A DNA stretch of 33,026 nt from Candidatus Nomurabacteria bacterium RIFCSPHIGHO2_02_FULL_35_13 (GCA_001785515.1 MFTY01000006.1:1-33026), one strand, 5' to 3'; counted from the first letter of the stretch, positions 1 through 33,026 are shown. Numbers and translations: made by a program. Notes: generated by a model not told the origin, from the sequence alone.

Positions 1-492
1 AGAAATGACGGGATTATTACCTGCGGAACATTTTTGTCCTGTTGTTGTGCTATATTTTGCCGTTGAAATACATCCAGAGATAACAGGAGTTTTTGGTTCT
101 GTTGGAGTGGTTGGAATCGATTCAGGAATAGAAGGGATTGGAGAAATTACTCCATCGCAAGTTAAAGCTTTTATTTTTGCTTTTGTAATTGTTCCAATAT
201 ACCCAGTAGGGCTAATACCATTATCTTTTTGAAAATCTTTAGCAGCTTGAAAAGTAAGTAACCCAAAATATCCGCTTGGATCACTCTTCAAATATCCTTG
301 CGACTGCAAAAAATCTTGAAGCGTTGAAACTTCTCCGTTTTTATTCACATCTCTATCTCTGTATCTAAGATTATTTTGTAATGCCACACAATCAGATGCC
401 GGGTTGGGATCAACATCCCCTACTTGGGCAAAAGAAAATGCTGGAACAACAAGAAAACTTAAAACAAACAAGATTCCTATATATTTTTTCAT
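1..492 (-). CDS. Exported peptidoglycan-binding-domain protein (partial, C-terminus off the window)
   Basis: I translated this by hand from an ATG at 490-492; it stays open for 164 codons to the window edge, so the C-terminus is missing. The N-terminus (MKKYIGILFVLSFLVVPAFSFAQ) is a clear Sec signal peptide ending near residue 23. Residues about 37-110 look like one peptidoglycan-binding type 1 (PGRP-like helical) domain: LQNNLRYRDRDVNKNGEV, then LQDFLQSQGYL, SGYFGLLTFQAAKDFQ and GYIGTITKAKIKAL. A proline/threonine-rich linker with repeated IPxxP follows, then a cysteine-containing start of another region (SGCISTAKYSTTTGQKC). This domain is common in exported CPR proteins and suggests binding to cell-wall glycan, but the business end of the protein is not visible. 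The 5' leader carries a double hairpin (504-532), and a TATACT hexamer (minus strand, 559-564) is a possible -10. Confidence 0.85.
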   Translation of the reverse strand, partial: MKKYIGILFVLSFLVVPAFSFAQVGDVDPNPASDCVALQNNLRYRDRDVNKNGEVSTLQDFLQSQGYLKSDPSGYFGLLTFQAAKDFQKDNGISPTGYIGTITKAKIKALTCDGVISPIPSIPESIPTTPTEPKTPVISGCISTAKYSTTTGQKCSAGNNPVIS

Positions 493-503
493 ATTTTATT
501 TTT

Positions 504-532
504 CCGCCAAAGGCGGATCAGCCTCTGGCTGA
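504..532. repeat. Double hairpin in the leader of the peptidoglycan-binding gene
   Basis: Two perfect GC-rich stem-loops lie side by side: CCGCC-AAA-GGCGG (504-516) and TCAGCC-TCT-GGCTGA (518-532). They are 12 nt upstream of the ATG and far more GC-rich than the surroundings. No T-run follows on the coding strand, so a simple terminator is unlikely. It may be a palindromic repeat or a leader structure. Confidence 0.7.
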
Positions 533-615
533 AATAACTAATAATAGCTACTACACTAAGTATAATGCATTACCAAGATAAAACGTTACAAATAACTCAT
601 ACAAAGTTTCAACTA

Positions 616-1638
616 TTATACACTTGCCAAAGTATACCTGTCAAGAATAGCTTCAAACATCAATGGCACTACAATAGTCGCATCGGACTCAATGACAAAC
701 ATTGGAGTATGCTTTGTCAGCTTATCCCAAGTTATCTTTTCATTTGGAGTTGCGCCTGAATACGAGCCATAGGAAGTAGTACTATCGGAAATCTGACAGA
801 AATACCCCCAAGGACGAACTTCTTTCTTTAAATCATATTTTATAGAAGGCACGACGCAAATTGGAAAGTCTCCGGAAATTCCTCCGCCAATCTGATAGAA
901 TCCCAACCCTGGACCTGCTTTTGGCTCGCCCGTAGGACTATGCCCGAGGGAAAGTTCATTATATTTATCATACAGATACATCATATATTCTACTCCGGTT
1001 TTCATAACTTTTGGACTCACTTCTCCCGCCTTGCAGTATCCGGCAAAAATGTTTCCCAAGGTAGAATCTTCCCAGCCCGGCACGACAATCGGTAAATTCT
1101 TTTTTGCGGCTTCAAGTAACCAACAATGTTCAGGATTGCCTTCATACTTATCTTTCAATTCATCTGACAATAAAATCTGATAAAAATATTCATGCGGAAA
1201 ATATCTTTCTCCTTTTGCTTCTGCATCTTTCCATCTTTTTAAGATAATAGGCTCTACCACACGGAAAGCTTCTTCTTCCGGAATAGATGTATCTGTGACT
1301 CTTCTTTCTCCCCTGTTTAATATTTTTTCATCATCTTCTTTGGTGAAATATCTGTAATCTGGGTAATCTTTATAACTCTTATGAGCCACTAATCTAAAAA
1401 CGGATTCTTCCAAGTTTGCGCCTGTGCAAGAAATTGCATGAATTTTATTTTCCTTAATCATTGGAGCGAGCGTAATGCCGATTTGGGCGGATGACATAGC
1501 TCCACCCATAGCGACAAGCATCTTGCCTCCACCATCTAAATGTTTTTTAAAAGCAAGAGTCGCATCTTTAAAAGCACGGGCATTAAAATTATGGAATAAT
1601 GTTTGAAACAAATCTAACATTGAAGTTTCCTTTTTCAT
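616..1638 (-). CDS. Deoxyhypusine synthase-like protein
   Basis: The 340-aa product matches the deoxyhypusine synthase fold (NAD-dependent transfer of an aminobutyl group from spermidine). Visible marks are the N-terminal MLVAMGGAMSSAQIG nucleotide-binding segment, ISCTGANLEES, the GFYQIGGGISGDFPIC motif, and the C-terminal SGATPNEKITWDKL, whose K306 aligns with the active-site lysine of the eukaryotic enzyme. Bacterial members usually have no eIF5A substrate and some act in polyamine (homospermidine-type) chemistry, so the substrate here is open. A ten-residue stretch, SLGHSPTGEP, just before the GFYQIGGG loop is encoded by a repeat element also found in an unrelated gene at 17.4 kb. The start at 1638 fits a leaderless promoter (TATACT 1646-1651); a second ATG at codon 7 follows an AAGGA-like sequence and is an alternative start. 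Confidence 0.85.
   Translation of the reverse strand: MKKETSMLDLFQTLFHNFNARAFKDATLAFKKHLDGGGKMLVAMGGAMSSAQIGITLAPMIKENKIHAISCTGANLEESVFRLVAHKSYKDYPDYRYFTKEDDEKILNRGERRVTDTSIPEEEAFRVVEPIILKRWKDAEAKGERYFPHEYFYQILLSDELKDKYEGNPEHCWLLEAAKKNLPIVVPGWEDSTLGNIFAGYCKAGEVSPKVMKTGVEYMMYLYDKYNELSLGHSPTGEPKAGPGLGFYQIGGGISGDFPICVVPSIKYDLKKEVRPWGYFCQISDSTTSYGSYSGATPNEKITWDKLTKHTPMFVIESDATIVVPLMFEAILDRYTLASV
923..953. repeat. 31-nt in-frame repeat element, copy 1
   Basis: This GC-rich 31-mer sits inside the deoxyhypusine-synthase-like gene and matches 17451-17481 at 30 of 31 positions. It begins GGCTCGCCCGTAGG and has CTCG...CGAG complementary ends. Read in the gene's frame it encodes SLGHSPTGEP, the same peptide and the same frame as in the other copy. 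Confidence 0.85.
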
Positions 1639-1645
1639 AATAATA

Positions 1646-1675
1646 AGTATACAAAATTATTTATAAAAAAGACAA
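1646..1675 (-). promoter_or_regulatory. Promoter of the deoxyhypusine synthase-like gene
   Basis: On the minus strand TTGTCT (1670-1675) is followed after 18 nt by TATACT (1646-1651). Only 7 nt separate the -10 from the ATG at 1636-1638, so the transcript would start at or next to the start codon. Confidence 0.6.
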
Positions 1676-1691
1676 TATTTAATGAAAATAG

Positions 1692-1720
1692 TTGCCTTTT
1701 TATCAAAATTATGCAATACT
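1692..1720 (+). promoter_or_regulatory. secG promoter (leaderless)
   Basis: TTGCCT (1692-1697), a 17-nt spacer and AATACT (1715-1720) are followed by exactly 6 nt and the ATG at 1727. The promoter lies inside the longer in-frame reading frame from 1682, which argues against that upstream start. Confidence 0.6.
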
Positions 1721-1726
1721 AGCCTT

Positions 1727-1969
1727 ATGCAATTAGTGGCTACAATACTGCCTTATGCGCAGATAATACTTTCTGTGGTCTTAGTGTCAGCAATACTGCT
1801 CCAACAATCAGGTGCAGGTTTGGGAGGCGCTTTAGGAGGAAGTGATGGTGATTCTTTTCATCATACTCGTCGAGGTTTTGAATATTTTCTCTTTATTTTA
1901 TCTATCGTTTGCGCAATTCTTTTTACTTTATCTGCTTTTCTGGTTATAATAATAAAAGCAAAAAGTTAG
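1727..1969 (+). CDS. secG: Preprotein translocase subunit SecG
   Basis: This 80-aa protein has the SecG layout: a first membrane helix (QIILSVVLVSAILLQQSGAG), the conserved LLQQSGAGLGGALGG loop, and a second helix near the C-terminus (FLFILSIVCAILFTLSAFLVII). SecG is the small accessory subunit of the SecYEG channel in the cytoplasmic membrane. An ATG 45 nt upstream (1682) would add 15 residues, but the promoter hexamers lie between the two ATGs and SecG proteins normally begin just before the first helix, so I take 1727. It diverges from the deoxyhypusine-synthase-like gene and precedes an oligopeptide-binding protein by 29 nt, so the two may be co-transcribed. Confidence 0.9.
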   Translation: MQLVATILPYAQIILSVVLVSAILLQQSGAGLGGALGGSDGDSFHHTRRGFEYFLFILSIVCAILFTLSAFLVIIIKAKS

Positions 1970-1998
1970 AAACAATCCCGCATTAAATTTTTAGTTTT

Positions 1999-3747
1999 AT
2001 GGAAAATTTTTTTAGTCGTGTATTTAGTTTATTACCGTCAAAAAACGAAATAAAAAAAGCCATCTCTCATTTTTCAAAAAGAGAGTATTTTATTTTTTTT
2101 GGTTTTGTAGTTATTTTCTTTATAAGCACATTAATAATACTTCAGAATATTAATAAATCTTTTATGGTAAAAGTGGCCTTAAAAGGAGGGTCTATAACGG
2201 AAGGCATTGTCGGAACTCCCCGTTTTATAAATCCTGTACTTGCATTTTCCGATACTGACCAAGGTTTGGTGTCGCTTATTTATTCCGGACTAATGAGAAA
2301 AAACCCTGAGGGTGTTCTCATTCTGGATTTAGCTTTAAAATATGAAATGTCAAAAGATGGTTTGATATATACTTTTACCCTAAGAGATGATATCTATTTT
2401 CATGATGAAAAACCTGTTACCACTGATGACATAGTTTTTACTGTAAATAAAATAAAAGACTCAATCATAAAAAGTCCCAAAAAAGGAAGCTGGGATAGTG
2501 TTAATGTTGAAAAAATAGATGAAAAAACAGTTAAGTTTACATTAAAACAACCTTATGCATCATTTTTAGAAAATACAACACTTGGCATAATGCCGGCATA
2601 TCTATGGAACACCACTCCCATCGAGCTTAATGATGCGAATACGCAATCAATCGGGTCAGGGCCTTATAAAATCGAAAAGGTAAGTAAACAATCCGTGGGA
2701 TTAATAGATTACTATAATTTGGTATCTTTTAAAAAATTCAAACTAGGCGAGCCATATCTTAAAAAAATGACACTCCGTTTTTACTCAAATGAAAATGACC
2801 AAATATCAGCGCTAGAAAAGGGAGAAGTAGACCAAATAAGTTCCATTACTCCTTTGAATGCGCAAATATTAAAAGGAAAAAATTACCGTATAGAATCTTT
2901 GACACTCCCCCGAGTGTTTGGACTTTTTTTTAATCAAAGTCAAAACCAAATTTTTACCAATAAAAATGTTATAAAAGCTATAGACCTTGCAATCAACAAA
3001 AACAACATCGTCCGCGATGTGCTTCTGGGATATGGAGTGGTTATTAATGACCCAATACCGCCCAATATGATTAACTATCAAAAATTAAACAAAGAAGACG
3101 ATGCTTCACATGAAGAAAAAGTAAAAAAAGCGCAAGATATTTTGAATAAAGATGGCTGGAAAAAAGGCGAAGATGGATTCTTGCAGAAAACAATAACTGA
3201 AAATAAAAAGAAAAAAACCGTATACATAGAGTTCTCTATTTCAACAGGTAATGCCCTGGAACTTGCAGAAACTGCTGAACTGATAAAACAAGATTTGGAA
3301 ATTATTGGCATAAAAGTTAGTGTAAAAACTTTCGAGCTTGGTAATTTAAACCAAGGAGTTATTCGTCCCCGCAAATATGATGCCTTATTTTTTGGACAAA
3401 TTATAAATCATGAATCCGATTTATTTGCTTTTTGGCATTCTTCGCAAAGAAAAGACCCAGGGCTTAATGTTGCCATGTACACCAATGCCAAGGTAGATAA
3501 GATATTGGAGGATGCGTTTATAACGATTGATGAAAAATCAAGAATTAATAAATACATTCAATTTGAAACCGAAATTAAAAAAGATATGCCAGCAGTCTTT
3601 TTATACAGCCCTGATTTCACATATGCCGTATCAAAAAACCTTCAAGGATTTTCTTTAGACCATATCACTACACCAGGAGATAGATTTTTAAATTCATATT
3701 TATGGTATACTGAAACAGATAATGTTTGGAGAATATTTTCCAAATAA
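1999..3747 (+). CDS. Membrane-anchored extracellular solute-binding protein, family 5 (oligopeptide type)
   Basis: The 582-aa protein has an N-terminal cytoplasmic stretch of about 30 residues, one hydrophobic helix (about 30-50, IFFGFVVIFFISTLIILQ), then a long extracytoplasmic region with the order of OppA/DppA-type proteins: GGSITEGIVGTPRFINPVLA, the YTFTLRDDIYFHDEKPVTTDDIVFT signature, SIGSGPYKI, and a C-terminal lobe ending near HITTPGDRFLNSYLWY. It has a membrane helix rather than a lipobox cysteine. No ABC permease or ATPase for peptides lies nearby, so the transporter partner is either elsewhere or absent. It follows secG closely on the same strand and precedes RNase J by 41 nt, so co-transcription is plausible. 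No strong Shine-Dalgarno sequence is visible. Confidence 0.88.
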   Translation: MENFFSRVFSLLPSKNEIKKAISHFSKREYFIFFGFVVIFFISTLIILQNINKSFMVKVALKGGSITEGIVGTPRFINPVLAFSDTDQGLVSLIYSGLMRKNPEGVLILDLALKYEMSKDGLIYTFTLRDDIYFHDEKPVTTDDIVFTVNKIKDSIIKSPKKGSWDSVNVEKIDEKTVKFTLKQPYASFLENTTLGIMPAYLWNTTPIELNDANTQSIGSGPYKIEKVSKQSVGLIDYYNLVSFKKFKLGEPYLKKMTLRFYSNENDQISALEKGEVDQISSITPLNAQILKGKNYRIESLTLPRVFGLFFNQSQNQIFTNKNVIKAIDLAINKNNIVRDVLLGYGVVINDPIPPNMINYQKLNKEDDASHEEKVKKAQDILNKDGWKKGEDGFLQKTITENKKKKTVYIEFSISTGNALELAETAELIKQDLEIIGIKVSVKTFELGNLNQGVIRPRKYDALFFGQIINHESDLFAFWHSSQRKDPGLNVAMYTNAKVDKILEDAFITIDEKSRINKYIQFETEIKKDMPAVFLYSPDFTYAVSKNLQGFSLDHITTPGDRFLNSYLWYTETDNVWRIFSK

Positions 3748-3788
3748 AAAACTATTTTTATTATTAAAAAAGAGAATAAATAAAAACA

Positions 3789-5741
3789 ATGAAAAAAACT
3801 AGGCTATCTTTTAGTTCTGTAAGCATTGAGCCTACTCATTCTGTGAGTGGAGATAAAAAACCTGCAAAAACGGACGTTGGACGTCCAGATTCCAGACGTC
3901 CAACGTCCGTCGACCACTATAGCGGAAAAAAGAAACTAATAAAAAATTCTACATACCAATATTCCAAAAAGAATTACGGACAACGCGGTAATAATCGTTC
4001 ATTTAATAATGACAAAAACAGTTATAAAAATGTAACTGAGAAGAAAATTCCTTCCCCTACTGAAGGAGTAATTCGCATTATCCCGCTCGGCGGAGTAGAA
4101 GAAATAGGCAAGAATATGACTGCAATAGAAATAAATAATGACATCATAGTAATTGATGCCGGTATGCATTTTTCCACTGAAGCAACTCCGGGGGTTGATT
4201 ACGTTATACCAAATACAACTTACCTTGAAGAACGCAAGGATAAAATACGAGCATTAATTATTACTCATGGACATTTAGACCACATTGGAGGGGTGCCTCT
4301 TGTACTTTCGCGAATCGGAAATTCGCCCGTATATTCCAGACAGCTTTCAATGCTTTTAATGCGAAAACGCCAAGCAGAATTCCCGCAATTGCCAGCCATG
4401 AAAGAAAATATAGTGGAGAAAGATGAAGTAATAACGTGCGGAAAAATAAAAATCAGATTTTTTGGAGTCACTCACACAATTCCGGATTCAATGGGTATAA
4501 TTATAGAAACAGAACATGGGTGGATTGTAACTCCCGGAGATTATAAACTCGACCAGATAGATGGAGTTGTTTCTGAAAATGAAGAAAAGGAATATTCCAT
4601 TTTTAACAAAGCAAAAGTCCTTCTTTTAATGACCGATTCCACCAACATTGAAAATGAAGGATTCTCTTTGTCTGAAGTAAAAGTGCACCAAGGACTTGAA
4701 AATTTAATAAGGAAAGTTAACGGCAGAATGATTATTGCGGCTTTCGCTTCTCACATAACACGTCTAGCTCATATAGTAAAATTTGCAGAAACTTTGGGTA
4801 AAAAAATAGCTCTTGACGGACGCTCCATGAAAACAAACATTGAAGTGGCGATAGAAGCCGGGCTTTTTACTCCTAAAAAGGGCACCATTATTCCAATAGA
4901 AGAAATAAATAATTATCCGCCAAACAAAATCGTAGTCCTTATGACTGGCGCCCAGGGCGAAGAATTTTCTTCTCTTAATCGCGCGTCAAATAAATCACAC
5001 ACGAAATTTTCACTCCATAAAGGAGACACTATAATACTTTCGGCTTCTATTGTTCCCGGCAATGAACTTCATGTTCAGAGAATGAAGGACGGCCTGACGA
5101 GACAAGGCGTGCGCATCATAAGTTATCGCACATCAGGTGAAGATTTCGTCCATGCGACAGGCCACGGCAACCAAGAAGATATAAAGTGGCTTCATAAAAA
5201 AACTCATCCAAAATTCTTCATACCGATTCACGGCTGGCACTCAATGCTTGTGAGACACAAGGAGCTTGCGCTTGAACTGGGAATGTCAGAAGAAAATATA
5301 GTTGTTCCGGATAATGGTTCAATTATTGAAATATCCGCTGATGGACAAAAAATAACAGCGCGCAAAGAAAAAGCGCCCAGTGGCGCGATGATGGTTGACG
5401 GTACTTCTATCAGTGATACTCAAGATGTGGTTATTCGCGACCGTATGATGCTTGCGCAAGATGGAATGTTTGTCATAATAGCATTAGTAGATCAAAAAAC
5501 TGGAAAACTAAAAAAATCCCCGGACTTGATATCGCGCGGATTCGTATATCTGAAAGAAAATCAGGAACTTTTACGTCAAGTGCGAATTATTATTAAAAAA
5601 GGAGTAGAAGATGTGGCTATAAAAAATAATTTGATTGACCTTGACCATATCAAGGCTAATTTAGGTGAAACAGTCTCAAAATTCTTATATCAAAAAACCG
5701 CGAAGAGACCTTTGGTTATTCCTGTAGTATTAAGCACATAA
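3789..5741 (+). CDS. rnj: Ribonuclease J
   Basis: The 650-aa protein has an N-terminal low-complexity K/N/S/Y-rich extension of about 90 residues, then the metallo-beta-lactamase/beta-CASP core. The core starts at VIRIIPLGGVEEIGKNM. The zinc-binding HGHLDH motif is at about 160-165, followed by TPGDYKLD, the beta-CASP ALDGRSMK and LMTGAQGEE segments, and HATGHGNQEDI and FIPIHGWHSM. RNase J acts as a 5'-3' exonuclease and endonuclease in mRNA decay and rRNA maturation. The extension is enlarged by a perfect palindrome at 3870-3910 translated as TDVGRPDSRRPTSVD, which looks inserted. The MFS gene starts 15 nt after the stop, so the two probably share a transcript. Confidence 0.93.
   Translation: MKKTRLSFSSVSIEPTHSVSGDKKPAKTDVGRPDSRRPTSVDHYSGKKKLIKNSTYQYSKKNYGQRGNNRSFNNDKNSYKNVTEKKIPSPTEGVIRIIPLGGVEEIGKNMTAIEINNDIIVIDAGMHFSTEATPGVDYVIPNTTYLEERKDKIRALIITHGHLDHIGGVPLVLSRIGNSPVYSRQLSMLLMRKRQAEFPQLPAMKENIVEKDEVITCGKIKIRFFGVTHTIPDSMGIIIETEHGWIVTPGDYKLDQIDGVVSENEEKEYSIFNKAKVLLLMTDSTNIENEGFSLSEVKVHQGLENLIRKVNGRMIIAAFASHITRLAHIVKFAETLGKKIALDGRSMKTNIEVAIEAGLFTPKKGTIIPIEEINNYPPNKIVVLMTGAQGEEFSSLNRASNKSHTKFSLHKGDTIILSASIVPGNELHVQRMKDGLTRQGVRIISYRTSGEDFVHATGHGNQEDIKWLHKKTHPKFFIPIHGWHSMLVRHKELALELGMSEENIVVPDNGSIIEISADGQKITARKEKAPSGAMMVDGTSISDTQDVVIRDRMMLAQDGMFVIIALVDQKTGKLKKSPDLISRGFVYLKENQELLRQVRIIIKKGVEDVAIKNNLIDLDHIKANLGETVSKFLYQKTAKRPLVIPVVLST
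3870..3910. repeat. Perfect 16-bp inverted repeat inside rnj
   Basis: Arms ACGGACGTTGGACGTC (3870-3885) and its exact reverse complement (3895-3910) enclose a 9-nt loop. The element is GC-rich in an A/T-rich linker and is translated in frame without a stop. Confidence 0.9.
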
Positions 5742-5756
5742 AAAATCATAAAATTT

Positions 5757-6911
5757 ATGGAGATGAGACACAACAGAAAGATAATATATTTGGCGGGTTT
5801 TTTGTTTTCCATACCAATCGCTCTTGCTTCTTATATAAATTCAAGTTTTTTAGAAATTTACGTTGATAAAAATTATGTAGGTATTATTTATGTAATTGCT
5901 TCAATTATAACTATTTTGGGATTGTTAAAAATGCCTAAAATATTGACTCGTTTAGGTAATCGTCCGACAATTCTTTTATTCTGCTCATTAATATTTTTAT
6001 CACTTATTTTGCTTGCATTAGGAAATAGCGCTTTTATTGTGATTCCCGCTTTCATTCTTTATTTTTTGTCAATTAACTTTGTCGTTGCTTCATTGGATAT
6101 CTTTATAGAAGATTTTTCAAAAAAATCTTCTATTGGGACACTGCGCGGGTTTTATCTGATGATAATAAACCTGGCTTGGGTTGTTGCTCAAATTATTTCC
6201 GGCTCAATCATTAATAAAAGTTCTTTTTCCGGCATCTATCTCTTTGGGGCGTGTTTTATGGTTTTGGTAATGTTTATTTTTATCTTATTCCTGCGTGATT
6301 TTAAAGACCCGGAATATAAAAAAGTTCCCATACTTAAAACAATTAAATCTTTCATACAAAATAAGAATATTTCAAAAATATATCTCAGCCATTTAATTCT
6401 GCAATTCTTTTACGCTTGGATGGTAATATATACGCCAATATATTTGCACGAATATTTGGGTTTTGGATGGGATAAGATAGGCATTATTTTTTCAATAATG
6501 CTTATTCCGTTCGTCGTATTGGATTTTCCATTAGGCAAGTTTTCAGACAAAATCGGAGAGAAAAAAATGCTTATTGTGGGTTTTTTAATTATTACGGCAT
6601 CTACTTTGGTAATTCCTTTGATTACAGAATCAATACTTTGGATATGGGCTTTGATACTTTTTGCCACACGTGTAGGCGCTGCTACAATAGAAACTATGAA
6701 TGAAAGCTATTTTTTTAAAACTATCAACGAGGAAAACGCCGATGAAATCAGTTTCTTCCGCAACGCTCCTTCTATTTCCTATATAATCGCCCCCCTTCTA
6801 GCTACTCCTATACTTTTTCTAATCCCATCTTTTGAATATCTTTTCTACATTTTAGGCGCAGTGTTGCTTGTAGGACTTTTTGTCGCCTTACGACTTAAAG
6901 ACATAAAATAA
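5757..6911 (+). CDS. Major facilitator superfamily transporter
   Basis: The 384-aa protein is almost wholly hydrophobic with about 12 predicted membrane helices in two halves separated by a charged loop (RDFKDPEYKKVPILKTIKSFIQNKNIS, about 180-206). The second half has an MFS-type loop after its second helix (PLGKFSDKIGEKKMLIVG), which matches the conserved G-x-x-x-D-x-x-G-x-K/R pattern. The first half has KMPKILTRLGNRPTILL at the equivalent place. Members export or import small solutes using ion gradients; the substrate cannot be told from the sequence. It follows rnj by 15 nt and converges on the htrA-like gene, 34 nt away. Confidence 0.85.
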   Translation: MEMRHNRKIIYLAGFLFSIPIALASYINSSFLEIYVDKNYVGIIYVIASIITILGLLKMPKILTRLGNRPTILLFCSLIFLSLILLALGNSAFIVIPAFILYFLSINFVVASLDIFIEDFSKKSSIGTLRGFYLMIINLAWVVAQIISGSIINKSSFSGIYLFGACFMVLVMFIFILFLRDFKDPEYKKVPILKTIKSFIQNKNISKIYLSHLILQFFYAWMVIYTPIYLHEYLGFGWDKIGIIFSIMLIPFVVLDFPLGKFSDKIGEKKMLIVGFLIITASTLVIPLITESILWIWALILFATRVGAATIETMNESYFFKTINEENADEISFFRNAPSISYIIAPLLATPILFLIPSFEYLFYILGAVLLVGLFVALRLKDIK

Positions 6912-6945
6912 AAATAGAGATAAGGTTTTTAAGAGGTTTTTATTA

Positions 6946-8265
6946 TTAATCTTTTGCCGCTTCAAGAGTTACTTGAACATTTTTTTCAACGCCTTTGTGA
7001 AGGATTTTTAAAGTAATTACATCACCAATATTTTTTTCTCTAATAAGTGAAGCTAAAGTAGTTTTGTCGTCTAATTTTACGCCGCTAATTTCCAAAATTA
7101 TATCATTCTCCACTATACCCGCTTTGTCAGCCGGACCGCCTGGAATAACAGCAAGTTCATTTTGATTCTGTCCTGCTTTAACGAGCACGCCATAATCAAC
7201 TGATAAATTATTTTTTTCTTTCATTTCGGAATTAATTGCTATGTATCTAACGCCTAGATATGGTCTTACTATTTTGCCAGTAGCTTTCACTGACTCAATT
7301 GCGCTTCTAACACTATCTATTGGTAAGGCAAAACCGACATTTTGGGACCCTTGCGCTATCGCAACATTAACACCAATTACATTTCCTGACAGGTCAAGCA
7401 AAGGTCCGCCGGAATTTCCAAGGTTAATTGCCGCATCTGTTTGAATAACATGGTCCAATAATTCTGTTTTACCGGAAGAATCTCCTGCGACAACGGAACG
7501 AGCAAGCCCTGAAATTACGCCGACAGAAACTGTATTTCTGTATTCACCCAATGCATTACCTATGGCGATAACACTTTGTCCAATTTGCAAAGAATTAGAA
7601 TTACCTAATGAAAGATAAGGAAAACTTTCTCCAGTTGGTGAATCAATTTTAATAAGAGCGATATCAAGCACCGGGTCGCGAGCTATAACTTTTGCTGTAT
7701 GTTTTTTGCCATCATTGGTAAAAACCGTATATTCAACATCTTTTTGGTCAACAACATGCCTGTTGGTAACAATCAGCCCGTCGCTTGACACAAAAAATCC
7801 GGAACCTCCGCCAATATCCTTTTTCTCCGTGCCATTTTGACGATATTGCGGAATATTAAAGAAAAAATTAGGAAATAAATCGCCAAATGGATTTTGTTGT
7901 TGATTCGGGTCAACGTAAGTTTCGTATTTTGGAACATTCTTGCTGATAACTATAGAAATGACAGCCGGGTTGGTTTTTTTAACAGCATCAATAACAAAAG
8001 ATTCCTGAGAAAAGATAGATTGTTTTTCTGCAATTTTTTCAGCGGTTAATTTTCCACCACTTCCCAAACTATTATTCGGATTCTGCAACTCTTGCAAATA
8101 TTCTTTGGCAAAATAATCAAAAACATTTGCGCGATAACGCCAAACAAATCCTAAACCGACTGCTAAAATAATAATTAAGGAAATAAAACTAACAAAAAAT
8201 ACATAAATAAAGCTTTTATTTAAAAATATTTTTTTTATGATTTTTATGATATTTAAATCTTGCAT
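6946..8265 (-). CDS. HtrA/DegP-like serine protease (trypsin-like plus one PDZ)
   Basis: The 439-aa protein has an N-terminal anchor helix (about 19-41), a linker, a trypsin-like S1C domain and one C-terminal PDZ domain. The catalytic triad is visible: H170 in TNRHVV, D201 in DPVLDIALIK and S285 in GNSGGPL. The chymotrypsin-like core begins at GGGSGFFVSSDGLIVTN, and LGVRYIAIN opens the PDZ part, which includes the IPGGPADKAGIVENDIILEI ligand-groove segment. HtrA proteins degrade or refold damaged exported proteins at the membrane. A minus-strand TATAAT at 8279-8284 lies 13 nt before the ATG, inside the end of the upstream nucleotidyltransferase gene, so it probably has its own promoter. Confidence 0.93.
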   Translation of the reverse strand: MQDLNIIKIIKKIFLNKSFIYVFFVSFISLIIILAVGLGFVWRYRANVFDYFAKEYLQELQNPNNSLGSGGKLTAEKIAEKQSIFSQESFVIDAVKKTNPAVISIVISKNVPKYETYVDPNQQQNPFGDLFPNFFFNIPQYRQNGTEKKDIGGGSGFFVSSDGLIVTNRHVVDQKDVEYTVFTNDGKKHTAKVIARDPVLDIALIKIDSPTGESFPYLSLGNSNSLQIGQSVIAIGNALGEYRNTVSVGVISGLARSVVAGDSSGKTELLDHVIQTDAAINLGNSGGPLLDLSGNVIGVNVAIAQGSQNVGFALPIDSVRSAIESVKATGKIVRPYLGVRYIAINSEMKEKNNLSVDYGVLVKAGQNQNELAVIPGGPADKAGIVENDIILEISGVKLDDKTTLASLIREKNIGDVITLKILHKGVEKNVQVTLEAAKD

Positions 8266-8285
8266 ATAACTTAATAGAATTATAT

Positions 8286-8711
8286 CTATCTTTTTTTATT
8301 AAGCAAGTGATTTTTATATATTTTTTTATTATAAGGTTTTAAGCGTGCAATTTTTACTAAAATACCGTTATTTTTTAAGTATTTTTTGAGATTTTTAACA
8401 TAAAATTTTTGGTCATAGCCAAGAGCAATAATATCGGGTTTTTCTTTCACAATATGCGGAATATGATTTTTTATTCCAGAAATAACTACTTTATCAGCCA
8501 ATTTGCATTTTTTTACTAAAATCATTCTTTCTTTTTCGTTTAAAAACGGAAATTTTCCCTTTATTTTATTCACATTCCTGTCTCGAGCGATAGAAACAAT
8601 AAGGAAAGAATTTTTGGCCAGTTTTCTGGCTTGCTGGAAAAAACTAAGATGCCCTTTGTGCAACCCGTCAAAAGTTCCAAAGACCATTATTTTTGTTTTC
8701 CCCTCTTTCAT
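8286..8711 (-). CDS. Cytidylyltransferase-like nucleotidyltransferase
   Basis: The 141-aa protein carries the nucleotidyltransferase signature FGTFDGLHKGH at residues 11-21, with the HxGH histidines at H18 and H21, and a later GYDQKF segment. Its size matches single-domain members such as glycerol-3-phosphate cytidylyltransferase or archaeal-type FAD synthetase (RibL). The KMSKS-like R-x-S-S-T/S-x-I motif is not obvious; the C-terminus is lysine-rich. The substrate is undetermined: an activated head group for envelope lipids or FAD would both be possible. A TATAAT exactly 6 nt before the ATG suggests leaderless transcription. Confidence 0.8.
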   Translation of the reverse strand: MKEGKTKIMVFGTFDGLHKGHLSFFQQARKLAKNSFLIVSIARDRNVNKIKGKFPFLNEKERMILVKKCKLADKVVISGIKNHIPHIVKEKPDIIALGYDQKFYVKNLKKYLKNNGILVKIARLKPYNKKIYKNHLLNKKR

Positions 8712-8717
8712 ACAAAC

Positions 8718-8723
8718 ATTATA
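8718..8723 (-). promoter_or_regulatory. Leaderless -10 element of the nucleotidyltransferase gene
   Basis: TATAAT on the minus strand, 6 nt before the ATG at 8709-8711. The -35 region would fall in the edge of the structured repeat at 8734-8860; no clear -35 is seen. Confidence 0.55.
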
Positions 8724-8733
8724 TCATTTTAGT

Positions 8734-8860
8734 TGTAAAACTCGTTGAAGGTGTATCTTTTTTAGGGGGTTTGCCGAGCGACGGCGAGGCAACTTCAGAA
8801 CTTTTTAAGCTTTAAAAAATTCGTACCCTAGAAAAAGATATACCGAGAAAGAGTTTTACA
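8734..8860. repeat. Structured palindromic element family A, copy 1
   Basis: Outer arms TGTAAAACTC and GAGTTTTACA pair perfectly. An asymmetric internal loop (GTTGAA opposite GAGAAA) leads to a second stem, GGTGTATCTTTTT with ATATACC-type pairing that includes a G-T wobble. Inside are two hairpins: GTTTGCC (8769-8775) with GGCAAC (8788-8793) around GAGCGACGGCGA, and GAACTTTTT...AAAAAATTC around AAGCTT (8798-8822). Joining sequences CTTCAG and CGTACC recur in copy 2 (29043-29165). Confidence 0.85.
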
Positions 8861-8878
8861 GGTTATCCACAGGAAAAA

Positions 8879-8906
8879 TTGACAGATAGCTAGGAAAGCA
8901 TAAAAT
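8879..8906 (+). promoter_or_regulatory. Promoter of the cobalamin riboswitch operon
   Basis: A perfect -35 TTGACA (8879-8884), a 16-nt spacer and TAAAAT (8901-8906) place the transcription start at about 8913, just before the aptamer. This is one of the best sigma-70-type promoters in the window. Confidence 0.75.
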
Positions 8907-8929
8907 TAAGAAGTTCGTTTAAAAGTTGT

Positions 8930-9053
8930 AAGAAGTGATTGAGGAAACTGGTTAAATTCCAGTACAGTGCCGCTACGGTAAGCTCCGACTTTAAGTTGGA
9001 GACAAGTCCGATTATCAATCATTTTAATTTTCCCGAGCAGGATATCCCTTCTT
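8930..9053 (+). promoter_or_regulatory. Cobalamin riboswitch aptamer
   Basis: The core matches the conserved cobalamin-riboswitch sequence: GGAA, a P5 hairpin ACTGG (8947-8951) / CCAGT (8959-8963) with loop TTAAATT, the near-consensus GTGCCGCTACGGTAAG, a GCTCC / GGAG hairpin, and AAGTCCGA. The core is closed by GTGATTGA (8935-8942) / TCAATCAT (9015-9022) and by an outer AAGAAG (8930-8935) / CTTCTT (9048-9053) stem. A TTTAA in 9021-9030 could pair with loop 5 as the kissing partner. Position 3 of ACtGT reads G, a small departure from consensus. It lies directly ahead of transcobalamin-like genes. Confidence 0.85.
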
Positions 9054-9068
9054 ATTTTTGAAGGCCCC

Positions 9069-9094
9069 AAAATTCTGCACGGCAGAATTTTTTT
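9069..9094 (+). terminator. Intrinsic terminator of the riboswitch
   Basis: AAAATTCTGC (9069-9078), loop ACG, and GCAGAATTTT (9082-9091) form a perfect 10-bp stem running into a T-tract, 8 nt before the ATG at 9103. An upstream GCAGGAT (9037-9043) can pair with ATTCTGC (9072-9078), giving a mutually exclusive antiterminator. Confidence 0.8.
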
Positions 9095-9102
9095 GTTTTA
9101 CC

Positions 9103-9537
9103 ATGAAAAAAGACAATAAAAAAATAATATGGTTGGGTTTTGCTGTTTCGCTTTTTTTCTTTTTAATTTTTGTTTTTACAAAAGATGTCGGTCAAAATAC
9201 AAGTTCTATTTCCCCTCCTTCGCCTGTTTTAATTCAGACAGAAAAAACAGTTCAGGCCTTTCTGGAAATTGATGGAAAAAAGTTAGAAACAGCAGTAGTA
9301 GAGAAAGAAAGGGTTTATGATTTCATGGTGAAACTAAGAGAAGAAGGAAAAATAAATTTTAAAGATAAAACTTATTCTGGAATGGGAAAACTAATTAAAG
9401 AAATAAACGGAATAAAAAATAGCAGTGAAAAAAATTGGATTTATTATGTAAACGGTAAAAAAGCAACAATTGGAGTTTCAAATTATCAAATAAAGCCGGG
9501 AGATGTCGTATCCTGGAAGTACGAAAAGAATTATTAA
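9103..9537 (+). CDS. Membrane-anchored DUF4430 (transcobalamin beta-domain-like) protein
   Basis: The 144-aa protein has a short basic N-terminus, one membrane helix or uncleaved signal (about 9-29, IWLGFAVSLFFFLIFVF), a proline/serine linker and a C-terminal DUF4430 domain (about 45-144). The family pattern is clear: VYDFMVKLREEG, YSGMGKLIKEINGI, NWIYYVNGKKATIGVSNYQIKPGDVVSWKYE. DUF4430 is related to the small beta domain of transcobalamin and intrinsic factor, which caps bound cobalamin. An ATG at 9058 would make the terminator stem part of the coding region, so I choose 9103. Control by a cobalamin riboswitch supports a corrinoid-binding role outside the membrane. It sits 40 nt before the larger toroid protein and likely shares its transcript. 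Confidence 0.87.
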   Translation: MKKDNKKIIWLGFAVSLFFFLIFVFTKDVGQNTSSISPPSPVLIQTEKTVQAFLEIDGKKLETAVVEKERVYDFMVKLREEGKINFKDKTYSGMGKLIKEINGIKNSSEKNWIYYVNGKKATIGVSNYQIKPGDVVSWKYEKNY

Positions 9538-9546
9538 TAAATAGTT

Positions 9547-9568
9547 AATCTACGCTATAGCGTAGATT
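9547..9568. repeat. 22-bp perfect palindrome between the two transcobalamin-like genes
   Basis: A 22-nt perfect palindrome centred on CTATAG (half-site AATCTACGCTA). It begins 9 nt after the DUF4430 stop codon. No T-run follows, so a terminator is unlikely; it may be a processing hairpin or a palindromic repeat. A second CTATAG-centred palindrome lies at 26318-26335. Confidence 0.8.
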
Positions 9569-9577
9569 GAAAAAATT

Positions 9578-11458
9578 ATGAAAAAAATATTTTTATCGCT
9601 TAGTATTATTATTGGTTTTGTTGGTATGTTTAATTTTACTTACGCAGCAGATCCAGTAAACATAACTTTAAAAGTTTATTCAGGTGATACTGTTTTATTT
9701 GATGGTCCTAAAACAATTACACCTTGTGCTCAATCACCAGACATTATAGATCCTCTTCAATTTACCGTAAATGGTAAATGTGCTATTGAACAATCTGGAT
9801 TATCGAATACATGGACATGGAATTATACACCTAGTGGTTGGTTAGATGAACTTGGAGGATATACAACTACTCCTGATTACTCAAAATCTTGGAATTATTT
9901 TGTTAATTTAACTTATGGACATGGAAGTGACGCACTTAATCAATATAATCCTTCTGCTAATGATGAACTTCTTTTAACTTATGATTCTTATCCTCTTCGT
10001 ATTTCAGCTTCTCAAAATTCTGGAGCCATAGGAGATACGATAATATTTACTGCCGAAGAAGAAAGTACTTTTGATGCAAATTATAATATGATTTGGACTC
10101 CATTATCAGAAGCTATGATTACATTAGATGCCCAATCTTGTGTAACTATTACCGATGGAACTTGTTCTATAATCTTAAATACGTCTGGTTCTCTAAATGC
10201 AGTAGGGAGTAAAACTTTACATGTTCCATCAGCTAATGTAAATATAGAAGTTTCTGCGCCAGACCCAGAGCCTGAACCAGTGCAGCATAATTCAAGCGGA
10301 AGTTATGTAAACTATATACCAACAACTATCGCAAACAATATTACAAAATCAACTTTTGATTTGAAAAAAGCTTTTGAATTTATAATTTCACAGCAAAAAG
10401 AAAACGGGTCTTTTGGAGAAGATATATATACCGACTGGACTGCTTTGGCATTGGCATCAGGAAATTATCAAGACCAAACAATAAAATTAATTAAATATTT
10501 CGGAGAATCTAAGACAGAAAATAAACTTGTAACGGATTATGAAAGACGCGCAATGGCATTAATGGCTTTGGGCTTAAATCCATATAATATGAACGGAGAA
10601 AATTATATTGAAAAAATAACCGCTAGTTTTGATGGAAAACAATTTGGTGATATAAATCAAGACAATGACGATATTTTCTCGCTGATTGTTCTCTCAACCG
10701 CTGGATTCACGGAAACTGAAAAAATGATAATTGATGATATATCTTTCATATTAAGTAAACAGAAAGAAAATGGATCATGGGATGAATCAGTAGATATGAC
10801 TGGCGCTGCTATACAAGCACTTGCAAATACCACGGAAAAAAGTTGCTTTCTTGTTGGGTCGCTGTCTGCGCCTGCTGGTGCAGCGCTGCCTCTCGGCTCG
10901 CCAGCCTGCGAGACATCCAAAAATAAAGAACTTTTTTCCGCGGTGAATAAAGCAAAAGAATTCCTGAAACAAAACCAAAAAGATGATGGCGGCTGGGGAA
11001 ATGTTTCTTCTACTGCTTGGGCTATGCAAGGGATAATCGCATTATCGGAAAAACCAGAAGATTGGAAAAAAAATGATAAGACTCCTTTTGATTACCTTGC
11101 ATCAAACCAGGATGCGGATGGAGGAATAAAAAATGAGTATTTGCAAAATAGGATTTGGGAGACGAGCTATGTCATAACTGCCCTGTCCGGTAAAACTTGG
11201 AATCAAATAATGTATAAATTCAACAAACCGACCCAGGCTCAGCAAGAAGCAAAGGAAAAATCATCAAAGCAAATAATTGCAAAAAATATTACACAAAAAA
11301 CAAAAATAGCAGATTCAAAAAAAGAAATACAAAAAACAGAAAATCTATCGCCTCAAAATACAGCGACAGTAATTAATTCTTTGGATGAAAAAAGTACAGA
11401 ACCGATAAAAGACAGCTGGTTTAGAAATTTTCTGAATAAAATCTTCAGTATTTTTTAG
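9578..11458 (+). CDS. Secreted transcobalamin-like protein: DUF4430-like domain plus alpha/alpha toroid
   Basis: The 626-aa protein has a signal peptide (about 1-23, ending FTYAAD), a DUF4430-like beta domain (about 25-145, with WTWNYTPSGW, SWNYFVNLTYG and NPSANDELLLTYD), a beta-sandwich-like segment (about 145-230), a proline linker, and an alpha/alpha-toroid region (about 258-555). The toroid carries prenyltransferase/cyclase-like repeats: FIISQQKENGSFGEDIYTDWTALAL, KQKENGSWDESVDMTGAAIQAL, KQNQKDDGGWGNVSSTAWAM and NQDADGGIKNEYLQN. A lysine-rich tail ends in a possible amphipathic helix (SWFRNFLNKIFSIF). Transcobalamin and intrinsic factor also combine an alpha6/alpha6 barrel with a beta cap, in the opposite domain order. 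Position downstream of a cobalamin riboswitch supports corrinoid capture. About 22 residues in the toroid (near SLSAPAGAALPLGSPACE) come from a GC-rich inserted element. Confidence 0.85.
   Translation: MKKIFLSLSIIIGFVGMFNFTYAADPVNITLKVYSGDTVLFDGPKTITPCAQSPDIIDPLQFTVNGKCAIEQSGLSNTWTWNYTPSGWLDELGGYTTTPDYSKSWNYFVNLTYGHGSDALNQYNPSANDELLLTYDSYPLRISASQNSGAIGDTIIFTAEEESTFDANYNMIWTPLSEAMITLDAQSCVTITDGTCSIILNTSGSLNAVGSKTLHVPSANVNIEVSAPDPEPEPVQHNSSGSYVNYIPTTIANNITKSTFDLKKAFEFIISQQKENGSFGEDIYTDWTALALASGNYQDQTIKLIKYFGESKTENKLVTDYERRAMALMALGLNPYNMNGENYIEKITASFDGKQFGDINQDNDDIFSLIVLSTAGFTETEKMIIDDISFILSKQKENGSWDESVDMTGAAIQALANTTEKSCFLVGSLSAPAGAALPLGSPACETSKNKELFSAVNKAKEFLKQNQKDDGGWGNVSSTAWAMQGIIALSEKPEDWKKNDKTPFDYLASNQDADGGIKNEYLQNRIWETSYVITALSGKTWNQIMYKFNKPTQAQQEAKEKSSKQIIAKNITQKTKIADSKKEIQKTENLSPQNTATVINSLDEKSTEPIKDSWFRNFLNKIFSIF
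10854..10920. repeat. GC-rich structured insertion inside the toroid gene
   Basis: Outer pairing TTGG (10854-10857) / CCAA (10917-10920) and TGTCT (10863-10867) / AGACA (10911-10915) encloses two hairpins: GCG-c-CTGC-TGGT-GCAG-CGC (10868-10886) and CTC-GGCT-CGCC-AGCC-tgc-GAG (10892-10912). It is much richer in GC than the gene around it and is translated in frame as an alanine/proline/glycine-rich stretch. Confidence 0.75.
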
Positions 11459-11461
11459 AAT

Positions 11462-11848
11462 TTAGAATAGAGATAATGTCCAAGGTAACGGAATTGCCAA
11501 GAGCATAAGAACAGCCCCAAGAAGTCCCAAATTCTTATAGAAATTTACTTGTTCCCCCATTTTATACATTGGGTCGGAAACCTTCCAATACTGGTGCATT
11601 TTAAATGCCGCAACAAACAAGAAAACTGCAATCAAAAGCACTGATATTTGGATATAAATTCCGAGAAGTATGCCCAAACCTCCCAAAAACATCATTGCGC
11701 CTGTTAAAATCACAGATGTTTTATGCATAGGCACTCCTTTGGATTGCGCATAACCTGCGAGCATGTCAAGACTCTTAAAATGATTAAAACCACTCATTAT
11801 AAAATAACCACCCAATAATATTCTTCCTAAAACAAATAAATATTCCAT
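11462..11848 (-). CDS. DoxX family membrane protein
   Basis: The 128-aa protein has four predicted membrane helices and the DoxX-family opening LGRILLGGYFIMSGFNHFKSLDMLAGYAQSKGVP, followed by GAMMFLGGLGILLGI and, near the end, NFYKNLGLLGAVLMLL. DoxX-like proteins are small integral membrane proteins linked in various bacteria to quinone or thiol redox reactions; the exact role here is unknown. It converges on the transcobalamin-like gene with only 3 nt between the stop codons. It lies near a group of thiol-redox genes (12.8-16.6 kb), though on a separate transcript segment. No convincing promoter was found. Confidence 0.85.
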   Translation of the reverse strand: MEYLFVLGRILLGGYFIMSGFNHFKSLDMLAGYAQSKGVPMHKTSVILTGAMMFLGGLGILLGIYIQISVLLIAVFLFVAAFKMHQYWKVSDPMYKMGEQVNFYKNLGLLGAVLMLLAIPLPWTLSLF

Positions 11849-11895
11849 ATTGTTAAATAGGCGTCTAAGCCCAAGTTATATTAATAAGATTCTTA

Positions 11896-12522
11896 TTATA
11901 CCTTTTTATTCTTAAAAGATGCAAACTCTGTAATTTTTCCGGCCTTTATCTCTATTTTATCCGCTTTTCTGAGATTTTTGGAAACAGTTTTAGATATAAT
12001 ATTGTAATGCTTTATTTTATCTAATTCTTCGTCTATACCCCAGAGATTATCATTCATCAGCATCCAGTTTTTCTCAAAAATATTTAGATTGAGAGGCTTA
12101 GAATACCTTCGCAAGGTTTTTACGCCATTATTTAAAAAATATTCATGAAAATAAGACATTACAAGTTCATGGATACTTTTGTAAATCGGCTCGCGGTATC
12201 GCAATACTGCATGATTGGTTTTGGAAAGCGCTCCCCAAAGTTCATGCTGTTTAAAGGGAGCTAAAACATGGTCAAAATCGCTTTTTGTCGCTTCCAGGTG
12301 AAGCACGAGTGGAGGAAAACCATGTAAGGAAAGTATGTATGCTCCCAAGATAGCTCCTTCAATACAATGCGCGCTTTTTGTTTTTAAAACTATAATTGGT
12401 GATTTTAATGTCTCCCCTTTTTCCTCAAAATTAAATCTCAACCCATTTAAAAAATCTTGTACCTTAGCCGGTGTATTTAACTTCTGCATTAAAATTTTTT
12501 CTTTTTTGGTAAAAGAATTCAT
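11896..12522 (-). CDS. Transglutaminase-like cysteine-protease-fold protein
   Basis: The 208-aa protein has a papain/transglutaminase-like arrangement: a nucleophile candidate C53 in SAHCIEGAILGAYIL, then H85 in SDFDHVLAPF, and a strongly patterned WGALSKTNHAVLRYREPIYKSIHELVMSYFHEYF segment. I recognise the layout of a widespread uncharacterised bacterial family with these motifs, but no function has been assigned that I can name. There is no signal peptide, so it is cytoplasmic. A second ATG at codon 12 (MQKLNTPAKVQDFL) is a possible alternative start. The DUF167 gene ends 20 nt upstream on the same strand, which suggests a shared transcript. Confidence 0.6.
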   Translation of the reverse strand: MNSFTKKEKILMQKLNTPAKVQDFLNGLRFNFEEKGETLKSPIIVLKTKSAHCIEGAILGAYILSLHGFPPLVLHLEATKSDFDHVLAPFKQHELWGALSKTNHAVLRYREPIYKSIHELVMSYFHEYFLNNGVKTLRRYSKPLNLNIFEKNWMLMNDNLWGIDEELDKIKHYNIISKTVSKNLRKADKIEIKAGKITEFASFKNKKV

Positions 12523-12542
12523 TATATTTTCTCTATACTATA

Positions 12543-12764
12543 CTACTTTTCAATAATTAAAAGTTTAGTCGGACTGCGATGTCCATTTACAATGCGAATT
12601 TTCCCTTTAGGAAGATGGAAATGTATGGAAAAAAGTTCAATAACACGATTATTAGCTAAATTGCGTTCAGCTTTTTCTTTGACAGAAACTTCAAAATGGT
12701 CTTCGTTGATTTGTTTAAATATTTCTTTTTTCGCAGAAGGAGAAACTTTTACTCTTATATACAT
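12543..12764 (-). CDS. DUF167 (YggU) family protein
   Basis: The 73-aa product shows the DUF167 pattern: VKVSPSAKKE near the start, EVSVKEKAERNLANNRVIELFSIHF in the middle, and the closing RIVNGHRSPTKLL. It is a small soluble alpha/beta fold of unknown function that is common in bacteria and archaea. The start codon is remarkable because it lies at the tip of an inverted repeat: its AT forms the end of the 3' arm of a 14-bp stem (see 12763-12844), so the start could be hidden in mRNA structure. The gene lies between the transglutaminase-like gene and dsbB on the same strand. Confidence 0.85.
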   Translation of the reverse strand: MYIRVKVSPSAKKEIFKQINEDHFEVSVKEKAERNLANNRVIELFSIHFHLPKGKIRIVNGHRSPTKLLIIEK

Positions 12765-12844
12765 CCCGTTAGAAATTTAAATTAAGTTAATAATATCAAG
12801 CCTTAATATCTCGTTTTCAATATTTATGTTATTTCTAACGGGAT
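12763..12844. repeat. 14-bp inverted repeat overlapping the DUF167 start codon
   Basis: Arms ATCCCGTTAGAAAT (12763-12776) and ATTTCTAACGGGAT (12831-12844) are exact reverse complements, separated by a 54-nt A/T-rich spacer. In the minus-strand mRNA the 3' arm ends GGGAT and the next base is the G of the DUF167 AUG. The other arm ends 5 nt before the end of dsbB. Confidence 0.85.
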
Positions 12845-12849
12845 ACATT

Positions 12850-13398
12850 TTATAAACTCTCTTTGTTATAAAAATGAGCAACCAGCAAGAGTGTGATAAC
12901 TGCAAGAAAACTGGTCAAGGAAAGCATGGGTAAAGATATATAACCGCCAAACTCCGATACTAACTGCTGATAACAAGAAATACCGGAAGCGTCGCACGGA
13001 AGGTTTCCTTTTTCTCCGAAATAATAAATAAAGTTTTGATATATGGAAATAATAAAACCCACAGATAAAAGCGGCATTGAGTATTTTACTATTTTTTTAT
13101 TTTTCTCCCAAAGAGCTACGCCAAAAATGAATACTTGCGGAAATAAAAATACTCTCTGATACCAACAAAGCTGACAAGGAGGAAAACCTATTATTTCAGA
13201 ATATACCAGAGAAAATAGAGAGGCAAAAAAGGCGACCAAAAAACCAATAATTAAAAAGTGTTCTTTGACAAAATCCAGAAAGCCATTTTTTTTAGAATAA
13301 AAAAAAAGAACAAATAAAATTGCGACAGAAAAAACTTGAAGAAGTATGGCACCTAAGCCGAGTAAAACATTTAGATAATGGACGGTTTCTATATTCAT
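12850..13398 (-). CDS. Disulfide bond formation protein DsbB/BdbC
   Basis: The 182-aa protein has the DsbB plan: four to five membrane helices, the first cysteine pair in GFPPCQLCWYQR (C75, C78) and a second pair in the next exterior loop, GNLPCDASGISCYQQ (C135, C142). DsbB passes electrons from a thioredoxin-fold oxidase to quinone and so drives disulfide formation outside the membrane. The frame is open further upstream to 13449, but that would overlap the preceding gene by 44 nt; the ATG at 13398 lies 7 nt after that gene's stop and fits the family start. The preceding gene encodes a thioredoxin-like protein with CPNC, its probable partner. Confidence 0.9.
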   Translation of the reverse strand: MNIETVHYLNVLLGLGAILLQVFSVAILFVLFFYSKKNGFLDFVKEHFLIIGFLVAFFASLFSLVYSEIIGFPPCQLCWYQRVFLFPQVFIFGVALWEKNKKIVKYSMPLLSVGFIISIYQNFIYYFGEKGNLPCDASGISCYQQLVSEFGGYISLPMLSLTSFLAVITLLLVAHFYNKESL

Positions 13399-13405
13399 AA
13401 AATAA

Positions 13406-13798
13406 CTATTGAGGTAAAAAACAAGAAGTTTTAGCTGCCAATGTTTCAAGCGAAACTACTCCTGTCAAACGAGAACCGTCGGCAAAATCCCAAGTGGGAT
13501 AACCTTCAATATTTTTATCGGCACATGCCTTAACCTGCGACTGACCGTCCAAAGTAGAACATTCCACATAAGGTAAGAGCTTGATGGATGAATCAAACAA
13601 CTTTTTCTGCTCCTGACAATTAGGACACCAAAAAGCTCCATAAAAAACAGCACCTTTATCTTTTAGACACTGCGCAAAAGCATCATACTTGCCAGGACCG
13701 GCTGGTGCGCTGGAAGAACGAATCAAAACGGTTGCAATTACTCCTAAAATGAGAATTCCTATTATTCCAAAAAATATTTTTGCTTGTGATGATTGCAT
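13406..13798 (-). CDS. Membrane-anchored thioredoxin-like protein (VKOR-type, CPNC)
   Basis: The 130-aa protein has an N-terminal anchor (about 8-27) and a thioredoxin-like domain with the active site FWCPNCQEQK (C58, C61). Other conserved parts are YDAFAQCLKDKGAVFYGAFWC, VECS, CADKNIEGYPTWDFADG and a C-terminal cysteine (TSCFLPQ). This pattern resembles the thioredoxin domain fused to bacterial VKOR, but here it is a separate protein ahead of DsbB. It probably acts as the disulfide-forming or -relaying partner outside the membrane. A paralogue lies at 14856-15230. The two share KYD-FAQCL, YGA-WC, YVEC and IEGYPTW, and differ in the CxxC dipeptide. Confidence 0.88.
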   Translation of the reverse strand: MQSSQAKIFFGIIGILILGVIATVLIRSSSAPAGPGKYDAFAQCLKDKGAVFYGAFWCPNCQEQKKLFDSSIKLLPYVECSTLDGQSQVKACADKNIEGYPTWDFADGSRLTGVVSLETLAAKTSCFLPQ

Positions 13799-13816
13799 AT
13801 GATTTATATTAACATA

Positions 13817-14200
13817 TTAAAAAATTTTAGGTAGAAAAACAATAAGCCCGACAATCGCTGCGGTAAATATGGAAAGCACGACAGCGGCAGCGGCAACATC
13901 TTTGGTATCGCGAGCAAAAGGATGATACTCCGGAGAAGTCAGGTCTATGTCTATTTCTATAGCTGTATTAAATACCTCCGAGACAATTACAAAACCGATA
14001 GAAAAAATCAAGGCAATCCATTCAAAATTTGAAACTCTTAAATAAAATCCTAAAATTATCACCACTGCAGTACTGAATATAAGTATATATAAATGTCTTG
14101 AGGTTTTACAAAAAACATACATGCCTCTGAACGCATTCAAAAACCTGTTACTGATTTTAACTTCCCGCCAGGCTTTATTTTCTTTTTGAGAATCTTCCAT
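13817..14200 (-). CDS. dgkA: Diacylglycerol kinase (DgkA family)
   Basis: The 127-aa protein has the DgkA layout of a short cytoplasmic N-terminus (residues 15-30, VKISNRFLNAFRGMYV), three membrane helices, and the catalytic segment EVFNTAIEIDIDL (75-87, with E75, N78 and E82) followed by DTKDVAAAAVVLS (98-110). The family phosphorylates diacylglycerol or undecaprenol in the membrane, feeding lipid or cell-wall carrier recycling; these cannot be separated by sequence alone. The TMEM175-like gene ends directly against its start codon (14201/14200), so translation is probably coupled. Confidence 0.9.
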   Translation of the reverse strand: MEDSQKENKAWREVKISNRFLNAFRGMYVFCKTSRHLYILIFSTAVVIILGFYLRVSNFEWIALIFSIGFVIVSEVFNTAIEIDIDLTSPEYHPFARDTKDVAAAAVVLSIFTAAIVGLIVFLPKIF

Positions 14201-14830
14201 CTAATTTTTATTTCTAAAAAGGTCAATAAAAAAGAAACTAAATTTAGTGCTTTTTTCCAAAAAATTGAACAGAATTGCAAGCGTAAATAATATAATTGCA
14301 ATACTAGTACTAAAAAATGATACAAGTATGGCGACAACAGCCGCTCCAATCGGAAACAATATATGCATATTCGCATGCTCGTTTTCTGTTTTAGTAAATG
14401 GCGCGTTTTCAATAGTTTTAGAATTAATGACATATTGACGCATTCTAAACAATGAAAAGCCGATAAAAATAATGTTTATTGCGAAAAAAATAACAGCCGT
14501 TTTAGAATACCCATATTTACCTAGAAAATGAGATGAAAATGGCACAAGCGCCACAAAGAAAAAGAAAACTGCGTTTAAATTGGAAAATCTTGTATCAATG
14601 TTTTTCGCAAGTATTGATTCAATAAAATGGTGCGAGCGCCAATAGGTAAAAAGAAGAGAGAAACTCAAAAGATAACTGAGAAAAACAGGAAAAAGGTTTA
14701 ATAATGATTGAAAAAGAGTTTGGTCGCTGACTGTTCCAACATGTTCGGGTATACGTATTTCAAAAACTAGAATAGTCATAACTATGGCAAAGATGCCATC
14801 TGCCAATTGGTCCAATCGTGCTTGTTTCAT
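14201..14830 (-). CDS. TMEM175/DUF1211 family potassium-channel-like protein
   Basis: The 209-aa protein has six predicted membrane helices and opens with the family hallmark RLDQLADGIFAIVMTILVFEI (about 5-25), related to the R-x3-F-S-D filter helix of prokaryotic TMEM175 channels. Here the usual FSDAVFA is read as LADGIFA, so the serine-aspartate position is shifted to A-D. Prokaryotic members form tetrameric potassium channels. A TATAAT exactly 6 nt before the ATG suggests leaderless transcription, probably continuing into dgkA, whose ATG abuts the stop codon. Confidence 0.85.
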   Translation of the reverse strand: MKQARLDQLADGIFAIVMTILVFEIRIPEHVGTVSDQTLFQSLLNLFPVFLSYLLSFSLLFTYWRSHHFIESILAKNIDTRFSNLNAVFFFFVALVPFSSHFLGKYGYSKTAVIFFAINIIFIGFSLFRMRQYVINSKTIENAPFTKTENEHANMHILFPIGAAVVAILVSFFSTSIAIILFTLAILFNFLEKSTKFSFFFIDLFRNKN

Positions 14831-14836
14831 TACTGT

Positions 14837-14842
14837 ATTATA
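14837..14842 (-). promoter_or_regulatory. Leaderless -10 element of the TMEM175-like gene
   Basis: TATAAT on the minus strand, 6 nt before the ATG (14828-14830). No strong -35 is visible. Confidence 0.55.
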
Positions 14843-14855
14843 TCACAAAAAATTA

Positions 14856-15230
14856 TTAATTTACTGGCAATTCACAACCGCTTATTTCTGATAATTTTTC
14901 TAAGCCTTGCTCCCCTGCGTATTTTACCCCTTTCTCATCTATCCAAGTTGGATAACCTTCTATACCTTTTTCAAGACATTCATTTGGATTTTCGGTACAT
15001 TCAACATAAGAAACATATTTAAAAGAATCTCCAAAACGAGCCTTTTCTGCCTTACAATGGGAACACCATTCAGCGCCATACATGGTTAATTTTTTTGATG
15101 CAAGACACTGTGCAAAAGAGTCATATTTGGTGGAAACAATAGGTATTTTTTCTCCTGATTCAATTATTATAGCCGTAATTGTTCCTAAAATTAAAAGTCC
15201 AATCACAGAAAGAAAAATATTTTTAGTCAT
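14856..15230 (-). CDS. Membrane-anchored thioredoxin-like protein (VKOR-type, CSHC)
   Basis: The 124-aa protein has an N-terminal anchor (about 4-23) and a thioredoxin-like domain with AEWCSHCKAEK (C56, C59). Further conserved positions are YDSFAQCLASKK, YVECTENPNECLEKGIEGYPTW and a C-terminal SGCELPVN cysteine. It is a paralogue of 13406-13798. I choose the ATG at 15230 because it follows AAGGA with good spacing and starts just after the stop codon of the previous gene (15235, 4 nt away); an upstream ATG at 15257 would overlap that gene. Probable role: thiol-disulfide exchange outside the membrane, with DsbB or the CcdA-like protein as electron partner. Confidence 0.87.
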   Translation of the reverse strand: MTKNIFLSVIGLLILGTITAIIIESGEKIPIVSTKYDSFAQCLASKKLTMYGAEWCSHCKAEKARFGDSFKYVSYVECTENPNECLEKGIEGYPTWIDEKGVKYAGEQGLEKLSEISGCELPVN

Positions 15231-15234
15231 AGTG

Positions 15235-15738
15235 CTATTCCTTGCAACAATCAACAAGCTTGCTCATAATGTCATCAAAGGTCATCGGCTTCTCTTTCTT
15301 TAAAGTGTTTTTAACATCCGCTGTATTGATAATTTTTAATCTAAGTCCAAAAAATAAATTAAAGGATTTATAAGCAAAACTGAACATCTGTTTTGCATCC
15401 TCTACTTTACCGTCTCCTTGCAATTTGGTTCCAACTTCCATAAGTCGCATTGTGGTTGCAAGTAAATGTTTTGATATGCACCAACTTTCAGCTTCAGTTT
15501 TGTCTATCATTCTGGCTAAGAGCACCTTGCGCATCTCTCGCACCTCTCTTAACATTTCGTAATACTCACCCTTGCCTGTTTTTGCTCCGGAAAAAAAGAA
15601 ATGTTCTTCCAGGCTTATCAAATTCATAACAGCAACACTCAAATCTTCTTCCGTCGATAAATCAACTCCCCTGTTTTCTTTTAAAGAAGCTATTTTCTTT
15701 TGAAGTTCCTCAAAACTCATTAATTTTGGATCAGTCAT
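15235..15738 (-). CDS. Uncharacterised helical protein of the thiol-redox locus
   Basis: I do not recognise a family in this 167-aa protein. It has no signal peptide or membrane helix and appears almost entirely helical. It is rich in E, K, L and M, with FEELQKKIASLKENRG near the N-terminus, a central EYYEMLREVREMRKVLLARM and CISKHLLATTMRLMEVGTKLQGDGKVEDAKQMFSFAYKSF, which could pass as a repeat-helix or TPR-like pair. It ends in FDDIMSKLVDCCKE with adjacent cysteines. Its stop lies 4 nt before the CSHC thioredoxin-like gene, and the AAGGA used by that gene is formed by its last codons, so the two are translationally linked. Confidence 0.75.
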   Translation of the reverse strand: MTDPKLMSFEELQKKIASLKENRGVDLSTEEDLSVAVMNLISLEEHFFFSGAKTGKGEYYEMLREVREMRKVLLARMIDKTEAESWCISKHLLATTMRLMEVGTKLQGDGKVEDAKQMFSFAYKSFNLFFGLRLKIINTADVKNTLKKEKPMTFDDIMSKLVDCCKE

Positions 15739-15753
15739 TGTTTTATTTATTCT

Positions 15754-15846
15754 AAGGATTTTTGGTAAAGAATTTTAAGAGTCGTGGGTCCCCTGTCCTT
15801 ATGACTCCGAGGGCGAAGGCTCAAAAATTTTTTACCAAAAATCCTT
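15754..15846. repeat. Structured palindromic element family B, copy 1
   Basis: Perfect 16-bp arms AAGGATTTTTGGTAAA (15754-15769) and TTTACCAAAAATCCTT (15831-15846) enclose a 40-nt core (15781-15820) that matches the core of copy 2 (23537-23576) at 39 of 40 positions. The core starts GTCGTGGGTCCCC, has a hairpin GTCCT/AGGGC and ends GAAGGC. The arms of the two copies are unrelated in sequence. Confidence 0.88.
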
Positions 15847-15856
15847 CATTAATAAT

Positions 15857-16552
15857 TTATAACGAAAATATCAAAATACCGAACGCGACAAGGACAAGCA
15901 ATAACACTATTCTGGCTTTTTTCGTTTCTAGTCTGCGCAACTTGTCTATCTTTTCTATCATAATCTTGTTTGTGGCAAATGCAAGTATCAGAATAAGCGG
16001 TAATACAAAAACAAAATTATATATAATCAAATACCAAAAACCTTTCCAGAAATTTGCATAATCATGAAGCAAGGTTAATACAAAAAGATAAGGCCCTCCG
16101 GTGCACGGAAATTCAAATAAGGCGACCAAGGAACCCAATAAAAAAAAGGCCGGAATGGAACCTTTATTTATCACTTTTGCAAGAGTTGAATGAGCGCTTT
16201 CCGGTATTTTCAATTTAATTGGAAAATTAGGAAAAAATTCGTTTATCAAACCGATAATACTATAAAGCAATAAAATAGACGCACCCACTTTTGCCATTAT
16301 ATTCGGGATATTGAAAAAAGTGAGCGCTTGAAGAGCTCCTAATCCTATCAATGTGTAAATAATGGCAATGGCTAAAATGTATACGCCTCCCGACAATAAA
16401 ACAAATTTTCTATCTTTTCCCAAACTGAGCAGAAAGGCAATTGTCAGAAACAAAACAGATATGGCGCAGGGATTAATGCTGTCTATCAATGCTGAAACCA
16501 TAATTACCGGTAGAAAACCATGCGCGCTAGTAGTTAAATAATTTACAAACAT
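15857..16552 (-). CDS. CcdA/DsbD-like transmembrane thiol-electron transporter
   Basis: The 231-aa protein has about six membrane helices and the two conserved cysteines of the CcdA/DsbD membrane domain: C29 in DSINPCAISVLFL and C150 in FEFPCTGGPYLF. Such proteins carry electrons from cytoplasmic thioredoxin to exported thioredoxin-like proteins. With DsbB, two anchored thioredoxin-like proteins and the unknown 15235 gene it forms a compact disulfide-oxidising and -reducing set. Its minus-strand -10 (TATTAT, with a TG one base before it) sits 6 nt ahead of the ATG. A family-B element follows the stop codon. Confidence 0.88.
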   Translation of the reverse strand: MFVNYLTTSAHGFLPVIMVSALIDSINPCAISVLFLTIAFLLSLGKDRKFVLLSGGVYILAIAIIYTLIGLGALQALTFFNIPNIMAKVGASILLLYSIIGLINEFFPNFPIKLKIPESAHSTLAKVINKGSIPAFFLLGSLVALFEFPCTGGPYLFVLTLLHDYANFWKGFWYLIIYNFVFVLPLILILAFATNKIMIEKIDKLRRLETKKARIVLLLVLVAFGILIFSL

Positions 16553-16558
16553 TTCAGT

Positions 16559-16564
16559 ATAATA
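16559..16564 (-). promoter_or_regulatory. Leaderless extended -10 of the CcdA-like gene
   Basis: TGCTATTAT on the minus strand, with the hexamer TATTAT 6 nt before the ATG (16550-16552). The TGn extension could replace a -35. Confidence 0.5.
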
Positions 16565-16609
16565 GCATAAATAATTTTGAAAACAAAAATTTTTGAATTT
16601 TAGTGTTTT

Positions 16610-17809
16610 TTATTGGTATTGAATATAAATAGGTTTAGGATTTAATTTCAATAAATCATTCGGCGTCATTAAAACGGTGCCAGTTGTCAAAATATCGTTT
16701 TTGTAAAATAATTTAAAGCCAGTAAATTGAACAGGTTCTTTGTAAACAAATTGCTGATAAGTATTTATTTTTTTGGCTGCCCCTCCCCAACCATCCATAT
16801 TCATAACAATCTGCACTTCTGGTAATGGTTTTATTTCTTTATAATTGGTAACCATTTTCTGCGTATAACGATGAATGATAAATATTTTCGGAGTCAAGTT
16901 ATTTTCTTTTACAATTTTTGCCAAATAATTTGCTGCAAAATTTATATCAGCCGCGTCGTATGTGCCTACAACTTTTCCAGGTCTAATACCGTTTTTCATG
17001 GAAAATTCAGGGTCAATGCCTAAATGAACTTGTGGCATCTTAAAATATTTTTCAAGCAATGGTAGTTCGGTTTGTAAATCACTAAAGCCGACTTGAATAT
17101 CTAAAAAAACAATAGCATTTATTTTTTCCGCCATTTTAATAATCTTACCTATTTCCGAATATGGCATGCGAGCCCTATATTTGCCATCTTGCCCCGCGCT
17201 TTCTTGCGCTACGACTGCAATGTAATGAAGCGCTGGAATAACCGGAGTTGATGGGTCAGCATCCTGCCATTTTTTTGCTTCAGCTTGTAATTTTTGCAAC
17301 ATTTCACTTTCAGGATATTCTCCCAACGCTCCCATTTTTGTTGAATACAAATTTCCATAATAAGCAACAATGCGGTTGAATGGTAGGATGGCTCCGGCAT
17401 TAGGATAAACAGTTTTTACCGGCCAGAGATGCGTTCTGGTTGGTTGCGGAGGCTCGCCCGTAGGGCTATGCCCGAGGGAAACAGGAACTTTGGTAGTTTT
17501 AGTTATGGATTTGCCATTTTGGTCTTTCTCAATAGTTTTAACGGTTTCAAAAACAATTGGGTCAGGCGGGTTATTGGCCAGTTCTGTCATTTTTTTATCG
17601 TAAGCTATGGTGTCTAACGGCAAGAGTTCCGGTGATAATAAAGTTTTTACAATTTCATTTATCTTGATTTTTTCCCCGTTTGACACATTGCTGCTAAAAA
17701 ATTCTGGAAGAATAAAAAATATAAAAAGTGCAATTAAGAAAACTACAAAAAACCAAAAGTGGGTACTTCTATATGTACTCTTTATCTTAGAAAAAATCTT
17801 ACCTTTCAT
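16610..17809 (-). CDS. Exported TIM-barrel-like conserved protein, function unknown
   Basis: From the ATG at 17809 this is a 399-aa protein with one N-terminal membrane helix (about 20-37, FWFFVVFLIALFIFFILP) and a long exterior region. The region from RIVAYYGNLYSTKMGALGEYP onward has the rhythm of a TIM barrel, with IPALHYIAVVAQ, AIVFLDIQVG, VHLGIDPEF, VVGTYDAADINFAANYLAKIV, KIFIIHRYTQ, and VQIVMNMDGWGG as successive strands. Acidic residues at strand ends (D in FLDIQ and GIDPE) would suit a hydrolase, but this is inference. A related family exists in other bacteria without assigned function as far as I know. SLGHSPTGEP in the N-terminal linker is encoded by the 31-nt repeat also present in the deoxyhypusine-synthase-like gene. 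An ATG at 17827 is possible, but the -10 at 17818-17823 favours 17809. Confidence 0.75.
   Translation of the reverse strand: MKGKIFSKIKSTYRSTHFWFFVVFLIALFIFFILPEFFSSNVSNGEKIKINEIVKTLLSPELLPLDTIAYDKKMTELANNPPDPIVFETVKTIEKDQNGKSITKTTKVPVSLGHSPTGEPPQPTRTHLWPVKTVYPNAGAILPFNRIVAYYGNLYSTKMGALGEYPESEMLQKLQAEAKKWQDADPSTPVIPALHYIAVVAQESAGQDGKYRARMPYSEIGKIIKMAEKINAIVFLDIQVGFSDLQTELPLLEKYFKMPQVHLGIDPEFSMKNGIRPGKVVGTYDAADINFAANYLAKIVKENNLTPKIFIIHRYTQKMVTNYKEIKPLPEVQIVMNMDGWGGAAKKINTYQQFVYKEPVQFTGFKLFYKNDILTTGTVLMTPNDLLKLNPKPIYIQYQ
17451..17481. repeat. 31-nt in-frame repeat element, copy 2
   Basis: Matches 923-953 at 30 of 31 positions (one A/G difference, silent, AGT/AGC serine). Translated in the same frame as SLGHSPTGEP. 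Confidence 0.85.
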
Positions 17810-17817
17810 TAAGACGA

Positions 17818-17823
17818 AGTATA
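17818..17823 (-). promoter_or_regulatory. -10 element of the TIM-barrel-like gene
   Basis: TATACT on the minus strand, 8 nt before the ATG at 17807-17809, suggesting a leaderless or very short leader. Confidence 0.45.
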
Positions 17824-17849
17824 ACAAAAATAGGAGATTTTAGCACTTT

Positions 17850-19085
17850 TTACTTAATACAAGTTGGTCCAGTATTTAAAGACTTGCTGGTTCCACTGTA
17901 TCCCAAATTGTCTACACACCAGTATCCAGTTGAAAGAACAACAGAGGAAGCAAATGCTGTAACGCTATCTTTACAGCTTAATGTCACAGGTTGAGTAAAA
18001 CCTTTTTTTGCATTCTCGTAATCACTTGAAGCACAAAATCCAGCATAGGAATTAGATTTATTGTAATAGACTTCTGCACTGACTCTTATGTTATTAAGGT
18101 CATCTTTTATCCCATTATCTCCAAGTTCTTTCTGCATCTTCTGCATTGCATTTAATTTTACCAGTAATGTATTTGTCATGGATACAATATTATTCTTATT
18201 AATCACAAGTGATTTAACAATTTCTTCTATTTTTTCTGCTTCTTTTAAAATATATGTGTCAGATAAAAGGTTAAATAAGATACTTAATTTTGTATTATTA
18301 TAACTACCCAAATCTATGACGTAAGTTACACTATAAACATCAGAGGGGTCTTTTGATAAATCAGTGTATTTATAAGATGGATAAGTACTAATACTACCAA
18401 AAGAGCTCTTTGTGTATTTGTTTTTGTCTGTAAAAATTGAACTAAACATAGTATCATTTATATCTGGAAGTATATAAATTATAGGATAACTGTCCCATTG
18501 TCGAATCCTCATATAAACTGAAGGGATTCCCGAACTATTATATTCAATTTCTGCTTCTTTAGGGTAACTAAAAGAATAAAGACCATTTGGGTCATTGTAA
18601 ATACTCAAAGATGAATTCTGGTTTATATTATCTGGTTGCTCGGTTTGTGTTACTGTTTGTGTATCTACAGTCTGTACTGGTACATCTTGTAATGCCGTTA
18701 TGTTTGGAAAGAAATCTTTAATCACAGGCAATTTTATTATTTCATCTTTAAAATAATAAGTGGAAATTCCGCCGACCAGCAAGAACAATATTAATGCAAA
18801 CAAAAAAATACTTTTACTGAAAATACTTTTTATTTTTACTGAAGTTGGTTGAGATTGGGGTTCAGATTGAGTAAAACTCACAGGATTGATATTGATGGGA
18901 GAAAAATTAGAAACTGGCGTTGGTGCTGGAGGCAGAGTTGATGCCGAAACCGTAACAGTATTGAAACCTTCTTCAACATCTTGTGAATTCCAGCCATTGG
19001 CTAAAAGCTCACTGGATATTTTTTCTTTAGTTAAACCTGCTTGTAATTGTTGCTTGATAAAGTCAACTAACTGTTGGTTAATCAT
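17850..19085 (-). CDS. Membrane protein with N-terminal UBA-like motif and pilin-like C-terminus
   Basis: The 411-aa protein starts with a helical motif (INQQLVDFIKQQLQAGLTKEKISSELLANGWNSQDVEEGFNTV) that is frequent in CPR membrane proteins and resembles a UBA-like helix bundle. A proline/serine linker, one membrane helix (about 90-112, SIFLFALILFLLVGGISTYYF), and a long exterior domain follow. The last 90 residues (IRVSAEVYYNKSNSYAGFCASSDYENAKKG to CIK), with four cysteines, resemble the C-terminal part of type IV pilin-like proteins. The middle (about 160-290) looks like a domain seen in lipoprotein-like proteins (DPNGLYSFSYPKEAEIEYN). Function is unknown; a surface or pilus-associated role is inferred. 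A strong leaderless promoter lies upstream. Confidence 0.75.
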   Translation of the reverse strand: MINQQLVDFIKQQLQAGLTKEKISSELLANGWNSQDVEEGFNTVTVSASTLPPAPTPVSNFSPININPVSFTQSEPQSQPTSVKIKSIFSKSIFLFALILFLLVGGISTYYFKDEIIKLPVIKDFFPNITALQDVPVQTVDTQTVTQTEQPDNINQNSSLSIYNDPNGLYSFSYPKEAEIEYNSSGIPSVYMRIRQWDSYPIIYILPDINDTMFSSIFTDKNKYTKSSFGSISTYPSYKYTDLSKDPSDVYSVTYVIDLGSYNNTKLSILFNLLSDTYILKEAEKIEEIVKSLVINKNNIVSMTNTLLVKLNAMQKMQKELGDNGIKDDLNNIRVSAEVYYNKSNSYAGFCASSDYENAKKGFTQPVTLSCKDSVTAFASSVVLSTGYWCVDNLGYSGTSKSLNTGPTCIK

Positions 19086-19091
19086 AATTTA

Positions 19092-19120
19092 ATTATAAGC
19101 AATTAATAAAATTTTGTCTA
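19092..19120 (-). promoter_or_regulatory. Promoter of the pilin-like membrane protein gene (leaderless)
   Basis: On the minus strand TAGACA (19115-19120), 17 nt, then TATAAT (19092-19097), then 6 nt to the ATG at 19083-19085. Confidence 0.65.
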
Positions 19121-19151
19121 TTTTCAATTTTTCCCTAGAGTATTTAAGTTT

Positions 19152-19179
19152 TTGCAAATGGGTAGTCTTGTTGTATAAT
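19152..19179 (+). promoter_or_regulatory. Promoter of the glutamate dehydrogenase gene
   Basis: TTGCAA (19152-19157), 16 nt, TATAAT (19174-19179). Unlike several neighbours this gene has a leader of about 43 nt, which includes a small CTCG/CGAG hairpin just before a GAGAGA sequence and the ATG at 19229. Confidence 0.65.
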
Positions 19180-19228
19180 GGAAACCTTAATATATAATTT
19201 TCTCGTTTAACGCGAGAGAGATAAAAAT

Positions 19229-20452
19229 ATGCAAAACCCATTTGAGAATGCCATGAAACAATTAGATAAGGTCGCTAAAATAAAGAATTTCAGCGAAGAA
19301 TTCATAACTCGCTTGCGTCAACCTGATCGCGATATAAGAATATCAATTCCTGTTAAGATGGATAACGGTTCCACAAAAATATTTGAAGGATATAGAGTTG
19401 AATACAATAATGCGTTAGGGCCTTACAAAGGAGGTATCCGATATCATCAAGATACTGAAATAAATGAAGTAAAAGCTCTGGCATTTTGGATGGCGCTCAA
19501 ATGCGCGGTTGCGGGCATTCCCATGGGTGGAGGCAAGGGCGGAATTACGGTAAATCCGAAAGAATTATCTAAAGGAGAATTGGAAAGACTTTCACGCGGA
19601 TGGGTACGAAAACTTTCAGATATACTGGGTCCTAAAAAAGATGTGCCTGCGCCGGACGTAAATACCACACCAGAAATAATGGCTTGGATGAATGATGAAT
19701 ATCAAAAGATAACCGGTGATAAAACGGGAGCAATGATAACAGGCAAACCGTTGGATAAAGGAGGATCTGAAGGCAGAGGCACAGCAACAGCTCAAGGCGG
19801 ATTTTTTGTTTTTGAAGCGCTAAAAAAAGAATTGAACTTGCCGGAAAAATGCAAAATTGCCATACAGGGTTTCGGTAATGCGGGGTCTTATGCTGCGCTT
19901 ATCTGGAGTAAGGCAGGACACACAATCTTAGCTATTTCTGATTCAAAAGGTGGAGTATACAATGAAAAAGGCTTAGACATAGAGAAACTCATGAAGTATA
20001 AAAAGGACACCGGTTCCCTTTCAGGTTTTCCAGATGCAAAAGAAATCACCAATGAAAAACTTTTAGAAACAGAATGCGATTTATTGATACCGGCAGCTTT
20101 TGAAAATCAAATAACCGGAGCAAATGCCGACAAAGTAAAAGCCAAGGCTATTTTAGAACTTGCAAATGGTCCGATAAATCCTGAAGCTGATGAAATTTTA
20201 TATAAGAAAAACATTCCCATTGTACCGGATATTTTGGCAAATTCCGGCGGAGTGACAGTCTCTTACTTTGAGTGGGACCAAAATCTAAAAAACGAACATT
20301 GGAGTGAAAAAGAAGTTTTTGACAAGCTTCGACCGATACTTGAAGATTCAGCAAAAAAAATCTTAGCAAAATCAAAGGAATCAAACACAGACCTCCGCTG
20401 TGGCGCATTCATTTTGGCGCTTGAAAGAATTGAAGCAAAAATAACCTTATAA
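19229..20452 (+). CDS. gdhA: Glutamate dehydrogenase (Glu/Leu/Phe/Val dehydrogenase family)
   Basis: The 407-aa protein shows the full family plan. The N-terminal substrate domain has NALGPYKGGIRYH, the catalytic-lysine loop GIPMGGGKGGI (K103) and VPAPDVNT with its conserved aspartate. The dinucleotide domain has IQGFGNAGSYAA, and VPDILANSGGVTVSYFEW comes before the C-terminus. It interconverts glutamate with 2-oxoglutarate and ammonia using NAD(P)H. The cofactor cannot be fixed here, but the aspartate after the glycine loop (AISDSKG) is common in NAD-using members. It stands alone between divergent and convergent genes with its own promoter. Confidence 0.93.
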   Translation: MQNPFENAMKQLDKVAKIKNFSEEFITRLRQPDRDIRISIPVKMDNGSTKIFEGYRVEYNNALGPYKGGIRYHQDTEINEVKALAFWMALKCAVAGIPMGGGKGGITVNPKELSKGELERLSRGWVRKLSDILGPKKDVPAPDVNTTPEIMAWMNDEYQKITGDKTGAMITGKPLDKGGSEGRGTATAQGGFFVFEALKKELNLPEKCKIAIQGFGNAGSYAALIWSKAGHTILAISDSKGGVYNEKGLDIEKLMKYKKDTGSLSGFPDAKEITNEKLLETECDLLIPAAFENQITGANADKVKAKAILELANGPINPEADEILYKKNIPIVPDILANSGGVTVSYFEWDQNLKNEHWSEKEVFDKLRPILEDSAKKILAKSKESNTDLRCGAFILALERIEAKITL

Positions 20453-20467
20453 AATAAGGGTATAAAA

Positions 20468-21088
20468 TCACATTTTCTTAACATCATTTTTTATCATTCT
20501 AACAATTTCTGGGAATTTAGATATTTTAAAATGTCCGTTTTTACTCTTATAGATTATAATTTTTGCATTTTTTAATTTCTTTTTATATTTCCCGGCGTGA
20601 GATATTGGGACATCGTCATCATCTCGTGAAAACATTAAGGTGAGATTTTTTGAATTCCTCTCAATTAAAGACAAATCAGATTTTAGCTTAAAACCTCCTA
20701 CTAAATCTTCATGAAAACAAGTGTCATCAAAAGGAGGGCAAACCAGATAAGTTGATAATATTTTTTTAGGGAATTTATTTTCAGATAAATATTTTGCAAG
20801 AAAAATTCCGCCTAAAGAACCACCAATTAAAATAACATTGTTTCTTAAATATGAAAAGTATCTTTCAAAATGAATTTTCCAATCAACATATTTTGAATTA
20901 TCTGATAGAGGCATACACGGTCTAATTATTTCAAAGTTTTTACCTAATTCTTTATCTAAATAATTATCAGACCATCTTATGCTTTTCTCTATTGATATTT
21001 CCCTGTTTTTCAAAAAATGCAGATAATCTTTCTGGTTTTTGAAAGTCATTCCACCATGAATATATAATATTTGTATCTTCTTTTTCAT
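20468..21088 (-). CDS. Alpha/beta hydrolase (RBBP9/YdeN-like)
   Basis: The 206-aa protein has the small serine-hydrolase plan: an N-terminal YIHGG oxyanion segment, the nucleophile elbow LIGGSLGGIFLAKYLSE with S91, an acid candidate in FSRDDDDVPISHAGKY, and a C-terminal histidine in SKNGHFKISKFPEI. The proteins of this group act on unknown esters or peptides in the cytoplasm; no signal is present. A TATAAT exactly 6 nt before the ATG, with TTATCA 17 nt further upstream, indicates leaderless transcription. It converges with gdhA. Confidence 0.85.
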   Translation of the reverse strand: MKKKIQILYIHGGMTFKNQKDYLHFLKNREISIEKSIRWSDNYLDKELGKNFEIIRPCMPLSDNSKYVDWKIHFERYFSYLRNNVILIGGSLGGIFLAKYLSENKFPKKILSTYLVCPPFDDTCFHEDLVGGFKLKSDLSLIERNSKNLTLMFSRDDDDVPISHAGKYKKKLKNAKIIIYKSKNGHFKISKFPEIVRMIKNDVKKM

Positions 21089-21094
21089 ATTTAC

Positions 21095-21100
21095 ATTATA
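21095..21100 (-). promoter_or_regulatory. Leaderless -10 element of the alpha/beta hydrolase gene
   Basis: TATAAT on the minus strand, 6 nt before the ATG (21086-21088), with a possible -35 TTATCA at 21118-21123 (17-nt spacer). Confidence 0.55.
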
Positions 21101-21156
21101 TCAAAATTAAGTTCATTTGATAAAAACCTAATTTTGTATTACTGTATAAATATAAT

Positions 21157-21228
21157 TGCGGGATCTGCTAATTGGTAGGCAACATGCCTCTGGAGCATGG
21201 AATCTAGGTTCGAACCCTAGTCCCGCAG
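21157..21228 (+). tRNA. tRNA-Gln (CTG anticodon)
   Basis: A full cloverleaf is visible: acceptor TGCGGGA / TCCCGCA, D-arm TGCTAATTGGTAGGCA, anticodon arm CATGC-CTCTGGA-GCATG with anticodon CTG, and T-arm CTAGG-TTCGAAC-CCTAG. U1-A72 and discriminator G73 fit glutamine tRNAs. The next bases are CA, then AG, so a complete CCA is not encoded. Confidence 0.92.
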
Positions 21229-21241
21229 CAAGTAAGTTTGG

Positions 21242-21247
21242 TATAAT
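21242..21247 (+). promoter_or_regulatory. Leaderless -10 element of the S51-like gene
   Basis: TATAAT on the plus strand, 6 nt before the ATG at 21254, between tRNA-Gln and the gene. Confidence 0.55.
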
Positions 21248-21253
21248 CAAAAT

Positions 21254-21814
21254 ATGAAAACTAAATTTATTTTACATGGAGGTTTTAGTAGGGAAAAAGC
21301 ACCCATTCAAGAGAACGATAAATTCTTTCAAGAAATACTAAAAGATGCATCCGGAAATGTGAGAGTGCTTTTGGTTTATTTTGCAGAACGAGAGGAGATG
21401 GTACAATTGAGAATTGAGCAGGATAAAGAGCAACTCAATAAAAATAAAGGATTAAAAAATTTACATTTTAAAGTTGCCTCAGAAGAAACTTTTACACAAG
21501 ATTGCGCCTGGGCAGATATTATATATCTTCATGGAGGTCGTACAATAAAGCTCATAGAAATACTTAAAAAATATCAAAATCTGGAGCAAGTATTTTCTGG
21601 GAAAACAATCGTGGGTGATTCTGCTGGAGCTAATGTCTTGGGACAGTTATTTTATAGTAAAAATTCAAAAGAAGTTGGTGAAGGACTTAGAATTTTACCT
21701 TTCAAGATTGTTGTACATTACGTAGATGGTACACCAAATCCACTTGCACACATTGAACCAAACTTAGAAACCTTATTTTTACATGAATACGAAACTATTG
21801 TTAAGTATTATTAA
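21254..21814 (+). CDS. Peptidase S51-like protein (dipeptidase E family)
   Basis: The 186-aa protein fits the S51 class: N-terminal FILHGGFSRE, an ADIIYLHGGRTIKLIEIL segment equivalent to the GGG/N loop, and the nucleophile motif IVGDSAGANVLG with S123. The HYVDGTPNPLAHIEPNLETLF region may supply the remaining catalytic residues. S51 enzymes cleave aspartyl dipeptides or cyanophycin-like peptides in the cytoplasm. Members are usually 200-230 aa, so this is at the short end, and the C-terminal part after HEYETIVKYY may be trimmed. It has its own leaderless -10, 13 nt downstream of tRNA-Gln, and converges on pyrG. Confidence 0.8.
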   Translation: MKTKFILHGGFSREKAPIQENDKFFQEILKDASGNVRVLLVYFAEREEMVQLRIEQDKEQLNKNKGLKNLHFKVASEETFTQDCAWADIIYLHGGRTIKLIEILKKYQNLEQVFSGKTIVGDSAGANVLGQLFYSKNSKEVGEGLRILPFKIVVHYVDGTPNPLAHIEPNLETLFLHEYETIVKYY

Positions 21815-21851
21815 ATCATAGTTTAAACCTCACGCCACACGGACAGCAAAT

Positions 21852-23501
21852 TTATTTTTTCTTATTTATACAAGCTTTTATGAAAGCCGTAAAAAGAGGA
21901 TGGGGCGACAGTGGACGCGCTAAAAATTCCGGATGAAATTGCGTACCTAAGAAAAACGGATGTTTGTTTTTTGGAAGTTCGGCTATTTCCATTAAATGCC
22001 CATCGGGAGAACTGCCGGAAAAAACAAATCCTTTTACTTCCAATTCGCCGATAAATGCGGGATTTACTTCATAACGATGACGATGTCTTTCTTCTATTTC
22101 CTTTTTCGCATAAGCTTCTTTCGCTATGGTCCCCTCACGCAATACTGCTTTATACGCTCCCAAGCGCATGGACCCGCCGTAAGAATTATTTTTCAAAATT
22201 TCTTTTTGCGATTCCATCACATCTATCACCATATTTTTTGAATTCGGATTTACTTCTCTCGTATTGGCATCTTTAAGCCCTAAAACATTTCGCGCATATT
22301 CTATCACCATCATCTGCATACCGTAGCAAAGACCAAAGTAAGGAATTTTATTTTCTCGGGCAAATTTTATAGCTTTCAAATTTCCTTCCACTCCGCGTGA
22401 ACCGAAACCTCCGGGAATAATAATGCCATCGTATTTTTTAAGTTCTTTCAATTTTGTCGGATTTTTTTCAAAATCAACAGAATTGAGCCAGGTCATAACG
22501 GGCTTCCTATTTTGCGTGTAGCTGGAATATTTTATCGCTTCAATGACAGATAAGTAAGAGTCGGATAAAATAAAATCCCCTGTTTCAAAATATTTTCCTA
22601 TCATTGCTATTTTCACCGTATGTTTTCCATTATGCGCATATTTCGCAAAATTTTTCCATTTTTTCCAAGCTTTTGCGTCTGATTTTTTATGAGAAACATT
22701 TAAAATATCGCAGAGTTTGTCTGAGAGCTTTTCTTTTTCAAAATTAAGAGGTATGTCATAAATACTATCAACATCCGGCGCAGATATAACTCTATCAACC
22801 GGCATATTGCAAAAAAGAGATATTTTCTCTTTTCTTTTATTGTCCAAGACAACATCAGCTCTAGCTATCAAAAAATCCGGTTGAATACCTGAAGCATTAA
22901 GAGTTCTTACGGCATGTTGGGTTGGTTTGGTTTTCATTTCACCAACTTTCTGCGGTGTCGGCAGATAAGAAACCATCACAAAAACAACATCCTTGGGGTG
23001 TGAAAGTTTCATCATTCTGGCAGCTTCCAAAAAAAGCATATTCTGGTATTCCCCTATAGTTCCGCCGATTTCAATAACAACAACATCAGCTTTGGAATTT
23101 TTTCCCGCTTCTTCAATTCGCTTGATAACTTCAAGCGGGATATGCGGAACAACTTCCACGCATTTGCCTTTATATTCTAAATTGCGTTCTTTTTCTATAA
23201 CTGCTTTATAGACTCGGCCGGTTGTCATATAATTTATCCGAGTTAAATTTAAATCAAGGAATCTTTCATAATTACCCATATCTTGGTCTGTCTCATCGCC
23301 GTCTTTAAGCACAAACACTTCCCCATGTTCGGTGGGATTCATCGTGCCGGCATCGACATTAATATAAGGGTCGATTTTTATAGCAGTAACTTTTAATCCG
23401 CGATTTTTTAGAATAAGTCCGAGCGAAGATGAAGTAACGCCTTTCCCAACTCCAGAAATAACCCCTCCCACCACAAAAATGTACTTCGTTTGTTTTTTCA
23501 T
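21852..23501 (-). CDS. pyrG: CTP synthase
   Basis: The 549-aa protein is a full-length CTP synthase, which makes CTP from UTP, ATP and glutamine. The amidoligase domain opens with VVGGVISGVGKGVTSSSLG and includes KIDPYINVDAGTMNPTEHGEVFV and IEIGGTIGEYQ. The C-terminal class-I glutaminase domain has IIPGGFGSRG, the nucleophile in YFGLCYGMQ (C392) and the partner histidine/glutamate in QFHPEF. Its length matches the family. It lies downstream of ftsX, separated by a family-B structured element (23510-23602), so expression from the ftsX side may be interrupted or processed there. Confidence 0.97.
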   Translation of the reverse strand: MKKQTKYIFVVGGVISGVGKGVTSSSLGLILKNRGLKVTAIKIDPYINVDAGTMNPTEHGEVFVLKDGDETDQDMGNYERFLDLNLTRINYMTTGRVYKAVIEKERNLEYKGKCVEVVPHIPLEVIKRIEEAGKNSKADVVVIEIGGTIGEYQNMLFLEAARMMKLSHPKDVVFVMVSYLPTPQKVGEMKTKPTQHAVRTLNASGIQPDFLIARADVVLDNKRKEKISLFCNMPVDRVISAPDVDSIYDIPLNFEKEKLSDKLCDILNVSHKKSDAKAWKKWKNFAKYAHNGKHTVKIAMIGKYFETGDFILSDSYLSVIEAIKYSSYTQNRKPVMTWLNSVDFEKNPTKLKELKKYDGIIIPGGFGSRGVEGNLKAIKFARENKIPYFGLCYGMQMMVIEYARNVLGLKDANTREVNPNSKNMVIDVMESQKEILKNNSYGGSMRLGAYKAVLREGTIAKEAYAKKEIEERHRHRYEVNPAFIGELEVKGFVFSGSSPDGHLMEIAELPKNKHPFFLGTQFHPEFLARPLSPHPLFTAFIKACINKKK

Positions 23502-23509
23502 AAAAACTT

Positions 23510-23602
23510 TAAAGTAAAATTCAAAAGATTTAAAGCGTCGTGGGTCCCCTGCCCTTATGACTCCGAGGGCGAAGGCGCTGAAATCTTTTGAATTTTACTT
23601 TA
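23510..23602. repeat. Structured palindromic element family B, copy 2
   Basis: Perfect 22-bp arms (23510-23531 and 23581-23602) enclose AGCG/CGCT pairing and the 40-nt core at 23537-23576 that is nearly identical to the copy at 15781-15820. Core hairpin GCCCT/AGGGC replaces GTCCT/AGGGC of copy 1, so pairing is kept. It fills the gap between ftsX and pyrG. Confidence 0.9.
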
Positions 23603-24520
23603 TCATTTATTTAAATATTTTCTAATTGCGATAAAACTCGAAATCATACCTAAAAGAACACCTGATAATAAAATAATTATGGAAATTTGAATCAAGTTTG
23701 AGACATAATAATCATAAATATTGAGTCCTAAAAAATTGGTCATATTACGCCCAAGATAAGCCGTCATTGGCCAGAAAATAACTAAGGTCACAATCGTGGC
23801 AATAATACCATAAATTGCCCCTTCTACCATAAAAGGTCCGCGAACCCGTATCTTGCTTGCCCCAACCAGGCGCATTACGCCTATCTCCTCTTTGGAAATA
23901 AAGATAGCCAATCGAATGGTATTGAAAGTAATAATTATGGAAACAATTACCAGAATCATTGTAATCAGAAAACCCAGTTTTTGCGCGCCGGATATTATAT
24001 TATTTAATCTGTCTATAACTGTTTTATTTTGATTATAGTTTACTTTGTCTATTATAGAAGTAGAACCCAAAACCAACGCATTATCCGATTTTAAAAAATT
24101 TGCGATGCTTTCATATTGAGAAACTTCTTTAGCCTTAACATTAAGATACCCTCCTAACGGATTATCTTTTATTTCATCTAGCGCCTGAATGGTTGGGTAA
24201 TCGTTCTGGTGACGCTCGCGGAAAAGTTTTAATGCTTCTGTGGCGCTAATATAGGAAATTTTTTCCACTTCCGGCAAATTTTCCAGAGATTCTTTTAAAA
24301 ACATTATTTTGCTTTCCGGGACATCAACGTTAAAGTAAATTGCTACATCTACTTTATCTTTAATCTGGTCCAAAGAAAAATGAAGTACCGCTTGCAGTAA
24401 TATAATTGCAGTGATGACGGAGAGAGTAATAGTAACAACGAGAACAGCAGCCCAAGAAATAATTCCACTTCTGGAAAAATTCACAAAACCTGCTTTTATA
24501 ATTCTCTTTAATTCAGTCAT
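23603..24520 (-). CDS. ftsX: Cell division protein FtsX
   Basis: The 305-aa protein has the FtsX plan: a short cytoplasmic N-terminus (ELKRIIKAGFVNFSRSGIISW), a first membrane helix (about 22-46), an exterior domain with VDVAIYFNVDVPESKIMFLKESLENLPEVEKISYISATEALKLF and NPLGGYLNVKA, and three C-terminal helices around LAIFISKEEIGVMRLVGASKIRVRGPFMVEGAIYGI. FtsEX couples ATP hydrolysis to activation of cell-wall hydrolases at division. It follows ftsE by 87 nt. A TATAAT 6 nt before its ATG indicates an additional promoter of its own, separate from the prfB-ftsE transcript. Confidence 0.95.
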   Translation of the reverse strand: MTELKRIIKAGFVNFSRSGIISWAAVLVVTITLSVITAIILLQAVLHFSLDQIKDKVDVAIYFNVDVPESKIMFLKESLENLPEVEKISYISATEALKLFRERHQNDYPTIQALDEIKDNPLGGYLNVKAKEVSQYESIANFLKSDNALVLGSTSIIDKVNYNQNKTVIDRLNNIISGAQKLGFLITMILVIVSIIITFNTIRLAIFISKEEIGVMRLVGASKIRVRGPFMVEGAIYGIIATIVTLVIFWPMTAYLGRNMTNFLGLNIYDYYVSNLIQISIIILLSGVLLGMISSFIAIRKYLNK

Positions 24521-24526
24521 AAATAA

Positions 24527-24532
24527 ATTATA
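24527..24532 (-). promoter_or_regulatory. Leaderless -10 element of ftsX
   Basis: TATAAT on the minus strand, 6 nt before the ATG (24518-24520). The -35 position would fall in the paired hairpins at 24535-24582. Confidence 0.5.
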
Positions 24533-24534
24533 TC

Positions 24535-24582
24535 ATGGTTCGATTTTACTCACCATGACCCTGAGTTTATCGAATGGGTCAT
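24535..24582. repeat. Linked hairpins between ftsE and ftsX
   Basis: ATGGT (24535-24539) / ACCAT (24552-24556) and ATGACCC (24555-24561) / GGGTCAT (24576-24582) form two hairpins that share two bases. TTCGAT in the first loop can pair with ATCGAA in the second, giving an alternative fold. Confidence 0.75.
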
Positions 24583-24607
24583 AATAAAAAAAATTTGAAT
24601 TTTTGTT

Positions 24608-25288
24608 CTATATAATGTACTTGCCACTTTTATCATCCCTAATAACCCTGCCTTTTTCCATTGTTATTACCCTTTTGCCAATTGAATCAACAACGCCACG
24701 ATTATGTGTCGTTAAAACAACTGTCGTGCCAAGGTCGTTTATTTTTTTTAAAATTTGAACTATTTCATATGTATTAATCGCATCCAAATTCCCTGTTGGT
24801 TCATCTGCAATAATGAGTTCAGGTTGATTTATGATGGCACGGGCAATGGCAAGACGTTGCTGTTCACCTCCGGACATTTGATTGGGAAAATGAAACATTT
24901 TATTACTCAAATCAACAAGTTCTAAAACATGAGGAACATCGCTTTCTATTTCTTCATTGCTTTTACCGACAGCTTCCATTGCAAAAGCAATATTTTCATA
25001 TGCGGTTTTATTAGAAAGCAATTTAAAATCTTGAAACACCATGCCGATTCTTCTTCTTAATTTAGTCAAATCTTTATTTTTTAATTTAGGTATGTTAATT
25101 GACTCAAAAAAAACTGTTCCACTGGTTGGAACATCGTCCGCTAAAATCATTTTAACGAGGGTGGTCTTGCCCGCGCCGGAATGCCCCACAATGGAAACAA
25201 ATTCCCCCGCTGTTATGGTTAGAGTCACATCATCCAATGCCACAGAATCTTCATTATAAATTTTTGAAACATTGTTAAAATAAATCAC
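24608..25288 (-). CDS. ftsE: Cell division ATP-binding protein FtsE
   Basis: The 226-aa protein is an ABC ATPase with Walker A GHSGAGKTT (35-43), Q-loop MVFQDFKLL, signature MSGGEQQRLAIARA, Walker B LIIADEPTGNLD and the H-loop TTHNRG, all in the FtsE pattern. It pairs with FtsX. The start is GTG (25286-25288), 12 nt after the prfB stop, with only a weak AAGAGA ribosome-binding sequence; there is no ATG at the conserved start position (MIYFNNVSKIY). The gene order prfB-ftsE-ftsX also occurs in Firmicutes. Confidence 0.96.
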   Translation of the reverse strand: MIYFNNVSKIYNEDSVALDDVTLTITAGEFVSIVGHSGAGKTTLVKMILADDVPTSGTVFFESINIPKLKNKDLTKLRRRIGMVFQDFKLLSNKTAYENIAFAMEAVGKSNEEIESDVPHVLELVDLSNKMFHFPNQMSGGEQQRLAIARAIINQPELIIADEPTGNLDAINTYEIVQILKKINDLGTTVVLTTHNRGVVDSIGKRVITMEKGRVIRDDKSGKYII

Positions 25289-25300
25289 TCTCTTATCTTA

Positions 25301-26200
25301 TCATAAATTCTTCTCTGCCTCAATAAATAAATCAATGTCTCCCGTCAATACTCCATCCACATTTGAAGTTTCAGTATTTGTACGGTGGTCTTTAACCATT
25401 TTATAAGGATGCAATACATATGAACGAATTTGATTCCCCCATTCTATTTCTGTATTAAAGTTTTTATTGTATACTTCTTCCACTGTTTTTTCTTCTTCCT
25501 GCGCTTTCTTAAAAATTTTGGCTTGAAGTATGGACATTGCCCGTTCCCTATTCTGTTCCTGTGAACGTTCGCCGGAAGCATGCACGGAAATATTAGTAGG
25601 TATATGAACAAGCCTGACGGCTGTCTCTCTTTTGTTCACATTCTGTCCACCGGGTCCGCTGGAACGGCTATATTCTATTTTTAAATCGCTTTCGGGAATA
25701 TTAAAATCTTTTTCTTCCAATTTTGAAAATTTTGGCAGTATTTCTACCAGAGAAAAAGAAGTGTGTCGTAATTTTTTTGTATTAAAAGGTGAAACGCGAA
25801 CCAAACGATGCACTCCTCCCTCATTTTTTAACATTCCATAAACATTTTTCCCTTTTATTTCAAAAGAAACATTTCTATATCCACCATGGTCGTTTTTGTG
25901 TTCGTGAATAAAAAAAATCTCCCAGTTTTTTCTGCTCGCATACTTCATATACATATCCAAAAGCATTCGTGAAAAATCTTCAGCATCATCTCCGCCGGCG
26001 CCGGAAATTATAGTGACAATTGCGTTGCCTTTGTCGTATTTTTGGGCGCCGGCAAGTTTGTCTTTAAGTCCTGCAAGTTTTTTTAATATTATTTGCGCTT
26101 TATTTTTGTCATTCCAAAAATTTGGCTCAAGCATTTGGGCTTCAAGTTTTTTTATTTCTTCTGCTATTTCTTTTTTTAATTGTTTAGAATCATTTTTCAT
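25301..26200 (-). CDS. prfB: Peptide chain release factor 2 (compact)
   Basis: From the ATG at 26200 this is a 299-aa class-I release factor. SPF at 137-139 is the RF2 stop-codon recognition tripeptide (UAA/UGA), and GGQ at 184-186 is the peptidyl-hydrolysis motif within SRSSGPGGQNVNKRE. The N-terminal domain contains the usual MLEPNFWNDKNKAQIILK helix but then runs quickly into IVTIISGAGGDDAEDF, so it lacks roughly 65 residues of domain 1 compared with E. coli RF2 (365 aa). No programmed-frameshift UGA is present. The frame is open upstream to 26287, but that would run into tRNA-Thr, so it is not the start. It is 30 nt downstream of tRNA-Thr and upstream of ftsE. Confidence 0.95.
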   Translation of the reverse strand: MKNDSKQLKKEIAEEIKKLEAQMLEPNFWNDKNKAQIILKKLAGLKDKLAGAQKYDKGNAIVTIISGAGGDDAEDFSRMLLDMYMKYASRKNWEIFFIHEHKNDHGGYRNVSFEIKGKNVYGMLKNEGGVHRLVRVSPFNTKKLRHTSFSLVEILPKFSKLEEKDFNIPESDLKIEYSRSSGPGGQNVNKRETAVRLVHIPTNISVHASGERSQEQNRERAMSILQAKIFKKAQEEEKTVEEVYNKNFNTEIEWGNQIRSYVLHPYKMVKDHRTNTETSNVDGVLTGDIDLFIEAEKNL

Positions 26201-26230
26201 ATTTAAAAATTTTTGTAAATTATTTTCAAG

Positions 26231-26301
26231 AGCCGAGAGTGGGAATCGAACCCACGTTCCTACTTTACGAAAGTAGTGTTCTGCCACTGAACTATATCGG
26301 C
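26231..26301 (-). tRNA. tRNA-Thr (CGT anticodon)
   Basis: Minus-strand cloverleaf: acceptor GCCGATA / TCTCGGC (one T-C mismatch at pair 6-67), D-stem GTTC/GAAC, anticodon arm CTACT-TTCGTAA-AGTAG with anticodon CGT, T-arm GTGGG-TTCGATT-CCCAC, discriminator T73. G1-C72 and C2-G71 agree with threonine identity. CCA is not encoded. It lies 30 nt ahead of prfB and may be cut from the same transcript. Confidence 0.9.
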
Positions 26302-26317
26302 TTCTTGCTCTACTTAA

Positions 26318-26335
26318 GTCCGACTATAGTCGGAC
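26318..26335. repeat. 18-bp perfect palindrome between the two tRNA-Thr genes
   Basis: GTCCGACTATAGTCGGAC is a perfect palindrome centred on CTATAG, like the palindrome at 9547-9568 but with different flanks. It could form a processing hairpin between the tRNAs. Confidence 0.8.
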
Positions 26336-26357
26336 CAGGCTGAGCTAGGGTGGCTGG

Positions 26358-26430
26358 AGCCGTTAATCAGATTTGCACTGATGACCTCGTTCTTACCAAG
26401 AACGTGCTCTACTACCTGAGCTATAACGGC
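26358..26430 (-). tRNA. tRNA-Thr (GGT anticodon)
   Basis: Minus-strand cloverleaf: fully paired acceptor GCCGTTA / TAACGGC, D-stem GCTC/GAGC, anticodon arm CGTTC-TTGGTAA-GAACG with anticodon GGT, T-stem ATCAG/CTGAT, discriminator T73. The T-loop reads TGCAAAT, so position 55 is G instead of the nearly universal T. CCA is not encoded. Confidence 0.92.
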
Positions 26431-26453
26431 AAATTTAATTTGGCTATTTAAAC

Positions 26454-26482
26454 ATCTTAGTTTATTTTACTTTATTTTGCAA
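26454..26482 (-). promoter_or_regulatory. Promoter of the tRNA-Thr/prfB transcript
   Basis: On the minus strand TTGCAA (26477-26482), 17 nt, TAAGAT (26454-26459), 23 nt before the first tRNA-Thr. The remaining A/T-rich gap up to 26600 holds a TATACT at 26575-26580 and a GTGTATAATTACAC palindrome that could serve the divergent surface locus. Confidence 0.5.
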
Positions 26483-26600
26483 AATTTTTTTTAATAAAAT
26501 TTTTTAATTTATGGGGGGTGTGGATTGTGTGGATAGAGTGTATAATTACACCTTTTTTTAAAGAAAAAAAACTATATACTTTTAATGTTGAATTAAAAAA

Positions 26601-27254
26601 ATGAAAACGAAAATTATTTTAAATAAAAAAATTGTTATCGGTTTTTCCTTACTTTTTCTCTTTTTTGTTGTTCAATTTTATCCAATCGTGGAAACTGTAA
26701 TTGCCGCATCAGCTACCGATAATGTCATCGTCACTCTTGATGTAACTACAGGTATCACTATTTCAGATGGCGCTGATGCAACCATGTCTCCCAATCTCGG
26801 TGTCACTTCAGACCAGTCAATCGGAAATTCTTCTTGGATTGTCAAAACAAATGCAGCGCTTGGATATACTCTAGCGGTAAAAGCATCTACTACTCCTGCG
26901 CTTAAAAATGGAGTCGTTGATTCATTTGCTGATTATACTGAAGTGGTAGCCGGAACTCCGGAAGTATGGTCAGTGGGAAGTGGTGATAAAGAATTCGGAT
27001 ACTCAGCGTATGGAACTGATACAGCTACTGCAACATGGGGAACGTCAGCATCTTGTGGCGCATCTGGTGTACCGGCTGTTGCTCAAAAATATGTAGGATT
27101 CTTATTGACAGACAAGACAATTGCTACCAGAGCTACTGTCACTCCTAATGCTGGAATAACAACAACGATTTGTTTTGCCGCTCAACAAAATGCGGTCTTT
27201 GCGGCTTCTGGAACTTACACTGCCACCATCACCGCTACTGCGTTAACGCTGTAA
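26601..27254 (+). CDS. Exported beta-rich surface protein (WxL-like architecture, paralogue 1)
   Basis: The 217-aa protein has a signal peptide (about 1-36, ending near VIAASA) and a single small-residue-rich beta domain. It has T/A/S-rich strands (NVIVTLDVTTGITISDG), a central WIVKTNAALGYTLAVKASTTPALKNGVVDSFADY segment, FGYSAYGTDTATATW and a closing GTYTATITATALTL. A paralogue at 28248-29021 shares the GY-[ST]-[ML] strand, the TTPALK and DDY/ADY motifs, FG-S-GTDT and the terminal G-[TS]-Y...ITA-TL. With the DUF916-like gene next to it, the arrangement looks like Gram-positive WxL loci, but the W-x-L motif itself is absent, so I call it WxL-like by context only. Function: probable cell-surface component. 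Confidence 0.75.
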   Translation: MKTKIILNKKIVIGFSLLFLFFVVQFYPIVETVIAASATDNVIVTLDVTTGITISDGADATMSPNLGVTSDQSIGNSSWIVKTNAALGYTLAVKASTTPALKNGVVDSFADYTEVVAGTPEVWSVGSGDKEFGYSAYGTDTATATWGTSASCGASGVPAVAQKYVGFLLTDKTIATRATVTPNAGITTTICFAAQQNAVFAASGTYTATITATALTL

Positions 27255-27277
27255 ATCTGATACTTTTTTTATTTAAC

Positions 27278-28246
27278 ATGAAAAAAATTTTTTATATAAT
27301 CATTATATTTATTATCTTTGGCAGTGTTATCGCACCAAGGTATTCTTTAGCTTTTGAAAAAAGCAAAATAGATATGATTGCGCAAAATGATTTCGTAGTA
27401 GAGCCCGGAAAGACAGAAGTATTTTTGAACCCCGGGGATAGTATGGTAAAAAATATTATTATCACGAACCGTATAAATAAAACCGTCAGATTCAAATTAA
27501 GTACGGAGGACTTTGTAGGAACCGACGACCCAAAGCAACCTGTGACACTTCTAGGAGATGACCATAGCCCGTATTCTCTCAAAGATTTTATTGTTCCTGA
27601 AATTAATGAATTTTCTCTTGAGCTTGGAGAAAAAATTATTATCCCGGTAACAGTTTCTATTCCTAAAAATGCTGAACCCAGAGGATACTATGGAGCGCTT
27701 ATTGTTTCTAATGACCCGGATAATCAGGAAGGACAAAATCCAAAAGATGTGGAAGGAAAAACACGAATCATTTCCAGAATTGGTTCGCTTTTTTTGCTTA
27801 AAATAAATGGCGAGGGAAAAGAAGAAGGCGCTGTTGAAAATTTTAAATTAATCGGACCGCAAAAATTATTTTATGAAACAAGACCGGAAGGATTTGAAAT
27901 TGCATATAAAAATACCGGCAATGTCCATCTTGTTCCTTATGGAATGGTAACAATTAAAAATATGTTTGGTAAAGTCGTGAACACTCTTCCGGTTGACGCT
28001 TATTTCGTGCTTCCGGATTCTACCAGATACAGAGAAGTGAGTTGGACTGAAGGATTTGCTCTTGGACGCTACACAGCGCATTTATCTTTGAATAAAGGTT
28101 ACGGGAATGAATATGAAAATATTGATTTATCATTTTGGGTGCTTCCATGGAAAATACTGCTTATGGGATTTGCCGGTATCGCACTCATTGTCGCCCTTAT
28201 TTACTATTTCTTGACGCGTTTTGAGTTGAGGAAAAAAGAAAAATAA
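27278..28246 (+). CDS. DUF916-like membrane-anchored surface protein
   Basis: The 322-aa protein has a signal peptide (about 1-24), an exterior region with two immunoglobulin-like parts, and a C-terminal membrane helix (about 291-313, WKILLMGFAGIALIVALIYYFL) followed by a basic tail (RFELRKKEK). Features typical of the DUF916/WxL-interacting family include VEPGKTEVFLNPGDSMVKNIIITNRINKTVRFKLSTEDF, a LGEKIIIPVTVSIPKNAEPRGYYGALIVS strand pair, and the second domain with FEIAYKNTGNVHLVPYGMVTIKNMFG. In Gram-positives these proteins bind and anchor WxL partners. I start at 27278 because the first 36 residues of the longer frame (from 27170) are out of character and overlap the previous gene. It sits between the two WxL-like paralogues and overlaps nothing. 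Confidence 0.82.
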   Translation: MKKIFYIIIIFIIFGSVIAPRYSLAFEKSKIDMIAQNDFVVEPGKTEVFLNPGDSMVKNIIITNRINKTVRFKLSTEDFVGTDDPKQPVTLLGDDHSPYSLKDFIVPEINEFSLELGEKIIIPVTVSIPKNAEPRGYYGALIVSNDPDNQEGQNPKDVEGKTRIISRIGSLFLLKINGEGKEEGAVENFKLIGPQKLFYETRPEGFEIAYKNTGNVHLVPYGMVTIKNMFGKVVNTLPVDAYFVLPDSTRYREVSWTEGFALGRYTAHLSLNKGYGNEYENIDLSFWVLPWKILLMGFAGIALIVALIYYFLTRFELRKKEK

Positions 28247-28247
28247 A

Positions 28248-29021
28248 ATGAAAAAATTTATTATATACATTATAAAGAAAAGGAGTATTGCTATATTTTT
28301 CCTAGTCTCTTCTTTTATAATACCTCTCTATACAATCCTAGCGGAAACGATGCAAAGTCCCACATACAAAATAATGTCCGATACTGTTAATGTGGGAGGA
28401 CAAGATTCTTCAAGTTCCACTTATAAACTCGGTGACACTTTGGGAGAAGTAGGCACCGGGGATTCAAACAGCACTAATTACTTTTTACATGCGGGATTTT
28501 GGCAAATGCAAGAAAGTTATATTTCCATTTCAAGTCCTTCTGATTTGTCATTAACTGCTATTGGCGGAATAAACGGCGAAGCAAGCGAAGGAACTATGTT
28601 TTGGCAAGTAACGACAGACAATTCTGCCGGTTATAGTATGACCATAGAATCTACCACCACTCCGGCGCTTAAATCCGGCTCAAATTCTTTCGATGATTAT
28701 ACTCCGAGTGGAGCGGACCCTGATTATAATTTTTCTATTGTTTCCACGACATCAGCTTTCGGATTTTCTCCGGAAGGAACTGACACAGGTGTGCGTTTTA
28801 AAGATAACGGTTCAGCATGTAATATTAACGTAGGAGAAACTTCAAGTAAGTGTTGGGATGGGCTTTCTACTTCACCGAAGGTAATATTTCAAAGAGCAAC
28901 GGCTAACCACCCTTCAGGAACCACCGCAACAGTTCGTTTCCGCGCAGAATCAGGAGCGGACCACATTCAACCGGCAGGAAGTTATTCTGCTCCAATTGTC
29001 ATAACAGCGATAACGCTGTAA
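28248..29021 (+). CDS. Exported beta-rich surface protein (WxL-like architecture, paralogue 2)
   Basis: The 257-aa protein begins with a basic N-terminus and signal peptide (about 1-32, ending ILAE). It then has an exterior segment of two similar repeats, SPTYKIMSDTVNVGGQDSS and SSTYKLGDTLGEVGTGDS, ending NYFLHAGFWQM, which is a motif pattern common in CPR surface proteins. The second half is paralogous to 26601-27254 (AGYSMTIESTTTPALKSGSNSFDDY, FGFSPEGTDTG, and the closing GSYSAPIVITAITL). The ATG lies 1 nt after the DUF916-like stop, so translation is probably coupled. Two cysteines (GSACNI, SSKCWD) could form a disulfide, which fits the redox genes elsewhere in the window. Confidence 0.75.
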   Translation: MKKFIIYIIKKRSIAIFFLVSSFIIPLYTILAETMQSPTYKIMSDTVNVGGQDSSSSTYKLGDTLGEVGTGDSNSTNYFLHAGFWQMQESYISISSPSDLSLTAIGGINGEASEGTMFWQVTTDNSAGYSMTIESTTTPALKSGSNSFDDYTPSGADPDYNFSIVSTTSAFGFSPEGTDTGVRFKDNGSACNINVGETSSKCWDGLSTSPKVIFQRATANHPSGTTATVRFRAESGADHIQPAGSYSAPIVITAITL

Positions 29022-29030
29022 AGTAGTAAA

Positions 29031-30494
29031 ATGTCTTCATGTAAAAAATTTTTTGAAAAGTGTGTTTCTGAAGGGGTTTTGAGCGCGGCGGCGCGAAAAC
29101 TTCAGGATTTTTTAAGCTTCAAAAAATCCGTACCGAAAGAAATACAGCTTTTCAAAAAATTTTTTATACTTATTTTTATTTTTTCTATTTTATTGGGGGC
29201 AATGCAATCTTTTGCTCAATCAAATTCTATACAAATAGATTTGGGGGTGGAAGGATGTAATAATAATGGAATCTGTGAGCCAGGTATCGGGGAAACACTG
29301 ATTAATTGTCCTATAGATTGCGCTGTTGTTACCCCTCCCTCAGGAGGAAGTGGCAGTATACCTACTAATATTTACTTATATAATTTGGCTATTCAGCCCA
29401 ATTTTGTTAACGCAATCATCAGCTGGGATAGTTCTGTAAGCACTATAAGTACAATAAGATGGGGAGAAACAACGGAAGTAAAAGAAGGAACTCTTAGCAG
29501 TGTTGTTTTTGCCAGAAATCATAGAGTTGAAATAATAAACCTGAAACCGGGAACATTATATTATTTTACAATTGAAAGTCGTGACGCTACTGGAAGAATT
29601 AATATTTATCCACCAACATATTTTTTCACAAAATTTTTAAAAGATACAACTTTTCCACTAAATCCCCTTAACGTAAAAGCGTCAGCTGATATTCCCGGCA
29701 TCACTATTTCTTGGAAGAATCCACCTGATGATAATTTTTCATATGTTCGTATAATGAGACATGAAGACCGTTTCAGGGGAAATCCGTTTTTGGGTAAATT
29801 AATTTATGAAGGCGCAGAAAAAAAGTTTTTGGATAAAAATGTAATAGCCGGTAAAAAATACTTCTATGTTTTATTTTCCAGAGATAATAAAGGAAATTAT
29901 TCTTCGGGTGTAGCAGTATCTGCGACTGCATACTCTGAAAAAATAATTCCAACACCGACAACGCCACCAGAAGAAGAACCAATAGAAGAAATACCGGAAG
30001 AAAAACCATCAGGTGCTCCTATAACAGAAATATTTTTCGTACACCAATACAATCAGTTGGTTGAACCACTTACAAATACTAAAACAATAAAAATAAATAG
30101 CGATAAAAGCACTGTTGTTGATATAAATTCAAAAACTCTTCCTGATGACTGGATGAAAGTTATAAGTGAAAGTGGAGAACTCATCGGAGAATATTTATTT
30201 TCATTTAATAAAGACAGCGGACGTTATCAGGGTGTCATTCCCCCACTCCCAAAAGAAGGAAATTATATTGTAAAAATTTACAGATACCAAGATAATGTTC
30301 CAACAATAATAAGCCAAGGATTGTTAACTGTCGAAGAAAAAATAGCGCAAGAAATAGAAAAATCTGATGATACTAATTATCTTCTTAGGTACATTTTTGA
30401 TTATCTGGATTGGATATACATAATTATCTCAATAATTATTCTAATTTTAACGGCTTTATTACTAAAACATAGAGCAAAAAACTCAACAAAATAG
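29031..30494 (+). CDS. Exported fibronectin-type-III protein with C-terminal membrane helix
   Basis: The 487-aa protein has an unusual N-terminus: residues 5-45 are encoded by a family-A element (29043-29165), followed by a signal helix (about 45-62, FILIFIFSILLGAMQSFAQ). Next comes a cysteine cluster (EGCNNNGICEPGIGETLINCPIDC, about 75-100) like the calcium- or disulfide-stabilised repeats of secreted proteins, then two FN3-like domains (about 115-205 and 210-300, with ATG-type GRINIYPPTYFFT and ITISWKNPPDDNFSYVRIMR). A P/E-rich linker, another beta domain and a C-terminal membrane helix (about 456-476) with a basic tail complete it. It likely sits on the cell surface. No start codon lies between the element and the signal helix, so the element must be translated. 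Confidence 0.8.
   Translation: MSSCKKFFEKCVSEGVLSAAARKLQDFLSFKKSVPKEIQLFKKFFILIFIFSILLGAMQSFAQSNSIQIDLGVEGCNNNGICEPGIGETLINCPIDCAVVTPPSGGSGSIPTNIYLYNLAIQPNFVNAIISWDSSVSTISTIRWGETTEVKEGTLSSVVFARNHRVEIINLKPGTLYYFTIESRDATGRINIYPPTYFFTKFLKDTTFPLNPLNVKASADIPGITISWKNPPDDNFSYVRIMRHEDRFRGNPFLGKLIYEGAEKKFLDKNVIAGKKYFYVLFSRDNKGNYSSGVAVSATAYSEKIIPTPTTPPEEEPIEEIPEEKPSGAPITEIFFVHQYNQLVEPLTNTKTIKINSDKSTVVDINSKTLPDDWMKVISESGELIGEYLFSFNKDSGRYQGVIPPLPKEGNYIVKIYRYQDNVPTIISQGLLTVEEKIAQEIEKSDDTNYLLRYIFDYLDWIYIIISIIILILTALLLKHRAKNSTK
29043..29165. repeat. Structured palindromic element family A, copy 2 (inside a coding region)
   Basis: Perfect 18-bp outer arms AAAAAATTTTTTGAAAAG (29043-29060) and their complement (29148-29165) continue, with a one-base bulge, into TGTGTTTC/GAAATACA (one G-T wobble). 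Inside are GTTTT...AAAAC around GCGC/GCGC, the linker TTCA, a perfect 9-bp hairpin GGATTTTTT / AAAAAATCC around AAGCTTC, and GTACC. The order and the joining sequences match copy 1 at 8734-8860. Confidence 0.87.
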
Positions 30495-30524
30495 CCACTT
30501 TTAAGCCAAAAGGTCAGGTGCCTG

Positions 30525-30554
30525 CAGGGTAGCGAGCTTTGTTCTGCTGCCCTG
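30525..30554. repeat. Hairpin in the gap after the FN3 gene
   Basis: CAGGGTAGC (30525-30533) pairs with GCTGCCCTG (30546-30554) with one T-G wobble. No T-run follows, so it is not a clear terminator. The rest of the 30495-30762 gap is A/T-rich and contains a repeated TTTATCCGA (30617-30625 and 30647-30655); I see no gene there other than the disputed upstream start of the HTH gene. Confidence 0.6.
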
Positions 30555-30762
30555 TGGATAACTAGTTGATATGCTGTGTATTATCTACTATAATATAAGG
30601 GTATAAAAAAATATCGTTTATCCGAGATTTTGTTTTTTGACTATATTTTATCCGATAAACTCTTATTTTATATATCTTTTTTATGATTAGCGAGGAGCAT
30701 GTAAAAATTTTATTTTTATAATGTCCGAGCGACATCATAATATTGTAATTATCAATCTAGAA

Positions 30763-31122
30763 ATGGAAAATCTCAAAAAAGTAGTGTCATTGGGTCAAGC
30801 ATCAAAAATTACTGGATACCATTCAGACTATTTAAGCGCTTTAATCCGAAAAGGAGAGATGAAAGGAGAAAAAGTTGGAGGAAGTTGGTTTACCACCGAA
30901 GAAGAGATAAACAATTACATTTTTAAGCAAAAAATTCGTCACAAAAAATTCGCTATCCTGGACTTTTTCTCCCCTACAAGAACAAAAAAGATTCTCATAT
31001 CAGCTGGGATACTTTTTTCAGTTATTATTTTGTTTGGAATTTATCTTTATGGAAAAATAATCAAAGTAAATTTTGAGGAAGGTAAAAAAACACTTTCTTC
31101 TGATGCAGAAATAATAAATTAA
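30763..31122 (+). CDS. Membrane-tethered excisionase/MerR-type HTH protein
   Basis: The 119-aa protein has an N-terminal helix-turn-helix of the excisionase (HTH_17) type: VVSLGQASKITGYHSDYLSALIRKGEMKGEKVGGSWFTTEEEINNYI (about 7-53). A basic linker and one membrane helix (about 76-95, ILISAGILFSVIILFGIYLY) follow, then a short exterior tail of about 25 residues. Many CPR genomes carry such HTH-plus-membrane proteins near surface genes. It may be a membrane-bound DNA-binding regulator, or the fold may serve protein contacts. I prefer the ATG at 30763 because family members start just before the HTH; an upstream in-frame ATG at 30721 would add 14 residues. The large surface gene starts 2 nt after the stop. 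Confidence 0.75.
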   Translation: MENLKKVVSLGQASKITGYHSDYLSALIRKGEMKGEKVGGSWFTTEEEINNYIFKQKIRHKKFAILDFFSPTRTKKILISAGILFSVIILFGIYLYGKIIKVNFEEGKKTLSSDAEIIN

Positions 31123-31123
31123 A

Positions 31124-33026
31124 ATGAAAATTCTATTTTCACAAAATAAGATACGAAACTCGTCGAAGGTACAGTTTTTGAGAGACATTGCACAGGCTGA
31201 CGAGCCGAGCATAGCAAATTTTCAGCAGAAAATTATGCGTGTCTATCAAAAACTTGTACCAAGAAAGAGTTTCGTAAAAAAATCCGTACCGAAAGAAAGA
31301 TATTTTTTTAAAAAATTTTTAATCTTGTTGATTTTAACTTCAATACTCTCCCCTTTCGTAAATGTAAATGCTGCAATCAATAAACAAATAAATTATCAGG
31401 GTAAACTCACGACTCCAGCCGGAGTAGCTGTTGCTGATGGTACTTACAATATGGAATTTGCTTTGTACACTGTTTCTTCTGCCGGCACCGCTATTTGGAC
31501 AGAAACAAGAACAACTACAGATAAAGTGCAAGTAACAAGTGGACTTTTTAGTGTGCTTTTGGGAGAAGTTACCACACTTGCTGGAGTTAATTTTAATCAG
31601 ACGCTCTATTTGGGTGTAAATATCGGCGGTACGGGAACACCAGGATGGGATGGAGAGATGACTCCTCGAAAAAAACTTGGCGCTGTCCCCGCTGCTGTCG
31701 TATCCGAAACTGCATTAAATATTATTGGCGGAAACAATACTACTTTATTGGGCTCGATTCCATATCAATCAAATACAGATACGACTTCCCTTCTTTCTCC
31801 AAACACAACTGTAACTAAAAAATTTCTCCGCATGACCGGTGATGGCGCAAATGGCGCCGTACCAGCTTGGGATACTGTTACGGCTACGGATGTAGGTTTG
31901 GGCAACGTCACTAATGAAAGTAAGGCAACTATGTTTACTTCCCCTACTTTCACGGGCACTGTCACAATTCCAACTCCATTCACCTTGGGTGCTATTTCTG
32001 TCACTACAACAGGAACACAATTAAATTATCTCAATGCTGCAACCGGTACGACCGGAACAACATCTACGAATTTAGTGTTTTCCACTTCCCCTACACTCGT
32101 GACTCCCGACATCGGTGTAGCCACTGGGTCTTCGGGCACTGTCATCGGTTCACAAACATTTACGACAAATAATATCGCAGACAGTGGAGCGCTGACAATT
32201 GCGGCAGGCGCTGGCGCAGCTTTAACTCTTACTTCAAATGCTGCCTCCACTTGGTCAACTTCTTCAGGTGATTTGACTATTGCTTCAGCAGGATCCGGTA
32301 CCGGAAATATTATTATAGGTGGCGCATCTGGATTAACTCCTGACCTTTTAGTTGTCGGCAGAAAAAGTGATGCAGGAAATCCAACAGCGGTAGAAGGTGC
32401 GGTTTATTATAATGCCAATTCTGGAAAGTTTTACATTGCGGAAGGAAGTAGTCCGACATGGAAAGAAGTTTGTAATAAATTTGATGCTGCCTGCGGCCTC
32501 GGATCTGGTAGCGCATGGAGTGCTTTAAGTGTACCAACTGGTAATCTTACTTTGGCCATGGATATGGACACCACCACTTTTGGCTGGACGGCCACCGGAG
32601 CATTAAATGCCTGGACTCAGAATTTGGTTAATGAGGGAGCTTCTGCAACAACTCAAAATGCTTTCACTATTAACAATGGAGTTGCCGGTTCATTCACTGA
32701 TACTGATACAGAGAATCTTCTTTTGATACAACAGCTAGATACTACAGTAGCCGGCACAACTGATGTAGACAACCTAATCAAGCTTGATGTCGCAGGAAAT
32801 TCTGGCGCAACTGATGGTATTGAAATTACAAATTCCGGTGGTAATTTAACCAATGGTATTAATATTGTAGACACAGGAGGTGGAACTTTAACTACTGGCA
32901 TCTTAATGTCGGGAACATTTACTAATCTTCTAAATACTCCGACAGTTGATATATCGGCGGCTGGAGCACTATCCGGAATTACAACGATTGCCACTTCCAG
33001 CACCATCAACTCTCAAACAATTTCTT
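31124..33026 (+). CDS. Large exported fibre/adhesin-like surface protein (partial, C-terminus off the window)
   Basis: I translated this by hand from an ATG at 31124; it stays open for 634 codons to the window edge. Residues about 10-51 are encoded by a family-A element and residues 52-64 by a remnant of a second one (KKSVPKERYFFKKF, close to KKSVPKEIQLFKKFF in the FN3 protein). A signal helix follows (about 64-82, ending VNAA), then INYQGKLTTPAGVAVADGTYNMEFALYT, the beta domain that opens many CPR surface proteins. The rest is T/S/G/A-rich beta repeats like phage tail-fibre or adhesin shafts (DVGLGNVTNESKATMFTSPTFTGTVTIPTP, FSTSPTLVTPDIG). A sub-domain, EGAVYYNANSGKFYIAEGSSPTWKEVC, resembles a tail-fibre cap repeat. 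An in-frame ATG at 31235, inside the element, could also serve as start. Confidence 0.8.
   Translation, partial: MKILFSQNKIRNSSKVQFLRDIAQADEPSIANFQQKIMRVYQKLVPRKSFVKKSVPKERYFFKKFLILLILTSILSPFVNVNAAINKQINYQGKLTTPAGVAVADGTYNMEFALYTVSSAGTAIWTETRTTTDKVQVTSGLFSVLLGEVTTLAGVNFNQTLYLGVNIGGTGTPGWDGEMTPRKKLGAVPAAVVSETALNIIGGNNTTLLGSIPYQSNTDTTSLLSPNTTVTKKFLRMTGDGANGAVPAWDTVTATDVGLGNVTNESKATMFTSPTFTGTVTIPTPFTLGAISVTTTGTQLNYLNAATGTTGTTSTNLVFSTSPTLVTPDIGVATGSSGTVIGSQTFTTNNIADSGALTIAAGAGAALTLTSNAASTWSTSSGDLTIASAGSGTGNIIIGGASGLTPDLLVVGRKSDAGNPTAVEGAVYYNANSGKFYIAEGSSPTWKEVCNKFDAACGLGSGSAWSALSVPTGNLTLAMDMDTTTFGWTATGALNAWTQNLVNEGASATTQNAFTINNGVAGSFTDTDTENLLLIQQLDTTVAGTTDVDNLIKLDVAGNSGATDGIEITNSGGNLTNGINIVDTGGGTLTTGILMSGTFTNLLNTPTVDISAAGALSGITTIATSSTINSQTIS
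31152..31320. repeat. Structured palindromic element family A, copy 3, plus adjoining remnant
   Basis: Outer arms TACGAAACTC (31152-31161) and GAGTTTCGTA (31267-31276), internal loop GTCGAA opposite AAGAAA, and inner stem GGTACA/TGTACC continuing into GTTTTTGA/TCAAAAAC match the family-A plan. The interior differs: AGACA/TGTCT closes a GGCT-GACG-AGCC hairpin and an AATTTTC-AGCA-GAAAATT hairpin. Immediately after, 31277-31320 repeats the right-hand end of copy 2 (AAAAAATCCGTACCGAAAG), which suggests that one element was inserted into or next to an older one. Confidence 0.8.

Follow-up and report, generated by a model that had tools for sequence, protein, structure and literature searches.

A cobalamin riboswitch and two transcobalamin-like surface proteins in a Candidatus Nomurabacteria genome

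What is gained by a bacterium of the candidate phyla radiation (CPR) from two surface proteins placed behind a cobalamin riboswitch, and where would the captured ligand go? The locus lies in a window of 33,026 nucleotides, the whole stretch of DNA analysed, from a genome of 554 kb with a completeness of 94.7%. It consists of a cobalamin riboswitch and the genes P1 and P2, whose products are built like transcobalamin and intrinsic factor (Table 1). Most likely, P1 and P2 scavenge B12 for RTPR, an AdoCbl-dependent ribonucleotide reductase (RNR) that supplies DNA precursors and is the sole RNR detected in the genome. The initial annotation, made from the sequence alone, had read the gene pair as a corrinoid capture system at the cell surface. 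The computable tests support this reading, with corrinoid binding remaining inferred. The CPR assignment was also right, as nearly all named relatives retrieved with P2 belong to Candidatus Nomurabacteria and other Paceibacteria/Parcubacteria.

Table 1. Features of the locus, and partner genes on other contigs (prefixed C8, C15 and C16).
Feature	Position	Strand	Basis
Promoter-like site TTGACA-16-TAAAAT	8879-8906	+	consensus match only, 11/12 positions
Cobalamin riboswitch RF00174 (clan CL00101)	8894-9066	+	Rfam covariance model, 36.1 bits, gathering 31.5
Intrinsic terminator (expression platform), between aptamer and start codon	9069-9091	+	hairpin AAAATTCTGC-ACG-GCAGAATTTT plus T-run
P1, membrane-anchored transcobalamin-type beta-domain (DUF4430) protein, 144 aa	9103-9537	+	Pfam, structure model
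P1 N-terminal transmembrane/signal-anchor helix, residues 5-26	9115-9180	+	model; sequence
P1 DUF4430 domain, residues 46-144, transcobalamin beta-domain fold	9238-9534	+	structure comparison
Perfect 11-bp palindrome between P1 and P2, no role assigned	9547-9568	.	sequence
P2, secreted beta domain, Ig-like region and alpha/alpha toroid, 626 aa	9578-11458	+	Pfam, model
P2 N-terminal DUF4430-like beta domain, approximately residues 27-150	9656-10027	+	model topology; PF14478 in homologues
P2 alpha/alpha toroid, residues 255-547	10340-11218	+	PF01122, PF13243, structure comparison
In-frame toroid insert, approximately residues 419-455, not in homologues	10832-10942	+	weak matches; low pLDDT
P2 conserved C-terminal hydrophobic helix, WFxxxLxxIFxxF type	11417-11452	+	alignment, model
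CbrT-like ECF S-component	C8:7472-7936		profile match to 6FNP
PduO-type adenosyltransferase (ATR)	C15:25562-26107		TIGR00636, 151.9 bits
RTPR (monomeric class II RNR)	C16:13845-16151		found with a relative's RTPR as query

The regulatory elements proposed earlier, namely a promoter, a cobalamin-type aptamer and an intrinsic terminator, are all present. The promoter-like site rests on its consensus match, and such sites are no commoner in this region than in shuffled sequences. Its -10 end is overlapped by the Rfam riboswitch alignment, and relatives carry a TATACT-like element at the corresponding position. The aptamer exceeds the gathering threshold of RF00174 and is the single match to this model in the whole genome. 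Among relatives, 7 of the 19 predicted helix pairs are changed on both sides, i.e., by compensatory changes. Rfam detects the riboswitch in 10 of 14 related loci, and the family model R1, built from 26 aptamers of close relatives, detects it in 63 of the 80 named loci from Patescibacteria. Every R1 match is on the coding strand, no more than about 165 nt from the first operon gene. As R1 shares members with the nearest loci, its matches in Nomurabacteria are partly circular, and twelve distant loci were therefore run with Rfam. Five of these have matches to the AdoCbl, AdoCbl-II or Cobalamin model in the same place; neither the distant loci nor the Rfam check is affected by the circularity. 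The terminator directly precedes the ATG of P1 at 9103. In 49 of 64 loci, the riboswitch is followed by a terminator; the stems differ yet stay complementary, which speaks for transcription control.

P1 matches PF14478 (DUF4430) with 49.6 bits at a cut-off of 23.8 and has a hydrophobic N-terminal helix, in keeping with the anchored DUF4430 protein described before. The AlphaFold2 model (mean pLDDT 88.8) contains a helix at residues 71-80 followed by strands at 86-91 and 95-101. It superposes on the beta domains of transcobalamin, haptocorrin and intrinsic factor with 1.2-1.7 Å over 96-101 residues (Z 15-17), the top fit to a transcobalamin-type beta domain reaching Z 16.9 with 1.2-1.3 Å over 96-98 residues. 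The next structural neighbours are the bacterial DUF4430 protein 3u7z (Z 13.6) and generic beta-grasp folds, the best of which reaches Z 8.9. As far as a predicted model can tell, the match is specific to the transcobalamin-type beta domain, and the relationship between DUF4430 and this domain, which the initial annotation had stated, holds for P1. In a profile search against PDB sequences, transcobalamins were the only matches, albeit weak. The structural matches include 5np4, a human beta domain on its own in complex with cyanocobalamin; one such domain can therefore hold the ligand.

The N-terminus of P2 is signal-peptide-like, and the AlphaFold2 model of the protein (mean pLDDT 83.2) shows, in this order, a beta domain, a second beta region of Ig-like type and an alpha/alpha toroid. 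A secreted protein with a DUF4430-like domain and a toroid had been anticipated, and the model agrees. In the beta domain, the topology of P1 recurs, with two strands, a helix, a hairpin and further strands. This domain remains below the DUF4430 threshold in P2 itself, while the relative L177 passes with 27.1 bits. The term "split", used for the system at the outset, does not strictly apply, because P2 carries its own beta domain in addition to the toroid. The C-terminal helix is a transmembrane segment in distant relatives and is also present in toroid-less siblings. Separately, the toroid insert has short, weak matches elsewhere in genomes of the same genus.

The same gene order was found in many CPR genomes. 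Full matches to P2 occur in 33 other genomes of the same genus and two of the same order, out of 100 searched. A DUF4430 gene lies directly upstream of the P2 homologue in 35 of 36 related loci, and P1 precedes P2 in 71 of the 80 named loci, which comprise Nomura-, Kaiser-, Taylor-, Lipton- and Magasanikbacteria and others. Because the order recurs in these loci and the riboswitch and terminator are kept despite changed stems, the arrangement riboswitch-P1-P2 lies well above chance. B12 genes are found within five genes of the toroid in 27 of the 80 loci (ECF-S in 19, DUF6580 in 7, RTPR in 18, ATR in 11), and a common order in relatives is S-component, RTPR, ATR, riboswitch, P1, P2. Toroid, riboswitch, S-component, RTPR and ATR co-occur across the 100 genomes (p 4e-14 for toroid and riboswitch, p 2e-11 for toroid and ECF-S), and no genome has ECF-S without RTPR. 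These p-values ignore shared ancestry, as related genomes are not independent.

In the genome studied here, the S-component, RTPR and ATR are all located on contigs other than that of the operon. RTPR scores 275 bits (E 8.5e-82) against TIGR02505, which is under the equivalog cut-off of 340, and 28.9 bits against the class II insertion domain PF21995 (cut-off 27). A search with PF02867 gave no match in the genome and would have indicated that RNR is absent. This was overturned by the query with a relative's RTPR, so the absence of PF02867 alone is misleading. No other RNR was found with PF02867 or, for class III, with PF13597. Likewise, no B12-binding domain was matched in this genome, and the search thus revealed no further B12 enzyme of this kind. 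Among solved structures, the S-component profile (A2) matched only 6FNP, the CbrT of Lactobacillus delbrueckii (E 3e-4; PMC5997447). The protein is also above the cut-off of the riboflavin S-component family PF07155 (31.9 bits), and its substrate is therefore inferred from context. For DUF6580, the S-component-like nature is an inference that rests solely on its size, membrane character and position.

The host was expected to lack B12 synthesis. CbiC was detected neither in this genome nor in 60 relatives, which argues against synthesis in this group of Patescibacteria. In a groundwater study from 2021, cobalamin is listed as one of the vitamins for which most Patescibacteria MAGs do not lack the biosynthesis (PMC8672522). 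As for transport, FecCD (BtuC) was not found in this genome and is above the cut-off in 2 of 60 genomes. The uptake step had been presumed new or encoded elsewhere. For the second option, the CbrT-like S-component on another contig is now a candidate, and it adjoins the operon in relatives.

We consider it probable, without binding data, that the operon is repressed by AdoCbl and scavenges corrinoids at the surface, which are handed to a solitary S-component and feed RTPR. At low cellular AdoCbl, the terminator following the riboswitch would not form, and P1 and P2 would be transcribed; the direction of this OFF switch is inferred. Both proteins would then bind corrinoid outside the cell, with P2 held near the membrane by its C-terminal helix and a beta domain presumably closing over the toroid like a lid, as is the case in transcobalamin. 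From there, the ligand may be handed over to the CbrT-like S-component, which, in the manner of BtuM, would bring it through the membrane although no ECF motor is recognisable; binding, hand-over and transport are inferences. The PduO-type adenosyltransferase is predicted to produce AdoCbl from the imported corrinoid, and RTPR, the only RNR found, would use it.

It is possible, if doubtful, that the capture system is as described and an ordinary ECF or ABC motor was simply missed, in which case the idea of a solitary S-component would be wrong. CPR proteins are divergent, the genome is not complete, and SLBB operons in other bacteria contain CbiO/CbiQ genes (PMC1796856); a divergent ECF module could have escaped the searches. 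Against this, EcfT (CbiQ) was not found in this genome and was absent or below the cut-off in each of 100 relatives, some of which have essentially complete genomes; the same model gives matches in 10 of 14 control genomes. In the neighbourhoods that were inspected, where the genes were judged by eye and only some were scanned, none was recognised as EcfT. Precedents exist on both sides. BtuM, studied in the Gram-negative Thiobacillus denitrificans, which has no EcfT, allows E. coli to take up B12 with no ECF module present (PMC6072759). The likeness lies in S-component-like B12 uptake without EcfT, and homology to the present S-component is not implied. In E. coli, CbrT failed to sustain growth when its module was missing (PMC5997447), and because CbrT itself needed its module, motor-free transport by the S-component, an inference from comparison, carries real uncertainty. 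In contrast to ECF-CbrT, no ECF module is detectable in this genome or its relatives. On balance, we regard it as an even call whether Patescibacteria import B12 without a motor, a riboswitch-controlled, two-protein surface transcobalamin loading a solitary S-component (CbrT-like or DUF6580, depending on the lineage) in support of RTPR. If they do, growth would depend on corrinoids from neighbours or hosts.

The ligand of P2 is a separate matter. P2 passes PF01122 (Eukaryotic cobalamin-binding protein) with 28.5 bits at a cut-off of 25, the best stretch being residues 445-547, as do the relatives L031 (26.9) and L177 (26.4), while L060 (18.1) and L046 (21.4) remain below; PF13243 and PF07678 are also passed. 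In structure comparison, the toroid model matches class II terpene cyclases (drimenyl diphosphate synthase, Z 24.6; squalene-hopene cyclase, 23.7), intrinsic factor (20.9), GH76 mannanases (20.0) and transcobalamin (up to 19.9). The toroid is thus within reach of intrinsic factor, which favours the initial annotation, but cyclases fit slightly better, and a specific closeness to intrinsic factor or transcobalamin was not met. Direct PDB sequence searches with P2 gave cyclases and chance matches and no transcobalamin. As the toroid resembles cyclases, B12 carriers and mannanases alike, the fold alone does not name the ligand. P2 could accordingly be an extracytoplasmic terpene-cyclase-like or other toroid enzyme, e.g., acting on glycans or lipids, that is merely regulated by B12. 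Apart from the structural ranking, NCBIfam and Pfam cyclase models match P2, and the motif DNDD (residues 362-365), with N363, D364 and D365 invariant, recalls the DxDD motif of cyclases, although its register could not be placed. An enzyme is nevertheless very improbable, as P2 is secreted, fused to a transcobalamin-type beta domain and recognised by PF01122, P1 as its partner belongs to a beta-domain type that is specific to cobalamin carriers, and in many lineages the cobalamin riboswitch is accompanied by neighbouring genes for B12 uptake, adenosylation and consumption. That the pair binds another ligand, such as a metal chelate or cofactor, through DUF4430 as a general soluble-ligand domain, with B12 only regulating, finds some footing in the diverse ligands attributed to the SLBB superfamily (PMC1796856) and in the naming of 3u7z, a crystal structure from a gut bacterium, as a putative metal-binding protein, but is very improbable given regulation by the product pool, the conserved neighbours in B12 metabolism and an S-component nearest to CbrT among solved structures.

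With corrinoid capture as the preferred reading, P1 and P2 can be compared with known carriers. They share the beta domain (1.2-1.3 Å, from the model) and the alpha/alpha toroid with animal transcobalamin, haptocorrin and intrinsic factor (PF01122 and DUF4430), and the role as an extracellular B12 carrier is common to both, albeit inferred here. In the animal proteins the toroid precedes the beta domain, whereas in P2 the beta domain is N-terminal, and a second beta domain resides on the separate, membrane-anchored P1. P2 also contains the extra Ig-like region, control is by a bacterial riboswitch, and the animal receptor is not involved. A precedent in other bacteria was given by Burroughs et al. 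in 2007, who described SLBB surface proteins with an N- or C-terminal toroid and paralogous SLBB operon partners, in organisms usually without B12 synthesis, and predicted B12 scavenging (PMC1796856). The present system is of this kind, with SLBB domain and toroid, a paralogous partner and predicted scavenging. Those operons generally contain CbiO/CbiQ, whereas the Patescibacteria loci, which lie behind cobalamin riboswitches, have no detectable CbiQ, and their partner genes encode RTPR, ATR and either a CbrT-like S-component or DUF6580. For Patescibacteria, in which the initial annotation knew of no such system, no open-access literature on B12 capture by transcobalamin-like proteins was found in a survey mostly of titles and abstracts. 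New are the occurrence in Patescibacteria, the control by a cobalamin riboswitch, the coupling to an AdoCbl-dependent RNR and ATR, the two alternative S-component-like partners, and an ECF motor that is apparently missing.

Nutrient acquisition in Patescibacteria is largely obscure, and the system offers a concrete route for one essential cofactor, spanning sensing, capture, import, activation and use of B12. Because RTPR is the only RNR found in the genome, B12 exchange is a likely basis of dependence. Furthermore, the transcobalamin architecture is extended to a deep bacterial radiation, and two S-component-like families, including DUF6580 of unknown function, become candidate B12 transporters.

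The pair is not the only route to B12, as some riboswitch-bearing relatives lack the toroid and several genomes with RTPR have neither toroid nor riboswitch. In some relatives, a toroid-less P2 sits behind the same riboswitch. This points to the beta domain as the core of the system and to the toroid as an improvement that was gained later or lost. Among riboswitches without a nearby toroid, three are located upstream of such a toroid-less P2 sibling and three upstream of a glutamate-rich ORF.

DUF6580 membrane proteins are encoded near the toroid gene, the homologue of the gene for the secreted beta-domain and toroid protein P2, at seven related loci (L138, L152, L153, L162, L183, L186, and L190). 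There, they occupy the place in which the CbrT-like S-component would otherwise be found, and they are candidate B12 transporters. The cobalamin riboswitch also precedes other genes. At L072, L078, and L088, it is followed by a toroid-less P2 sibling of 250–290 aa, consisting of the beta domain, a linker, and the C-terminal hydrophobic helix that P2 also has, while at L075, L087, and L093 the downstream ORF is glutamate-rich, of low complexity, and 470–510 aa long. At L115, the family riboswitch model matches twice in tandem (5271–5520) upstream of the gene for the membrane-anchored DUF4430 protein P1, possibly representing a tandem aptamer. L132 (JAMPXW010000002.1) is filed as 'Burkholderiales bacterium', but has a neighbourhood of the Nomurabacteria type; this genome record is probably mislabelled.

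The P2 toroid contains an insert that is missing in homologues, and short matches to it occur at other sites of many genomes of the same genus. It appears to be a dispersed insertion element of coding sequences. The window also harbours two short repeats. The 31-nt repeat encodes SLGHSPTGEP in frame in two unrelated proteins, with a chance expectation of 0.01. Peptides resembling SLGHSPTGEP were also observed in the linkers of the toroid-less P2 siblings.

Insert and short repeats in the window
Feature	Position	Details
In-frame G+C-rich insert in toroid gene	10832-10942	P2 residues about 419-455
31-nt repeat	923-953 and 17451-17481	97% identity
67-nt repeat	15767-15833 and 23523-23589	87% identity; G+C-rich core
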